From Allobosea sp. ASV33 (GTDB lineage Bacteria > Pseudomonadota > Alphaproteobacteria > Rhizobiales > Beijerinckiaceae), in assembly GCF_016428755.1 (NCBI RefSeq), contig NZ_JAELTI010000016.1, positions 1 to 64,000 on the forward strand: 64,000 nt of DNA, in the 5' to 3' direction. Shown piece by piece: positions 1 through 64,000 of this stretch. The notes under the pieces were generated by a model, which saw only the letters and a list, made by a program, of their open reading frames with translations, did not search any database and was not told where the DNA came from. Each line of letters starts with the position of its first letter. Within the stretch, counting starts at the first letter, position 1. A program made the translations under genes and the position numbers.

Positions 1-2
1 TC

Positions 3-491
3 GAGGTCGGCGACGGCGTGAAGCTGGTGCGGCAGGCCGGCGACCAGCTCGCCCGCATCCTCGCGGCCTCGCAGAAGGTCGCGGCGACCATCGCCGACAT
101 CTCGGCGGCGTCGGGCGAGCAGGCCAACGGCATCGACGAGATGAGCCAGGCCGTCGCGCATCTCGACGAGATGACCCAGCAGAACGCGGCCTTGTCCGAG
201 CAGAGCGCGGCCTCGGCGAACTCGCTGTCGGGCCGGATCGAGCAGCTCAACGCGCTGGTCGCGGCCTTCAAGACCCGACGCGAGCCTGCCGGCCAGACTT
301 ACGCCCAGCCGGTCGCGACGGCCCCGCGCGCGGTGAAGGCGCCGATGCGGGCGGCTCCCGCCGGCGAACCGGCGCGCCTGCGCCAGCTCGCCGAGGCCGC
401 CTTCGTCCAGTCCAAGGCCATGCCCGCCCCGCGCAAGGTCGCCAATGGCGGCAACGGCCGGGCCAGCGATTCCGGATGGGAGGAGTTCTGA
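3..491 (+). CDS. Methyl-accepting chemotaxis protein, C-terminal part (5' end outside window)
   Basis: The reading frame is open from the window edge, so only the last ~162 residues are present. They match the tail of a chemoreceptor signalling domain: a long Ala/Gln/Glu-rich helix with SGEQANGIDEM and MTQQNAALSEQSAASA-type heptads, which is the methylation helix of the cytoplasmic four-helix bundle that signals to CheA/CheW. After about residue 85 comes a flexible Ala/Pro/Arg linker of ~75 residues, and the protein ends in GWEEF, an xWxxF-type pentapeptide of the kind that docks CheR or CheB in receptors such as Tar. The sensor domain is outside the window, so the ligand cannot be inferred. 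No other chemotaxis gene is visible nearby. Confidence 0.9.
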   Translation, partial: EVGDGVKLVRQAGDQLARILAASQKVAATIADISAASGEQANGIDEMSQAVAHLDEMTQQNAALSEQSAASANSLSGRIEQLNALVAAFKTRREPAGQTYAQPVATAPRAVKAPMRAAPAGEPARLRQLAEAAFVQSKAMPAPRKVANGGNGRASDSGWEEF

Positions 492-527
492 GGCCCAGCC
501 TCCGAACCGTCCTCGATCAAGACACGC

Positions 528-549
528 GCGGCGCCCGAAAGGGCGCCGC
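528..549 (+). terminator. Terminator-like hairpin after the chemoreceptor gene
   Basis: A perfect 9-bp stem closed by a GAAA tetraloop lies 37 bp after the chemoreceptor stop codon. Only a short GTTT follows, so it may be a weak Rho-independent terminator or a 3'-end protecting hairpin. Confidence 0.5.
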
Positions 550-600
550 TGGCGTTTCCGGCGTCAGCCTGGGCTCGCCGATTTCACTGCGAACCACCGC

Positions 601-690
601 CGTCATCCCGGGCTTGACCCGGGATCCATCGTAAGACGACGCGCTCTCCGATGGATCCCGGATCTCCGCTGCGCTCCGTCCGCGATGACG
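601..690. repeat. Dispersed intergenic palindromic repeat, copy 1
   Basis: The element begins CGTCAT and ends ATGACG, with inner arms CCCGGGATCCATC and GATGGATCCCGG, so the whole 90 bp can fold back. Related elements occur at ten other places in the window, always after gene ends. Confidence 0.75.
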
Positions 691-946
691 CGGTGGACCT
701 AGCGCCGTTGGTGCTTCCGCGCGATTTTTCGCGGATCACATCTTGCGGAAGCCCGCTAGCGGCCTATCTCCGTGACAGGCGCCGGAGCTTTGCTCCATCA
801 CGACGCCGCCCTTGCACATTCATATCGCGACGTTTCTCGGCCGACTCACTGGAGTCGATCGATGCCGCACCGCTTGCTGACAGGTCCCGACGGGGATGTC
901 TGCGACAAGCGGTTTCAGCCGTCACCACGACAGGGAGACGAAAACC

Positions 947-1297
947 ATGCAGTTCAGCCAGGTTCTTCAGGCTCTCGGCCAGTTCGCTTCCGGCTTCGCG
1001 CCGGCCAGCCGTTCCGTCCGTCCGCTCGAGATCGATTTCGACACCGCCGACACCCTCGGCCCCTTCGAACAGGCCGCGATCGGCCAGTGGAAGACCGAGG
1101 ACGGGTCGATCCTGATCGATCTCAGGCCCGATGGACAGTTCCACAAGGCCAAGCCCGCGGCCGGTGCCAAGCATGTCGGCCGCTATGCGGTCGATCGCTC
1201 GAAGCTCTATTTCGAGGGCGAGACCGGTTGGGTCGCCCTCGGCAAGCTGAAGCGCGGGACGCTCAGCATCGGCGAGAAGCGCTTCCGCAAGGCGTAA
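947..1297 (+). CDS. Small Atu4866-like domain protein, 116 aa
   Basis: A small soluble protein of unknown function. From about residue 45 it shows the pattern IGQWKTEDGSILIDLRPDG, later GRYAV, then ETGWVALGKLKRGTL, which resembles the compact beta-barrel Atu4866 family described from Agrobacterium (weak recall, not searched). The start at 947 is chosen because AGGGAG lies 8 bases upstream; an in-frame ATG at 896 would add 17 basic residues with no ribosome site. It is preceded by a long untranslated gap and followed by a strong terminator, so it is probably transcribed alone. Confidence 0.65.
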   Translation: MQFSQVLQALGQFASGFAPASRSVRPLEIDFDTADTLGPFEQAAIGQWKTEDGSILIDLRPDGQFHKAKPAAGAKHVGRYAVDRSKLYFEGETGWVALGKLKRGTLSIGEKRFRKA

Positions 1298-1320
1298 GCA
1301 CGATCGCGAGCCGCTCCGTA

Positions 1321-1364
1321 ACGAAGGGCCGCGCTTCCGGAAGGAGGCGCGGCCCTTCGTTTTA
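1321..1364 (+). terminator. Strong intrinsic terminator
   Basis: A perfect 14-bp stem (1321-1334 with 1347-1360) around a 12-base loop is followed by TTTAT. It lies 24 bp after the Atu4866-like gene and should end its transcript. Confidence 0.85.
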
Positions 1365-1424
1365 TATACCGGGGGTTGCGCTTCCGGAAGGAGGCGCGGC
1401 CCTTCGTTTTATATACCGGGGGTT
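1331..1424 (+). repeat. Two exact tandem copies of a 47-bp unit containing half of the terminator
   Basis: The bases 1331-1377 are repeated exactly at 1378-1424. The unit carries the right arm and T-run of the terminator plus the left-arm tail, so the second copy keeps only part of the stem. It looks like a recent slippage or unequal-exchange duplication. Confidence 0.9.
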
Positions 1425-1447
1425 GCCCAATTCCGTCGGAACCGCCC

Positions 1448-1476
1448 CGTCATCCCGGGCTTACCCCGGGATGACG
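1448..1476. repeat. Dispersed intergenic palindromic repeat, copy 2 (short form)
   Basis: A short form in which the outer arms CGTCATCCCGGG and CCCGGGATGACG are separated by only a few bases. It sits in a convergent junction between the Atu4866-like gene and the reductase gene. Confidence 0.7.
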
Positions 1477-1515
1477 GCGTGGGCCGTCGAAATTCAGCCA
1501 ACTCCGGACATGAGA

Positions 1516-2139
1516 TCAATAGCCGACGGTGAAGCGGCGGCGGCCATGGGCCGGCTTCTCCAGCTCGTCCACCAAGGCGATCGCGTAATCCTCGGCCGAG
1601 ATCGCGCTGTTGCCCTTGTCGTCGACAAGAAGTTGGTCCGTGCCGAGGCGGAACTTGCCGGTGCGCTCGCCCGGCTGGATCAAGGCGGACGGCGACAGGA
1701 AGGTCCAGTCGAGACCCTGCTCCAGCTTCAGCAGATCGAGAAAGACGCCGCCCTTCCTGGCTTCGTCGAGATAGGCGGCCGGGAATTGCGGCGTGTCGAA
1801 GAGCTTCACGCCCGGCGCGACTTCGAGGCTGCCGGCGCCACCGACGACGAGGTAGCGCTTCACGCCGGACTGCTTCACGGCCGCGAGCAGGACCTGCGGA
1901 TCGCTCGCCGTGAAATGCACCGCGCTGATCACCGCATCATGGCCGGCGATGAGCCCGGCGAGGGCATCCTTGTCGAAGACGTCGCCCTTGACGGCGGTGA
2001 CGCCGGGCAGGGCTGCGACCTTCTCGGGATTGCGGGTGATGGCGGTGACGGCATGGCCGCGGGCGGAGAGTTCGGCCAGCAGGCGCGAACCGATGAATCC
2101 GCTGGCGCCGATCAAAGCGACCTTCTTGGCGACGTTCAT
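1516..2139 (-). CDS. NAD(P)-binding oxidoreductase of the atypical SDR/NmrA type, 207 aa
   Basis: A Rossmann-fold protein whose nucleotide-binding loop GASGFIGSRLL is near residues 9-19; it has the length and layout of the YwnB/NAD(P)H-binding (NmrA-like) group often called NAD-dependent epimerase/dehydratase. Later segments include GHDAVISAVHF and KRYLVVGGAGSLEV. The start at 2139 is supported by AAGGAG 8 bases upstream. It is divergent from an HxlR-type regulator with an inverted repeat between them, a common arrangement in which the regulator responds to electrophiles or quinones and controls the reductase. The substrate cannot be told from sequence. Confidence 0.8.
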   Translation of the reverse strand: MNVAKKVALIGASGFIGSRLLAELSARGHAVTAITRNPEKVAALPGVTAVKGDVFDKDALAGLIAGHDAVISAVHFTASDPQVLLAAVKQSGVKRYLVVGGAGSLEVAPGVKLFDTPQFPAAYLDEARKGGVFLDLLKLEQGLDWTFLSPSALIQPGERTGKFRLGTDQLLVDDKGNSAISAEDYAIALVDELEKPAHGRRRFTVGY

Positions 2140-2159
2140 GACAGGGGCTCCTTGTTGTG

Positions 2160-2190
2160 GTATCCAACGGATACCTGCATTCCAATGGAA
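2160..2190. promoter_or_regulatory. Probable HxlR-type operator: two nearby dyads
   Basis: A perfect dyad GTATCC-AAC-GGATAC (2160-2174) is followed at once by TTCC-AAT-GGAA (2180-2190), whose centre lies 18 bases further on. Both have the same three-base AA-containing spacer. They sit between the divergent reductase and HxlR regulator genes, just upstream of the reductase start, where a dimeric winged-helix regulator would block transcription. The assignment to HxlR is inference from position. Confidence 0.6.
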
Positions 2191-2263
2191 CCTATGTGAT
2201 CCTGCTGCGTGGCCCCGTAAAGAAGGCACTTTCACGCGACATGGTCACCTCCGGGAAACCGCC

Positions 2264-2635
2264 ATGCTGAAACGCCCCGATCCTTTCCAGGCGCTTTGCC
2301 CGACGCGGCGCGTGCTCGACCGCATCGGCGATACCTGGGCGGTGCTGATCCTGATCGCGCTCGACGGCGGCACCTTGCGCTTCAACGCATTGCGGCGGCG
2401 GATCGAGAACATCTCCCAGAAGATGCTGTCGCAGACGCTGAAGAGCCTGGAGCGCGACGGGCTGGTGCGGCGAGAGGTTTTTCCGACGGTGCCGGTCACC
2501 GTCGAATACTCGCTGACCGAGCTCGGGCGGACGCTGGCGCAGACGGTGAACCAGCTCACCCTCTGGGCGGAGGCGCATATCGGCGAGGTCGAAGCCGCAC
2601 AGCAGCGCTACGATCGCGGCGAGACCTCCGCCTAG
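2264..2635 (+). CDS. HxlR-family winged-helix transcriptional regulator, 123 aa
   Basis: The N-terminal signature CPTRRVLDRIGDTWAVLIL (from residue 12) is typical of the HxlR family (MarR-like fold), followed by the DNA-recognition region RFNALRRRIENISQKMLSQTLKSLERDGLV and the wing. Length is usual for the family, which binds DNA as a dimer. The conserved-position Cys12 is a candidate redox or electrophile sensor as in YodB/HypR, which is inference. It is divergent from the NAD(P)-binding reductase gene and most likely represses both through the dyads at 2160-2190. Confidence 0.88.
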   Translation: MLKRPDPFQALCPTRRVLDRIGDTWAVLILIALDGGTLRFNALRRRIENISQKMLSQTLKSLERDGLVRREVFPTVPVTVEYSLTELGRTLAQTVNQLTLWAEAHIGEVEAAQQRYDRGETSA

Positions 2636-2807
2636 TCCCGACTCCTGAACGCTGGCGTTTCCCCCGATTTCGTGTATATGCCCGGGCAACCGGCTTAACC
2701 TGCCGGCGGCGCGACCCTTCCGCGATGAGGGGATCGCGGACTTCGGACCTTGCTGGACGACATCCCGGCCTGGCCCGCCAGATCAACCCGAACACGAGGA
2801 TCTCCCG

Positions 2808-3077
2808 ATGTCGATCACCGCCGAGCGCAAGACCGCGCTGCTCCAGGAATACGCCACCAAGCCAAACGACACCGGCTCGCCGGAAGTTCAGGTCGCGATC
2901 CTGACCGAGCGCATCACCAACCTGACCGGCCACTTCAAGTCGCATGCGAAGGACAACCATTCGCGCCGCGGCCTGCTCAAGCTGGTTTCCCAGCGCCGTT
3001 CCCTGCTCGACTATCTCAAGGGCAAGGACCAGGCTCGCTACAAGACGCTGATCGAACGGCTCGGCATCCGCCGCTGA
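2808..3077 (+). CDS. rpsO: 30S ribosomal protein S15
   Basis: The 89-residue protein has the normal length and the S15 core, including [18 protein letters not shown], the [19 protein letters not shown] helix that contacts the 16S rRNA junction and LLDYLK near the end. S15 is an early-binding protein of the small-subunit platform. It is followed by pnp in the same direction 259 bp on, the usual bacterial order in which S15 and polynucleotide phosphorylase share regulation. The 170-bp leader may hold an autoregulatory site, but I could not identify one. Confidence 0.98.
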
Positions 3078-3094
3078 TCGAAAGCTGACGGTTT

Positions 3095-3127
3095 CCGCCC
3101 GGTGCGACCTGCTCCGGGCGGCTCCTT
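3095..3127 (+). terminator. Hairpin between rpsO and pnp (terminator or RNase processing site)
   Basis: A perfect 8-bp GC stem (3095-3102 with 3114-3121) with an 11-base loop is followed by CTCCTTTTC. In E. coli the equivalent gap holds an attenuator and an RNase III site that controls pnp; the same role here is inference. Confidence 0.65.
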
Positions 3128-3336
3128 TTCGGGCAAGGCTGCCATGGGGTGCCTGCCTGACTCTCGCGGCAGCCGCATGGGGCGGCCTTCCCGCGTGACC
3201 CGCCGGACGCCCAAGACGTCCATGGCAGGATCGCCGAGCGCTCGGGCGCATTCCCTCTCATACCCGAGCGTTCCGCCGTCTTGCCCATGGGCCTGAAGGC
3301 ACCGGACGGGTCGAACCCGACCGAAAGACGAAACAC

Positions 3337-5511
<2,175 letters not shown>

Positions 5512-5540
5512 TCGCCGCAAGCCAGCTTGCGTGAGACAGG

Positions 5541-5572
5541 ACGCCCCGCATCGGATGATGCGGGGCGTTTTT
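5541..5572 (+). terminator. Intrinsic terminator of pnp
   Basis: A perfect 12-bp stem (5541-5552 with 5557-5568) with a GGAT loop runs into a T tract, 30 bp after the pnp stop codon. Confidence 0.92.
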
Positions 5573-5650
5573 CGTTCGCGTCGGCCATTCGTCCCGCCAT
5601 GTCTGGACGTTGGCTTTGGTAGTCTTCCGCAAACGTCGGAGTGCTTGCCA

Positions 5651-6427
5651 ATGAAATCCTTCACCGTTCCAGATGCTGGCGGTTCGCTGCGCTACCATGA
5701 CCTGCCGGGCGAAGGCCCGGCTTTGGTCATGATCCACGGCCTCGGCTGCGCTTCGTCCTGCGATTATCCGACCGTCGCGGCGGATCCGGCCTTGCGTGGC
5801 CGACGCATGCTGCTGGCCGATCTGCTGGGCTCGGGCTTCAGCGACCGGCCCGAGTCCTTCGGCTATACGATAGATGACCATGCCCGCTGCATCGTCGCGC
5901 TGGTCGAGGCGCTGGAACTGCCGCAGGTCGACCTCTTCGGGCACAGCATGGGCGGCGCCGTTGCGATTGCCGCTGCCGCGATGCTGGGACAGCGCCTGGG
6001 CAGGCTCGTCGTCGGTGAGCCCAATCTGGATCCGGGCGGAGGCCAGTTCAGCCGGGGGATCGCGGCGATCCCTGAGCCAGAGTATCGCGCCAATGGCCAG
6101 GACGCGATCGTTCGCGACGCCCAGGCGGAGGGCAACGATATCTGGGCAGCCTCGCTCGCCCGCAGCGCCGCCTATGCTGTGCAGCGAACGGCGCGTTCCC
6201 TTGTCGAGGGCAGCGACCCGACATGGCGGAGCATCCTCATGTCTCTTGCCGTGCCGCGCACGCTGATCATCGGGGAGCGGTCATTGCCTTATGAAGACGC
6301 ATCGGGCCTCCCGGAAGCCGGGGTCGCGGTCGTCATCGTACCGCAGGCCGGGCATTCGATCCCCTGGGACAACCCAGCCGGTCTTGCCGCTGCCATCGCA
6401 GCGGGCTTGTCGACGCCAACTCGCTGA
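5651..6427 (+). CDS. Alpha/beta-fold hydrolase, 258 aa
   Basis: A predicted serine hydrolase. It has the oxyanion region HGLGC near residue 34, the nucleophile elbow GHSMGG (~96-101) and a C-terminal His in AGHSIPW (~239). The acid residue is not certain. The start at 5651 opens the typical N-terminal strand (SFTVPDAGGSLRYHDLPGEGP); the longer open frame overlaps the pnp terminator and is rejected. It lies alone between the pnp terminator and a flavin-binding protein gene. Substrate unknown: esterase, lactonase and haloperoxidase-like members share these motifs. Confidence 0.85.
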   Translation: MKSFTVPDAGGSLRYHDLPGEGPALVMIHGLGCASSCDYPTVAADPALRGRRMLLADLLGSGFSDRPESFGYTIDDHARCIVALVEALELPQVDLFGHSMGGAVAIAAAAMLGQRLGRLVVGEPNLDPGGGQFSRGIAAIPEPEYRANGQDAIVRDAQAEGNDIWAASLARSAAYAVQRTARSLVEGSDPTWRSILMSLAVPRTLIIGERSLPYEDASGLPEAGVAVVIVPQAGHSIPWDNPAGLAAAIAAGLSTPTR

Positions 6428-6489
6428 TCGCGGGATGGTGACGCACCGCACACAATGGTCTAGACATATGCCGATCCATGGAGACCGGC

Positions 6490-7125
6490 ATGTCCGACCA
6501 CCGCATTGCCTCGCTCGACGACCTTGCCCGCGCCTATCCCAATCCGGTCGCGCCGGCTTCGACCTTCAAGGAGATCGACCACGTCGATGCGAACTATGCA
6601 GCGCTGATCGCGGCCTCGCCGTTTTTTGTGCTCGCGACGGTCGGTCCGGAGGGGCTGGATTGTTCACCGCGTGGGGATTTGCCGGGCTTCGTCACGGTCC
6701 GGGACGCGAAAACGCTCCTGATTCCCGACCGAAAAGGCAATAACCGTCTGGATTCATTGAAGAATATCCTGTTCGACGATCGAATCGGAATGCTCTTCCT
6801 GATCCCCGGTTGCGGCGAGACCCTGCGCGTGAACGGACGTGCGGAGCTTTCCTGCGATTCAGAGTTGTGTTCGCAGTTCGAGATGGCCGGGAAGCTTCCG
6901 GCGAGCGTCATGGTCGTCCATGTCGAGGCCGTCTACTTCCAATGCTCGCGCGCGGTGGTGCGGGCGGAGCTCTGGAACCCGGAGCGGCAGGTCGACCGGC
7001 GCAACCTGCCCTCGCCCGGGACAATGCTGCGCGACATCACGGCGCGCAACGCGGAGGTCGCGACCTTCGACGGCAAGGCCTATGACGAGGCGCTGCCGGG
7101 CCGGGTCAAGGCGACGCTGTATTGA
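6490..7125 (+). CDS. Pyridoxamine 5'-phosphate oxidase-fold flavin/heme-binding protein, 211 aa
   Basis: A split-barrel protein of the PNPOx-like superfamily, of the group annotated as MSMEG_1061-type FMN-dependent proteins. Indicators are the segment FVLATVGPEGLDCSPRGD followed by PDRKGNNRLDSLKNIL and a conserved GMLFLIPG strand that form the cofactor pocket. The start at 6490 has GGAG 7 bases upstream; an ATG at 6478 would add four residues. It follows the hydrolase gene by 62 bp and could be cotranscribed with it. Physiological role unknown. Confidence 0.8.
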   Translation: MSDHRIASLDDLARAYPNPVAPASTFKEIDHVDANYAALIAASPFFVLATVGPEGLDCSPRGDLPGFVTVRDAKTLLIPDRKGNNRLDSLKNILFDDRIGMLFLIPGCGETLRVNGRAELSCDSELCSQFEMAGKLPASVMVVHVEAVYFQCSRAVVRAELWNPERQVDRRNLPSPGTMLRDITARNAEVATFDGKAYDEALPGRVKATLY

Positions 7126-7142
7126 GAGAGACTCTGGCCCTA

Positions 7143-7284
7143 TCATTCCGAGGCTTCGCAGAGCGAAGAACCCGGAAGCCACGACCGGGTGAGACGGAGC
7201 GTTCCGCGGCGCGGCAGGAATTGTAATTCGGGCATCGCCCGGTCGTGGGTTCCGGGTTCGGCCCAGAGGGCCGCCCCGGAATGA
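7143..7284. repeat. Dispersed intergenic palindromic repeat, copy 3
   Basis: The outer arms TCATTCCG and CGGAATGA enclose nested arms, including CACGACCGGG near 7180 paired with CCCGGTCGTG near 7238. It fills the convergent junction between the PNPOx-like gene and the PfkB kinase gene. Confidence 0.75.
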
Positions 7285-7299
7285 CAAGCCGTGGCGCTC

Positions 7300-8298
7300 T
7301 CAGAGCAGCCCTTCGTTGCCGGCCAGCGTCTTCAGGCTGACATCGGGGCGGGCGCCGATATGCGAGATGATCTCGGCCGCGGCCAACGCGCCGAGGCGCA
7401 GGCAGTCGCGGGTCTCGCGATTCGAAGTCAGGCCGTAGAGGAAGCCGGCCGCGAAGAGATCGCCCGCGCCGGTCGCATCGACCACGCGCTCGACCGGGAA
7501 GACAGGCTCCTCGACGATGCCATCCGGCGTCACCGCCAGCGCGCCCTTCTCGGAGCGGGTAACGACGGCGAGGATGTTCTCCGAGCGCAACCAGGACAGG
7601 GCGGTGTCGAAATCCGAGGTCTCGTAGAGGCTCTTGAGCTCATGCTCGTTGGCGAAGACGAGATCGACCATGCGGTTGCGGATCAGGCCGATGAACTCGT
7701 CGCGATAGCGGTCGACGCAGAAGGAATCCGACAGAGTGATGGCGACGCGGCCACCGGCCTTGTGCGCGATCTCGGAGGCCTTGCGGAAGGCCTCCTTCGC
7801 CGCCGGCGGATCCCAGAGATAGCCTTCGAGATAGACGATGTCGGCGGCCTCGACGGCCTTGGCGTCGACATCGGCGACGGAGAGACCCTGGCAGGCACCG
7901 AGATAGGTGTTCATCGTGCGCTCGCCATCGGGCGTGACGATGATGAAGGAGCGGGCGGTGGCCGGGCCTTCCGTCGCATCGGCCGTCCCGAAGGCGACGC
8001 CGAGCGAGGTCAGGTCATGGCGATAGAGCTTGCCGAGCTCGTCGCCCTTGACCTTGCCGATGAAGGCGCCCTTGCCGCCGAAGGAGGCGAGGCCGGCGAT
8101 GGTGTTGGCGGCCGAGCCGCCGGAGATGATCCGGGCCGGACCCATGGCGGCGTAGAGCGATTCGGCGCGCGGCTCGTCGATCAGCATCATCGCGCCCTTG
8201 GTCAGCTTCTGGGCGATGAGGAAATCCTCCTCGGCCGAAGCCAGCACGTCGACGATGGCATTGCCGAGGGCGAGGACGTCCGTGCGGGTCTGGGTCAT
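7300..8298 (-). CDS. PfkB-family carbohydrate kinase, probable adenosine kinase, 332 aa
   Basis: A ribokinase-fold kinase. The N-terminal substrate region contains ISGGSAANTIAGLASFGGKGAFIGKVKGDELG (~60-92), and the C-terminal PfkB signature is DATGAGDLFAAGFL (~275-288), with the catalytic Asp in the GAGD motif and an ATP/anion hole. The overall sequence resembles the adenosine kinases annotated in rhizobia, which phosphorylate adenosine to AMP; a sugar kinase cannot be excluded. The ATG at 8298 is chosen because the longer frame is basic and unlike the family. It stands alone, convergent with the PNPOx-like gene. Confidence 0.85.
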   Translation of the reverse strand: MTQTRTDVLALGNAIVDVLASAEEDFLIAQKLTKGAMMLIDEPRAESLYAAMGPARIISGGSAANTIAGLASFGGKGAFIGKVKGDELGKLYRHDLTSLGVAFGTADATEGPATARSFIIVTPDGERTMNTYLGACQGLSVADVDAKAVEAADIVYLEGYLWDPPAAKEAFRKASEIAHKAGGRVAITLSDSFCVDRYRDEFIGLIRNRMVDLVFANEHELKSLYETSDFDTALSWLRSENILAVVTRSEKGALAVTPDGIVEEPVFPVERVVDATGAGDLFAAGFLYGLTSNRETRDCLRLGALAAAEIISHIGARPDVSLKTLAGNEGLL

Positions 8299-8396
8299 GG
8301 CTCTTGCTTGCTCTGTCCGGAAGGCGCGGCCCGTCGGCCGATGGGGAAGGTGCTGGCCCTGTCGCATCCGCCTGCCGTGCGGTCAAGCATCGCAGG

Positions 8397-8771
8397 TCAG
8401 GGCGGGCCGCGGCGGGTGGCGGCCTCGTCGAGGATGGTGGCGAGGCGGCGCAGGTCCTCGACCTCCATCAGGCCGATCTCGCGCGACAGCCGGTTGGCGA
8501 GGAGCGTCGCTTCCGGTTCCAGCCCGGCGGTGTCGATGACGACGCGGGGATGCGAGAGATCGGCGAGGCGGACGAGCTCGTCGGCCTCGTCCCAGATCAC
8601 GCCGAGGAGATGGATCGCGCCCTGGATCAGGGTGAAGGTCGGCCGGCCGCGCTTGCCGTGCTCCAGCGCCGAGAGATAGGCCGGCGAGACGCCAAGGCCC
8701 TCCGCCATCTGCGCCAGGCTCATGCCGCGCGCTTCGCGCAAGGCCCGGACACGCTGGCCGAACGGCGTCAC
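8397..8771 (-). CDS. XRE-family helix-turn-helix regulator, 124 aa
   Basis: The N-terminal 65 residues form a Cro/C1-type DNA-binding domain: FGQRVRALREARGMSLAQMAEGLGVSPAYLSALEHGKRGRPT. The C-terminal half is a helical region (LVRLADLSHPRVVIDTAGLEPEATLLANRLSREI) as found in rhizobial XRE regulators of this locus. It starts with GTG inside the stop codon of the Smr gene (4-base GTGA overlap), so it is translationally coupled as the last gene of the tim44-mltA-smr-xre unit. The target genes are unknown. Confidence 0.88.
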   Translation of the reverse strand: MTPFGQRVRALREARGMSLAQMAEGLGVSPAYLSALEHGKRGRPTFTLIQGAIHLLGVIWDEADELVRLADLSHPRVVIDTAGLEPEATLLANRLSREIGLMEVEDLRRLATILDEAATRRGPP

Positions 8772-9331
8772 GGCCCGTGCTCCCGCAAGCGGCGCAGGCG
8801 GACATAGAGCGCGCCGGAGCCGCCATGGCGCTGCTCGGCCTCCTCGAAGCCGAGGACCAGCGTTCGCAATTCAGGGAGGCGCAGCCAGTGCGGCACCATC
8901 CGGCGCAGCACGCCGCGCTCGTCGCCGAACAAGGCCGGCGCCGGCGCCCCCTTGCCGGTCACCACCAGGGCGATGCGGCAGCCGCGGCGCTGCTCGCGGC
9001 GCAGGAAGGCATGGAGCGCCAGATGCGCCTCGTCCTGCCGCATGCCGTGCAGGTCGATGGAGGCGTCGACGCTCTGCTGGCCGCGGCGCAATTGCGTGCG
9101 CAAACGGCGCTCGATCGGCGCCAGCGGCGGGGCCGGGGGTGGCGTCATCTTCGCCGGCGCAGCTACCGCGATGGCGCGTGTGGCGGTTTCGATTGACGTC
9201 GGAGCTGCCTGTTCAGGCACCGGCTCAGGCTCGATCGGCGCGCGGCCTGGCAGCGGCTTCACCGAGCGCGCGACCTGGCGCCAGAGCGCGATATCGGCCT
9301 CCGTCAGCGTCTTTCCGCGGCGGGAGCGCAT
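8768..9331 (-). CDS. Smr/MutS-C-domain protein, 187 aa
   Basis: A predicted nuclease-like protein. An N-terminal linker of ~90 residues (basic and Pro-rich) leads to the Smr domain, recognised by ASIDLHGMRQDEAHLALHAFL (DLHG motif, ~94), the GxG loop LVVTGKGAP and a C-terminal LVLGFEEAEQRHGGSGALYVRL. Stand-alone Smr proteins have nicking-endonuclease activity in several bacteria. It lies one base from the end of mltA and overlaps the XRE gene by four bases, so the four genes are one operon. Role in this operon unknown. Confidence 0.9.
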   Translation of the reverse strand: MRSRRGKTLTEADIALWRQVARSVKPLPGRAPIEPEPVPEQAAPTSIETATRAIAVAAPAKMTPPPAPPLAPIERRLRTQLRRGQQSVDASIDLHGMRQDEAHLALHAFLRREQRRGCRIALVVTGKGAPAPALFGDERGVLRRMVPHWLRLPELRTLVLGFEEAEQRHGGSGALYVRLRRLREHGP

Positions 9332-9332
9332 C

Positions 9333-10502
9333 TCAGCGCGGCCAGAGCACGGTGAAGGCGACGGGGTGGCGGATCAGCCCGGCGCGATGGCCGGCCGCGG
9401 CGCCGGAGCCGACGAAGATATCCATGCGGGCCGGGCCGAGAATGGCGGAGCCGGTATCCTGCGCGATCATCAGGCGCGCCAGATGCTCATCGCCGCCGAT
9501 GCCGTCGGGGATCGTCGTATCGATCCAGACAGGCAGGCCATAGGGCCAGGCCGTGCGATCGACCGCGATGCTGCGCAGGGGTGTCAGCGGCAGGCCGGCG
9601 CCGCCGATCGGGCCGCTTTCAGCCGGCAGGTCGTCGCGGCGGGCGAAGAAGACGAAGGATCTGTTCAGACGGATCAGGTCGCGCGCGAAGCCGGCATCGG
9701 CCTTCAGCCGGGCGATCAGCCGGTCCATGGTCATCTGCTCGGGCGGAATGGCCTCGCGCTGGCTGAGAACGCGGCCGAGCGAGGTATAGGGATGGCCGTT
9801 GCGGCCTGAATAGGTCAGTCGCGTCACCGAGCCGTCCGGCAGGCGGACACGGCCCGAGCCCTGCACCTGCAGCACGAAACGATCGACGGGATCGCGCAGC
9901 CAGAGGATTTCGAGCCCCTGGCCGTCGAGCGCGCCGGTCTCGATCGCGGTCCGGTCCGGGAAGGGCTCGAAACCCCTGCCGGTGCGGCGCGCGGCCGACA
10001 GCGTTTTGTCGAGGCCGGGCCAGTCATCCTCGGAGAAGCGCGTCACCAGATCCTTCGGCCGGTCGTAGAGCGGCGTCGGGAAGGCGTCGGAGCGGGTCAG
10101 CGAACCCTCGAACTCCGGCTCGAAATAGCCGGTGGTGAAGCCGGTCTCGCCGCCTTCCGGCCGGATACGCCAGAAGGAGAAGTTCTGCTCGAAGAAGGTT
10201 CGTGCCTGCTCGCTGCCAAAGGGTCCCGTGGTCGCCAGCGCCTTGGCCTTCTCGCAGACGGCGAGAAGGCGCTCAGGCACCGGTACGCCCTGGCGCAGCG
10301 GTGGATCCGCCATGCAGCCCCTGGCGAAGATGGAGAAAGCCTTTGCGTGGTCGTCCTGCACCCAGCCGGGAAGCTCGGCTGGCGACAGCGCCTCGGCGCG
10401 GGCTCCTTGGGGCAGCGGGGGCGGCGAGGCCATGGCGGTCACGGATGCAAGGCCCAGGGCAACGGAGAACGCCAGTGCGACACCGGCGCCGCCGCGCTTC
10501 AC
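9333..10502 (-). CDS. mltA: Membrane-bound lytic murein transglycosylase A
   Basis: A 389-residue murein hydrolase that cleaves glycan strands with formation of 1,6-anhydro-MurNAc. A signal peptide is visible (residues 1-25, ending VTAMA); I see no lipobox, unlike E. coli MltA, so it may be periplasmic. The MltA domain covers ~100-270 with GYFEPEFEGSLTRSDAFPTPLYDRP, and the 3D domain at the C-terminus has AQDTGSAILGPARMDIFVGSG, holding the catalytic Asp region. It starts with GTG and overlaps the Tim44 gene by four bases. Confidence 0.95.
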   Translation of the reverse strand: MKRGGAGVALAFSVALGLASVTAMASPPPLPQGARAEALSPAELPGWVQDDHAKAFSIFARGCMADPPLRQGVPVPERLLAVCEKAKALATTGPFGSEQARTFFEQNFSFWRIRPEGGETGFTTGYFEPEFEGSLTRSDAFPTPLYDRPKDLVTRFSEDDWPGLDKTLSAARRTGRGFEPFPDRTAIETGALDGQGLEILWLRDPVDRFVLQVQGSGRVRLPDGSVTRLTYSGRNGHPYTSLGRVLSQREAIPPEQMTMDRLIARLKADAGFARDLIRLNRSFVFFARRDDLPAESGPIGGAGLPLTPLRSIAVDRTAWPYGLPVWIDTTIPDGIGGDEHLARLMIAQDTGSAILGPARMDIFVGSGAAAGHRAGLIRHPVAFTVLWPR

Positions 10503-11224
10503 GCGGCGGATTCGGTGGCGACGAGCAGCCAGTTGGGATCGCGGCTGCCGAGCTGGCGCGAGAAGGTCCAGATGTCGTTGACCTCCGAGACCTGCTCGGC
10601 GCTGCCGTCGACGACTGCGCCTTGAGCGTCGCGGGTGACGCTGATGAGCTGCGAGACGAAGCCGATCGTGATCTGCGCGGTCTTGCCCTTGACGTCGACG
10701 GCGGCGAGGTCGGCCTTGTCGATCGAGACGAAATTGGATTCCGCCTTTTCGCCGCGCTTCTCCCGCTCGGTGATCGCCTGCTCGAAGCCGTCATAGACCT
10801 CCTTGGCAAGGAGGCCCTTCAGCATCTTGCGGTCGCCGCGCGCGAAGGCTGTGACGATTGCCTCATAGGCGGCCTTGGCGCCGCCGATGAATTCATGCGG
10901 ATCGAAGCTGGGCTCCTGGCGGATCACCGCCTCGATGCCGGCACTCACAGGCGAATCCGGGGCAGCCAGGTCCTTCCAGCGCTCGGCTGCCGGCGGCTCC
11001 GACGCGACGGGATCGTTGGCGGCGCCGGGCAGGCGGATGACGTTGTCGCGCTTTTCCGCGTTCTGCGGCTGGTCCGGCCGTATCGGCGGGGTCTCGCGGC
11101 GCGCGAAAGGATCCTTGGGCTGTTCATGCCCGGTCTTCTGGCCGAGCACGGAGCGAAGCTTCCAGGCTACGAAGACAGCGAGGACCAGGAAGACCAGAGT
11201 CTGCATGTCGAAGGAATTTTGCAT
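10499..11224 (-). CDS. Tim44/TimA-like membrane-associated protein, 241 aa
   Basis: An N-terminal membrane anchor (LVFLVLAVFVAWKL, ~9-22) is followed by LRSVLGQKTG, a linker rich in charged residues and Pro, and a Tim44-like domain (~90-240), the NTF2-like fold shared with mitochondrial import factor Tim44 and known in alphaproteobacteria as TimA. It is first in the operon with mltA, smr and xre. In rhizobia this gene sits near secB, as it does here (divergent, 247 bp away), which suggests envelope or protein-traffic duties; the exact role is not known. Confidence 0.9.
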   Translation of the reverse strand: MQNSFDMQTLVFLVLAVFVAWKLRSVLGQKTGHEQPKDPFARRETPPIRPDQPQNAEKRDNVIRLPGAANDPVASEPPAAERWKDLAAPDSPVSAGIEAVIRQEPSFDPHEFIGGAKAAYEAIVTAFARGDRKMLKGLLAKEVYDGFEQAITEREKRGEKAESNFVSIDKADLAAVDVKGKTAQITIGFVSQLISVTRDAQGAVVDGSAEQVSEVNDIWTFSRQLGSRDPNWLLVATESAA

Positions 11225-11471
11225 CGAAAGCTGACCCGCGGCTCCCCGTTATTGGCTTGGCCCTGGCGCATCGCTGCGCCGGGCGTTCACCAATCATATG
11301 GTGAGACTGGCTCGTAACATCCACCCCCCCGCTTGTGAAGGCGACTTCTTGTGCCGGCACGGCGTCCATGATAGCCGACGCGCGCGCCGCTCCATAGCAT
11401 GGAGCGCAGTCCCGCATGCCGGCGAAGGCACGGGATTTCCCGAGACAGCCTGCCAGAACAAGATGGGACCG

Positions 11472-11966
11472 ATGGCCAACGAACTTCCCAACGGCAACGG
11501 CGCCGATGCAGAACAGGCTCCGAGCCTGAACGCCCTGATCCAGTACACGAAGGATTTCTCCTTCGAGAACCCGAAGGCGCCGCGCTCGCTCGCCCAGCAG
11601 GAAGCCCAGCAGGGTCCGCAGATGTCGCTGCAGGTCAATGTCGGCTCGACCGCGCTCGGCGACGACGATTACGAGACCGTGCTGCGCCTCGAGGGCAAGG
11701 CCGAGATCAAGGGTGAGACGCTCTTCGCCTTCGATCTAAGCTATGCCGGCGTGTTCCGCCTGCAGAACATCCCGCAGGAACATGTTCATCCGGTGCTGGT
11801 GATCGACTGCGCCCGCCTGCTCTTCCCCTTCGCCCGGCAGATCATCGCCGAGGCCGTGCAGAACGGCGGCTTCCCGCCCTTCTACGTTCCGCCGATCGAC
11901 TTCGCCGCACTGTTCCAGCAGCGCCTGCAGGAGCTTCAGGGCCAGCAGGGCGCCGCGACCAACTGA
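11472..11966 (+). CDS. secB: Protein-export chaperone SecB
   Basis: A 164-residue cytosolic tetrameric chaperone that keeps preproteins unfolded and hands them to SecA. The core is typical: NALIQYTKDFSFENP, the conserved LRLEGKA strand, FDLSYAGVFRLQNI and LFPFARQIIAEAVQNGGFPPFYVPPIDFAALF at the C-terminus. The N-terminal 16 residues are an Asn/Gly-rich tail, as in other alphaproteobacteria. An ATG nine bases upstream (11463) is an alternative start. It is divergent from the Tim44-like gene and has its own terminator. Confidence 0.96.
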   Translation: MANELPNGNGADAEQAPSLNALIQYTKDFSFENPKAPRSLAQQEAQQGPQMSLQVNVGSTALGDDDYETVLRLEGKAEIKGETLFAFDLSYAGVFRLQNIPQEHVHPVLVIDCARLLFPFARQIIAEAVQNGGFPPFYVPPIDFAALFQQRLQELQGQQGAATN

Positions 11967-11995
11967 TCGGTCGACCCGCTCGGCAGAATTCCACG

Positions 11996-12020
11996 AAAGG
12001 GCCCTCACGGGCCCTTTTTT
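11996..12020 (+). terminator. Intrinsic terminator of secB
   Basis: A 9-bp stem AAAGGGCCC/GGGCCCTTT with a TCAC loop runs into six T residues, 30 bp after the secB stop codon. Confidence 0.93.
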
Positions 12021-12137
12021 CGTTTATTGCCGATGATTGTTGTCCTTGCAGAGCACGATCACCCTCTCCATCTGATGGGCGCATCGGCGGACGCCCCAGC
12101 AGGGACGCCCGCCTTTTCCGTATCCGATGGAGACCCG

Positions 12138-12872
12138 ATGGACCACCTGATGACGCTTGCCGCCGATCCCGCCGTTTGGGCCGCGCTCGGGGCACTGATC
12201 GCCATGGAGGTCGTGCTCGGCATCGACAATCTGATCTTCATCTCGATCCTGACCAACAAGCTGCCCGAGCATCAGCGCTCGAAGGGCCGCAAGATCGGAA
12301 TTGGCCTGGCGCTGGTGATGCGCCTCGGCCTGCTCGGCACCGTCGCCTTCATCGTCAAGCTCACCGCGCCGATCTTCACGCTGTTCGGCCAGGCCTTCTC
12401 CTGGCGCGACCTGATCCTGATCGCCGGCGGCCTCTTCCTGGTCTGGAAGGCGACGAAGGAGATCCATCACAAGGTCGATCCCGATCCGGAATCGGTGCTC
12501 GCCGAGGGCGGCACGCGCGCCGCGACCCTGGGCTTCGGCGCGGCGATCTTCCAGATCCTGATCCTCGACCTCGTGTTCTCGATTGATTCGATCATCACCG
12601 CCGTCGGCATGACCGAACATGTCCCGGTCATGGTCATCGCCGTCATCGTCGCGGTGCTGACGATGCTGCTCGCCGCCGATCCGCTGGCGCGCTTCATCGA
12701 CAAGAACCCGACGATCGTGATGCTGGCGCTGGGCTTCCTGCTGATGATCGGCGGCACGCTGATCGCGGAAGGCTTCGGCGTCCATGTGCCGAAGGGCTAT
12801 ATCTACGCCGCGATGGCCTTCGCGGCCCTGATCGAGGCGCTCAACATGCTGTCGCGCCGCCGGGCGCGATAG
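12138..12872 (+). CDS. TerC-family integral membrane protein, 244 aa
   Basis: A polytopic inner-membrane protein with about seven hydrophobic segments and the TerC hallmarks [21 protein letters not shown] near the N-terminus and [16 protein letters not shown] near residue 145; the paired acidic residues in these segments are linked to metal handling (Mn2+ export by TerC/Alx proteins in other bacteria). The start at 12138 is favoured by GGAGA upstream; an open frame from 12027 would add 37 residues that overlap the secB 3' region. A metal-dependent leader (yybP type) was not recognised. Confidence 0.9.
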
Positions 12873-12892
12873 GCTCCGGGCCAATCGAACGC

Positions 12893-12990
12893 CGTCATGC
12901 TCGGACTTGACCCGAGCATCTCAAGACAGAAGGGCGCCCTTTCCGGCATGAGATTCTCGGGTCTGCGCTTCGCTCCGCCCGAGAATGACG
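12893..12990. repeat. Dispersed intergenic palindromic repeat, copy 4
   Basis: CGTCATGCTCGGACTTGACC on the left and GAGAATGACG on the right, with inner GAGATTCTCGGGTCTGCGC. It occupies the convergent terC/dnaQ junction. Confidence 0.7.
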
Positions 12991-12996
12991 CCAGGC

Positions 12997-13713
12997 CTAC
13001 TGCGCCGCGTCGTCGGTGATGCCGAGATAGCCCTTCCAGAGCGGCGCCTTGAGCGAGCGGAGAATGAAGGCCTCGTGCGCCTTCCGCGCCTCCTCGCTGA
13101 GGCGCGGTGCCAAGGGACGCTGGCGCTGCGGCTTCTCCACCGTCGCCATCGCAAGGCCGGGGCGGCCTGCCGCCGCGTCGACACCCAGGCCGAGCGAGGC
13201 CTGCTTGCCGCCGATCAGCTCGATATAGACCTCGGCCAGGATCTCGGAGTCGAGGAGCGCGCCGTGCTTGGTGCGGCGGCTGTTGTCGATGCCATAGCGC
13301 GAGCAGAGCGCATCGAGGCTGTTCGAGGCGCCGGGATGCTTGCGGCGCGCCATCGACAGCGTATCGACCACGAAACCCTGCTCGATCGGCGGCAGGCCGA
13401 GACGCTTGAACTCCATGTTGATGAAGCCGACGTCGAAGGCCGCGTTATGGATCACCAGCTTCGCGCCGGCGATGAAGTCCGCGAATTCGTCGGCGATCGC
13501 GGCGAAGACCGGCTTGTCCGAGAGGAATTCTTCCGAGAGACCGTGGACGTTGAACGCCTCGATCGGCATCGAGCGCTCGGGATTGATATAGACGTGGAAG
13601 GTGCGGCCGCTCGGGCAATGGTTGAGCAGTTCGACACAACCGATCTCGACGATGCGGTCGCCGTTATTGGCTTCGACGCCGGTGGTTTCGGTATCGAGAA
13701 CGATCTCGCGCAT
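12997..13713 (-). CDS. dnaQ: DNA polymerase III epsilon subunit (3'-5' proofreading exonuclease)
   Basis: A 238-residue DEDDh exonuclease that edits for the replicative polymerase. Exo I is VLDTETTG (Asp7, Glu9), Exo II lies in HNAAFDVGFIN, and Exo III is HGALLDSEILAEVY (~148-161). The C-terminal ~60 residues form the flexible tail that binds the alpha subunit. The start at 13713 matches family N-termini; an eight-residue longer form is possible. It is the last gene of the leftward ppsR-maf-aroE-coaE-dnaQ series, the order conserved in Rhizobiales next to the origin. Confidence 0.96.
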   Translation of the reverse strand: MREIVLDTETTGVEANNGDRIVEIGCVELLNHCPSGRTFHVYINPERSMPIEAFNVHGLSEEFLSDKPVFAAIADEFADFIAGAKLVIHNAAFDVGFINMEFKRLGLPPIEQGFVVDTLSMARRKHPGASNSLDALCSRYGIDNSRRTKHGALLDSEILAEVYIELIGGKQASLGLGVDAAAGRPGLAMATVEKPQRQRPLAPRLSEEARKAHEAFILRSLKAPLWKGYLGITDDAAQ

Positions 13714-13717
13714 CGCT

Positions 13718-14332
13718 TCAGGACCTCGCTTGCGCACCGCGCCCGGGACGGCCGGCGAGCGCCATCAGGATAGAGCCGACCTGCCGCTCGGCGGCCACGA
13801 GGCCGCGCGAGGTGTCCACAAGGAAATGGGCGCGGCGACGCTTCTCCGCATCCGGCATCTGCCGCGACAGGATGGCGTCCAGCTTTTCGGCGGTCATGCC
13901 GGGACGAGCGAGAACGCGCTCCCGCTGGACTTCGGCCGGTGCCGTCACGACCAGGACGGCATCGCAGCGCGCCTCGCCCCCGGTTTCGAGCAGGAGCGGC
14001 ACATCGATGATGGCAAGCTCGGCTCCTTTCTTCCGGCAGCGGGCGAGGAAGGCCTCCTCCTCCTCGCGCACCAGCGGATGGATGATCGCTTCGAGCCGGC
14101 GCAGCGCTTCAGGCTTGCCGAGTACGGCGGCGCCCAGCTTTACGCGATCGACCGCGCCATCGATCACCGTGCCGGGGAATGCGGCTTCGATCGGTGCTGC
14201 CGCCCGGCCGCGATGCAGGCGATGCACGGCCGCGTCGGCATCATGAAGCGGCACGCCGCGCTGCACGAAGAGCTGCGCGGTCGTCGACTTCCCCATTCCG
14301 ATCGAGCCCGTCAGGCCCAGCACGAAAGTCAT
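13718..14332 (-). CDS. coaE: Dephospho-CoA kinase
   Basis: A 204-residue P-loop kinase that phosphorylates the 3'-OH of dephospho-CoA in the last step of CoA synthesis. Walker A is GSIGMGKST (9-17); DADAAVHRL (~34-42) is the family-conserved substrate Asp region; [12 protein letters not shown] and the lid segment follow, with [20 protein letters not shown] near the middle. It lies 4 bp before dnaQ and 15 bp after aroE in the same operon. Confidence 0.96.
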
Positions 14333-14347
14333 GGCGGCTCCGGCGAA

Positions 14348-15181
14348 TCAGGACTTCAGGATATCGGCTTCGATGAGCGCGCGAAGCGCCGGCGTCACCT
14401 GCGGCGTCACGCCGAACCAGCGGGCGAAGCCGGGCACCGCCTGGTGCAGGAGCATGCCGAGCCCGTCGACGGGGACACCGCCGCGCTGTTCGGCCTCCGC
14501 CAGCAGTGCCGTCTTCAAGGGCACATAGACGATGTCATCGACGATGGTGCCTGGTCGCAGAGCGGTGAGATCGATGTCCAGTGGCGGCTTGGCGTGCATG
14601 CCGAGCGCCGTCGTGTTGACGATGAGATCGGCCACTCCGACGAGATCGCCCCGCCTCGCCCAATCCCCTGCTTCCAATGGATGGCCAAGTGAGGCGACGA
14701 GTTCGGTCGCCCGTTCCGGGCTGCGGTTGACCACGAGGATGCGGGCAACGCCTCTCGCCTTCAGGCCGTAGCAGATGCCGCGGGCTGCGCCGCCGGCGCC
14801 CAGGACGAGGGCCGTGTCGACCTTGCCCTGCCAGCCCGGCACGCTGGCATCGAGATGAGCGAGGAAGCCCGGCACGTCGCTGTTATCCGCGATGATCCGG
14901 TCGTTCTCACGCCAAAGCGTATTGACCGCGCCGACCGCGCGGCCGGCAGCGCTGACCTCGTCGACCAAGGCCATGACCGCTTCCTTGTGCGGCACCGTGA
15001 CATTGCCGCCGGCGAATTCGCCGGCACGCAAACGGGCGATGAAAGCCGGAAGATCGGCTGGGGCGACATCGATCCGCTCATAGGCGCCGGGAAGCCGATG
15101 TTCGCGCAGCCATTCGCCATGGATCAGCGGCGAGCGCGAATGCGCGATGGGATGTCCGATGACGAAGCAGCGAGGCGCCAT
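14348..15181 (-). CDS. aroE: Shikimate dehydrogenase
   Basis: A 277-residue NADPH-dependent enzyme that reduces 3-dehydroshikimate in aromatic amino acid synthesis. The substrate-binding SRSPLIHG is at 15-22, the catalytic Lys lies in VTVPHKEAV (~58-66), NSDVPGF (~89) is the variant of the usual NTD loop and GAGGAARGICYGL (~128) binds the dinucleotide. The ATG at 15181 is used; a TTG start at 15208 would overlap maf by 16 bases. Confidence 0.96.
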   Translation of the reverse strand: MAPRCFVIGHPIAHSRSPLIHGEWLREHRLPGAYERIDVAPADLPAFIARLRAGEFAGGNVTVPHKEAVMALVDEVSAAGRAVGAVNTLWRENDRIIADNSDVPGFLAHLDASVPGWQGKVDTALVLGAGGAARGICYGLKARGVARILVVNRSPERATELVASLGHPLEAGDWARRGDLVGVADLIVNTTALGMHAKPPLDIDLTALRPGTIVDDIVYVPLKTALLAEAEQRGGVPVDGLGMLLHQAVPGFARWFGVTPQVTPALRALIEADILKS

Positions 15182-15192
15182 AAGGGAATCCG

Positions 15193-15819
15193 TTAGCGGG
15201 CGAGGCAATCGAGATCGCGCAACGCGGCGAGCACTGCGAGCAGCGGCAAGCCGAGAATGGTGAAATGGTCGCCCTCGGCCTTGTCGAAAAGCTGAGCCCC
15301 CGGCCCTTCCAGTTGATAGCCGCCGACGCTGGTCAGGGCAGCCGAACCGGCGACCGCGAGATAGCGCGCGATGAAATCGGCCTGGAGCGGGCGCATGGTC
15401 AGGCGCGCGGCCTCTAGCCCCTCAGCCAGTGGTGCACCGTCGCGGGCGATGACGAAGGCGGAATGGAGCTCATGGGTCCGGCCGGCCAGCGATGCGATCT
15501 GCCGTTCCGCTGCGGCGAGATCGGCGGGTTTGTGAAAAGCGGCGCCACCACAGGTCAGGGTCTGATCGGCCGCGAGGACGACACGGCCCGGATGATCGTG
15601 GGAGACGGCGAGCGCCTTGGCACAGGCCAGTGCGGCCGCGACCTGATCGGCGGGAACGCCGCGATCGACCAGCGGCTTCTCGACCGCGCGTTCGTCGATC
15701 TCCGGCTTCACGACCTCGACGGGAACGCCCGCGGACAGGAGCATGTCGCGCCGGGTCGCGCTGCCGGAGGCAAGGATCAGCGGCTGTGGGTCAAGCCAGA
15801 GGCCGGATAAGGGGCTCAT
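15193..15819 (-). CDS. maf: Maf-family nucleotide pyrophosphatase
   Basis: A 208-residue house-cleaning NTP pyrophosphatase that hydrolyses non-canonical or dTTP/UTP-type nucleotides. The N-terminal [19 protein letters not shown] and the following E-I-D-E-R segment are the nucleotide-binding loop and the acidic catalytic cluster; AADQTL (~85) holds the conserved Asp. [28 protein letters not shown] is the C-terminal Maf signature. Subclass was not assigned. The gene overlaps ppsR by four bases. Confidence 0.93.
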
Positions 15820-16646
15820 GTCGCGATGAACTTCATGCGGTGGTCGCGTAGCAGATCGACGATCGAGGCGGCCGTCTCCTCGATCGAACGACGGGTCACA
15901 TCGATCACCGGCCAGCCCTTGCGGGCGCAGAGACGGCGCGATTGCGTGACCTCGTCGGCGACCGCGGTCGGATCAACATAGGAGGTGTCATCGTCTGCAC
16001 GCAGCGACAGCAACCGGTTCTGGCGGATCTGGACGATGCGGTCGGCACTCGCGATGAGGCCGACAATCAACGGCTTCTTGGCGCTTTCCAGTTCCGGCGG
16101 CAGCGGAATGTTCGGCACCAGCGGGATGTTGGCGGTCTTGATGCCGCGATTGGCGAGATAGATGCTCGTCGGCGTCTTCGAGGTCCGGCTGATGCCGACC
16201 AGGATGACGTCGGCATTGTCGAGATCGCCGCCCATCTGCCCGTCATCATGCAGCAGCGTGTAGTTCATCGCGTCGATGCGGCGGAAATATTCGGTGTTGA
16301 GCACGTGCTGCGCGCCGGGCTTCGTGGTCTGGGCCTGGCCGAGATAGGACTGGAACAGCGACAGCACGGGCTGCAGGACCGAGAGGCAGGGGCAGCCGAG
16401 CTCGCGACAGAAGCTTTCGAGCTTCTCCTGCCATTCCGGCTCGACCAGCGTGTAGAGCACGACGCCGGGCGAAGCCTCGATCTCGGCGAGGACGCGGGCG
16501 AGCTGCGCCTCCGAGCGAACCAGCGGATAGACATGCTCGATCGCCGAGACGCTTTCATATTGCGCGGCCGCGGCCCGGCTGACCGCTATCAGCGTCTCGC
16601 CGGTCGCATCCGAGACCAGATGCAGATGGAAATAATTGCGGACCAC
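15816..16646 (-). CDS. ppsR: PPDK/PEP-synthase regulatory bifunctional kinase-pyrophosphorylase (DUF299)
   Basis: A 276-residue protein that in characterised relatives uses ADP to inactivate, and phosphate to reactivate, pyruvate phosphate dikinase or PEP synthase. The P-loop-like segment [17 protein letters not shown] lies at ~150-166, followed by [14 protein letters not shown] and the C-terminal [26 protein letters not shown]. The GTG at 16646 with GGGGGA upstream gives the canonical N-terminus ([11 protein letters not shown]); a longer frame from an ATG at 16814 is rejected. It starts the leftward operon and borders the presumed origin, as DUF299 does in Caulobacter and Rickettsia. Confidence 0.95.
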
Positions 16647-16805
16647 GGCATCCCCCGGCCAGAAGCGTCCTCTTCCTCTAGCGCGCTTTGAGCCGGACCG
16701 GAATCGCCTCGAGGCGAATTGATGCCGGCTCGGCTTTTCGGGCTCCACGAGGCCGAACCGCCGGATGGTTCGGGAATGCGCATTATCCCGGGGCATGGGG
16801 AGCGA

Positions 16806-16814
16806 TGTGGACAA
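16806..16814 (-). promoter_or_regulatory. DnaA-box-like site (one mismatch)
   Basis: TGTGGACAA, the reverse complement of TTGTCCACA, differs by one base from the consensus TTATCCACA. A partial TTATCC box lies nearby at 16783-16788. Confidence 0.55.
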
Positions 16815-16900
16815 CTGGTCAGAAAACGGACGGCGGGCGGCGGCTCTGTATAACCCGCCCGGACCATCAACAGGCCGCCGGCTGTGAATGGTAAAGAAAG

Positions 16901-16916
16901 TGTTTCACGTGAATCA
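16901..16916. promoter_or_regulatory. parS: parS site (15 of 16 bases)
   Basis: TGTTTCACGTGAATCA matches the ParB-binding palindrome TGTTTCACGTGAAACA at 15 of 16 positions. It lies in the candidate origin and is 7.1 kb from the perfect copy in rsmG. Confidence 0.85.
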
Positions 16917-16954
16917 TTTCGGAAGCCGGCCGGGTGACCGCCGATTCCAATTCG

Positions 16955-16970
16955 TTAATAAAGCCTTAAC
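16955..16970. promoter_or_regulatory. CtrA-type binding site in the origin
   Basis: TTAATAAAGCCTTAAC fits TTAA-N7-TTAAC exactly. In Caulobacter CtrA occupies such sites in the origin to repress initiation. CtrA itself is not in the window. Confidence 0.65.
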
Positions 16971-17016
16971 AGCCGGGCAAGGCTCCTCCGGACCCGCGAC
17001 TCGCTGTCCCAGTGGC

Positions 17017-17036
17017 TGTGGACTGGTTGTGGACGG
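17017..17036 (-). promoter_or_regulatory. Pair of weak DnaA-box-like sequences 11 bp apart
   Basis: TGTGGACTG (17017-17025) and TGTGGACGG (17028-17036) share TGTGGAC and are spaced one helical turn apart. Each lacks the final AA of a strong box, like the weak boxes of Caulobacter. Confidence 0.45.
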
Positions 17037-17117
17037 AATTGCGGCGGGCTATCTCCCTGCCTCCAAGAGTCAAAACAAAAGATTCTCTCTAGGAATCTTA
17101 ATTGATGAGAGAGCGGG

Positions 17118-18170
17118 ATGGATGGCCCGTCAGGCATGACGAGAACCGAGACCCCTGCCCTGATCCGTGTGCTTGGCGGCGAAGCCCTTCCGACGCCTCC
17201 AATCTGGCTGATGCGACAGGCCGGGCGTTATCTCCCCGAATATCGCGAGCTCAGAGCCAAGGCCGGCAGCTTCCTGGCGCTCTGCTACAATCCCGAATGG
17301 GCCGCCGAGGTGACCCTCCAGCCGATCCGGCGCTTCGGCTTCGATGCTGCGATCCTGTTCTCAGATATCCTGGTCGCGCCGCAGGCGCTGGGCCAGAAGC
17401 TCTGGTTTGCCGAAGGCGAGGGTCCGCGGCTGGAGCCGGTGGCCGATGCGGCCCGCCTGGCGGAGATCGATCGCGAGGCGGACCAGAGCCGGCTCGATCC
17501 GATCCTGGAGACGGTGCGCCGGGTTCGCGCTGCCCTGCCCTCCGGGACCGGGTTCATCGGCTTCTGTGGCGCGCCCTGGACCGTGGCGACCTATATGGTC
17601 GCCGGCCGCGGCACGCCAGACCAGGCACCGGCCAAGGAGCTGTTTGCTCGCGATCCCGCGCTGTTCCAGGCGATCATCGATCGGCTGGTCGATTCATCGA
17701 TCGCCTATCTGAATGCGCAGATCGCCGCCGGCGTCGATGCCGTGCAGATCTTCGACAGCTGGGCGGGTTCGCTCGGGCCGGAGGATTTCAGGCGCTGGTG
17801 CATCCTGCCGACGCGGCGGATCGTCGAGGGCGTGCGCGCGGTGCATCCGCGGGCGCGGATCATCGGCTTTCCGCGCGGGGCCGGGCGGCTGATCCCTGAG
17901 TATATCGCGGGCACGGGCGTCGATGCGGTCGGGCTCGAAACCGATATCGATCGTGACTTTGCCCGGCATGCGATCCAGTCCAAGGTGCCCGTGCAGGGTC
18001 ATCTCGATCCGCTGGTGCTGCGTGCCGGCGGCGACGCGCTGGAGCGGGAGGCCGATGCCATCCTGACGGCTTTCGGAGGCCGGCCCTTCATCTTCAATCT
18101 CGGCCACGGCATCCTGCCGGACACGCCGATCGCGCATGTCGAGCGCTTGCTGAAACGGGTACGGGGCTGA
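17118..18170 (+). CDS. hemE: Uroporphyrinogen decarboxylase
   Basis: A 350-residue cofactor-free enzyme that removes four acetate carboxyls from uroporphyrinogen III in heme synthesis. The active-site motif [12 protein letters not shown] starts at residue 32, with Arg33 and Arg37 that bind substrate carboxylates; [12 protein letters not shown] carries the conserved Asp, and [21 protein letters not shown] and FDSWAG follow. Usual length. The ATG at 17118 has AGAGCGGG upstream; 17136 is an alternative. It is first in the rightward hemE-hemJ-rho series. Confidence 0.97.
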
Positions 18171-18181
18171 GGGCTCAGGCA

Positions 18182-18604
18182 ATGTACGAGTGGATCAAGG
18201 CTTTCCATGTCATGGCGGTCATCTCCTGGATGGCCGGCATGCTCTATCTGCCGCGCCTGATGGTCTATCACGCGGAGGCGCAGACCGGTTCGATCCAGTC
18301 CGAGACCTTCAAGATCATGGAGCGCCGGCTGCTCAGAGGCATCATCAACCCGGCGATGGCGCTGACCTGGGTGCTCGGCCTCTATCTCGCCTGGTATGGA
18401 TTCGGCTTCAAGGGCGGCTGGCTGCACGCCAAGCTGCTGTTCGTCTTCCTGCTGTCCGGCATCCACGGCGTGCTGGTGAAGCATGTCCGCAACTTCGCGG
18501 AAGATCGCAACGTGAAGTCGCCGCGCTATTTCCGCATCCTCAACGAGGTGCCGGCGGTGATGATGGTCGTTATCGTCATCCTCGTCGTCGTGAAGCCGTT
18601 CTGA
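18182..18604 (+). CDS. hemJ: Protoporphyrinogen IX oxidase HemJ
   Basis: A 140-residue membrane protein (UPF0093/CopD-like) that oxidises protoporphyrinogen IX in the many proteobacteria without HemG or HemY. About four transmembrane helices are seen, with the conserved N-terminal His in IKAFHVMAVISWMAGMLYLPRLMVYHAE and a further His in GWLHAKLLFVFLLSGIHG. It follows hemE by 11 bp and so sits in the heme pathway context. The product is expected in the inner membrane. Confidence 0.93.
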   Translation: MYEWIKAFHVMAVISWMAGMLYLPRLMVYHAEAQTGSIQSETFKIMERRLLRGIINPAMALTWVLGLYLAWYGFGFKGGWLHAKLLFVFLLSGIHGVLVKHVRNFAEDRNVKSPRYFRILNEVPAVMMVVIVILVVVKPF

Positions 18605-18650
18605 GGCCCTCGCGCTTTCCCGCTTGAGCCTGAACCCGATTCCCGCTATC

Positions 18651-18676
18651 AGGACGCTGCGCTTCTCCAGCGTCCT
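18651..18676 (+). terminator. Terminator-like hairpin after hemJ
   Basis: A 9-bp perfect stem (AGGACGCTG/CAGCGTCCT) with an 8-base loop is followed by CCCTTGTTG, so the T-run is weak. It lies in the 225-bp gap between hemJ and rho, which otherwise shows nothing. Confidence 0.5.
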
Positions 18677-18829
18677 CCCTTGTTGTCGACTGTTCGTGAG
18701 CCGCCTGCCCTCGCAGAAGCTCATGTCGCGCAACCCCAGCGCAGGTCCGGCCAGGACCGACTAAGTCGATCAATCCAGTACCGTCCCAACCCCTGCCGGT
18801 TCGCAGGGCGTTCATGATCCGGGTGCCCC

Positions 18830-20095
<1,266 letters not shown>

Positions 20096-20120
20096 CGATC
20101 GTCAGATCTCATTGGCGCTT

Positions 20121-20166
20121 CGATTCGCCGCCGTACCGATTCCCGGTGCGGCGGCGAAATCGTTTT
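20121..20166 (+). terminator. Intrinsic terminator of rho
   Basis: A long stem (CGATTCGCCGCCGTACCG pairing with CGGTGCGGCGGCGAAATCG, with small bulges) runs into TTTT. Confidence 0.85.
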
Positions 20167-20705
20167 GGGTCAGACCAAGGGTGGCGGTGGAAGCTGGCGC
20201 TGGGCGCCCTCTTCCGATTCGTATCCGTGACGATTCCCGCGCGAGGCCTCGGGCGAGTTGCATGAGCCAGCTTGCAGACATGTAACGGGAGTCGGTAAGC
20301 GGTAGGGCTGGTCGCCGAAATCGGGTCTGACCGAGTCAGACCCAGACTGAGGTTGCGATACCTGTCCAGGCCGTCTCCTGAACGCCGCGGTGGCTGCTGA
20401 CTCAATCCCGAGCGCATCCGCCTAGCGGCTGCGAGCGCCGCAACACCCTTCACGGCCGTAGCTTTCCGCGATCTGCCCCTCTTGGGTTTTCGCCGTGTGG
20501 GAGGTTGATGCGGCCAGCGAAACCGCTCCTTCCGAAGCTGAGACAGCGGTATGACATGGTAGTGCTTGGCAATTCCAACCGAGTCATACCGCGTTGATCA
20601 CGGTCCCGACGTTGGTTTTGAGCTCCTGGGGTGCTCGCAGCTGGTCTTGATGTCGGGCCTCACCTCGTCCATGACGTCGCTCTCCAGCGCATTTGACCGG
20701 TATTA
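20167..20705. other. Unexplained 539-bp gap between rho and mnmE with inverted repeats
   Basis: No convincing gene. Two inverted repeats stand out: GGGTCTGA-CCGAG-TCAGACCC (20323-20343) and GCGGTATGAC/GTCATACCGC (20546-20555 with 20583-20592) around a 27-base loop. An open frame on the minus strand (20109-20453) overlaps the rho terminator and has no recognisable fold. The gap may hold a small RNA, gene remnant or promoter region for mnmE. Confidence 0.55.
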
Positions 20706-22016
20706 ATGGACTCGCACACCTTCACGACGATTGTGGCCCTGTCATCGGCACCCGGCAAAGCGGGCGTCGCCGTGGTCAGAATATCCGGATCGCGCGTTCG
20801 ATTCGTTCTCGAAACATTTTGTGGGATCGTACCCCGGCCACGCGTTGCGACCTTGCGCAGGCTGACTGACGCCCAAGGCGAGACGATCGACACGGCGCTC
20901 GTGCTTTTCTTCGCGGCGCCGGCGAGTTTCACCGGAGAGGATGTGGCCGAGTTCCATGTCCACGGCTCGCGCGCCGTTCTGGCGCGGCTTCTGACCGCTC
21001 TCACGGCCTTGCCGGATATCCGCCTGGCGGAAGCCGGCGAATTCACCCGGCGTGCTTTCGAAGCCGGCAAGCTCGATCTGGCGGCCGTGGAAGGCTTGGC
21101 GGATCTGATCGATTCGGAAACGGAATGGCAACGCCAGCAGGCTCTGCGGCAAATGGACGGTGCCCTGAGCAGCTTCGTGACGGACTGGCGCAGCTCCCTG
21201 ATCAAGGCCATGAGCCTGCTCGCCGCCGAGCTCGACTTCTCCGATGAGGGCGACGTCACTGGCCCCCTGCAGCAGCAGGCGCTGGCACTGGCTGCAGATG
21301 TCCTGGTTTCCCTCCGGCAGGCCCTAGCTGGCTTCAGCATGGGAGAGCGAGTTCGCGAAGGCTTCGTGGTGGTTCTGGCGGGGCCGCCCAATGCCGGCAA
21401 ATCGAGCCTGCTGAATGCCTTGGCCCGGCGCGACGTCGCAATCGTCTCGCCTATCGCGGGGACGACACGGGACTCGCTCGAAGTGCGATTGGACCTCGCC
21501 GGACTTCCGGTCATCCTGATCGATACGGCCGGCCTGCGCGACAGCTCCGATCCAATCGAAGCCGAGGGCGTCCGGCGTGCCCGCGCCCTGGTCGACCGGG
21601 CAGATCTTGTTCTTGGCTTGCGCAGCATCGATTCGGAGCCGTATCGAATCGAAAACGATGGCCGATTGCTCAAAGTCGCCACCAAAGCCGATCTTCCAGG
21701 TCCGGTACTGGCAGACGAGCGAGCGATCTCTGTGAAGACCGGCGAGGGCGTGGCCGAACTGCTAGCCGAGGTCGCCCAGCGCTTGCAGCAATTGGGGGCA
21801 GGCGAACCCGCCCTCCTGACGCGAGAGCGACATCGCGTTGCCGTGATCGACGCGATTGCCGCGCTGGAACGCGCCGTTACGGCACGACACGGGCAGGCGG
21901 AACTGCTCGCCGAAGATATCCGTGTTGCTGTGGTGGCGCTCGAGCGCCTTGTCGGCCGCATCGATGTCGAGGATGTGCTCGATCAACTCTTCGCGGGATT
22001 CTGCATCGGCAAGTGA
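20706..22016 (+). CDS. mnmE: tRNA uridine-5-carboxymethylaminomethyl(34) synthesis GTPase MnmE
   Basis: A 436-residue GTPase that works with MnmG to modify U34 of tRNAs. The N-terminal tetrahydrofolate domain covers ~1-120. The G domain has G1 GPPNAGKSS (~227-235), G2 TTRD, G3 DTAGLRD and G4 TKAD. The C-terminal FCIGK retains the conserved Cys. The start at 20706 has no obvious ribosome-binding site. It leads into mnmG, rsmG, parA and parB. Confidence 0.97.
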   Translation: MDSHTFTTIVALSSAPGKAGVAVVRISGSRVRFVLETFCGIVPRPRVATLRRLTDAQGETIDTALVLFFAAPASFTGEDVAEFHVHGSRAVLARLLTALTALPDIRLAEAGEFTRRAFEAGKLDLAAVEGLADLIDSETEWQRQQALRQMDGALSSFVTDWRSSLIKAMSLLAAELDFSDEGDVTGPLQQQALALAADVLVSLRQALAGFSMGERVREGFVVVLAGPPNAGKSSLLNALARRDVAIVSPIAGTTRDSLEVRLDLAGLPVILIDTAGLRDSSDPIEAEGVRRARALVDRADLVLGLRSIDSEPYRIENDGRLLKVATKADLPGPVLADERAISVKTGEGVAELLAEVAQRLQQLGAGEPALLTRERHRVAVIDAIAALERAVTARHGQAELLAEDIRVAVVALERLVGRIDVEDVLDQLFAGFCIGK

Positions 22017-22090
22017 TGTGGGCGCGGCGCGCGCCCGGATTCGCCGCGATTGTCGTTGACCGGCCCGCCGGGCTTCGTTAGCGAAATTGC

Positions 22091-23977
22091 ATGTCAATTC
22101 ATCGGCAGCATTACGACGTCATCGTCGTCGGCGGCGGCCATGCCGGGGCCGAGGCAGCTGCGGCTGCCGCGCGCTACGGCGCCCGCACGGCCCTGGTCAC
22201 GCATAAGCCGGAAACCATTGGCGTGATGTCCTGCAACCCTGCCATTGGCGGGCTTGGCAAGGGACATCTCGTCCGTGAGATCGATGCGCTCGACGGCATC
22301 ATGGCGCGGGCAGCCGATCTCGGCGGTATCCAGTTCCGCATGCTCAATCGCCGGAAAGGCCCGGCCGTTCGCGGTCCCCGTGCCCAGGCGGACCGGAAGC
22401 TCTATCGCCAGGCCGTGCAGCACCTGCTGGCGGCACAAGACAATCTCGACATCGTCGCCGGCGAGGTTTTCGATCTGGACGTCGAAGCCGACCGCGTTGT
22501 CGGCGTGATCCTGGCGGACGGGCGTCGATTCGCCACCGGAACGGTCGTGCTGACAACCGGAACCTTCCTGCGGGGCCTGATCCATATCGGCGAGAAGCGA
22601 ATTCCCGCCGGGCGCGTCGACGAGGCACCTTCCCTCGGCCTTTCAGCGACGCTGGAACGCTACGGCTTTCCGCTCGGCCGCCTGAAGACGGGTACGCCGC
22701 CACGACTCGATGGGCGCAGCATCGACTGGGCGGCGCTGGAGATGCAGCCCGGCGACGAGCCCCCCGAGCCGTTCTCTGCACTCACATCGGCCATCGCCAA
22801 TCCGCAAATCTCCTGCAGGATCACGCGAACGACGCTGGCGAGCCACGATCTCATCCGTGCCAATCTGCATCGCGCGCCGATGTTCTCCGGCCAGATCGAA
22901 GGCCGCGGGCCGCGTTACTGCCCGTCGATCGAGGACAAGGTCGGGCGCTTCGGCGACCGCGATGGCCACCAGATCTTTCTGGAGCCCGAAGGCCTCGATG
23001 ACGATACGGTCTATCCGAACGGGATTTCGACCTCCCTACCCGAGGACGTCCAGCTCGAACTGCTGAAGACCATTCCGGGCCTCGAACGAGCCGCGATGCT
23101 GCGACCGGGCTATGCGATCGAATATGACTTCGTCGATCCGCGCGCCCTCAAGAACAGCCTGGAGACGCGCGCGATCTCCGGGCTTTTCCTCGCCGGGCAG
23201 ATCAACGGCACAACCGGTTACGAAGAGGCGGGCGCGCAGGGCCTGCTGGCCGGCCTGAATGCGGCCCGTATGGCGGGCGGATCGGAAGCCGCGGTATTCG
23301 ACCGAACGCAATCGTATATCGGCGTGCTCATCGACGACCTCGTGACGCATGGCGTTACGGAACCGTATCGAATGTTCACCTCGCGCGCCGAGTTTCGACT
23401 GTCTTTGCGCGTCGACAATGCGGATGAGCGTCTCACGCCGCTGGGGCAGCAGCTCGGCATCGTCGGCTCAATCCGCCAAGCGGCCTTCGAAACCCGGGAC
23501 CGCGATATTTCCGACCTGAGGGCGACGCTCCAAGGCCTCTCGCTCACGCCGCAGCAGGCCCAGGCAGTCGGGCTCCAGCTGAATCATGACGGACTTCGCC
23601 GCAGCGCCTACCAGATCCTGTCCTATCCGGACGTCACATTCGAGCAGTTAGCGGCGGTCTGGCCGCAACTGAATGACTATGCCGCGCCCGTCGTGGCTCG
23701 GGTGACGGCGGATGCGGTCTACTCGGTCTATCTCGACCGGCAGGCGGCGGAGATTCAGGCTTATCGCCGCGACCAGTCTCTCAAGGTCCCGACCGATCTC
23801 GACCTCGACGCGATTTCGGGGCTATCGAACGAATTGAAGCTTAAGCTGGCGGCACAGCGCCCGGCCGATCTGGCGCAAGCCGGCCGGATCGAGGGCATGA
23901 CACCGGCGGCTTTGACCTTGCTGGCGGCCCACGCCCGGAAAGGCCGGGCGGCCGCATTATCCACAGGGTCGACGTGA
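22091..23977 (+). CDS. mnmG: tRNA uridine-5-carboxymethylaminomethyl(34) synthesis enzyme MnmG
   Basis: A 628-residue FAD-dependent partner of MnmE. The dinucleotide loop [10 protein letters not shown] (~14-23), [22 protein letters not shown] and the second motif [11 protein letters not shown] are in place, as are the substrate-binding [10 protein letters not shown] and the C-terminal helical domain that meets MnmE and tRNA. It ends with TGA overlapping the GTG of rsmG by four bases, so the two genes are translationally coupled. Confidence 0.97.
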
Positions 23978-24621
23978 CTGTTGATAAGAACGACCGCCAG
24001 CGCGCTTTGAGCTTGACGCCTGTTTCACGTGAAACAGAGGAGCGGCTGGCGCTTCTGGTTGCGGAGCTCGGGCGCTGGCAGGCGGCGAAGAACCTCGTCT
24101 CCTCCGCCACGCTTGCCGATGTCTGGACACGGCATATCGCCGATTCTCTCCAGATCTTTGGCTTGGCCGAGGGGCGCGAGCGCTGGCTCGATCTCGGTTC
24201 GGGTGGCGGTTTTCCGGGACTCGTGATCGGCATCTGCCTGGCGGAACAGGGCAAAGGCCAGATCGATCTGGTCGAGAGCAATGCGCGAAAATGCGCGTTT
24301 CTGCGCCATGCGGCCCGCGTCACCGGGGCTCCGGTCAAGGTTCACACGGCCCGTATCGAAGATGTGATCGGCGATTTCACCGGCAAGGTCGATGTGGTGA
24401 CGGCGCGGGCCCTGGCGCCCCTGCCCCAATTGCTCGTCTGGTGCGAAGAGCTGTTGAGAACCGGCACGCTTGGACTCTTTCCCAAGGGACAACATCTAGA
24501 TACGGAATTGACCGACTCAGCCAGATATTGGAAGATTCAAGCGACAACGGTTTCCTCCGTGACTGACGCTGCCGCGCGAATCCTGATGGTGCGCTCGGCC
24601 GAGAGACGAGCCGATTCATGA
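23974..24621 (+). CDS. rsmG: 16S rRNA (guanine(527)-N7)-methyltransferase RsmG
   Basis: A 215-residue SAM-dependent methyltransferase for G527 of 16S rRNA. The SAM loop [11 protein letters not shown] is at ~72-82; [37 protein letters not shown] and the C-terminal segment match the family. The GTG start overlaps mnmG. Its coding sequence holds a perfect parS at 24021-24036, and the last four bases overlap the parA start. Confidence 0.93.
24021..24036. promoter_or_regulatory. parS: parS site, perfect 16-bp palindrome
   Basis: TGTTTCACGTGAAACA matches the ParB-binding consensus exactly. It lies in codons 17-21 of rsmG, encoding part of the N-terminus, about 580 bp before parA. Confidence 0.95.
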
Positions 24622-25448
24622 CAGAGCTCACATCCGTGACGACACCGCGCCGCCCGCGCGTGATCGCGCTCGCCAACCAGAAGGGTGGCGTCGGCAAGAC
24701 GACGACGGCGATCAATCTCGGCACGGCCCTGGCAGCCATCGGCGAGAAGGTCCTGATCGTCGATCTCGATCCACAGGGCAACGCCTCGACGGGGCTCGGC
24801 GTCGATCGCCGCAGCCGCAAATCCTCGACCTATGACGTGCTCTGCGGCGATGTCGGGTTGGGGCAGGCCCTTCAAGCCACCGCGGTTCCCGGCCTGTCGC
24901 TCGCGCCCTCGACGCTCGACCTTCTCGGTGTCGAACTGGAGATCGCTTCGGCTAAGGACCGTGCGCATCGGCTGAAGAATGCGATCGACGAGCTCGTCTA
25001 TGACCAGCGCTGCCAGGACCTCACCTATATCCTGATCGACTGCCCGCCTTCCCTCAGTCTGATTACGATCAATGCGATGACTGCGGCAGATGCGGTGCTG
25101 GTGCCCTTGCAGTGCGAGTTCTTCGCATTGGAAGGTTTGAGCCAGCTTCTGAAGACCGTCGAGCAGGTGAAGGCCGGCCTCAACCCGCGCCTCATCATCC
25201 AGGGTGTGGTGCTGACGATGTTCGATCCGCGCAACAACCTTTCCGGGCAGGTGATGGCGGATGTGAAGAGCTTCCTCGGCGACAAGGTCTACGAGACCGT
25301 GATTCCGCGCAACGTGCGGATTTCGGAGGCGCCGTCCTATGGTAAGCCGGCGCTGCTTTACGATCTCCGCTGCTCGGGGTCGCAGGCCTATCTGCGCTTG
25401 GCGTCGGAAGTGATCAAGCGCGAGCGCGCCCTGCGCGCAGCTGCCTGA
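24618..25448 (+). CDS. parA: Chromosome-partitioning ATPase ParA (Soj type)
   Basis: A 276-residue deviant Walker ATPase that binds DNA when ATP-bound and moves ParB-parS complexes. The deviant Walker A loop KGGVGKTT lies at ~22-29, DLDPQGN at ~49-55 and DCPPSLS at ~138-144; no N-terminal helix-turn-helix is present, so it is the chromosomal (Soj) class. It overlaps rsmG by four bases and parB follows after 32 bp; with parS close by this is a complete parABS set. Confidence 0.96.
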   Translation: MTELTSVTTPRRPRVIALANQKGGVGKTTTAINLGTALAAIGEKVLIVDLDPQGNASTGLGVDRRSRKSSTYDVLCGDVGLGQALQATAVPGLSLAPSTLDLLGVELEIASAKDRAHRLKNAIDELVYDQRCQDLTYILIDCPPSLSLITINAMTAADAVLVPLQCEFFALEGLSQLLKTVEQVKAGLNPRLIIQGVVLTMFDPRNNLSGQVMADVKSFLGDKVYETVIPRNVRISEAPSYGKPALLYDLRCSGSQAYLRLASEVIKRERALRAAA

Positions 25449-25480
25449 AAGACAAGTTTTAGAGGTTGATGAGGATGGCG

Positions 25481-26362
25481 ATGGCCGAAGAACAGGGGCG
25501 TTCCCGCCTGGGCCGCGGTCTGGCGGCGCTGATCGGCGATGTGGGTGACGAGATCGGGGCGATCGAGCGTGCGCGTGGACAGCGCCGCGTTCCCGTTGAG
25601 TTCCTGCGGCCGAGCGCCCGCAATCCGCGTCGCAATTTCGTTGAGGAGGATCTCGAGGATCTGACGACCTCGATCCGCGAGCGCGGCATCCTCCAGCCGA
25701 TCATCGTTCGTTCCATTCCCGGAATGATGGATGCTTATGAGATCATCGCCGGCGAGCGTCGCTGGCGCGCGGCGCAGCGCGCCGAGTTGCATGACGTGCC
25801 GGTTATTCTGGTCGAGGCGGATGACCGGGAGGCGCTGGAGATCGCCATTGTCGAGAACGTGCAGCGCACGGATCTCAATGCGATCGAGGAAGCCGCCGGC
25901 TATGAGCGCTTGATCGCCGAATTCGGCTACACGCAGAACGACTTGGCGCGCGTCATCGGCAAGAGCCGCAGCCACGTCGCCAATACGCTGCGCCTGTCTA
26001 AATTGCCAGAGCCGGTGCGGAAGCTGGTGAGCGAAGGCGCGGTTTCGGCCGGCCATGCCCGCGCGCTCCTGTCCGTTTCGGACCCGGAATTCATGGCGCA
26101 GAAGATCATCGACGAAGGCTTGAGCGTTCGCGATATCGAGCGGATCGTGCAGGACGAGGCGCGTGGCGAGACCAAGAGCGCTGTCCCGAGCAAGCCGAAA
26201 CCGGTGAAGGATCCGGACACCCGGGCCCTGGAGAAGGCGCTGGAAGAGGCGCTAGGCCTCTCCGTCTCGATCGGGCACAAGGCGAATGGCTCGGGCGAGG
26301 TCAAGATCGGCTACAAGACGCTCGAGCAGCTCGACGCGCTCTGTCACCGCCTGAAGTCCTGA
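25481..26362 (+). CDS. parB: Chromosome-partitioning protein ParB (Spo0J type)
   Basis: A 293-residue CTP-dependent DNA clamp that loads at parS and spreads. The N-terminal CTP-binding fold contains GERRWRAAQRAEL and IVENVQRTDLNAIEEA; the helix-turn-helix follows (LARVIGKSRSHVANTLRLSKLP); the C-terminus dimerises (GSGEVKIGYKTLEQLDALCHRL). The ATG at 25481 gives the family N-terminus (RSRLGRGLAALIGDVG after the first residues) with GAGG upstream; 25469 and 25475 are alternatives. It is convergent with holA. Confidence 0.95.
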   Translation: MAEEQGRSRLGRGLAALIGDVGDEIGAIERARGQRRVPVEFLRPSARNPRRNFVEEDLEDLTTSIRERGILQPIIVRSIPGMMDAYEIIAGERRWRAAQRAELHDVPVILVEADDREALEIAIVENVQRTDLNAIEEAAGYERLIAEFGYTQNDLARVIGKSRSHVANTLRLSKLPEPVRKLVSEGAVSAGHARALLSVSDPEFMAQKIIDEGLSVRDIERIVQDEARGETKSAVPSKPKPVKDPDTRALEKALEEALGLSVSIGHKANGSGEVKIGYKTLEQLDALCHRLKS

Positions 26363-26414
26363 CCGAGGGCATTTCCGCGGGGAGCCGACTGACGTCGAAG
26401 GCGGGCAGTCGCGT

Positions 26415-27443
26415 CTAGTCGCCCCGGCCGGCGCGTCCGAGCCGGGCGAGGGTCCACAGCGCGCGGGTCGCAATGGCCCGGCCCATATCGGCGTTCTGCC
26501 GCGTCGCCAGAACGGCATTGCCGAGCAGGCCGACAGCTTCGCTCAATTTCGCGCTCGACCAGGCGTTCAGCGCCGCTTCCGTGGTCGCGATGCGCGGATA
26601 GGGCAGGCGCATCGTCGCGACGACATCGCGGAGCCCCTTGCCGGCATCGATCGACTGGCGCGCCTTCAGAAGCGTCAAGGCCTGGCGCAGGACAGCGCCG
26701 AGCATCACGCCGGGATCCAGCCCCTCGCTGCTGAGTTTGGCCTGGGCCAAGTCCAGGACCGGCAGCTTTCCAGTAAACACGGCATCGACCAGCATGGCCT
26801 GCTCGCGCTGGGCGGTGTCGCCGACGATCGCATCGACATGCTCGACCTGCACGGCGGCGTCCGTGCCGACATAGAGCAGCAGCTTCTCGATCTCGCGGCG
26901 CGAGGTCTGCCGGTCGCCGCCGAGCAGGCCGGCGAGATGATCGCGCGTCACACGGTCGATCGACTTGCCGGCCGCGCGAACCATTTCATCGATGATCGAG
27001 CCGAGATCGCGCGCTGCGTCGCCATAACAGGGCACGGCCAGCGCCGTCTTCGCCTTCTCGCAGGCGGTGCGGATGGGGTTGCTGCGCTGGAGGTCGCCGG
27101 CTTCGATGATGACGAGCGCATCCTGCGACGGGGTCGCCAGCAGGGGTTCCAGGGCAGCGAGCAGCGGCTTCGAGGTCGGAGAGACCCTGATGGCCCGGCG
27201 ACCGCCGAAGAGCCCGATCGTATTGGCCTCGTCGGCCAGCTTGAGCGGATCGGAGGCGATGGCGTCGCCATCCATGCGCACGAGCTGGAACGCATCCTGC
27301 GGATCGTCGACGCTGGCACGGGCCAGACCCGCGGCCCGTTCCGAGACGAGGCCCGCGTCGGGACCGTAGATCAGAACCAGCCGCCAGGCGGGATCGAGTC
27401 GTGCGAGCGTCCGCTCGGCCTCGTGCGCCTTGATCGCAACCAT
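26415..27443 (-). CDS. holA: DNA polymerase III delta subunit
   Basis: A 342-residue clamp-loader subunit that opens the beta clamp. The N-terminal AAA+-like domain contains LIYGPDAGLVSERAAGLAR and, further on, AIRVSPTSKPLLAALEPLLATPSQDALVII; the P-loop is degenerate as expected for delta. The C-terminal collar domain covers ~210-342. It overlaps nothing but lies 6 bp downstream of lptE in the leftward leuS-lptE-holA set, the order conserved in proteobacteria. Confidence 0.93.
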   Translation of the reverse strand: MVAIKAHEAERTLARLDPAWRLVLIYGPDAGLVSERAAGLARASVDDPQDAFQLVRMDGDAIASDPLKLADEANTIGLFGGRRAIRVSPTSKPLLAALEPLLATPSQDALVIIEAGDLQRSNPIRTACEKAKTALAVPCYGDAARDLGSIIDEMVRAAGKSIDRVTRDHLAGLLGGDRQTSRREIEKLLLYVGTDAAVQVEHVDAIVGDTAQREQAMLVDAVFTGKLPVLDLAQAKLSSEGLDPGVMLGAVLRQALTLLKARQSIDAGKGLRDVVATMRLPYPRIATTEAALNAWSSAKLSEAVGLLGNAVLATRQNADMGRAIATRALWTLARLGRAGRGD

Positions 27444-27449
27444 GGCGCG

Positions 27450-27983
27450 TCAGGAGGTCAGATCGGCGGCGATCTGTCCCTTGACGATGGTGGCGAGGTT
27501 CTTCGCCGCGCTGACCTGCGCATTGCGCGCCGCGCGAACGGTGGCGAAGCGCTGCGAGGATCGCTCATAGGGAACGCGGACCGAGTTCGTGCCGGAGGCG
27601 AGAACCTTGCCGGTGCCGTTCTGGGTGAGCTTCCAGGTGATCGTCGCCACAAGGACGGCCGAATCGGCCCGGCCATTGGCGTAGTCGACCGTGACAACCT
27701 CGACCGATTCAGCGACGGCTGCCTCCAACTTAGAGGTCCTCGGGGCGTCCGGGTCGCCGCTGCCGTCGAGCTCGTAGACCAGCTCGTTGCGGAAATAGTG
27801 ACCGATCAGGCCCTTGATCTCCGGGATCTCGACGCCGCGCAGCGCCGTCTTGACGCTGCTGCCCAAGATCGTGCTGGCGGTGGAGTCGGAATAGAGCGGC
27901 TGGAAGCAGCCGCCGGCCAGGGCCGCGACCGTCAGCGCGGCCGCAAGCAGGCCGCGGCGGGAGAGAGCTTCAGACGACGACAT
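27450..27983 (-). CDS. lptE: LPS-assembly lipoprotein LptE
   Basis: A 177-residue outer-membrane lipoprotein that plugs the LptD barrel for LPS export. A signal peptide ends in a lipobox LAGGC at ~22-26, followed by FQPLYSD, typical of alphaproteobacterial LptE. The rest is a small alpha/beta domain with low conservation, so the assignment rests on the lipobox, length and the leuS-lptE-holA context. It overlaps leuS by 14 bases. Confidence 0.88.
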
Positions 27984-30594
27984 TCACGATTCTCCCGGGA
28001 ACCACGATAATCTTGCGGATCGGACGCCCTTCGAGGGCCCGCTGGACGGCCTCGTTGGCACGAACGGCCGCTTCCACCGCCACCGTATCGGCATCGGCAG
28101 CCACGGTCACGTCCGCCCGCTTCTTGCCGTTGATCTGGACCGGCAGCGTGATGCTGTCATCCTTCAGCAAGGCAGGATCGACCTCAGGCCAGGACGCTTC
28201 GCCGGCGAGGCCCTGCTGGCGGAGCGCCTGCCAGCATTCCTCGGCCAGATGCGGCATCATCGGCGCCACAAGCTGGGTGACGATCGTGGCAGCCTCAAGG
28301 AGCGCGAAGGCGATATCGGCATCGAGCTCGGGTTTCTCGGCCGCGGCGTCGAGCGCCTTACCGATGGCATTGGTCAGCGTGTAGATATGAGCGACGCAGC
28401 GGTTGAAGCCGAGGCGCTCGATATCGGCACCGACGGCATCGAGCGCACGATGGCTGGCCTTGCGCAAGGTGAGGGCGGCCTCGCCGATCTCGGCGGGCTT
28501 GCCGGCCTTGCCGCCGGTGCGTTCGGCGATCTCTGCGACCATGCGCCAGAGACGCTGGACGAAGCGGGCCGCGCCCTGCACGCCCTCATCGGTCCAGATC
28601 ACGTCGCGATCCGGCGGCGAATCCGAGAGCATGAACCAGCGCGCGGTATCCGCGCCGTAGGAGGCGATGATGTCGTCGGGGTCCACGACGTTCTTCTTGG
28701 ACTTCGACATCTTCTCGATCGAGCCGATCTCGATCGGCGCGCCGGTATCGACGTCGAAGCCGCGCCGGTCGGTGCCGGAGACCTCGATGCGGACATTGCC
28801 CGGCTCGACCCAGTCGCCATTGGCGGCGCGATAGGTCTCGTGCACGACCATGCCCTGCGTGAACAGACCGGCGAAAGGCTCGTCCAGCCCGGCATGGCCG
28901 GTTTTCTTCATCGCGCGGGTGAAGAAGCGCGAATAGAGCAGGTGCAGGATCGCGTGCTCGACGCCGCCGATATACTGGTCGACCGGCAGGAAGCGGTCGA
29001 CGGCCTTGCGGTCAGTCGGGCTCTCCGTCCGCCACGGATCGGTGAAGCGGGCGAAATACCAGGACGAATCGACGAAAGTGTCCATCGTGTCCGTCTCGCG
29101 GCGGGCCTCCTTGCCGCATTGCGGGCAGGCGACGTGCTTCCAGGTCGGATGATGGTCGAGCGGGTTGCCCGGCTTCTCGAAGGAGACGTCATCCGGCAGC
29201 TTTACGGGCAGATCGGCATCCGGAACCGGCACCGTTCCGCAGGCGGAACAATGGATGACCGGGATCGGGCAGCCCCAGTAGCGCTGACGCGAGATGCCCC
29301 AGTCGCGCAGGCGGAAATTGACCTTGCGCTGGCCGACCGGGCGGTTGCCGCGGATCTCGGCTTCGAGCCTGCGGGCGACTTCCTCCTTGGCTTCCGCGAT
29401 GGTCAGGCCGTCGAGAAAGCGGGAATTGATCATGCGGCCGTCGCCGTCATAGGCGGTGCCGGTGATGACGAAGCTCGCGGGATCGGTGCCCTCGGGCGCG
29501 ACGACCGGGATGTTGCCCAGGCCGTATTTGTTGACGAAGTCGAGATCGCGCTGGTCATGCGCCGGGCAGCCGAAGATGGCGCCGGTGCCGTATTCCATTA
29601 GCACGAAGTTCGCGACATAGACCGGCAGCGTCCAATTCGGATCGAGCGGGTGGATAGCGCGTAGGCCGGTGTCGAAGCCGAGTTTCTCGGCCTTGTCGAT
29701 CGCTTCCTGCGCCGTGCCGGTGCGCTTGCACTCCTCGATGAAGGCCTGCAGCGACGGGCTCTTCGCCGCGATCGACTTGGCGATTGGGTGATCGGGCGCG
29801 ATGGCGACGAATTTCGCACCGAACAGCGTGTCGGGCCGGGTCGTATAGACCTCGACCTCGTCCTGTCCCGCACCATTCGATTCGAGAGCGAAACGAACCA
29901 GCAGGCCTTCCGAGCGGCCGATCCAGTTCTTCTGCATAAGCCGGACTTTTTCGGGCCAACGCGTCAGGCCGTCGAGCGCGTCGTTCAGCTCCTGGCCGTA
30001 TTCGGTGATCTTGAAGAACCACTGCGTCAGCTCGCGGATCTCGACCGGGGCGCCGGAGCGCCAACCACGGCCGTCGATGACCTGCTCGTTCGCCAGCACG
30101 GTCTCGTCGACCGGATCCCAGTTGACCTTGGCGGTCTTGCGATCGACCAGCCCGGCCTTCAGGAAGTCCAGGAACATCTTCTGCTGATGGCGATAGTAGC
30201 TGGGGTCGCAGGTCGCGAGCTCGCGGCTCCAGTCGAGCGACAGGCCCATCGACTTGAGCTGCTTGCGCATCGTCGCGATGTTCTCGTAGGTCCATTCGCG
30301 CGGATGGACCTTCTTCTGCTTGGCGGCGTTCTCGGCCGGCAGGCCGAATGCGTCCCAACCCATCGGGTGCAGCACCGAGAAGCCCTTGGCGCGCTTGTAG
30401 CGCGCAACGACGTCGCCCATCGCGTAGTTGCGGACATGGCCCATATGGATGCGCCCCGACGGATAGGGGAACATCTCGAGGACGTAGTAGCTCGGCCGTG
30501 TGTCGTCGTTCTTCGTCTCGAAAAGCTTGCGCTCTTCCCAGACGGTGCGCCATTTCGGCTCGGACTCTTTCGGATTGTAGCGTTCGACGGCCAT
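27970..30594 (-). CDS. leuS: Leucyl-tRNA synthetase
   Basis: An 874-residue class I synthetase. The HIGH motif appears as HMGH in [14 protein letters not shown] (~45-53), the KMSKS motif in [13 protein letters not shown] (~626-638), and an editing (CP1) domain lies between, with a [12 protein letters not shown] segment; a zinc ribbon with two CxxC-like pairs is at ~460-510 (CSACG and CPQCG). The ATG at 30594 is used because the longer frame is a signal-free extension without family likeness. Confidence 0.97.
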
Positions 30595-30747
30595 GTCAGC
30601 GGGCAATTCTTGCGGGTTTGCCGGCTCCCGGAGGCAGGCCGGCGCAGGGGCTGAATGCAAAAACCGGATGTCGGAATCTTGCAACCTGCTCTAGGACACC
30701 ATTGCGCGCACGCGGTCAACGGCGTGCAGGGCATGAGAGGCTGGCAG

Positions 30748-31413
30748 ATGAGCGATACGGTTACGCGTTTGGCTGAGATTCGAACGGCGATCGGCCGCGC
30801 GGAGCGCGATTTCGGGCGTGAAGCTGGCGCGGTCGCGCTGATCGCGGTCTCCAAGACCAAGCCGGCCGAGCAGATCACCGAAGTGCTCGAAGCCGGGCAG
30901 CGCATCTTTGGCGAGAACTACGTCCAGGAGGCCAAGGCGAAATGGCCGGCGCTGAAGGAGCGCTTCCCGGATGCCGAGCTGCACATGATCGGCCCGCTGC
31001 AATCGAACAAGGCGCGCGAGGCGGTCGAGCTCTTCGACGTCATCCAGTCGCTCGATCGCGAGAGCCTGGCGAAGGAGCTGGCGCGCGAGATCGCGCGGGT
31101 GGGGCGGACCCCGCGGTTGTTCGTTCAGGTCAATACCGGCGAGGAGGCGCAGAAGGGCGGCGTGCTGCCGGCCGAGGCCGATGCCTTCATCGCCCGCTGC
31201 CGCGAGGTTCACGGTCTCGCGATCGAGGGGCTGATGTGCATTCCGCCGGCCGAGGAGCCCCCCTCACCGCATTTCGGGCTGCTCGCCAAGATCGCCGCCC
31301 GCAACGGGCTCAAGGGCCTGTCCATGGGCATGAGCGCCGATTACGAGGCGGCGATCCAGCTCGGCGCGACCTATGTGCGCGTCGGCAGCGCGATCTTCGG
31401 GGCGCGGGGGTGA
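30748..31413 (+). CDS. YggS/PROSC-family PLP homeostasis protein
   Basis: A 221-residue pyridoxal-phosphate-binding barrel protein that buffers PLP and amino-acid metabolism. The PLP Lys lies in IAVSKTKP (Lys36), FGENYVQEAKAKW marks the conserved region and SMGMSADYEAAIQLGATYVRVGSAIFG is the C-terminal signature. AGAGG 8 bases before the ATG at 30748 decides the start. It is divergent from leuS. Confidence 0.94.
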   Translation: MSDTVTRLAEIRTAIGRAERDFGREAGAVALIAVSKTKPAEQITEVLEAGQRIFGENYVQEAKAKWPALKERFPDAELHMIGPLQSNKAREAVELFDVIQSLDRESLAKELAREIARVGRTPRLFVQVNTGEEAQKGGVLPAEADAFIARCREVHGLAIEGLMCIPPAEEPPSPHFGLLAKIAARNGLKGLSMGMSADYEAAIQLGATYVRVGSAIFGARG

Positions 31414-31425
31414 CGGTAACCAGGG

Positions 31426-31559
31426 CGTCATCCCGTACGCGCCGCAGGATGAAATGCTGCTGCGCAGACACGGGATCGTCCTCCGGAAAAGGCGCCTTCT
31501 CGTCACGCGGTCCCGTGTCTGCGCAGCGGCACTGCGCGCCGCGGCGCGCACGGGATGAC
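31426..31559. repeat. Dispersed intergenic palindromic repeat, copy 5
   Basis: Outer arms CGTCATCCCGT and CGGGATGAC, with nested arms containing GCAGACACGGGAT and TCCCGTGTCTGC. It occupies the convergent yggS/VOC junction. Confidence 0.75.
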
Positions 31560-31567
31560 AGCGCGTT

Positions 31568-31954
31568 TCAAGCCCGCTGCAATGGTTCGCCGACATCGAT
31601 GCGGTTGCCGTCTGGGTCTTCGAAGACGAAGGCGCGCAGGCCGTAATCCTTGTCGCGCAGGCCCTTGACGATGCGCAGGCCGCGCGAGCGGATCACGGCG
31701 TGCACCGCGTCGATATCCTCGACCATCATGTGGACGACGTTGAAGGGCACGGCCTTGTGGCCGGGCTGAAGCGTCAAGTGCAGTTCGGCTGCGTCGCGCT
31801 TCAGGATCATGAAGCCGACGGGGTCGCCGTTCTCGAAGGTTTTTTGGAAGCCGAGGGCGCCGACATAGAAGTCGCAGGCGCGGGCCATGTTGGCGACAGG
31901 CAGCATGGCGGCGATCCGCCCGAAGCGGAAGCCGGTGGAGACCGAATCAGTCAT
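31568..31954 (-). CDS. VOC/glyoxalase-fold protein, 128 aa
   Basis: A small protein of the vicinal oxygen chelate superfamily (glyoxalase/bleomycin-resistance/dioxygenase). The N-terminal strand and helix are AAMLPVANMARACDFYVGALGF, the middle is HLTLQPGHKAVP and the C-terminal strand is FVFEDPDGNRIDVGEP. Metal-ligand positions may include the Glu in AELHL. The ATG at 31954 is used in place of a TTG four residues earlier. It stands alone; substrate unknown. Confidence 0.8.
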   Translation of the reverse strand: MTDSVSTGFRFGRIAAMLPVANMARACDFYVGALGFQKTFENGDPVGFMILKRDAAELHLTLQPGHKAVPFNVVHMMVEDIDAVHAVIRSRGLRIVKGLRDKDYGLRAFVFEDPDGNRIDVGEPLQRA

Positions 31955-32059
31955 CGCAGTTCTCAAGCTGGGAGCGGCCTGCGATGCAGGACGGTGCCTG
32001 GCATGCGCCGGTCGATTCCGGAGAGGATGGTCGAGACGGTGCTCGGCGTCCGTCCTAGC

Positions 32060-32626
32060 TCACCTCACCACGATCCGGCAATGGCGGGCGAGCCGCGGCA
32101 GCAGCTTGGCGAAGACATGGCCCTCGACCGCGACGCAGCCGGCGGTGGGGGTGAAGCCGGCGCGGGCGAGGTGCCAGAAGATCGCGCTGCCGCGCCCGCG
32201 CTGCACCGGCCGGTCGTTCCAGCCGAGCTCGACGATCACATCATAGAGATGATCCTCGCGCTTGAGCCGTTCCTCGGCTTCGCCCGGCGGACGGTCGATC
32301 AGGCGGTTGTAGCGCCGGTCCTTCTGGTCGTCGCACCAGGCATCGCGGGGGCCGATCCGCCTCAGCGGCAGCAGCGTGCGGGGGCGAGGCAGGCGGTCGG
32401 CCCGGTAGAAAACGCTGCGCAGGGGCAGATCGAAGCGCGGTGTGCGACCATCGCCCTCGCGTTTGACGGTGCCGATGCCGGAGCGGCCGAGCGCGCAGGG
32501 AAACACCGCGCCACCGGCGACGAGAAAGCCCTTGCGCCGGTCCTGGACCGAGGCGAAGACGCGCAGAGCGGTGAGGTTGCGCGGCCTGTCATGCGGCGCG
32601 GCGGGGTGATCGATGCGGTTTCTCAC
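32060..32626 (-). CDS. L,D-transpeptidase (YkuD domain), 188 aa
   Basis: A predicted peptidoglycan 3-3 cross-linking or protein-attaching enzyme, with no clear signal peptide. The YkuD catalytic motif is HLARAGFTPTAGCVAVEG with the nucleophile Cys at ~165, together with earlier GDGRTPRFDLPL and a region with Asp/Arg-rich loops. It begins at a GTG (32626), which the weak GGA site only partly supports. It is divergent (83 bp) from the CenR-like regulator gene, which suggests shared control of envelope genes. Confidence 0.82.
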   Translation of the reverse strand: MRNRIDHPAAPHDRPRNLTALRVFASVQDRRKGFLVAGGAVFPCALGRSGIGTVKREGDGRTPRFDLPLRSVFYRADRLPRPRTLLPLRRIGPRDAWCDDQKDRRYNRLIDRPPGEAEERLKREDHLYDVIVELGWNDRPVQRGRGSAIFWHLARAGFTPTAGCVAVEGHVFAKLLPRLARHCRIVVR

Positions 32627-32709
32627 GGGAATTCCAGGCGGCCTCACTTGCGATGACGACTCAGCAGGCTCATGTTGCCGCAATCCCTGCGTCCGAGCGA
32701 ACCCCATTC

Positions 32710-33396
32710 ATGTCCGCCGCCCATCATATTCTGCTGGTCGATGACGATCAGACCCTGCGCGACACGCTGTCCGAGCAGCTTTCGCTCTACGAGGAGTTTC
32801 GCCTGTCGACGGCCGATACCGCGACGGCGGCGATCAAGGCCGTGCAGGGCGACCGGGTCGACCTCGCCGTCATGGATGTCGGCCTGCCCGACATGGACGG
32901 GCGTGAGGCCGTCAAGGTTATGCGCAAGAACGGCTTCAAGAGCCCGGTGGTGATGCTGACGGCACAGGGCTCGGATGCCGATACCGTGCTCGGGCTCGAG
33001 GCCGGCGCCAACGACTATGTGGTCAAGCCGTTCAAGTTCGCCGTGCTGCTGGCGCGCATCCGCGCCCATCTCAGGCAATACGAGGCGAGCGAGGACGCCA
33101 TTTTTCAAGTCGGGCCTTATACCTTCCATCCGGGTTCCAAGCTGCTCGTCAGCGAGAAGGGCTCGAAGACCAAGCTGACCGAGAAGGAGACGGCGATCCT
33201 GCGTTTCCTCTATCGCGCCGGCCGCAAGCCGATCGCGCGGGAGGTGCTGCTGCAGGAGGTCTGGGGCTATAACAGCCAGGTGACGACGCATACGCTCGAA
33301 ACCCATATCTACCGGCTGCGCCAGAAGATCGAGCCCGATCCCGGCAATGCCCGCCTGCTGGTCACCGATGCCGGCGGTTACCGGCTGAATCCCTGA
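32710..33396 (+). CDS. cenR: OmpR-family response regulator, CenR-like, 228 aa
   Basis: A receiver domain (1-120) with phospho-acceptor Asp56 (AVMDVGLPDMDG), acidic pair at 11-13 and Lys106 (DYVVKPF), followed by an OmpR/PhoB-type winged helix (~130-228) with KLTEKETAILRFLYRAG and VTTHTLETHIYRLRQKIE. The sequence resembles CenR, the essential envelope regulator of Caulobacter and Brucella, though this is recall. The ATG at 32710 is preferred to one 19 codons upstream. It is separated by 3 bp from a cyclic-nucleotide-binding protein gene. Confidence 0.85.
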   Translation: MSAAHHILLVDDDQTLRDTLSEQLSLYEEFRLSTADTATAAIKAVQGDRVDLAVMDVGLPDMDGREAVKVMRKNGFKSPVVMLTAQGSDADTVLGLEAGANDYVVKPFKFAVLLARIRAHLRQYEASEDAIFQVGPYTFHPGSKLLVSEKGSKTKLTEKETAILRFLYRAGRKPIAREVLLQEVWGYNSQVTTHTLETHIYRLRQKIEPDPGNARLLVTDAGGYRLNP

Positions 33397-33399
33397 CGG

Positions 33400-33864
33400 A
33401 TGGCACTCGACGAAGACATGGCCCTGCTGGCCCGGCAGCCGCTGCTGAGCCTGATGGATCGCGATGCGCTGAGGCTGCTCGCCTTCGCGGCCGAAAGCCG
33501 CATCCTGCGCGCCGGGGACGTGCTGTTCCGTGCCGGCGAGCCCTCGGACGGGGCGGTGCTGGTGGTGTCGGGTGCGGTTGCTCTGACCGTGCAGGATGAC
33601 GGCAAGCCCGCGACCGAGATCGTCGGGCCCGGCGCGATGATCGGCGAACTTGCCTTGTTCACCTCGGTGCCGCGTCAGGTCACGGCCATCGCGCGCGAGC
33701 CGACGCAGGTGATGCGATTGCCGCGCAGCGTGATGCGGCGCGTGCTCGGCGAATCGCCTGATTCGGCCGAGGCCATCGCGGCTGCGATCGGAGCTCGGTT
33801 ACAAGGCTTCGTCGGCGAGCTCACGGCCGTCCAGGAAGCGCTGGATGCAATCGACCGGACGTAG
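33400..33864 (+). CDS. Cyclic-nucleotide-binding-domain protein without HTH, 154 aa
   Basis: A stand-alone cNMP-binding fold: QPLLSLMDRDALRLLAFAAESRILRAGDVLFRAGEPSDGAVLVVSGAVAL gives the first beta rolls, and GPGAMIGELALFTSVPRQVTAIAREPTQVMRL is the phosphate-binding cassette with the R-containing loop. No DNA-binding domain follows. It starts 3 bp after the cenR-like gene, so the two are cotranscribed. A regulatory link is inferred. Confidence 0.88.
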   Translation: MALDEDMALLARQPLLSLMDRDALRLLAFAAESRILRAGDVLFRAGEPSDGAVLVVSGAVALTVQDDGKPATEIVGPGAMIGELALFTSVPRQVTAIAREPTQVMRLPRSVMRRVLGESPDSAEAIAAAIGARLQGFVGELTAVQEALDAIDRT

Positions 33865-33871
33865 CTCTCGT

Positions 33872-34789
33872 TCAGGACGAGGGCGGGTGCCGGGCTGCCC
33901 GGATTGCGGCGAAGCGCGGCCACAGGATGTTGATGCACAGGCCCGACATCACGAGCCCGGCCGCGACGAACTTCCAGACCGGCAGGGGCTCGCCGAGCCA
34001 GATCGCCGCGGCACCCATGCCGAAGACCGGGACGAGCAGCGCCGTCGGCGCGACGGTGGCGGCGGCATAGCGCGAGAGCAGCCAGCCCCAGACGGCATAG
34101 CCAAACATGACATTGCCGACCGCCTGCCAGATCGCGGCAGCCCAGGCGGCGGCCGGAGCCGTGGCGAGGCCCATGCGGATCGCCGGCCAGCCCTCGATCA
34201 GCCAGGAGAGGGCAAGGAGTGGCGGGATCGCGAACAGGCTGGTCCAGACGACATAGGCGAGCATGTCGACCTTGGGCGTGCTGCGCGCGACGATATTGCC
34301 GGCTGCCCAGCAAATCGCGGCGCCGAGCACGAGGACGATGCCGAGCGGCGTGGTCGAGCCGTCAGTGTGCCAGAGAATCACGCCGATCCCGACGGCGGCC
34401 AGCGCAAGGCCGGCGACCTGGAAGGGCTGCACGCGCTCATGCGTGATCGCGGCCGCCAGCAGGATCGTGAAGAAAGGCTGCGACTGCACCACGAGCGAGG
34501 CGAGGCCCGGCGCGATATAGCCCTTGATCGCGAAGAATAGCAGGCCGAACTGCCCGGCGCCGATCAGGACACCATAGGCGGCGAGTTTGCTCCAGGGCGC
34601 GTCCGGGCGCTTGAGGAAGAAGACAGCCGGCAGGAGCGCGAAGGTGAAGCGCAGCGCCGCGAACAGCAGCGGCGGGAAATGCTCCACGCCGATATGGATG
34701 ACGACGAAATTCGTGCCCCAGACCACCATGACGGCCAAGGTAAGCAGCGCATCGCGGAACGAGAGCGAGGTGGGGAGAGCTGGCTGCAC
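33872..34789 (-). CDS. EamA/DMT-family transporter, 305 aa
   Basis: A metabolite exporter-type membrane protein with ten hydrophobic segments and two EamA repeats (first at ~15-140, second at ~150-290). WGTNFVVIHIGVEHFPPLLFAALRF opens the first repeat. The GTG at 34789 is taken. It is convergent with the cNMP-binding gene, 8 bp apart. Substrate unknown. Confidence 0.88.
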   Translation of the reverse strand: MQPALPTSLSFRDALLTLAVMVVWGTNFVVIHIGVEHFPPLLFAALRFTFALLPAVFFLKRPDAPWSKLAAYGVLIGAGQFGLLFFAIKGYIAPGLASLVVQSQPFFTILLAAAITHERVQPFQVAGLALAAVGIGVILWHTDGSTTPLGIVLVLGAAICWAAGNIVARSTPKVDMLAYVVWTSLFAIPPLLALSWLIEGWPAIRMGLATAPAAAWAAAIWQAVGNVMFGYAVWGWLLSRYAAATVAPTALLVPVFGMGAAAIWLGEPLPVWKFVAAGLVMSGLCINILWPRFAAIRAARHPPSS

Positions 34790-34905
34790 GGGACTGGCTT
34801 CGCCTGACGTTTCGCGAAGCCAATACCACGCGGGCGGGCCTGGCGGTTAGGACGGCCCGGCATGGCGGAGGGACCGATGCGGCATGGAAGGCCGCGTGGC
34901 CTGCG

Positions 34906-35721
34906 TCAGAGCTCCAGCGTCACGGTAACCGGGACGTGGTCGGAGGGGCGCTCCCAGCCGCGGGCCTCGCGCAGGAAGGTGAGGTCGCGCAAAGCCGGCT
35001 TCAGCCCGTCGGAGAGCCAGATATGGTCGAGCCGGCGGCCCTTGTTCGAGGCCGCCCAGTCCTGGGCGCGATAGCTCCACCAGGAATAGAGTTTTTGGGG
35101 TTCGGGCCGCAGCGTGCGCGCTGCGTCGGTCCAGCCGAGCTCGCTGCGCAGCTTCTCCAGCGTCGTCGTCTCGATCGGCGTATGGCTGACGACGTCGAGG
35201 AGCTGCTTGTGGCTCCAGACATCGTGCTCGTATGGCGCGATATTGAGATCGCCGAGCAGGATCGCAGGCCGGTCGGTCGGCTTCTTGGTCACGCCCCAGG
35301 CGCCGATCTCGTCGAGGAAGGCGAGCTTATGGGCGAACTTGTCGTTCTTCTCGGGGTCGGGCAGGTCGCCGCCGGCCGGGATATAGAAATTATGGATCGC
35401 GATGCCGGCGGCGGGGCCGGCCGCCTTGTCGAGCGTCACCGTCATGTGCCGGGCGTCGTTGCGGCCGCACATCGACATCGCCTCCTTCTCGCTGAAGGGC
35501 AATTTCGAGACGATGGCGACGCCGTTATAGCCCTTCTGACCGATGAAGGCCTGGTGGACATAGCCGAGCTGGTGAAAGGCCTTGGCCGGGAACTGCTCGT
35601 CCGGAGTCTTGGTCTCCTGCAGGCAGAGCACGTCGGGAGCGTGCGCGGCGAGGTACTCCCCGACCATGCCGATGCGCAGGCGAACGGAATTGATGTTCCA
35701 GCTGGTGACGGTGAGTTGCAC
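34906..35721 (-). CDS. xthA: Exodeoxyribonuclease III
   Basis: A 271-residue AP endonuclease and 3'-5' exonuclease in base-excision repair. The metal and catalytic residues appear in SWNINSVRLR (Asn9 and 11), LCLQETK (Glu36), GDLNIAPYEHDVW (~155) and SDHVPV (~263). A GTG at 35721 with GGAAT upstream starts the gene. A neighbouring longer frame is Pro/Arg-rich and rejected. Confidence 0.95.
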   Translation of the reverse strand: MQLTVTSWNINSVRLRIGMVGEYLAAHAPDVLCLQETKTPDEQFPAKAFHQLGYVHQAFIGQKGYNGVAIVSKLPFSEKEAMSMCGRNDARHMTVTLDKAAGPAAGIAIHNFYIPAGGDLPDPEKNDKFAHKLAFLDEIGAWGVTKKPTDRPAILLGDLNIAPYEHDVWSHKQLLDVVSHTPIETTTLEKLRSELGWTDAARTLRPEPQKLYSWWSYRAQDWAASNKGRRLDHIWLSDGLKPALRDLTFLREARGWERPSDHVPVTVTLEL

Positions 35722-35803
35722 GCGAGAATTCCGGCGGGGAGGAGGCCGGAAACTGGGTCGTCGAGCCGCAAAAGGCAAGCCGTTTTCGGCTTGCCGCGGG
35801 CCG

Positions 35804-36652
35804 TCAGAGCTTGCGCTGGTAGTCGATCACGAAATTCTGCGGATCGGGCCGGCGGCGGGTGTCGAGATTGTAAAGCGAGATCGCGGTCTCGTAGCCCTGC
35901 GGATCGACCACGACCCATTGCCGGAGCTCGTTGGCGACGAGATCGAATTTCAGGGTGATCTTCGAGGTGCCGCCGAGCGTCGAGCGGTCCTCCAGTCGCA
36001 CGGTGAGCAGGTCGCCGTCGACGCTGGCGCCCTTGAGCGTGCCTTCTCGCGCCAGATCCATCTTCTCGCGCACGAGGAACTTCAAGGGCGTCTGGCCGAT
36101 CGAATAGAGATCCTGCGTCGCGAGGCGCTTGTCGCGAATGGCGACCGAGGTACCGTCCGCGATCACTTCCGTGGTCGTCGGCGGCTCGTATTCGAAACGC
36201 ATCTTGCCGGGGCGCTGGATATAGATGCGACCTTCCAGGCGCCGGCCATTGGCGGCGTGCTGGATGAAATTGCCCTGCAGGGTCTGGAAGCTGTTGAGAT
36301 AGGCGTTCAGCCGCTCGACAGCCTCTTCCTGGGTCGCAGGAGGGGCTTGCTTCCCCTTGGCGGGAGCGGCAGCGGGCTTTACCGTCTCAGCCACGGGGGC
36401 GGCCGCGGCCGGCGCGTTGGTCGCCACAGGCTGGACGGGAGCGGCCTCCGCCGCGGCGCTGCGGGCCTCGCCGAGACCAGCCGGCCGGGGCGGCGGCAAC
36501 ACGAGGCGCGGCGCCGCCGGCTTGGCGGCGACAGGCTTCGGCGGCTGCAGCTGGAGCGGCTGGGCTGCGAGCGGGCCGGCCGCCAGCGCGCCGCCGGCGA
36601 GCGTCGCCACCAGAACCGAAGCCCGAACGGCCGGGGTCAATCTGTCGAGCAA
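35804..36652 (-). CDS. lolA: Outer-membrane lipoprotein carrier protein LolA with a long linker
   Basis: A 282-residue periplasmic chaperone that carries lipoproteins from LolCDE to the outer membrane. After a signal peptide (~1-30) comes a Pro/Ala-rich linker of ~75 residues, unusual for LolA, then the LolA domain (~108-282) with VERLNAYLNSFQTLQGNFIQ, GRIYIQRPGKMRFEYEPP and a C-terminal NFVIDYQRKL. It begins with TTG, preceded by GGAG at 5 bases. It lies downstream of ftsK, 184 bp away. Confidence 0.92.
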   Translation of the reverse strand: MLDRLTPAVRASVLVATLAGGALAAGPLAAQPLQLQPPKPVAAKPAAPRLVLPPPRPAGLGEARSAAAEAAPVQPVATNAPAAAAPVAETVKPAAAPAKGKQAPPATQEEAVERLNAYLNSFQTLQGNFIQHAANGRRLEGRIYIQRPGKMRFEYEPPTTTEVIADGTSVAIRDKRLATQDLYSIGQTPLKFLVREKMDLAREGTLKGASVDGDLLTVRLEDRSTLGGTSKITLKFDLVANELRQWVVVDPQGYETAISLYNLDTRRRPDPQNFVIDYQRKL

Positions 36653-36836
36653 GGCTGCTCCATTCCTTGTGCCGCGGTCATTCCTGCCGAAGCTTAGAGA
36701 TCGCTGAGCCGGGGATCATGCGATGGCTGATCCACCTTTCGCTTAAACGCCGGGTCTGCCGCGTAAGTTGCAGCAACGTCATGGCAATTTGAGGACTGGC
36801 GCAGGCGCCCGCAAGGGCGCGCCGTTGTCGCAAGCC

Positions 36837-39458
36837 TCATTCGTCGTGCTGATTCTGGCCCTCGACGAGGATCTCGCGCTTTCCGGCGTGGTTTGCGGGC
36901 CCGACGATGCCCTCGTTCTCCATGCGCTCCATGATGGAGGCGGCGCGGTTGTAGCCGATCTGGAGGCGGCGCTGGATATAGGAGGTCGAGGCCTTCTTGT
37001 CGCGCAGCACGACCGCCACCGCCTGCTCGTAGGGATCGTCCGAGTCGGTCGAGCCCATGCCGGTCTTGTCGAAGACGGCGCCGTCCTCGTCCTCGCCCGC
37101 TTCCTCCTCCTCGGAGGTGACGGCATCGAGATATTGCGGCCGGCCTTGCGTCTTCAGATGGGCGACGACCTTCTCGACCTCGTTGTCCGAGACGAAGGGG
37201 CCGTGGACGCGGGTGATGCGCCCGCCGCCGGCCATGTAGAGCATGTCGCCCTGGCCCAGAAGCTGCTCGGCGCCCATCTCGCCCAGGATCGTGCGCGAGT
37301 CGATCTTCGAGGTCACCTGGAAGGAGATACGGGTCGGGAAATTCGCCTTGATCGTGCCAGTGATGACGTCGACCGAGGGGCGCTGCGTCGCCAGCACGAC
37401 ATGGATGCCTGCGGCGCGCGCCATCTGGGCGAGGCGCTGGATCGTGCCCTCGATCTCCTTGCCGGCGACCATCATCAGGTCGGCCATCTCGTCGACGATG
37501 ACGACGATATAGGGCAGAGGCTCGAGGTCCATGACCTCCTCCTCATAGATCGCCTCGCCCGAATGCTTGTCGAAGCCGGTCTGGACGGTCCGCGTGATGA
37601 CCTCGCCGGCCGCCTTGGCCTCGCCGACCCTGGCATTGAAGCCGTCGATGTTGCGCACCGAGAGCTTCGACATCTTCTTGTAGCGCTCCTCCATCTCGCG
37701 CACCGCCCATTTGAGGGCGACGACCGCCTTCTTGGGATCGGTGACGACGGGGGTGAGCAGATGCGGGATGCCGTCATAGACGGAGAGCTCGAGCATCTTG
37801 GGATCGACCATGATCAGGCGGCACTCCTCCGGCTTCAGCCGGTAGAGGATCGACAGGATCATCGTGTTGATCGCGACCGACTTGCCCGAGCCGGTGGTGC
37901 CCGCCACGAGCAGATGCGGCATGCGCGCCAAATCCGCGATCACCGGCTCGCCGCCGATGGTCTTGCCGAGGCAGAGCGCGAGCTTGTGCTTGGTCGATTC
38001 GAAATCCTGACTCGCCAAAAGCTCGCGCAGGAAGACGGTCTCGCGGCGGGCGTTGGGCAGTTCGATGCCGATCGCGTTCTTGCCCTGAACCACCGCCACG
38101 CGCGCCGACACCGCGCTCATCGATCGCGCGATGTCGTCGGCAAGGGAAATCACGCGGGAGGATTTCGTGCCGGGAGCCGGTTCCAGCTCGTAGAGCGTCA
38201 CGACCGGACCGGGGCGCACTTGCGAGATCTCGCCGCGCACGCCGAAATCCTCCAGCACGCCTTCGAGCAGCGTGGCGTTCTGCTCCAATGCGTCGGTCGA
38301 GACCGCGTTGGCGGCGACCTTCTTCGGCTCGGCCAGATAGGTCAGCGGCGGCAATTCGAACGTGTCGCGGTCGAGCAGGGAGGGCTGCGCCTCGCGCTGC
38401 ATGCGCTTGCCGGGCTTGGGCGCCGGGCGCGGCATGGTCACGCGCGGTGCGTTGAGATCGCGCAGATCCTGCGGCTCGTCGTCGAGATCGAAGGGCGCGT
38501 CGTCATCGTCGGACGCTCGATTCGGAGCCGAAACGGGGCGCGCGCCCGGCAGCGGCGCGGGATCGAAATCGGGCAGGCTGCGGCGGTCGGCCGGGGCCTC
38601 GCCAAATTGCGGCTCGCGGCGCACGCGGTTGCTGTCACGGGTCGGAACGACGCCGGTATCGACCGCAGGCTCCGGCGGCTGCGGCAGGCGGCGCAGGATC
38701 GCGGCACGTAGCGCCATCGCGCCATGGGCGAGCCAGCCGATCAGGATGACCGCGATGCCGGGCTCGTCGTCGCGGCGCTCGTCGCCATCGGACCAGCTAT
38801 CCTCGGCCTCGTAATTGTCGAGCGCCGGGTCCTCGTCGGTGACGAAGCCGAAGCCGGCGGCAGCGGTGACGGCGAGAATGGCGATGCCGGCATAGAGGAA
38901 GCCGACGAGACTGCCGACCGCACTGCCGGCGATGCCCGCGATATTACGGGTGCCGAAGAGCAGGCCGTCGCCGATCACGCCGCCCATGCCGGTGGGCAGG
39001 GGCCAGCGTGGCGTCGCGGGCAGGGCGCTGGCGACGGCGGCGGTCGCGGCGACGCCGACGACCCAGAGGCCGAGCTTGAGGGCGCCGCGATCGAAAATAT
39101 GGAAGCGGACGAGCCTGAGCGCCCAGATCACCGGCGGGAACAGCAGGGCGATGACGCCGATGCCGATGAGCTGCATCAGGAGATCGGCGACCATGGCGCC
39201 GGGCCGGCCGAGCCAGTTGCGGACGGCGCCGCTGGTGGCGTTGTTGAGGCTGGGATCGTCGACCGACCAGCTCGCGAGCGCGACCGAGATCGCGACCATC
39301 AGGGCGAGAACGCCGAGGCCGGTGAGTTCCGACGCGCGGCGCGACAGGAACTCGCGCACCGGGTCGGGCAGGCGGTCCATGAGCGATTGGGAGCGGCGGA
39401 TCGTGCGCATGCGGTTTCGGGTCTTGTCCGGACTTTCGGGCCGCACCATTCCGGCCAT
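36837..39458 (-). CDS. ftsK: DNA translocase FtsK
   Basis: An 873-residue septal DNA pump for chromosome dimer resolution and segregation. Four transmembrane segments occupy ~45-200. A ~200-residue Pro/Arg/Asp linker follows, then the alpha-beta motor with Walker A GTTGSGKS (~518-525) and Walker [11 protein letters not shown] (~651-660), and a C-terminal gamma winged helix ([31 protein letters not shown]) that reads KOPS. ATG at 39458 is used; 39449 or 39410 are possible. Confidence 0.97.
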
Positions 39459-39557
39459 CCGCAGAAGGTTAGGAAGCCGAGGTTAAGACCCGCTTAACCT
39501 TGCCGGGCGGCGCTTCGTCATTCTCCATTTCCAGCCCGAGCAAGATGGGCCGGGGCC

Positions 39558-39589
39558 ATAAAAAAGGCCCCGGCGGAGCTGCCGGGGCC
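39558..39589 (-). terminator. Intrinsic terminator of amt (minus strand)
   Basis: A perfect 9-bp stem (39566-39574 with 39581-39589) with the loop GGAGCT is followed on the minus strand by a T-run (the A-run at 39558-39565 on the plus strand). It lies 28 bp past the amt stop. Confidence 0.9.
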
Positions 39590-39616
39590 GAGTTGCCGCT
39601 GGGAGCGGCGGGAGGA

Positions 39617-41092
39617 TCAGCTATGGTAGGCGCGCTCGCCGTGCTCGGCGATGTCGAGGCCTTCGCGTTCCTGATCGGTGGTGACGCGCAGGCCGACGAT
39701 CAGGTCGACGATCTTGTAGAGGATCGCCGAACCGACACCGCTGAACACGATGGTGAACAGCACCGCCTTGACCTGGGACATCACCGCGGGACCGAACTCA
39801 TAGGCGCCGACTGCGAGTTCGCCGGGCTTGCTGGAATAGTCGGGGATGCCGGCGCCGCCGAGCGTGGTGTTGACGAGGATGCCGGTCGCGATCGCGCCGA
39901 TGATGCCGCCGACGCAGTGGATGCCGAAGACATCGAGCGAATCGTCGTAGCCGAGCGCGTTCTTCACCGTCGTGCAGAAGACGAAGCAGACGGCGCCCGC
40001 AACGAGGCCGAGCACGATCGAGCCCATCGGGCCGGCGAAGCCGGCGGCCGGGGTGACGGCAACGAGGCCGGCGACGGCGCCCGAGACCATGCCGAGCATC
40101 GAAGGCTTGCCCTTGACCGCCCATTCGACGAAGAGCCAGGCCAGCGCCGCCGCCGCGGTCGCGACGAAGGTGTTGAGCATGGCGAGCCCGGCGGTGCCGT
40201 TGGCCTCGAGGTTGGAGCCGGCATTGAAGCCGAACCAGCCGACCCAGAGGAGGGCTGCGCCGATCAGCGTCATCGTCAGCGAGTGCGGCGCCATCAGTTC
40301 CTTGCCGAAGCCGACGCGCTTGCCGATCAGGATACAGCCGACGAGGCCGGCGATGCCTGCGTTGATATGGACGACCGTGCCGCCGGCGAAGTCGAGCGCG
40401 CCCCATTTGAAGAGCATGCCGGCATCGGCATTGACGGCGTCGAGCGCGGCCTGAGCGGCGGCCTTGCCATCCGCGCCGGCCTCGGCGAGCGCCTTGGCAG
40501 CATTGCCGACGGCGTCAGGACCGCCCCAGTACCAGACCATGTGGGCCATCGGGAAATAGATGAAGGTGACCCAGAGCACGGTGAAGAGCAGCAGGGCCGA
40601 GAACTTCATCCGCTCAGCGAAGGCGCCGACGATTAGTGCCGGCGTGATGCAGGCGAAGGTCATCTGGAAGCAGACATAGACGAATTCGGGGATATAGACG
40701 CCGTTCGAGAAGGTGCCGGCGACCGTGGTGGCGTCGACGCCCCTGAGGAAGGCCTTGGAGAAACCGCCGACGAAGTCGTTCAGGCCGCCGCCATTGGTGA
40801 AGGCGAGCGAGTAGCCATAGGCGACCCAGAGGATGCAGACCATGCTGACGATGGCGAAGACCTGGGTCAGCACCGAAAGCATGTTCTTGGTGCGAACAAG
40901 GCCGCCATAGAACAGCGCGAGGCCGGGCACTGTCATGAGCAGGACGAGGATCGTCGAGCTCATCATGAAGGCAACGTCGCCCTTGTTGGGGACGGGCGGT
41001 GTGGCGGGGGCCTGGGCCAGCGCGACGCCAGCCGTGAGTGTCGCTAGCGCGAGACCCGTCAACCCGGCCCGCAGGGAAGTCCTGAAATTCAT
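39617..41092 (-). CDS. amtB: Ammonium transporter (Amt/AmtB)
   Basis: A 491-residue trimeric ammonium channel. Residues ~1-25 look like a signal peptide (LTGLALATLTAGVALAQA); eleven hydrophobic segments follow, with the Amt signature GGTVVHINAGIAGLVGCI (the first pore His region) and FGIHCVGGIIGAIATGIL (the second His). The ATG at 41092 has AGGAG; a longer open frame in front is only the shadow of glnK. The glnK gene is 26 bp upstream, and GlnK is expected to gate this channel. Confidence 0.97.
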   Translation of the reverse strand: MNFRTSLRAGLTGLALATLTAGVALAQAPATPPVPNKGDVAFMMSSTILVLLMTVPGLALFYGGLVRTKNMLSVLTQVFAIVSMVCILWVAYGYSLAFTNGGGLNDFVGGFSKAFLRGVDATTVAGTFSNGVYIPEFVYVCFQMTFACITPALIVGAFAERMKFSALLLFTVLWVTFIYFPMAHMVWYWGGPDAVGNAAKALAEAGADGKAAAQAALDAVNADAGMLFKWGALDFAGGTVVHINAGIAGLVGCILIGKRVGFGKELMAPHSLTMTLIGAALLWVGWFGFNAGSNLEANGTAGLAMLNTFVATAAAALAWLFVEWAVKGKPSMLGMVSGAVAGLVAVTPAAGFAGPMGSIVLGLVAGAVCFVFCTTVKNALGYDDSLDVFGIHCVGGIIGAIATGILVNTTLGGAGIPDYSSKPGELAVGAYEFGPAVMSQVKAVLFTIVFSGVGSAILYKIVDLIVGLRVTTDQEREGLDIAEHGERAYHS

Positions 41093-41118
41093 CGTCGAAA
41101 ACTCCTGAAGGGTCGGGC

Positions 41119-41490
<372 letters not shown>

Positions 41491-41555
41491 TCAGCCCCGG
41501 CGATCTCGTTGCACCTCTCGCGCCTGCGGGACCGCAGTTGCGTCGCAACATGCAA

Positions 41556-41571
41556 TTCAAGGGACGTGCCA
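41556..41571 (-). promoter_or_regulatory. Sigma54-like promoter upstream of glnK-amtB
   Basis: On the minus strand the sequence reads TGGCAC-GTCCC-TTGAA, close to the -24/-12 consensus TGGCAC-N5-TTGCA, with correct 5-bp spacing. The conserved C of the -12 GC is replaced by A. It ends about 100 bp before the glnK start. RpoN/NtrC control is typical for glnK-amtB; no NtrC site was resolved. Confidence 0.45.
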
Positions 41572-41696
41572 ACGCATTCCGGGCACGGCAAAGCCGCATC
41601 CGGAGGCCGAATCAGCGAGCATGAAGAGAAAAAGGCGGCAAGTTTGCCTAATAATCAGGCAGGTGGTCGGTTTCTACGCAGCTGCCCGAAATCCGG

Positions 41697-42563
41697 TCAG
41701 CCGAGATCGGGCCGGGGCCGAACGAGTCCTTCCTGCGCCACCGAGGCGACCAGATGGCCTTCCCGGTTGAAGACCAGGCCCCGCGAAAAGCCGCGCGCGC
41801 CGGAGGTCGACGGGCTGTCCTGCGAGTAGAGCAGCCAGTCGTCGGCGCGAAACGGCCGGTGGAACCACAGGGCGTGGTCGAGGCTCGCAGCCTGGATCTT
41901 CCGATTGAAGACCGAGGTGCCATGGGCGATCAGGCTGGAATCGAGCAGGAGCAGGTCGGAGGCGTAAGCGAGGACGCTCTGGTGGAAGGCAGGCTCGTCG
42001 GGCAGGGGCTCGACGGCCCGGATCCAGACATTGAACTTCGGCTCCAGGCTGCCGCCGCCGCGATAGCGCTCGAGCTCGACGGGGCGAATCTCGATCGGTC
42101 GCTTGCGTTGGTAAAAGGTTTGCAGCGGGTTGTGCTCCGGCGCGCTGAACAGCTTCACCATTTCCTCGCGATCCGGCAGCTCCTCCGGCATCGGCACCTT
42201 CGGCATTGGCATCTGGTGCTCGTAGCCGGGCTCCTCGACATGGAAGGAGGCGGACATGGCGAAGATCGCCTCGCCCTTCTGGATGGCCAGGACGCGGCGC
42301 GTGGTGAAGGAGCGGCCGTCGCGCAGCCGGTCGACCTCGTAGACGATCGGCACCTCTGGGTCGCCGGCCAGCAGGAAATAGGCATGCAGCGAATGCGGCT
42401 GCCGGCCCTCGACCGTCTTGCAGGCGGCATAGAGCGATTGCGCGATCACCTGCCCGCCGAAGACGCGTGGCCAGCTCGATTTCGGGCTGCGACCGCGGAA
42501 CAGGTTGCGCTCGAGCGGCTCGAGGTCGAGGATCGCCGTCAGGGAGGCGCTGATCTGGGACAT
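41697..42563 (-). CDS. tesB: Acyl-CoA thioesterase II
   Basis: A 288-residue double hot-dog-fold thioesterase that hydrolyses medium- and long-chain acyl-CoAs. The first hot dog covers ~1-120 (LFRGRSPKSSWPRVFGGQVIAQSL and HSLHAYFLLAGDP), the second ~170-288 with LLLLDSSLIAHGTSVF and the catalytic region ASLDHALWFHRPF, with Asp in the SLDHA motif. The ATG at 42563 fits TesB N-termini. It is divergent from the Ubi-type hydroxylase. Confidence 0.93.
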   Translation of the reverse strand: MSQISASLTAILDLEPLERNLFRGRSPKSSWPRVFGGQVIAQSLYAACKTVEGRQPHSLHAYFLLAGDPEVPIVYEVDRLRDGRSFTTRRVLAIQKGEAIFAMSASFHVEEPGYEHQMPMPKVPMPEELPDREEMVKLFSAPEHNPLQTFYQRKRPIEIRPVELERYRGGGSLEPKFNVWIRAVEPLPDEPAFHQSVLAYASDLLLLDSSLIAHGTSVFNRKIQAASLDHALWFHRPFRADDWLLYSQDSPSTSGARGFSRGLVFNREGHLVASVAQEGLVRPRPDLG

Positions 42564-42685
42564 GGTCGGCGGTATCGCGGTCAGGTTGACGGAGCGGCCG
42601 GCGGCCCGCACAGGAACACCGGTTTCGCCTGGCATCAGCACCGAGGCATCCCGTGGCGTCAAGTCGACGCGGAGAGAAGGACGAG

Positions 42686-43933
42686 ATGGCTATCGAAGAG
42701 AGGCCCGCCATGCGGATCGTCATCGCCGGCGGCGGCATTGCCGGGCTGGCATTGGCGCTCGCGCTGAAGCAGGGTTTGGGCGCGGATTTTGCGGTCATCC
42801 TGGCCGATCCGGCGCTGTCGGCCGCGCCGCGCGCCGACAACCGGGCTTATGCCGTCGCGGCCGGCGGCCGGGCGATGCTGAAGACGCTCGGCATCTGGGA
42901 TGTGATCGCGCATACCGCCCAGCCGATGCTGGAGATGATCGTCTCCGACAGCCGCACCGAGGATGCGGTCCGCCCGGTCTTCCTGACCTTCGACGGCGAG
43001 GTCGAGCCCGGGGAGCCCTTCGCCCATATGGTCGAAAATGCGGCCCTGATGGCGGCGCTGAAGGCGGCCTGCGAGGCTGCCGGCGTCGAACTGCGGCGTG
43101 CCGGCGTGCGGCGTTTCACGGCCGAGGATGCATCGATCGCGCTGGTTTTCGGCGATGGAACGCGCTGCGAGGCGACTCTGCTGGTCGCGGCCGATGGCGC
43201 GCGCTCGAAACTGCGCGAGCAGGCGGGTATCGGCTGGGTCGGCTGGGATTACGGCCAATCGGGTATCGTTGCGACGATCGGGCATGAGAGGCCTCATGAC
43301 GGGCGCGCGGTCGAGCATTTCCTGCCGTCGGGGCCGTTCGCGATCCTGCCGCTGGCCGATGGCGGGGCGCTCGGACACCGCTCCTCGATCGTCTGGACGG
43401 AGCGGACGGAGAATGTCGAACCGCTGCTCTCGCTCGATACGGCCGACATGCTGGCCGAAATCGAGCGGCGCTTCGGGCTCGAACTCGGCGAGATCGCGCT
43501 CGAAAGCGCAGTCGGCGCGCATCCCCTCGGCTTCGGGGTTGCGCGCCGCTTCGTCGGCGAGCGGCTGGCCCTGCTGGGCGATGCCGCCCATCTGATCCAC
43601 CCCATCGCCGGGCAGGGGCTGAATCTCGGCCTGAAGGACGTCGCGGCGCTGGCCGAGGCGATCGTCGATGCGGCGCGGCTCGGCCTCGATCCCGGCTCGG
43701 CCGATGTTCTGGAGGATTATGAAAAGGCGCGGCGCTTCGACACCGTGGCGATGGGCGCTGTAACCGATGGGCTCAATCGCCTTTTTTCGAACGATGCGAC
43801 ACCACTCAGGCTGGCACGCGATCTCGGGCTCGGCATCGTCGATCGTTTGCCGGGGCTGAAGCGCTTCTTCATCCGCGAGGCCGCTGGTGTCGCCGGTGCG
43901 CCGCCGCGGCTGCTGCGGGGCGAGGCGCTTTAA
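42686..43933 (+). CDS. FAD-dependent UbiH/UbiF/VisC-family hydroxylase, 415 aa
   Basis: A ubiquinone-biosynthesis-type aromatic monooxygenase. The dinucleotide-binding loop AGGGIAGLALALALK starts at ~14, the DG motif VAADGARSKLREQ at ~175, and the GD motif LALLGDAAHLIHPIAGQGLNLGLKD at ~298 (FAD ribityl contact). This is the layout of hydroxylases acting on ring carbons; which position is hydroxylated cannot be told. The ATG at 42686 is supported by GAAGG upstream. Convergent with parE. Confidence 0.9.
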   Translation: MAIEERPAMRIVIAGGGIAGLALALALKQGLGADFAVILADPALSAAPRADNRAYAVAAGGRAMLKTLGIWDVIAHTAQPMLEMIVSDSRTEDAVRPVFLTFDGEVEPGEPFAHMVENAALMAALKAACEAAGVELRRAGVRRFTAEDASIALVFGDGTRCEATLLVAADGARSKLREQAGIGWVGWDYGQSGIVATIGHERPHDGRAVEHFLPSGPFAILPLADGGALGHRSSIVWTERTENVEPLLSLDTADMLAEIERRFGLELGEIALESAVGAHPLGFGVARRFVGERLALLGDAAHLIHPIAGQGLNLGLKDVAALAEAIVDAARLGLDPGSADVLEDYEKARRFDTVAMGAVTDGLNRLFSNDATPLRLARDLGLGIVDRLPGLKRFFIREAAGVAGAPPRLLRGEAL

Positions 43934-43942
43934 GAGCCGCGC

Positions 43943-44248
43943 TTACGCGGGCCAATCCTCTTCGCGCCAGTCTCGCGCCGTATGGATGACGCGCAGGATC
44001 GCTACGACCTCACGCTCGCCTTGGGATGCGATGGTATAGGCGAGGATATAAGGCAGGCCGGGAACCAGCTTCTCGTAAGTGCCACTCACGCGGCCGGGCC
44101 GCCCGGTCGCGAACTCGCCGAGCATATTGCCAGCCTGCTCAATGGCATCGACGGTTCGTTCGGCGGCGTCCGGATTGTCTTGGGCGATGTATCTGAGGAT
44201 CGCAAAATAGTCGCGTCTGGCGTTATCCGACCAGATGACCCGCTTCAT
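43943..44248 (-). CDS. parE: ParE-family toxin, 101 aa
   Basis: A type II toxin of the RelE/ParE fold: VIWSDNARRDYFAILRYIAQDNPDAAERTVDAIEQA forms the helical hairpin, and RPGRVSGTYEKLVPGLPYILAYTI and VVAILRVIHTARDW form the sheet with the C-terminal Arg. ParE toxins attack DNA gyrase in characterised cases. It overlaps parD by four bases and depends on the antitoxin for control. Confidence 0.9.
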   Translation of the reverse strand: MKRVIWSDNARRDYFAILRYIAQDNPDAAERTVDAIEQAGNMLGEFATGRPGRVSGTYEKLVPGLPYILAYTIASQGEREVVAILRVIHTARDWREEDWPA

Positions 44249-44514
44249 TTCCGGTCGGCTCGTTCGCGACGCACCTCCGCGATGATCCGGCGAGCCTCCG
44301 CCATGGCTTCGTCATGCGGAACGACCCGCCCGGCCTCGACATCGGCAAGGCCGCGCTTGATCCCCTCGATGATCTCAAGCTCACGGTCGACATAAGCGGA
44401 AACCGCTTCGCCAGCGAGGAAGGACTTGCTGCGCCGGGTGCCGGCCGCGATGCGTTCGAGCTTGCGCTTGGTTTCGGCAGAAACCCGGATTGTCATGGTT
44501 TCCGTCGCAGCCAT
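44245..44514 (-). CDS. parD: ParD-family antitoxin, ribbon-helix-helix type, 89 aa
   Basis: A CopG-type antitoxin. The N-terminal ATETMTIRVSAETKRKLERIA is the ribbon-helix-helix DNA-binding region, and the C-terminal acidic half (IKRGLADVEAGRVVPHDEAMAEARRI) wraps the toxin. The ATG at 44514 has AAGGA 8 bases upstream. It precedes parE and lies behind a 26-bp palindrome, so it should autorepress the operon. Confidence 0.9.
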   Translation of the reverse strand: MAATETMTIRVSAETKRKLERIAAGTRRSKSFLAGEAVSAYVDRELEIIEGIKRGLADVEAGRVVPHDEAMAEARRIIAEVRRERADRK

Positions 44515-44527
44515 GTTCTCGATCCTT

Positions 44528-44553
44528 GTGTTGGGATGTGTACATCCTAACAC
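44528..44553. promoter_or_regulatory. parDE operator: 26-bp imperfect palindrome
   Basis: GTGTT and GGATGT arms are mirrored by ACATCC and AACAC around a GT centre, with two mismatched pairs. It ends 14 bp before the parD start, a position typical of autorepression by the RHH antitoxin. Confidence 0.75.
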
Positions 44554-44578
44554 GGAGGCGCGTGGGGCCCAAACGGGC

Positions 44579-44776
44579 TCAATCTTCGAGCTGACGCGCC
44601 TCTTCCGGCAGCATGATCGGGATGCCGTCGCGGATCGGGTAGGCCAGTTTGGCGGCGCGGCTGATCAGTTCCTGCTTCGCGGCGTCGTATTCCAGCGTCG
44701 CCTTGGTCAGCGGGCAGACCAGGATTTCGAGCAGCTTGGGGTCGATGCGGGTGGTCGTGTCGGCTTCGCCGGTCAT
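44579..44776 (-). CDS. Trm112-family protein, 65 aa
   Basis: A small zinc-finger-like protein (UPF0434/Trm112) of the kind that activates methyltransferases in eukaryotes and archaea and is near-universal in bacteria. [47 protein letters not shown] is the whole signature, with CP but only one of the Cys pair visible, so it may not bind zinc. It lies downstream of the glutamate dehydrogenase gene. Partner unknown. Confidence 0.88.
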
Positions 44777-44833
44777 CGGTCTTTCCGTTCAAGGGTGCAC
44801 AAGCGGGTGCCGGTTTGCGTATGGAAACGCCGC

Positions 44834-44930
44834 CGTCATTTCGGACAAGCCGCGATAGCGGCGCCGATCCGGAATCCATCCCAGGGCTTAAGCGCTCTAA
44901 GACGGATCCCGGGTCAAGCCCGGGATGACG
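44834..44930. repeat. Dispersed intergenic palindromic repeat, copy 6 (mixed arms)
   Basis: The left arm belongs to the CGTCATTTCGGACAAGC type, the right arm to the GGGTCAAGCCCGGGATGACG type seen at 601 and 1448. It lies after the end of the glutamate dehydrogenase gene. Confidence 0.7.
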
Positions 44931-44960
44931 GCGCGTTTGGTCGTCAAAACACCATGCCTT

Positions 44961-47900
44961 CTAATGCTTGCGCGGCAGGTCGGCCAGCATGCCGGCGGCG
45001 ACCATCAGTTTCGGCAGGGTGAGGCCGGAACTTGCGATCGCGTTGACGGTGGTGCGGGTGCGTTCCGCATCCTCGCCGCGCTCGGCTAGCCAGCTCTCCA
45101 GCGTGCCCTGCCCCTTGGCCGAGGCGGAGACCTCTTGCGTCAGGTTGGACTGGGCGTCGTCGAGGGTCTCGATCGCCCGCTCGCGGGCCAGGCGCTCGTA
45201 ATCGTCCGTCGCCGGCACCGCCGCTGCCGCCGCCTTCAGGCTCGACAGGCCGAACAGCGCGTCGATGCCGAAATGGATGCGGGCGACCTCGCCGATCTCG
45301 CGCTTGCTGCGCTCGGCGATGTCGACGATGTCGGTCGCCTCGGCGAGTGCCGGCAGGCTGGCGATGCGCGTGGCCAGCGCCTCCGGCACGCCTTCCGAGG
45401 TGAGCACGGCGATGCGCGCGAGCCGTGCCTGCGAGGCGGCCTCGGGCAGCAGGCTGCCGAGATGTTCGGACAGTTCCTTCACGCCCTTGGCATAGCGCGC
45501 GATGGTCTGCTCGATCGTGCCGGGCTTGGCGACGCCGCGCCGCAGGAACCAGCCCATGCGGTTGGTGACGAGCTCCTGCGCTGCCCCGTAAAGGCCGAGC
45601 TGGGTCTTGCCGGGGATCTTGGCATCGAGCGCGTCGATCTCGCCGTTGAGGGCGATGAGATCGAAGGAATCGCGGGCGATCGCGTAGGCGGCGGCGATGG
45701 CCGGTGCGTCCGAGCGGGTCAGCGCCGCCAGCACCGGCACGAGGGCCGGGCCGCCGCGGTTGACGATGGCGTTGGCGAGCTGGGTCGCGACGATCTCGCG
45801 GCGCAGCTTGTGGCTGGCGATCGCGTCCGGATAGGCCTCGCGCAGCGCCTTCGGGAAGTAGCGGACGAGTTCGCTGGCGAGATAGGGGTCATCCGGCACC
45901 GAGGATTCGAGCAGCGCGTCGTGCAGCGAGAGCTTGGCATAGGCCAGGAGCACGGCGAGCTCCGGCCGGGTCAGGCCTTCGCTGCGCTTCTCGCGCTCGG
46001 CGATCTGGGCATCGCTCGGCAGGTACTCGACCGAGCGATCGAGTTTCCCGTCCTGCTCCAGCGTCTGCATCAGGAAGCGCAGGCCGGGCGTTGCGGCCGA
46101 GCCTTGCGCCTCGGTCAGCGAGAGCGCCAGCGTCTGCAGGTAGTTGTTGCGCAGGACGAGATCGCCGACCTCGTCGGTCATCGCCGCCAGCAATTCGTTA
46201 CGCTTGTCTTCCTTCAGGCGGCCGTCCTTCACCGGGCCGGCGAGCGCGATCTTGATGTTGACCTCGACGTCTGAGGTGTTGACGCCGGCGGAGTTGTCGA
46301 TCGCGTCGGTGTTGAGCTTGACGCCCTTGCGCGCCGCCTCGATGCGGCCGCGCTGGGTGACGCCAAGATTGGCGCCCTCGCCGATGACCCGCGTCCGGAG
46401 ATCGTTGCCGGTGATGCGGATCGCGTCATTGGCGCGGTCGCCGACCTGCGCATCGGTCTCGTCGGAGGCGCGGATATAGGTGCCGATGCCGCCGAACCAG
46501 AGCAGGTCGACGCGCGCCTTCAGGATCGCCGTCATCAGCTCCGGCGGCGAGACCTCCTTCTTGTCCAGGTCGAGCAGCGCGCGGACCTCGGGAGAGAGCG
46601 GGATGCTCTTGGCCTGGCGCGAGAAGATGCCGCCGCCCCTGGAGATCAGGCTCTTGTCGTAATCCTGCCAGGAGGAGCGCGGGAGGGCGAAGAGGCGCTG
46701 GCGTTCGGCCTGGGACTTCGCCATGTCCGGATCGGGGTCGAGGAAGATGTCGCGGTGGTCGAAGGCCGCGACCAGCTTGATCGCCGGCGAGAGCAGCATG
46801 CCGTTGCCGAAGACGTCGCCCGACATGTCGCCGACGCCGGCGACGGTGAACGGCGTGGTCTGGATGTCGATATCGACCTCGCGGAAATGGCGCTTCACCG
46901 CTTCCCAGGCGCCCCGCGCCGTGATGCCCATGCCCTTGTGGTCGTAGCCTTGAGAGCCGCCGGAGGCGAAGGCGTCGCCCAGCCAGTGATGCTTCTCCAG
47001 CGAGATCGCGTTGGCGGTGTCGGAGAAGGTCGCGGTGCCCTTGTCGGCGGCGACGACGAGATAGGGGTCGTCGCCGTCATGACGCACCGTGTCCGGCGGC
47101 GGCACGATGGTCTCGCCGTCGAGATTGTCGGTGAGCTCGAGCAGGTTGCGGATGAAGATGCGGTAGCTCTCGGTGCCCTCGGCCAGCCAGGCGGCGCGGT
47201 CGGAGGCCGGCGGGAGCTGCTTCGGAAAGAAGCCGCCCTTGGCGCCGACCGGCACGATCACGGCGTTCTTGACCTGCTGCGCCTTGACGAGGCCCAGCAC
47301 CTCGGTGCGGAAATCCTGCGGCCGGTCGGACCAGCGCAGGCCGCCGCGCGCGACCTTGCCGAAGCGCATATGGATGCCCTCGACGCGCGGCGAATAGACG
47401 AAGATCTCGTAGAGCGGGCGCGGCAGCGGCAGGCCGTCGACTTTGGCGCAGTCGAACTTGAAGGTGATGGTCTGGCGCGGCTGGCCGTCGGGACCGATCT
47501 GGAAGAAGTTCGTGCGCAGGGCGGCATCGACCAGATTGACGAGGCGGCGCAGGATGCGGTCGTCGTCGAGGCTGGTGACGGCGTCGAGCGCTTCCTCAAT
47601 CTCGGCATGCTTCTGGGCCATGCGCTGCTCGCGCTCGCCCGCCGGAACGCGCGGATCGAACTTGGCGGCGAAATAGGCGACGAGCCCCGCTGCGATGCCG
47701 GCATGGCGGGTCAGGGCGTCGGCGATATAGCCCTGCGCATAGGGCGCGCCGGCCTGCCTGAGATAACGGCCGAAGGCGCGCAGCAGAGCCGCCTCGCGCC
47801 AGGCGAGGCCGGCGACCAGCACGAGCTGGTCGAAGCGGTCGGATTCCGCGAGGCCACGGAACTGCGCCATCAGCGCCGCCTCGATGGTCGGATCGAGATG

Positions 47901-49793
47901 CTCGATATCGATCTCGCCGTCGTCGGCGCGCTCCAGCGTCATGTCGTGCAGCCAGATGCGGACCGCGTCGCCATTGCCCTGGGGCATGACGTTGTAGGTC
48001 CGCTCGTTGACGACGCGGAAGCCCATGTTCTCCAGCACCGGGACGCGGGCCGAAAGCGAGATCGGCGCGCCGCGCGAGAAGACCTTGAGATTGGCGCGCT
48101 TGGCGTCGTCGCCCTCGCGCCGATAGAGATTGACGGCGCGGCCGCGCTCCGGCGTGAGCTGCTGGAGCATCTCGATATCGACCAGCGCATCGGCGGCCGA
48201 GAAGCGCTCGCGATAGGCGGCGCCGAAGGCCTCGGCATAGCGCTCGGCCAGCGCGCGGGCGGCCGGGCCGGCCTTCTCCTGGTCGAGAACGTCCTTCAGC
48301 CCGTCGCCCCAGGTGCGGACGATGGCGCTGATGCCGGCTTCGAGCGTCGCACGCTCGACGCGCGGGGTTTTGCCCTCGTCGCGGCCGATGATGTAGTGGG
48401 TACGCGAGAGCGGTCCCTCGGGATATGCGGGGTAGGCGGCCGAGAGGCGCCCGCCATAGATCCGCGCCAGGAAATCGCCGACGCGCAGGCGCACCGTGGT
48501 GTCGTAGCGGTCCTTCGGGATGAAGACGAGGATCGAGACGAAGCGGTCGAACTCGTCGACGCGGGCAAGCGCGCGGATGCGCGGCCGCTCGGTGAGCTGG
48601 AGGATATCGAGCGCGAATTGCTCCAGCGTCGGGGTGTCGATCTGGAAGAGCTCGTCGCGCGGATAGGCGTCGAGCACGTTCATCAGCGCCCGGCCGGAAT
48701 AGCTCGCCGGGTCGAAGCCGATATTCTTGGCGACGCGTGCGACCTTCAGGCGCAGATAGGGAATGCCGCGGGCCGAGCCGGTATAGGCGTTCGAGGTGAG
48801 CAGGCCGACGATGCGCAATTCGCCGTCGAGCCGCCCGTCAGCGGTGAACAGCTTGACGCCAACATAGTCGAGATGGACGCGGCGATGCACTAGGCTCTTG
48901 ACGTTGGCCTTGGTGATGATGAGCGCCTGGGGCTTGGCCAGGAAGGAGCGGAGCTCCGGCGTGACCGTGACCAGCTCGCGGCCCTTGCGCAGCACCTTGA
49001 CGGTGGGATCGCGGAGGATGCCGAGGCCCGAGCCCTCGATCGGGTCGGCCGCGACATCGCCGCCGGGGAAGCGATAGGCGCGGATGCCGAGCAGGGTGAA
49101 ATTGTCGCCGGCGATCCATTCGAGGAATTGCAGCGCCTCGTTGATCTCGTCTTCCGGCAGCGGCGGCGGATTGGCGCGATAGGCCTGGATCACCTCGGTG
49201 ATGCGGCCGCGCATTGCGGCCCAGTCGTCCACCGCGAGCGAGACGTCGTTATAGACGCGCTCCAGCCCGGCGCGCAGCTTCTCGCGCGCTTCCGGCGTAT
49301 CGATGCGCGGGACATGGATGTGGAGCAGGCTCTCGCGGCGCGTGCCCTCGGGCGCACGGCCGGCCGCTTCGCCGGCCAGCGCGGTGAACTTGCCCTTGGC
49401 GTCGCGGGCGACCGCCAGGATCGGATGGGCGACGAGACGCGGCTCATGACCCTGCTCCTGCAACTCGGCAAGCGTCGAATCGAGCAGGAACGGCTTGTTG
49501 TCGTTGACGACTTCGAGGACGGTGAGCTGGTTCTTGCGCTCGCCCTCGCCGTATTCCTCGTCGCGGAAGCGCAGGTTGATCGTATCGGGCTTGCGCGGCT
49601 GGGCCAGGTGCTCGAACGCGGCAGCGGCGGTGCGGGCGAGCATGTCGGCCGGAAGGGCCTCGAGATCCTCGGCGACGGATCGACCAAAGAGCAGGCGGGG
49701 GAACTCGGCGGGCATCGAACTCTTCAGTCCGGTGGCTGCGGCCTCGATCGCTGCGATTGCACCCGCAGTCGCGTTCGTCACCCGTTTGCCCAT
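44961..49793 (-). CDS. gdhZ: NAD-specific glutamate dehydrogenase, large type (1610 aa)
   Basis: A large L-glutamate dehydrogenase that deaminates glutamate to 2-oxoglutarate with NAD. The N-terminal ~500 residues hold ACT-like regulatory segments; the catalytic domain (~720-1250) shows [20 protein letters not shown] and [17 protein letters not shown], with the reactive Lys, and the dinucleotide region is [15 protein letters not shown]-like with [10 protein letters not shown]. It is the class found in Caulobacter (GdhZ) and other alphaproteobacteria. GGGGTG precedes the ATG. It is the longest gene in the window and probably not in an operon with its neighbours. Confidence 0.93.
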   Translation of the reverse strand: [1610 protein letters not shown]

Positions 49794-49906
49794 GGTTCAC
49801 CCCAGTTGTTTTGCCGCAGCGATGACATAGGCTGCGCAGGCTTTCAACTTGCCGTGCCCGAAAAAGCGGCAAGCTGACGCTCCCCCCGGATTCGACAGGA
49901 CGCACC

Positions 49907-50524
49907 ATGGCAACAAAGCATGACAAACCCAAGGTGGGAGAAGAGCCGACGCGCCAGGATTCGCCGCCTGCCGTCATGGCGCTGGACCTGAAGCCGGGGG
50001 CGTTGTCGCCGGAGAACCAGGCCTATTTCGCGAAATGCCAGGAAAAGCTCGGCTTCGTGCCGAACGTGTTGACCTCCTATGCGCATGACGACGCCAAGCT
50101 CACGGCCTTCGCAGCCTTCTACAACGACCTGATGCTGGCGCCGTCCGGCCTGTCGAAGCTGGAGCGGGAGATGATCGCGGTCGCCGTCTCCAGCGTGAAC
50201 CGCTGCTATTATTGCCTGACCGCCCATGGTGCTGCGGTGCGCCAGCTCTCCGGGGATCCCGTGCTGGGCGAGCTGCTGGTGATGAATTACCGGGCGGCCG
50301 AGCTGTCGGTGCGGCACCGCGCCATGCTCGATTTCTCGGTCAAGCTGACGGAGACGCCGCATCTGATCGGCGAGGACGATCGCGAGGCGCTGCGCAAGGC
50401 CGGCTTCGGCGAGCGCGACATCTGGGATATCGGCGCCGTCGCATCCTTCTACAACATGTCGAACCGGATGGCCTCGGCGGTCGATATGCGCCCTAATGCC
50501 GAGTATCACGGGCAGATGCGGTAG
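49907..50524 (+). CDS. AhpD-like peroxidase-related protein, 205 aa
   Basis: A carboxymuconolactone decarboxylase-fold protein. The redox motif CYYCLTAH holds Cys100, Cys103 and His107, the AhpD active-site pattern; LSKLEREMIAVAVSSVNRC precedes it. It belongs to the group called uncharacterised peroxidase-related enzymes. A strong AGGA site supports the start at 49907. It is divergent from the glutamate dehydrogenase gene. The physiological electron donor is unknown. Confidence 0.88.
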   Translation: MATKHDKPKVGEEPTRQDSPPAVMALDLKPGALSPENQAYFAKCQEKLGFVPNVLTSYAHDDAKLTAFAAFYNDLMLAPSGLSKLEREMIAVAVSSVNRCYYCLTAHGAAVRQLSGDPVLGELLVMNYRAAELSVRHRAMLDFSVKLTETPHLIGEDDREALRKAGFGERDIWDIGAVASFYNMSNRMASAVDMRPNAEYHGQMR

Positions 50525-50540
50525 AGCGCACCGGCCACGC

Positions 50541-50687
50541 CGTCTTTCCGGGGCTTCGCGTAAGCGAAGAGCCCGGAATCCAGAACCGATGCCGGTGAAG
50601 ACTAGCTATGCCGCAATACAGCCCTTCCAAAGAGCAGCATCGGTTCTAGATTCCGGGCTCGCCGCTTAGCGGCGACCCGGAATGACA
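50541..50687. repeat. Dispersed intergenic palindromic repeat, copy 7
   Basis: CGTCTTTCCGGGGCTTCGC and CCCGGAATGAC form the outer arms; GAACCGATGC near 50584 and GCATCGGTTC near 50637 pair inside. It lies after the AhpD-like gene. Confidence 0.75.
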
Positions 50688-50706
50688 GCGGTGGTGCCTG
50701 CATCCC

Positions 50707-50737
50707 AAAAAGAAAACGGCCGGCGCAATGCCAGCCG
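50707..50737 (-). terminator. Orphan intrinsic terminator on the minus strand
   Basis: On the minus strand an 8-bp stem (one wobble) with a 5-base loop is followed by TTTTCTTTTT, from the A-run at 50707-50716. There is no minus-strand gene upstream of it, so it may end a small RNA. Confidence 0.8.
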
Positions 50738-51003
50738 CTAGTTGGCCTCGATGAAGATGACCCGGCTCCGCCCGAACTCCGGGGGGCTGGGGGGCTGACA
50801 AACCGGCGATCAGCGAAACCGGGCCGTCGAGGCAACGAGGAGAGTTGAACGGCGCAACTTGGCGCTCGCTTGACGCGTTCGCGGCGAAAATGGGGCATTC
50901 GCGCAAAACGCATTCCGGGTGCCAGCAGCGATCCCTTGCCAGCGCAGGACCGCAGGCGCATCATTCCCCGATGATTTGGTGAGGCCCCGACCAGGGAGGC
51001 GCC
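50738..51003 (-). ncRNA. Candidate small RNA ending at the 50.7 kb terminator
   Basis: The 266 bp between this terminator and the DUF2794 gene hold no protein-like frame. On the minus strand the 3' part contains GC-rich hairpins, such as CCCGG(50-N)CCGGG near 50770-50785. The 5' end and promoter were not found. Any transcript is predicted from the terminator alone; it does not look like tmRNA, SRP RNA or RNase P. Confidence 0.4.
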
Positions 51004-51372
51004 ATGAGCGACAGCGAAACGCCACAACCGCAATCCGCCGGCGCGGTGGTCCATTTTCCAGCGCCGGCGCGATCCACGACCGTGACCTTCGACAGGCGCG
51101 AACTCAGCGAATTGCTCAATCTCTACGGCCGCATGGTCGCGGCTGGCGAGTGGCGCGACTACGCCATCGATTTCCTGAAGGATAAGGCGCAGTTCTCGGT
51201 GTTCCGGCGCTCGTCTGAGATGCCGCTCTACCGGATCGTCAAGGATCCGGCGCTGGCGCGGCGGCAGGGCGCGTATTCGGTCGTCGCAGCGACGGGCTTG
51301 ATCCTGAAGCGCGGCTCCGAACTCTCGCGCGTGCTCAAGGTGCTCGACAACAAGCTCAGTGTCGTGAGCTGA
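51004..51372 (+). CDS. DUF2794 family protein, 122 aa
   Basis: A small conserved alphaproteobacterial protein of unknown function. Its core is TVTFDRRELSELLNLYGRMVAAGEWRDYAIDFLKDKAQFSVFRRSSEMPLYRIVKDP with a C-terminal QGAYSVVAATGLILKRGSELSRVL. AGGGAGG 4-5 bases before the ATG is a strong ribosome site. It has no cofactor motif that I can name. It lies next to the orphan-terminator region and is convergent with a GNAT gene. Confidence 0.9.
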   Translation: MSDSETPQPQSAGAVVHFPAPARSTTVTFDRRELSELLNLYGRMVAAGEWRDYAIDFLKDKAQFSVFRRSSEMPLYRIVKDPALARRQGAYSVVAATGLILKRGSELSRVLKVLDNKLSVVS

Positions 51373-51398
51373 CGCGCCGAGGCAGGCTTTTCATTCGA

Positions 51399-51512
51399 GC
51401 CCTCATCCTGAGGAGCAGCCGAAGGCTGCGTCTCGAAGGGTGCTCCAGATGATTCCCGAGCCTCCTGGAACATCCTTCGAGACGCCGCTACGCGGCTCCT
51501 CAGGATGAGGGC
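51399..51512. repeat. Palindromic repeat of a second type (CCTCATCCTGAGGAG arms)
   Basis: The perfect 15-bp outer arms GCCCTCATCCTGAGG and CCTCAGGATGAGGGC are joined by nested arms (CGTCTCGAAGG with CCTTCGAGACG). It sits in the convergent DUF2794/GNAT junction and differs in sequence from the CGTCATTCC type. Confidence 0.75.
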
Positions 51513-51520
51513 TTTGAGGT

Positions 51521-52057
51521 CTATAGAGCGGGTGGCGTGCCGTCGCCCTCGCCTAGTTCCTTCTGCATCAGCATCTGGTCGAGCCAGCGGCCGTGCTTGA
51601 AGCCGACCTTCTCGGCGACGCCGATCAGCCGGAAGCCGGCGCGCTCATGCAGGCGGCGCGAGCCGACCGAGGCGCCGGTGCCGTCGCCGATCACCGCGAT
51701 CATCTGGCGGAAGCCGCGTTCGGTGCAGGCCTGTATCAGCGCATCGAGGAGGAGGCCGCCGATGCCGAGCCCCTGTGCTGCCGGCGCGATATAGATCGAG
51801 TTCTCGACGGTCGCGCGATAGGCCGGGCGCGGCCGATAGGCTCCGGCATAGGCATAGCCGAGGATGACGCCGTCCCGCTCCGCGACGAGATAGGGATAGC
51901 CGCCGGCCAGGATCGCCTCGTAGCGCCGCTGCATCTCCGCCTCGCCCGGCGGCTCCAGCTCCCAGGAGGCCGTGCCGTGCAGCACCGCATGGGCGTAGAT
52001 CGCCGTGATGGCGGGTATGTCGGCAGGGAGGCCCGAGCGGATCGTAGGCGTCGTCAT
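51521..52057 (-). CDS. GNAT N-acetyltransferase, phosphinothricin-type, 178 aa
   Basis: A single GNAT domain with the acetyl-CoA pyrophosphate loop QGLGIGGLLLDALI, and the family features TASWELEPP, LGYAYAGAYRPRPAYRATVENSIYIAP and FRLIGVAEKVGFKHGRWLD of Pat/MddA-like enzymes that acetylate phosphinothricin or methionine derivatives. The ATG at 52057 is chosen over a TTG six bases earlier. Substrate unknown. Confidence 0.88.
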   Translation of the reverse strand: MTTPTIRSGLPADIPAITAIYAHAVLHGTASWELEPPGEAEMQRRYEAILAGGYPYLVAERDGVILGYAYAGAYRPRPAYRATVENSIYIAPAAQGLGIGGLLLDALIQACTERGFRQMIAVIGDGTGASVGSRRLHERAGFRLIGVAEKVGFKHGRWLDQMLMQKELGEGDGTPPAL

Positions 52058-52102
52058 GCCCAAAGCATGAGCAATGTGCGTGCCAGAAAGAAAGCCCCCA
52101 CC

Positions 52103-52134
52103 AAAGAAAAAGCCCCGGCCGTGAGGCCGGGGCT
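52103..52134 (-). terminator. Intrinsic terminator of ybhL (minus strand)
   Basis: A perfect 10-bp stem (52111-52120 with 52125-52134) with GTGA loop is followed on the minus strand by a T-run (A-rich 52103-52110). It lies 30 bp past the ybhL stop. Confidence 0.9.
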
Positions 52135-52164
52135 CGTATGTTCCCGTTCAGGAACCTGTCGTTC

Positions 52165-52947
52165 TCACTCGCGGTTGCCCATCAGCGAGAGCAGGAACTG
52201 GAACATGTTGATGAAGTTCAGGTAGAGCGACAGCGCGCCGTTCACCGAGAGCTTCGCAGCCTCCTCCGGGCCGAGATCGGAGTAGAGATACATCTCCTTC
52301 AGGCGCTGGGTGTCCCAGGCGGTCAGGCCGGCGAAGATGCCGACGCCGACCAGCGAGATGACGAAGCCGAGCCCGCTCGAAGCCAGGAAGATGTTCACGA
52401 TCGAGGCCAGCATCAGGCCGATCAGGCCCATGACCAGGAAGGAGCCCATGCCGGAGAGCGACTTCGAGGTGGTGTAGCCGTAGAGGCTGAGGCCACCGAA
52501 GGCCGCCGCGGTGATGAAGAAGACCTGCACCACCGACGCGCCGGTATAGCGGATCAGGATCGTCGAGAGCGAGACGCCCATCACCGCCGCGAAGGCGAAG
52601 AACATCGTCCGGGCGGACGATGCGGACATCTTGTCGGCGCGGAACGAGAAGAAGAAGATGAAGGCCAGCGGCGCCAGCGCGACCACCCACATCAGCGGCG
52701 TGCCGTAGAGCAGCTTGCCGAAGGCGGTGAGATAGGTGTTGCCGATCTTGGCGACGGCGTTGGCCTGGTCGGTCACGGCCATCTTGTTGACGCCCAGCGC
52801 GAACAGCGCCGAGATCGCCAGGCCGATCACCATGTTGTTGTAGACGCCGAGCATGAACGAGCGCAGGCCCTGATCCATCTCGACGGCGCTGGTCTGCTGT
52901 GCGCGGCCGGCACCCCAGACTGGAGCATTGCGGTCGAAGTTGCTCAT
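52165..52947 (-). CDS. Bax inhibitor-1/YbhL-family membrane protein, 260 aa
   Basis: A seven-helix inner-membrane protein of the BI-1/YccA/YbhL family (Ca2+ leak or FtsH-modulator functions in relatives). The N-terminal soluble region is followed by hydrophobic segments, with ALSLYLNFINMFQFLLSLMG at the C-terminus and AWDTQRLKEMY in the middle as signatures. The ATG at 52947 is used. A structured leader lies immediately upstream, as in the alphaproteobacterial ybhL set. Confidence 0.9.
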   Translation of the reverse strand: MSNFDRNAPVWGAGRAQQTSAVEMDQGLRSFMLGVYNNMVIGLAISALFALGVNKMAVTDQANAVAKIGNTYLTAFGKLLYGTPLMWVVALAPLAFIFFFSFRADKMSASSARTMFFAFAAVMGVSLSTILIRYTGASVVQVFFITAAAFGGLSLYGYTTSKSLSGMGSFLVMGLIGLMLASIVNIFLASSGLGFVISLVGVGIFAGLTAWDTQRLKEMYLYSDLGPEEAAKLSVNGALSLYLNFINMFQFLLSLMGNRE

Positions 52948-52952
52948 TAAGA

Positions 52953-53024
52953 GACTTTCCCCTGACGGTGTTTCGGACGACGGACCAGCGCGCAGGCGCC
53001 AGCCGTCCTCGCGCACGAAAAGTC
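52953..53024 (-). ncRNA. ybhL-type leader RNA (candidate)
   Basis: The 72 bases before the ybhL ATG can close with GACTTT...AAAGTC and form an inner stem around GGACGG/CCGTCC and GCGCC-type pairs. Corbino and co-workers described a ybhL leader motif in alphaproteobacteria upstream of this gene; the match here is by position and fold, not by alignment. Confidence 0.55.
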
Positions 53025-53168
53025 GCGATAAGCGGAATATGAGGGGCTTTGCCGGTTCTTACAAGGGCCGCCCATGGTTAGGGCCGGCCAGATCATAGAA
53101 GTTCGGCGCTGCACCAATGCAGAATTACAGGATTTTAATGTCTATCGAGAGTCGATCTCAGACAGTCA

Positions 53169-55754
53169 TCATAAATTCCTGAGATGAGAAGCCGGTGCTT
53201 TCGTCAGTATTTTTATCGTCCCGACAAGCCCGAACAGGACGGTAACCCCGATTGCTGCAGTCGCGGCCAGTATCGCCCCCGTGGGATCACTGACGAATTC
53301 GATCCGCATCACTTGCGTGACGATGCCCCAGCCGGCCGCTGTACCCGCGACAACGCCGAAGACGGCCGCGACGAACCCGATGGCGGCGTATTCAAGGGCG
53401 TACGACGAAAGTATGAAGCGGCGGGTCGCGCCGAGCGTCTTCAGGATCATCGCGTCATAGAGCCGCGCCCGCTGTCCGGCGGCGAGCGCGCCGCCCAGGA
53501 CGAGCAGGCTCGCCGCGATGGCGAGGCCCGAGGCGCCGCGGATCGCGGTGGCGAGCTGGGCGACGATGGTGTTGACCGCTTCGAGCGCGTCCTTGACCCG
53601 CACCGCCGTGACGGCCGGGAAGTCAAGCGCGAGGCGGCGCATCAGCGCGGCATCGGTCGCGCCCTTGCCGTCCGGGCTGGTGGCGACGGTGGCGAGATTG
53701 GTGTGGGGCGCCCCGGCAAAGGTGTTGGGCGAGAACACCATCACGAAATTGATGCCGAAGGAGCGCCAGTCGACCGTGCGGAAATTGGCGACGCGGGCGG
53801 TGATGTTGCGGCCGAGCACGTTGACCGTCAGCCTGTCGCCGATCTTCAGGCCGATGCCGGCGGCGTTCTGGGCATCGAAGGAGACCAGCGGCTCACCGCG
53901 ATAATCGGCCGGCCACCATTCGCCGGCCGCGATGCGCGAGCCTTCAGGCAGCGTGGCGGCATAGGTGATGCCGCGATCGCCATCGAGCACCCAGGCGGAT
54001 TGCTCGCTCGCCTTGATGTCCTCGGCGCGGGTCTCGTTCACGGAGACGATGCGGCCGCGCATCATGGGCACGCGCTCGGTCTTGGCGCCCGGCCGCTCGG
54101 CCGCGAGGAAGGCGTCGAACCGCTCGGAATCGCGGCTGGGCACGTCGAGGAAGAAGAAGCTCGGCGCCTTGTCGGGCAGGGCGCCGGTGAGCTGCCGGGT
54201 CAGGCTGACATCGATGAAAGACAGCGCCGAGAGCAGGGCGACGCCTAGCCCCAGCGAGAGCACCAGCGACGGCGTCAGCGCGCCCGGCCGGTGGCTGTTG
54301 GCGAGCGCCATGCGCAAAGCCGGCCGGCGCGGGCGCGGGAGGCGGCGGGCCAGCGCCATCAGGCCGAGCGAGACGGCCCGCAGCAGCAGGAAGACGCCGA
54401 ACATCACGCCGATATAGATCAGCGCGATGCGGCGGTCATAGGCGAAGCCGATGGCGACGCCGGCAAGACCGGCGAGCGCGAGCGCGCAGAGCACGAGATA
54501 GATCGCGCGCGGGCGGCGCGGGTCGGGCTCGACCTTGTCGCGGAACAGGGCGGAGACCGGGATGTCATGGGCGCGGCCGAGCGGGATGATCGCGAAGACG
54601 AACGCGGTCAGCAGGCCGTAGAGCGCGGCGATGGCAAGCTCGCCCGGCGCCAGCGTCGGCTCGAAGGGCACGGGCAGGATGCTCTGGACGATCGCGCCGA
54701 GGCCGAAAGGCGCGGCGGCGCCGAGCACGAGGCCGATCGCGGTGCCGATCGCGGCGACGAGCATGACCTCGGTGAGATGGATCGCGACGACGCGACCGCC
54801 GGTGGCGCCGACCGCTTTCATGGTGGCGAAGTCGAGCTTCTTGGCCTCGACGAAGCGGCGCACTGCATTGGCGACACCCACACCGCCGACGAGCAGGGCC
54901 GTGAGGCCGACCAGCGTCAGGAACTGGGTGAAGCGTTCGAGATTGCGCTGGAAGCTCGGTGCGGCATTGGCGCGGGAGCGGATTTCCCAGCCGGCCTCGC
55001 GCTGCTGCGTGCCGGCATCGGCGATGACCTTCTCAAGCTCGGCATCGCTCGTCGCGGTCTGCGGAAGCTGGAGGCGATAGGTCCAGCGAATCAGGCTGCC
55101 GGGCTGGATCAGGCCGGTCGCCTTCAGCGCCTCCTGCGACATCAGGAGGCGCGGACCGAAGCCGACGCCGGCCGCGATCTTGTCGGGCTCGGAGACGAGA
55201 TTGGCGCGGAGCTGAATCTTGGCGCCACCGACCGTGACGATGTCGCCGGGCTTGAGATCGAGCCGACCGAAGAGGACGGGGTCGGCGACGGCGCCATAGG
55301 CCCCGTCGCGCTGGTCGAGCAGGCCGGGCAGCGGCGCCTGCGGATCGATTTCGACCGCGCCGATGCTCGGATAGGCAGCATCGACCGCCTTGATCTCGAC
55401 CAGAGCCGCGCCCTTTTCGCCGGCATTGGCCATGCCGCGCATGGTGGCGATGCTGGAGACGGTGCCGCGCGCGGTCAGGAAGGACAATTCCGCAGGCGAA
55501 GCTCCGCGATGGATCAGGCTGAAGGCGGCGTCGCCGCCGAGAATGCGCCGGCCTTCGCGGGCGAGCCCCTCGGTCAGGCCGCGCGAGGCGGAGGCGACGG
55601 CGGCGATGGTCATCACGCCAAGCGCGAGGCAGGCGATGAAGATGCCGAAGCCGCGCAAGCCCGCACGCAGGTCGCGGATGGCGAGGCGCAGCACGAGGCC
55701 GATGCCGGGAGACCAAAAGGCGGGAGTTTGAGGCGGCTTGACGGGGGCGTGCAT
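53169..55754 (-). CDS. ABC exporter permease, FtsX-like (YbbP type), 861 aa
   Basis: A large permease with two FtsX-type transmembrane modules (near 25-45 and 220-430, then 700-850) around extracytoplasmic regions, and segments such as LNGLGVGVANAVRRFVEAKKLDFATMKAVGATGG. It ends IKILTKAPASHLRNL. The ATG at 55754 follows the ATPase by 2 bp; the open frame beyond it is a shadow of the ATPase. With the adjacent ATPase it resembles YbbAP, whose substrate is not well defined. Confidence 0.88.
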   Translation of the reverse strand: MHAPVKPPQTPAFWSPGIGLVLRLAIRDLRAGLRGFGIFIACLALGVMTIAAVASASRGLTEGLAREGRRILGGDAAFSLIHRGASPAELSFLTARGTVSSIATMRGMANAGEKGAALVEIKAVDAAYPSIGAVEIDPQAPLPGLLDQRDGAYGAVADPVLFGRLDLKPGDIVTVGGAKIQLRANLVSEPDKIAAGVGFGPRLLMSQEALKATGLIQPGSLIRWTYRLQLPQTATSDAELEKVIADAGTQQREAGWEIRSRANAAPSFQRNLERFTQFLTLVGLTALLVGGVGVANAVRRFVEAKKLDFATMKAVGATGGRVVAIHLTEVMLVAAIGTAIGLVLGAAAPFGLGAIVQSILPVPFEPTLAPGELAIAALYGLLTAFVFAIIPLGRAHDIPVSALFRDKVEPDPRRPRAIYLVLCALALAGLAGVAIGFAYDRRIALIYIGVMFGVFLLLRAVSLGLMALARRLPRPRRPALRMALANSHRPGALTPSLVLSLGLGVALLSALSFIDVSLTRQLTGALPDKAPSFFFLDVPSRDSERFDAFLAAERPGAKTERVPMMRGRIVSVNETRAEDIKASEQSAWVLDGDRGITYAATLPEGSRIAAGEWWPADYRGEPLVSFDAQNAAGIGLKIGDRLTVNVLGRNITARVANFRTVDWRSFGINFVMVFSPNTFAGAPHTNLATVATSPDGKGATDAALMRRLALDFPAVTAVRVKDALEAVNTIVAQLATAIRGASGLAIAASLLVLGGALAAGQRARLYDAMILKTLGATRRFILSSYALEYAAIGFVAAVFGVVAGTAAGWGIVTQVMRIEFVSDPTGAILAATAAIGVTVLFGLVGTIKILTKAPASHLRNL

Positions 55755-55756
55755 CG

Positions 55757-56458
55757 TCAGGCGACCGCCGTCTCGGGCTCGGGCTCGATCACGCCGGAGC
55801 GCAGCTGGACCGTGCGTTCGCAGAGCGCGGCGAGCGAAAGATCGTGGGTGACGAGCACCAGCGTGGCGCCGCGCTCGCGCTTCAAGGCGAAGATCAGGTC
55901 GACGATCGAGCGGCCGGTCGATTCGTCGAGATTGCCGGTGGGCTCGTCGGCGACGAGGATCGCCGGATCCGGCGCGACGGCGCGCGCGATGGCGACGCGC
56001 TGCTGCTCGCCGCCCGAGAGCTGGGCCGGGTAATGGTCCATGCGATGGCTTAAGCCCACATTGCGCAGTTCCGCTTCGGCGCGGGGGAAGGCGTCGGGGT
56101 GGCCGGCGAGCTCCAGCGGCAGGGCGACGTTCTCGCGCGCCGTCATGGTCGGCACGAGATGGAAAGACTGGAAGACGATGCCGATATGCCGGCCGCGGAA
56201 GATCGCGAGCCCGTCCTCGTCGAGGGCGCCGAGATCCTGGCCGGCGACCTTGACCAGGCCGGAATCGGGGCGCTCCAAGCCGGCCATGGTCATCAGCAAG
56301 GTCGACTTGCCGGAACCGGAGGGGCCGACGAGGCCGGTCGCCTCGCCATCCGCCAGCGACACCGAGACGCCCTTGAGGATATGGACGCGGGCGGCGCCAC
56401 GCCCCAAACTCAGGTGGACATCCTGCAACTCGATTGCCGAAGCGGCCTTCTCGCTCAT
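55757..56458 (-). CDS. ABC transporter ATP-binding protein (YbbA type), 233 aa
   Basis: An ABC ATPase for the YbbP-like permease. Walker A is GPSGSGKST (~45-53), signature LSGGEQQR (~145), Walker B ILVADEPTGNLD and the H-loop LVTHD. It belongs to the lipoprotein-release/MacB-like ATPase group. The ATG at 56458 is used; a GTG lies one codon upstream. The gap to the divergent GDSL esterase start is only 6 bp. Confidence 0.93.
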   Translation of the reverse strand: MSEKAASAIELQDVHLSLGRGAARVHILKGVSVSLADGEATGLVGPSGSGKSTLLMTMAGLERPDSGLVKVAGQDLGALDEDGLAIFRGRHIGIVFQSFHLVPTMTARENVALPLELAGHPDAFPRAEAELRNVGLSHRMDHYPAQLSGGEQQRVAIARAVAPDPAILVADEPTGNLDESTGRSIVDLIFALKRERGATLVLVTHDLSLAALCERTVQLRSGVIEPEPETAVA

Positions 56459-56464
56459 CACGCC

Positions 56465-57247
56465 ATGATCCCGATTTACGCTTCCGTCGCCGCCTTCGCT
56501 CGCACCCGATCACGCCCCGAGCGGGGCCGAACCAAGGCGCGGCTTGGTCTGCGGCCATATGGGCGCGCACTCCTGCTTGTCCAATCGCTTGCGACGTTTT
56601 TCGTCGCCGCCCTGCTGCTTTTCATCGGGTTCACAGACATGGCCGGCGCCCAGACCTCTTCCTCCGGTCCGAGCGCCGGGCGCTCGTTGAAGCTCGTCGC
56701 CTTCGGCGATTCGCTGTCGGCGGGCTACAACCTCGCAGCCAGTGCTGCCTTTCCGGCGGTTCTGGAGCAGGCTTTGCGCCAGAAGGGCCTCGCTGTCGAA
56801 ATCGTGAACGCCGGCGTCTCCGGCGATACGACGCAAGGGGGGCTCGAACGGCTCGACTGGTCGGTGCCTGACGGGACCGACGGCGTCGTCCTCGAGCTCG
56901 GCGCCAATGATGCCTTGCGCGGCGTCGATCCGTCCGTGACCCGGAAAAACCTGGAAGCGATCGTCGCGCGCCTGACCGAGCGGAAAATCCCGGTGCTGCT
57001 GGCGGGCATGTATGCGCCGCGCAACCTCGGCGAGGACTACGCGAAACGCTTCGATGCGATCTATCCGGAGCTTGCGAAACAATACGGGCTGGTGCTTTAC
57101 CCGTTCTTCCTGGAAGGCATCGCGGGCGACCGTGCCCTGAACCAGGCGGATGGGCTCCACCCCACGGCCGACGGCGTCAAAGTCATCGTCCGGACCATCC
57201 TGCCGACGGTCGAGCGCTTCATCGCCACCCTGCCGCTCAGGTCCTGA
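56465..57247 (+). CDS. GDSL-type arylesterase/lysophospholipase (TesA type), 260 aa
   Basis: A secreted SGNH hydrolase. A basic ~34-residue N-terminus precedes a signal-peptide-like stretch (LLLVQSLATFFVAALLLFIGF). Block I is AFGDSLSAGY with Ser83, block II GVSGDTTQGG, block III LGANDALRG and block V DGLHPTADG. It is divergent from the YbbAP-like transporter, the arrangement seen in many proteobacteria (TesA-YbbA-YbbP). Confidence 0.9.
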   Translation: MIPIYASVAAFARTRSRPERGRTKARLGLRPYGRALLLVQSLATFFVAALLLFIGFTDMAGAQTSSSGPSAGRSLKLVAFGDSLSAGYNLAASAAFPAVLEQALRQKGLAVEIVNAGVSGDTTQGGLERLDWSVPDGTDGVVLELGANDALRGVDPSVTRKNLEAIVARLTERKIPVLLAGMYAPRNLGEDYAKRFDAIYPELAKQYGLVLYPFFLEGIAGDRALNQADGLHPTADGVKVIVRTILPTVERFIATLPLRS

Positions 57248-57329
57248 TCCGCCCGCGGGTTCTCCGCGCGGCGTATCCCCGTTTCTTGCATTGCCGCCTG
57301 CCGGCCCCTGCTTCCGGAGTTGCTTCGCC

Positions 57330-58385
57330 ATGGAATACCGCCGCCTCGGACGCACCGATCTCAAGGTCTCGGTGATCTGCCTGGGAACCATGACCTGGGG
57401 AGAGCAGAACACCGAGGCCGAGGGCCATGCCCAGATGGACTACGCCCTCGAGCAGGGCATCAATTTCTTCGACACGGCAGAGCTCTATGCGATTCCGCCG
57501 AAGCCTGAGACGCAGGGCTCGACCGAGCGGATCATCGGCAGCTGGTTCAAGGCGCGGAAGAACCGCGACAAGGTCATCCTGGCGTCGAAGGTCTGCGGCC
57601 GCGGCGGCAACACCTGGTTCCGTGACGACAAGAGCCCGACACGGGTGACGCGCAAGCAGATCTTCGAGGCTGTCGACAAGAGCCTGCAGCGGCTGCAGAC
57701 CGACTATATCGACCTCTACCAGCTGCATTTCCCCGAGCGGCCGATGCCCTGGGGCTCGAATCCGACGCGCTTCGCCGGGGACGCCTACGCCTCGGCGGCC
57801 GACGAGACCCCGATCGCCGAGCAGCTCGACGCCTTCGCGGAGGTGATCAAGGCCGGCAAGATCCGCCATCTCGGTCTCTCCAACGAGAGCGCCTGGGGCA
57901 CGATGCGCTTCGTGGCCGATTCGGAAGCGCGTGGCACGCCGCGCGTCCAGTCGATCCAGAACGCCTACAACCTGCTGAACCGCACCTTCGAGACGGCTTT
58001 GGCCGAGGTCGCCTTGCATGAGGATGTCGGCCTGCTCGCCTACTCGCCGCTGGCGCAGGGCTTCCTCACCGGCAAATATCTCGACGGCGCCCGTCCCGCC
58101 GGGGCGCGCACGACCCTGTTCGACCGCGGCCAGCGCTACCAGACGGAAGGCACCGAGGCGGCGATCAGGCGCTATATCGCGCTCGCCCGCGAATCAGGGC
58201 TCGATCCCGCGCAGATGGCGCTCGCCTTCGTCAACAGCCGCTCCTTCGTCACCGCCAACATCATCGGTGCGACCTCGATGGAGCAGCTCAAGACGGACAT
58301 CGCCTCGATCGACGTCAAGCTTTCGCCAGAGATCGAGGCGGGAATCGACGCGATCCACCAGCTCGTCGGCAATCCCTGCCCGTAA
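57330..58385 (+). CDS. Aldo/keto reductase (Tas-like), 351 aa
   Basis: A NADPH-dependent barrel reductase. Asp/Tyr of the catalytic tetrad lie in FFDTAELYAIPP (~46-57), the Lys in LASKVCG, and the His in LYQLHFPERP (~128); the cofactor region LAYSPLAQGFLTGKY follows. The length and the long loop GSNPTRFAGDAYASAADETPI match the Tas subgroup. It stands alone between the esterase and a repeat. Confidence 0.92.
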   Translation: MEYRRLGRTDLKVSVICLGTMTWGEQNTEAEGHAQMDYALEQGINFFDTAELYAIPPKPETQGSTERIIGSWFKARKNRDKVILASKVCGRGGNTWFRDDKSPTRVTRKQIFEAVDKSLQRLQTDYIDLYQLHFPERPMPWGSNPTRFAGDAYASAADETPIAEQLDAFAEVIKAGKIRHLGLSNESAWGTMRFVADSEARGTPRVQSIQNAYNLLNRTFETALAEVALHEDVGLLAYSPLAQGFLTGKYLDGARPAGARTTLFDRGQRYQTEGTEAAIRRYIALARESGLDPAQMALAFVNSRSFVTANIIGATSMEQLKTDIASIDVKLSPEIEAGIDAIHQLVGNPCP

Positions 58386-58399
58386 TCCCCAGAATACCG

Positions 58400-58506
58400 C
58401 GTCATTCCGGGCGCAGCGCAGCGGAGGCCCGGAATCCATCGTAGAGCGTTGACGCCCCTCGATGGATTCCGGATCGGCGCCGCTTCGCGGCTTGTCCGGA
58501 ATGACG
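58400..58506. repeat. Dispersed intergenic palindromic repeat, copy 9
   Basis: CGTCATTCCGG and CCGGAATGACG outer arms, with inner GGAATCCATCG and CGATGGATTCC. It lies between the aldo/keto reductase and thpR. Confidence 0.8.
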
Positions 58507-58599
58507 GAGCGTGTGGGTCGAGGGAAAAACAATTCCCTTGAGCCGGCTTCCTGATCTACCGTCTCTCCAGAGTCACAATCGCTTGGCAGGGATTCGCTC

Positions 58600-59172
58600 A
58601 TGCCGAGGCTGTTCATCGCTCTGGAAATTCCCGCCGAGGTCGCGACCGGGCTGACATTGCATCGCGGCGGATTGTCGGGTTCGCGCTGGATCGAGCCGGC
58701 CGACTACCACATCACCCTGCGCTTCCTGGGCGATGTCGACCGCCGCAAGGCCAACGACATCGACTACATGCTTTCCGACCTCACGGCCTATCCGTTCGTG
58801 GTCACGCTCGATGCGCTCGGCAGCTTCGGCGGCGACAAGCCGCGCGCCCTGTTTGCGCGGGCACAGCCGGGCAAGGCGCTGACTGACCTGCAAGGCGATC
58901 TCGAACGACAGATGCGCCGCCTCGGCCTGCCGGCCGAGGCGCGCAAATTCGTGCCCCATGTCACGCTGGCGCGCTTGCGGGACACGACCCCTGTCGAGCT
59001 CGCGCATTTCCTCAGCCTGCATCCGATCGTCCGCCCGTTCACCTTCACGGCGCGCCGGGTGGCCTTGATGTCCTCGCGGGATTCGATCGGCGGCGGCCCC
59101 TATGTGCTGGAGGCGGCCTATCCGCTCGGGCCCTCCTATCCGAATCGCCTGTCGCGGGAGATGCGCCGATGA
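58600..59172 (+). CDS. thpR: RNA 2',3'-cyclic phosphodiesterase (2H family)
   Basis: A 190-residue two-histidine phosphoesterase. The paired HxTx motifs are HITL (37-40) and HVTL (120-123), which act on 2',3'-cyclic RNA ends; the family is also called 2'-5' ligase. Length is normal. It overlaps the pterin dehydratase gene by four bases, so the two are coupled. Confidence 0.95.
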
Positions 59173-59465
59173 CGCGGCCGAAACGGCTCTCGCCCGAGGC
59201 ACAGGCCGAAGCGCTGGCCACCCTGACCGGCTGGAAGCTGGTGCAGGGCCGCGAGGCCATCGCCAAGCGCTTCGTCTTCCGCGATTTCAGCGAGGCCTTC
59301 GGCTGGATGACGCGCGTCGCGCTACTGGCCGAGGCGATGAACCATCACCCGGAATGGTCGAACGTCTATCGCACCGTGGACATCACGCTGGCGACCCATG
59401 ATGCGGGCGGGCTGACCGAGCTCGACGTCAAGCTCGCCAAGGCGATTGACGCGCTGGGGCATTGA
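59169..59465 (+). CDS. phhB: Pterin-4a-carbinolamine dehydratase, 98 aa
   Basis: A small enzyme that regenerates tetrahydropterin after aromatic hydroxylation. The active-site run [18 protein letters not shown] with the His-His pair is clear, and [21 protein letters not shown] precedes it. No phenylalanine hydroxylase is in the window, so the partner is unknown. Confidence 0.95.
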
Positions 59466-59482
59466 GGCCGGGGGACCGCGTT

Positions 59483-59628
59483 GTCATTCCGGGGCGCCGC
59501 ATGGCGGCGAGCCCGGAACCCAGAACCGATGCCGCTTCCGGAAGAGCGCGAGCGGGCCATCACCTGAATTCATGAGAATGTCGGTTCTGGATTCCGGGCT
59601 CAGGCCTGCGGCCCGCCCCGGAATGACG
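59483..59628. repeat. Dispersed intergenic palindromic repeat, copy 10
   Basis: TGTCATTCCGGGGC and GCCCCGGAATGAC arms; AACCCAGAACCGA near 59518 and TCGGTTCTGGATT near 59581 pair inside. It fills the convergent phhB/RluA junction. Confidence 0.78.
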
Positions 59629-59656
59629 GTGCGGCTCCGTCTGCAACCGGAATTCT

Positions 59657-60403
59657 TCAGCCGCTCCACCCGCAAGCCCTGAGCGCCGCCAGCATATGCG
59701 GCGGCGGCGGCGCCTGGACCGTGATCGGATCGCGCTTCTTGTAGAGCGGGATCGTGATCGCCCGCGCGTGAAGCTGGAGGCCGGGGCCGCCCTCGCGCGG
59801 GGCATCGCCATAGATCTCGTCGCCGAGCATCGGCCAGCCGGAGGCCTGGCAATGGACGCGCAATTGGTGGGTGCGGCCGGTCAACGGCTCCATCGCGAGC
59901 CAGGCGAGCGGGCCGTGCTCGCTCTCGCCCCGGCCGAGCACGCGATAGCGGGTCTGCGAAGGCAGGCCGGCGGGATCGACCTTCATCCACCAGCCGCGCT
60001 CGGGCGAGCGCTTGGCGAGGGGAAGGTCGATCAATCCCTCGTCCTGCGCAGGGTTGCCCTGCACGATCGCCCAATAGGTCTTGTCGATGCGGGCATCGCG
60101 AAACATCTGGTTGAGCTCGGCCATGGCGCGGGGATGCCGGCCGAGCACGAGGCAGCCGGAGGTGTCCTTGTCGAGCCGGTGCGCCGCTTCCGGCTTTCGC
60201 GGCAGGCCGAAGCGGAGCTGGTCGAGATAATCGGTCAGGACGGGGATGATCCGGCGCTTGGCCTGGGGGCCGCGATGCGAGGGCAATCCGGCGGGCTTGT
60301 CGATGACGAGCATCATGGCGTCGCGATAGAGCAGCGGCACCGGCAGCTCTTCCTCGATCTGCCCGAGGGATTGCGAATTTTCTGGTCGGTCCGGCGCTGC
60401 CAT
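59657..60403 (-). CDS. RluA-family pseudouridine synthase, 248 aa
   Basis: A pseudouridine synthase with the catalytic Asp in HRLDKDTSG (Asp78) and PLTGRTHQLRVH (~168) as the family motifs. No S4 domain is present. Target RNA position cannot be told; RluA and TruC-like enzymes share these motifs. It is divergent from ftsY by 71 bp. Confidence 0.92.
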   Translation of the reverse strand: MAAPDRPENSQSLGQIEEELPVPLLYRDAMMLVIDKPAGLPSHRGPQAKRRIIPVLTDYLDQLRFGLPRKPEAAHRLDKDTSGCLVLGRHPRAMAELNQMFRDARIDKTYWAIVQGNPAQDEGLIDLPLAKRSPERGWWMKVDPAGLPSQTRYRVLGRGESEHGPLAWLAMEPLTGRTHQLRVHCQASGWPMLGDEIYGDAPREGGPGLQLHARAITIPLYKKRDPITVQAPPPPHMLAALRACGWSG

Positions 60404-60474
60404 GGCATTGCGCTACCCAACCCGGCCCGGCGGCGCAACCGAAGATGCCCCGCTGAACCGAAGACAGGGCGATG

Positions 60475-61755
60475 ATGAGCGAGACCGAACCGAAGAAACG
60501 CGGCTTCTTTTCCAGGCTGTTCGGACGCGACGAGGAACCGGCCAAGCCGGCGCCCGCTCCGGAGACGGTGATCGAGCAGGCTGTCGAGCCGGTCGAGGAG
60601 ACGAAGCCGGACGTCGAAGAGCTTGCTCCTGCGACGGCGGTCGAGGCGGAAGCGCTTGTCGTCGAGGTGTCGGTTCCCGAACCTGTCGTGCCGCCTGTTC
60701 CGGTCGAGGAGGTCGCACCTCCGGCCCCGCCAGAGCCGGCACCCGCCGTCGCCGTCGTTCCGCAGCCCGAGCCCGCTGCCGCTCCCGAACCTGCTCCAGC
60801 CCCGGCGCCGCAGCCGAAGCGGAGCTGGTGGCGACGCCTGACCGAGGGGCTGTCGCGGACCTCCTCGGCGCTCACGACGGGAATCACCGACCTTTTCACC
60901 AAGCGCAAGCTCGATGCCGGCACGCTCGAGGACCTGGAAGACATCCTGATCCAGGCCGATCTCGGGCTCGCGACCTCGGCCAAGATCGCCAAAGCGGTCG
61001 GCGACGGGCGCTACGACAAGCAGATCGAGCCGGCCGAGGTGAAGGCCATCCTGGCGCGCGAGGTCGAGACGATCCTCCTGCCCGTTGCCCAGCCGCTCGT
61101 GATCGACGCCACGAAAAAGCCGTTCGTGCTGCTGATGGTCGGGGTCAATGGCTCCGGCAAGACGACGACGATCGGCAAGCTCGCCGCGAAATTCCGCGCT
61201 GAGGGCAAATCCGTGATGCTCGCGGCCGGCGATACCTTCCGCGCAGCGGCGATCGAGCAATTGCGGGTCTGGGGCGAGCGCACCGGGGCCGAGGTCGTCC
61301 ATGGCCAGCAGGGCGCCGATGCGGCTGGACTCGCCTTCGAAGCGCTGCAGAAGGCCAAGGCAGACAATACCGACGTGTTGCTGATCGACACGGCCGGCCG
61401 CTTGCAGAACAAGCAAGGGCTGATGGACGAACTCGCTAAGGTCGTGCGCGTCATCCGCAAGCAGGACCCGAGCGCGCCGCATGCGGCGCTGCTCGTGCTC
61501 GACGCGACCGTCGGCCAGAACGCGATTTCGCAGGTCGAAGCCTTCCGCGAGACAGCGGGCGTGACCGGGCTCGTCATGACCAAGCTCGACGGCACGGCGC
61601 GCGGCGGCATTCTCGTCGCACTGGCGGCGCAGTTCGGCCTGCCCGTGCATTTCATCGGTGTCGGCGAGAGCGTCGAGGATCTGGAGCCATTTTCGGCACG
61701 CGATTTCGCGCGGGCCGTGGCGGGCATGGAATCAGCTTCGGGAGAGGCGGCGTGA
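60475..61755 (+). CDS. ftsY: Signal-recognition-particle receptor FtsY
   Basis: A 426-residue SRP GTPase that docks ribosomes at the membrane. The N-terminal ~120 residues are acidic and Pro/Ala/Glu-rich (the A domain), followed by the N domain and G domain with G1 GVNGSGKTT (~223-231), DTAGR and TKLDGTARGG. The ATG at 60475 follows another in-frame ATG by three bases. It overlaps the yciB start by four bases. Confidence 0.95.
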   Translation: MSETEPKKRGFFSRLFGRDEEPAKPAPAPETVIEQAVEPVEETKPDVEELAPATAVEAEALVVEVSVPEPVVPPVPVEEVAPPAPPEPAPAVAVVPQPEPAAAPEPAPAPAPQPKRSWWRRLTEGLSRTSSALTTGITDLFTKRKLDAGTLEDLEDILIQADLGLATSAKIAKAVGDGRYDKQIEPAEVKAILAREVETILLPVAQPLVIDATKKPFVLLMVGVNGSGKTTTIGKLAAKFRAEGKSVMLAAGDTFRAAAIEQLRVWGERTGAEVVHGQQGADAAGLAFEALQKAKADNTDVLLIDTAGRLQNKQGLMDELAKVVRVIRKQDPSAPHAALLVLDATVGQNAISQVEAFRETAGVTGLVMTKLDGTARGGILVALAAQFGLPVHFIGVGESVEDLEPFSARDFARAVAGMESASGEAA

Positions 61756-62387
61756 GCGAAACGGTGCAGCAACCGGCCGGGGCGGCGAACAAGGGCAAGG
61801 CGGTCAATCCGCTGCTCAAGCTCGCGCTGGAATTCGGGCCGCTGGCGATCTTCTTCTTCGCCAATTCCTATGGCGACCGGCTGTTCCACGTCGCCGAGGA
61901 CCGGCGCATCTTCGTCGCGACCGGCATCTTCATCGCGGCCTCGCTGATCGCGCTGGTGCTGTCGCGGGTGCTGATGGGCTATCTGCCTCGCATGGCGATC
62001 GTCAACGCGATCGTCGTCACCGTCTTCGGCGGGCTGACGCTGGCCCTGGACGACGCCTTCTTCATCAAGGTCAAGCCTACCATCGTGAACGCCCTGTTCG
62101 GTTGCGTCCTGCTCGGCGGGCTGTTCTTCGGGCGTTCGCTGCTCTCGCTGGTCCTGGAGACGGTGCTGCAGCTCGACGCGGAGGGCTGGCGCAAGCTGAC
62201 CTTCCGCTGGGGCCTGTTCTTCTTCGTGCTGGCAGCCATCAACGAGGTGGTCTGGCGCACGCAGACCCAGGATTTCTGGGTCGCCTTCAAGGTCTGGGGC
62301 GTGATGCCGCTGACCATGGCCTTCGCGCTGGCGCAGACGCCCTTGATCCTGAAGCACGAGATCAAGCCGGCAAAGACCGAGGAATAG
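61752..62387 (+). CDS. yciB: YciB/IspZ-family intracellular septation protein A
   Basis: A 211-residue inner-membrane protein with about five hydrophobic segments and the signature LALEFGPLAIFFFANSY, then RKLTFRWGLFFFVLAAINEVVWR. It is linked to septation in E. coli. A GTG start is fused into the ftsY stop codon (gTGA), so it depends on ftsY translation. Confidence 0.93.
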   Translation: MSETVQQPAGAANKGKAVNPLLKLALEFGPLAIFFFANSYGDRLFHVAEDRRIFVATGIFIAASLIALVLSRVLMGYLPRMAIVNAIVVTVFGGLTLALDDAFFIKVKPTIVNALFGCVLLGGLFFGRSLLSLVLETVLQLDAEGWRKLTFRWGLFFFVLAAINEVVWRTQTQDFWVAFKVWGVMPLTMAFALAQTPLILKHEIKPAKTEE

Positions 62388-62400
62388 GCTCTTCCTCCTG

Positions 62401-62505
62401 CGTCATTCCGGACAAGCGGCGAAGCCGCGCCGATCCGGAATCCATCCTCAGGCTCTCTGCTCTACGATGGATTCCGAGTCTGAGCTTCGCTTGCCCGGAA
62501 TGACG
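62401..62505. repeat. Dispersed intergenic palindromic repeat, copy 11
   Basis: CGTCATTCCGGACAAGC and CCGGAATGACG arms with inner GGAATCCATC and GATGGATTCC. It lies between yciB and the Xre antitoxin gene. Confidence 0.8.
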
Positions 62506-62522
62506 GTCCTGCAAGATGCCTC

Positions 62523-62562
62523 TTGCCATTTGGCAATATTGTCTCCATTTTATGCCAAATGG
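62523..62562. promoter_or_regulatory. Xre/RES operator: two related dyads
   Basis: CCATTTGGCA (62526-62535) is repeated inverted as TGCCAAATGG (62553-62562); the first copy also lies in a local TTGCCA-TT-TGGCAA palindrome. They lie just ahead of the antitoxin start, so autorepression is likely. Confidence 0.7.
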
Positions 62563-62573
62563 AGAGCAATGCC

Positions 62574-62987
62574 ATGACGGCCCTGCAGCGCATCGAGACG
62601 GCCCAGCGCGATTTCGTCCCCGATCCGATCACGGATGACGAGGCAGCGGCGATGTTCCGCGCCGCGGTCAACCTGTTCCGGCTCTGGCGGATCACCGACG
62701 AGGAAGCGGCGGTGCTGGTCGATTTGCCGGTCAGGAGCTACCGGCGCTGGAAAGCCGGCGAGATCGGTCGCATCTCGCGCGACGGGAAGGCCCGGCTTTC
62801 GAACCTGATGGGCATTCACAAGGCGTTGCGTCTGATCTTCACGGAGCCGCAGCGCGGCTATGACTGGATCAAGCGGCCCAATGCCGATTTCGGCGGCAAG
62901 TCGGCTGTTGATGTCATGCTCGGCGGTGAACTCACCGACCTGATGCGGGTGCGCCGCCTGCTCGATGCCGAGCGGGGCGCCTGGTGA
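62574..62987 (+). CDS. Xre/MbcA/ParS-type antitoxin, 137 aa
   Basis: The antitoxin of a RES-Xre pair. The N-terminal half holds an HTH-like region (ITDEEAAVLVDLPVRSYRRWKAGEIGRIS), and the C-terminal half is the MbcA/ParS toxin-binding domain (GIHKALRLIFTEPQRGYDWIKRPNADFGGKSAVDVML). GGAGAG 9 bases upstream supports the ATG at 62574. The stop overlaps the toxin GTG. Confidence 0.9.
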   Translation: MTALQRIETAQRDFVPDPITDDEAAAMFRAAVNLFRLWRITDEEAAVLVDLPVRSYRRWKAGEIGRISRDGKARLSNLMGIHKALRLIFTEPQRGYDWIKRPNADFGGKSAVDVMLGGELTDLMRVRRLLDAERGAW

Positions 62988-63697
62988 TCGATCCGGCGAG
63001 CCTGCCGGTCGCGGAGATCGCATGGCGCGGGGCGGTCCGGATCATCCGCAGCATCTTCCCGCCGATCGACCTGTTCGAGGATATCGCCGATCCCGCCGAC
63101 TGGCCGCTCCTGATCGCGGCCGAGCAGAAGACCAATCCGCGCCTGATGGAGACGATCGGCAATCTCGACCTCGTGCCGGCCGAGCGACGCGTCTCGGGGC
63201 CGGGTGCGAGCTGGCTGATGGCGCCCTTCACTCATGTCAGCCCGGACCGGCCGAGCCGTTTCAGCGATGGCAGCTTCGGCGTGCTCTATGTCGGCGATCG
63301 CTTCGAAGTCGCGCTGCTGGAGACGATCCACCACCACGCCCGCTTTATGCTGGCCACAGCGCAGCCTCCGGGCTGGACCTCGCAATTCCGCGAGATCGTG
63401 CTGGAGGTCGATGCGGAGCTTCACGATATCCGGCCGCTCGGAGCCGAAGCTGCGCCGGTGCTCGACCCTTCGGACTACACCGCGAGCCAGGCGCTCGGCA
63501 TCGGCCTGCGGGCGCTGGGTTCGGCTGGCATCGCCTATCCCAGCGTGCGTTGCCCCGGCGGCGAATGCGCCGGGTTGTTCTATCCCGATGGTGCCAGCCA
63601 TCCCGTCCAAGGGCGGCACCTCGATTATCACTGGAACGGCGAGCGCGTGGATCTCTACCGGGACCGCAGCGCCGGCGAGGTCTACCGCATCGTCTGA
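62984..63697 (+). CDS. RES-domain toxin, 237 aa
   Basis: A type II toxin of the RES family, known relatives of which degrade NAD+. Arg (RFSDGSFGVLYVGD), Glu (ALLETIHHHARF) and Ser (AYPSVRCPGGECAG) of the RES triad are all visible, so it looks intact. The GTG start lies inside the antitoxin stop (4-base overlap). Confidence 0.9.
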   Translation: MIDPASLPVAEIAWRGAVRIIRSIFPPIDLFEDIADPADWPLLIAAEQKTNPRLMETIGNLDLVPAERRVSGPGASWLMAPFTHVSPDRPSRFSDGSFGVLYVGDRFEVALLETIHHHARFMLATAQPPGWTSQFREIVLEVDAELHDIRPLGAEAAPVLDPSDYTASQALGIGLRALGSAGIAYPSVRCPGGECAGLFYPDGASHPVQGRHLDYHWNGERVDLYRDRSAGEVYRIV

Positions 63698-63700
63698 GGC

Positions 63701-64000
63701 TTATTTCGGCGCCAGCCGGATCGCGCCATCCAGGCGGATCGCGGTGCCGTTCAGCATGTCGTTCTCGATGATGCTGCGGGCGAGCGCGGCGTATTCGGCG
63801 GGACGGCCGAGGCGCGAGGGATGCGGCACGGAGACGGCGAGCGAGGCCTTGGCATCGTCGGGGAGTCCGGCGAACATCGGCGTCTCGAACAGGCCCGGCA
63901 TGATCGTGACGATGCGGATGCCGACCCCGGCGAGATCGCGCGCGACCGGCAAGGTCAGGCCGACGACACCGGCCTTGGAGGCGGCATAGGCAGCCTGGCC
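63701..64000 (-). CDS. SDR-family oxidoreductase, C-terminal part (5' end outside window)
   Basis: The last ~99 residues of a short-chain dehydrogenase. The catalytic YAASKAG (Tyr and Lys) is at the window edge, followed by [21 protein letters not shown] and the C-terminal [16 protein letters not shown]. The layout resembles 3-hydroxyacyl-CoA/HSD17B10-like dehydrogenases. The cofactor-binding half is not visible. It is convergent with the RES gene, 3 bp apart. Confidence 0.88.

Follow-up and report, generated by a model that had tools for sequence, protein, structure and literature searches.

The chromosomal origin of Sinorhizobium meliloti, which belongs to the same order as the host studied here as inferred from the host's named relatives, is located at hemE. 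The origins of Caulobacter crescentus (Cori) and Rickettsia prowazekii are flanked by hemE and a COG1806 gene, as is the locus described here (PMC1914354, sections on the origin). The presence of GANTC sites in the origin of Caulobacter and close species has already been published (PMC3973325, passages on these sites). For the S. meliloti origin, the passages of PMC4433202 that deal with it report that a CtrA motif is absent and that CtrA does not bind, and in Hyphomonas the marker frequency peaks near hemE while the skew is unclear (PMC6650430, passages on the origin). ParB2 competes with the initiator at ori2 of Vibrio cholerae (PMC6090056, section on ori2), and the methylation sites of the repABC megaplasmid pAMI4 are described as having an unknown role in the part of PMC9040568 that treats them. 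Methylation of GANTC at the parS locus of C. crescentus, measured as a control, was unchanged with extra methylase according to the control passage of PMC5172544. The excerpt of that report on MucR explains that occlusion by MucR keeps GANTCs under-methylated, and its authors point out that further binding proteins are capable of the same.

We have analyzed a 64-kb stretch of DNA, here called the window, which is part of contig C76 of the host assembly, a 5.66-Mb draft in 401 contigs. The 471-bp gap between ppsR and hemE in this window is predicted with high confidence to be a hemE-type origin like that of Caulobacter, at which DnaA starts replication of the main chromosome. In kind it is very probably an ordinary hemE-type origin, at which the start of replication is itself predicted from sequence. 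Its unusual detail is an invariant parS at the origin centre, which is predicted to double as a CcrM site.

The ppsR-hemE gap and its neighbors

The gap lies between two divergent genes, and the flanks named in the initial annotation (DUF299 and hemE, around a non-coding gap of 471 bp) were borne out by domain matches. The features of the region are:

16647..17117, unstranded: predicted chromosomal origin, the gap between ppsR and hemE (from flanks, motifs, footprint and congener skew)
15816..16646, minus strand: ppsR (Kinase-PPPase, DUF299/COG1806), left flank; PF03618, E 8.3e-91
17118..18170, plus strand: hemE (uroporphyrinogen decarboxylase), right flank; PF01208, E 1.2e-113; ATG at 17118
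24618..25448, plus strand: parA; PF13614
25466..26362, plus strand: parB; PF02195, PF17762 and PF23552

The start codon of ppsR reads GTG at 16646, while hemE may start at a later ATG (17136) because many congener alignments begin further in. As had been described, the flanking genes run outward on both sides. To the left these are ppsR, maf, aroE, coaE and a gene for a dnaQ-like exonuclease (16646 down to 12997), beyond which the adjoining gene (12027-12872) lies on the opposite strand, and to the right hemE, UPF0093, rho, mnmE, mnmG, rsmG, parA and parB (17118-26362). A border of hemE on one side and COG1806/DUF299 (ppsR) on the other is that of the Caulobacter type. Of 80 named loci, 52 had the same order of ppsR, gap and hemE; the remaining 28, whose stretches (some of them short) lacked a match to ppsR at E 1e-10, were dropped. 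Among these 28, 21 are titled Bradyrhizobium, Afipia, Tardiphaga, Nitrobacter or Bradyrhizobiaceae, and the missing ppsR match in such Bradyrhizobium-type loci indicates that the left origin flank may have been exchanged there.

The nearest named relative by HemE among the matches listed was a Beijerinckiaceae metagenome bin (78% identity), in a list that may leave out records very near the host. A search of 15800-18200 against Rfam gave no match up to E 0.1, thus no known RNA family lies in this stretch, and a scan for promoters and terminators returned a single weak promoter-like site and no terminator. Further to the right, the window carries dispersed repeats of about 105-115 bp (44823-44938, 51398-51513, 58400-58507 and 62393-62506). 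These occur in many copies in the host and its congeners, about 83-94% identical among the matches listed, and would fit a repeat family of this genus.

Sequence motifs in the gap

The motifs that make up the predicted origin are, from left to right:

16806..16814, minus strand: DnaA-type box TTGTCCACA (TGTGGACAA on the plus strand), one mismatch (motif scan)
16901..16916, plus strand: parS TGTTTCACGTGAATCA inside the origin, one mismatch of 16 (motif scan)
16955..16969, unstranded: exact CtrA-type site, TTAA-N7-TTAA (motif scan)
17017-17022 and 17028-17033, minus strand: tandem TGTGGA boxes (TCCACA on the minus strand), 11 bp apart
17061..17110, unstranded: candidate unwinding element, an AT-rich tract next to hemE that carries GANTC at 17067, 17081 and 17093

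Several of these had been named in the initial annotation. The exact CtrA-type site was recovered at 16955, where it is the single one in the gap, and the sole IHF candidate of the motif scan, a one-mismatch match at 16948, overlaps it. The AT-rich tract was likewise confirmed, with up to 70% AT beside hemE (57% and 70% in two 40-bp windows spanning 17050-17109), and the gap as a whole has 59% GC compared to 62-71% in 2-kb windows of the 64-kb stretch. Near DnaA boxes had been described, and three TGTGGA-type boxes fall inside the gap, out of 11 TGTGGA/TCCACA hexamers in the 64-kb window. These are individually weak matches to a DnaA box, and the perfect box TTATCCACA was not found in the gap by motif scan. 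The gap had also been called a complete candidate origin; with weak DnaA boxes and a single CtrA-type site, its completeness is putative.

Absent from the initial annotation were the GANTC sites, of which the gap holds seven, compared to a mean of 2.6 in dinucleotide shuffles (P 0.008). Seven or more were reached by 35 of 6354 sliding windows of gap size in the 64 kb. A second cluster of eight sites, at a density as high as that of the gap, is found at about 20.0-20.6 kb, in the 610-bp non-coding gap between rho and mnmE (20096-20705). The length and sequence of the rho-mnmE gap are unconserved among the congeners compared; over the window and 15 of 17 loci, it ranges from 86 to 3723 bp with 0 to 14.6 GANTC per kb. 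A role as another control element was weighed for this cluster and rejected, as it showed no conserved pattern.

Conservation of the predicted origin in the genus

The footprint alignment consists of the gap from 30 of the 37 genus genomes searched, the host's own included. The seven genomes outside the alignment, for which 30 loci were taken, include the three most divergent in ppsR. Identity to the window goes down to 54% in the most distant row, and conservation is therefore informative. The named sites (45 bases) had a mean identity to the window of 99.3% across the 30 genomes, compared to 55.7% over the remaining 423 gap bases; these sites were listed after the conservation profile had been viewed, yet they were drawn from known motifs of the earlier scan. 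The parS at 16901-16916 was identical in all 30 genomes, and both tandem TGTGGA boxes and the two CtrA half-sites were intact in every one, with a varying 7-base CtrA spacer. The box at 16806 was TGTGGACAA in 22 of the 30, TGTGGATAA in four and altered otherwise in four. The composite of a CtrA-type site and a TGTGGA at 30-60 bases was present at the gap in 9/9 genomes, with one extra place each in G024 and G029.

Retention of the GANTC sites differed. The site at 17081 was kept in 30/30 genomes, with T (24), C (3), G (2) or A (1) as the N, while the other sites were retained in 27 (17067), 22 (16943), 13 (16701), 9 (17093) and 6 (16998) of the 30. The persistence of GA-TC at 17081 together with all four N bases points to selection on this CcrM site, and at least one CcrM site in the origin thus looks to be under selection as a putative methylation site.

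Strand skew and the position of dnaA

The host's own skew was outside the test due to the 401 contigs, and 20-kb stretches of four near-complete congeners were sampled instead. In three of these, GC skew was negative or close to zero to the left of the gap and positive to its right, and the change was missing in the rearranged G012. The GC-skew sums to the left and right were -0.009 and +0.028 in G024, -0.012 and +0.026 in G029, and +0.002 and +0.033 in G010, where the origin stretch itself is excluded from the side sums, as it is in G012. The majority strand of the oriented motif GGGNAGGG, which is known as a KOPS-like motif from other bacteria and served solely as an oriented marker, switched between the sides in the same three genomes (8/32 vs 35/15 in G024, 16/32 vs 22/6 in G029, and 13/39 vs 21/2 in G010). 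Skew was noisy near the gap, as the left arm of the window was mixed, G024 was mixed within 0.5 Mb and the left side of G010 was about zero.

As the initial annotation had noted, dnaA was not seen in the 64-kb window, and the best match in the host assembly is on another contig, C368. In seven of the eight congeners with three contigs or fewer, dnaA is on the ppsR side of the gap at a distance of 106-237 kb. In most of the genus dnaA is thus not far from the gap, which corrects the claim that the origin is unlinked from it. The added comparison, unlinked "as in Caulobacter", is loose because dnaA of Caulobacter also lies near its origin. Matches to the DnaA ATPase family numbered 8 in G010, 16 in G016 and 23 in G024, mostly with equal scores, and these matches resemble expanded insertion-sequence helper (IstB-like) genes.

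Since the distance to dnaA is within the resolution of the coarse skew samples, G029 was also walked continuously over 400 kb. On the ppsR side, 14 kb from the gap, the cumulative GC skew reached its minimum. This point is 92 kb away from dnaA, which in this genome is 106 kb off the gap. The curve is uneven, climbing on the far left and then dropping to the gap. The keto-skew curve of G029 was left unused, as a masked run of N was scored as non-keto and made its minimum meaningless.

A true origin at dnaA, 106-237 kb to the left, would reduce the gap to a conserved regulatory region of hemE and ppsR. Beyond this class, many bacteria have their origin beside dnaA, and the coarse samples are unable to separate places 100-200 kb apart. 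The walk of G029, however, places its minimum close to the gap and away from dnaA. In the 3.5 kb around the ATPase domain of the host dnaA, there was no DnaA box within one mismatch and GANTC was at the background level of 2.0/kb, and the conserved parS and TGTGGA blocks of the gap are unlike a heme-gene promoter. An origin at dnaA is therefore highly improbable. The discordant genome is G012, which of the near-complete congeners is closest to the host, with 89% identity over ppsR-hemE. Around its hemE gap the skew is reversed (+0.015 to the left, -0.018 to the right). A centre near 1.35 Mb fits better, and there the sampled skew and GGGNAGGG both switch side, as would be expected from a real second or moved origin in the G012 lineage. 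Yet in G012 the composite of CtrA-type site and TGTGGA was found at the hemE gap alone, and the two exact parS-type sites only at this gap and 7 kb beside it. Gene order also speaks against such an origin. The part of G012 corresponding to 44-64 kb of the window is at 4.87 Mb and the gap at 5.14 Mb, 0.27 Mb apart, while in six other near-complete congeners this part is beside the gap (its last portion locally inverted in G016); dnaA of G012 is 2.47 Mb from the gap. Since G012 is collinear over 6.7-26.5 kb of the window, the break in gene order must fall 9-28 kb rightward of the gap, which suggests that G012 is rearranged or misassembled. We regard a second or moved origin in this lineage as very unlikely and have discounted the skew of G012 because of the rearranged gene order, although its reversed skew counts against an origin at the hemE gap.

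An origin at the hemE gap accordingly remains the preferred reading, and the candidate put forward by the initial annotation was upheld by the 30-genome footprint, the skew change in G010, G024 and G029, and the nearby minimum in G029. A GC-skew minimum elsewhere, which had been named as the result that would speak against it, was seen in the G012 assembly alone.

A parS inside the predicted origin

The parS that had been proposed for the gap was found, and two further features are relevant to it:

16911..16915, unstranded: GAATC (GANTC, CcrM-type) in the right half of parS, present in 30/30
24021..24036, unstranded: second, canonical parS TGTTTCACGTGAAACA within rsmG, exact (motif scan)

The site in the gap matches TGTTTCACGTGAAACA with the CACGTG core, and parA is 7.7 kb off; ParB is predicted to bind it. 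Its single mismatch creates the CcrM site GAATC. At four mismatches or fewer, the sites at 16901 and 24021 are the only parS-like sites in the 64 kb, and the pair of gap and canonical parS is common to 9/9 genus genomes searched, the host's own included.

A parS with at most two mismatches was present in three of 52 other ppsR-hemE gaps, each of the GANTC type. The nearest relative, L003, carries TGTTTCACGTGAATCA, and L053 and L057 both carry TGTTTCACGTGAGTCA. None was found in the 22 gaps from sister genera and families (L252-L273). The exact CtrA-type site was present in 6/52 named gaps and 11/22 of the sister gaps, and is thus a feature of some lineages only.

Across 121 genomes of the order, canonical parS was found at 111 sites in 64 genomes (hand sum, forward column). 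Single changes at position 14 numbered 64 by hand count, with T in 54, G in 9 and C in 1, and the GAATC-type variant was present in 40/121 genomes (hand count). Changes at position 13 were searched in 199 genomes with the rest of parS exact and position 14 free. This gave nine sites in eight genomes from four families, all of them G together with T14 and hence GAGTC, while the nine possible position-13 variants that lack T14 were all absent. Among the 121 genomes common to both searches, position 13 was changed in 5/59 T14 sites vs 0/111 canonical sites (Fisher P 0.004, with kinship ignored and the 10 sites carrying G or C at position 14 omitted). The control for CcrM over the phylum was imperfect, as the pattern is order-specific and not CcrM-wide. 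A ParB preference in this order is part of the explanation.

Two of the nine GAGTC-type sites are in an origin gap (L245 and L246, one family), and the 3-kb stretches of the other seven lack both hemE and ppsR. In L053, L057, L245 and L246, parS starts 104-113 bp before hemE, compared to 217 bp in the window. These differing positions indicate that two clades probably placed parS into the origin at different places, and every copy seen there has a GANTC right half. The composite parS/GANTC of L053, L057, L245 and L246, which is GAGTC and not GAATC, probably belongs to one other clade.

GANTC richness is shared by the wider set of gaps. The 52 named gaps contain 217 GANTC sites vs 83 expected from shuffles, i.e., 11.4/kb compared to 2.0/kb over all loci, and seven control palindromes were at 4.9/kb or less. 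The RAMA domain (CcrM-type) gave one match above cut-off per genome in 5/5 genomes, and among 14 control genomes Caulobacter alone matched. One of 23 genomes gave no match in one search, and its row was dropped. The putative CcrM protein of the host (L284 1492-2721, 409 aa), the one protein compared with the NCBIfam CcrM model NF050803, matched it with E 2.6e-185, its 615 bits being below the model cut-off of 830 bits. The GANTC sites of the gap are thus found in a CcrM-encoding genome, in which their methylation is predicted.

Proposed origin firing and a possible role of methylation

The observations comprise the sites with their conservation and, in relatives, the change of skew; from these we infer the following course of binding and firing. 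DnaA would bind at 16806 and at the tandem pair of 17017-17033, opening the AT-rich tract at 17061-17110, while CtrA at 16955 would block firing in non-replicating cells. ParB would load on both the parS inside the gap (16901) and the canonical one lying 7 kb further right, and sister origins might thus be captured and moved immediately after replication. The CcrM sites in the gap would be fully methylated or hemi-methylated depending on whether the origin has fired.

The overlap of parS and GANTC could extend this scheme to a methylation-gated centromere in the origin, i.e., a composite ParB/CcrM site where N6-methylation of adenines within the GAATC half alters ParB loading. Firing, which would turn the site from fully to hemi-methylated, might then switch the state of the centromere and couple initiation to the start of segregation. 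We consider this a tentative and rather unlikely proposal. A plain ParB site, in which GAATC is a by-product of ParB tolerating T14 and methylation is irrelevant, is the likelier account and one that we hold to be reasonably probable. It agrees with T14 being the common single change (54/64 sites in 121 genomes of the order) and with the dispensability of CcrM for Caulobacter initiation control (PMC3973325, passages on CcrM). Against it speak the change of position 13 only where T14 keeps a GANTC (9/9 sites in 199 genomes), the excess of such changes at T14 sites over canonical ones with its Fisher P of 0.004, in which kinship is ignored, and the retention of GA-TC at 17081 in 30/30 genomes while N takes all four bases. 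Taken as sequence patterns, these suggest selection for methylation at the parS GANTC.

Comparison with known systems

In Caulobacter, parS lies kilobases from the origin, while here it is inside the origin. Among papers listed by searches of the open-licence full-text literature, we recognized neither a CcrM-site-containing parS described by sequence nor a chromosomal origin of the DnaA type whose hemE gap contains parS. A GANTC-bearing parS in the origin is a candidate for signalling fresh origin firing to alphaproteobacterial segregation. If true, such a segregation role would be a new answer to the GANTC richness of origins, because CcrM is dispensable for Caulobacter initiation control (PMC3973325, in its passages on CcrM).

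The locus shares the TTAA-N7-TTAA CtrA-type site, the DnaA-type boxes and the AT-rich tract with Cori, but Cori has five CtrA sites where this gap has one exact CtrA-type site (PMC1914354, description of Cori). The DnaA boxes are also weaker than those of Cori. As an origin, the gap would give a genus of the Hyphomicrobiales a defined locus of the cell cycle, and its CtrA-type site is kept in 30/30 genomes, unlike in the S. meliloti origin, for which the corresponding section of PMC4433202 reports that a CtrA motif is absent. With respect to the internal parS, the closest likeness is to V. cholerae ori2, where parS2 is within the origin region beside initiator sites (PMC6090056, section on ori2). 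However, ori2 uses an RctB/iteron initiator and is unrelated in sequence, in contrast to the set of DnaA, CtrA and CcrM sites found here. The 3parS of pAMI4, a repABC megaplasmid, is an alphaproteobacterial parS near a CcrM-site-rich region, but its sites are plasmid RepB sites and its GANTCs are about 500 bp from parS (PMC9040568, passages on 3parS), whereas in the present origin the GANTC is inside parS.
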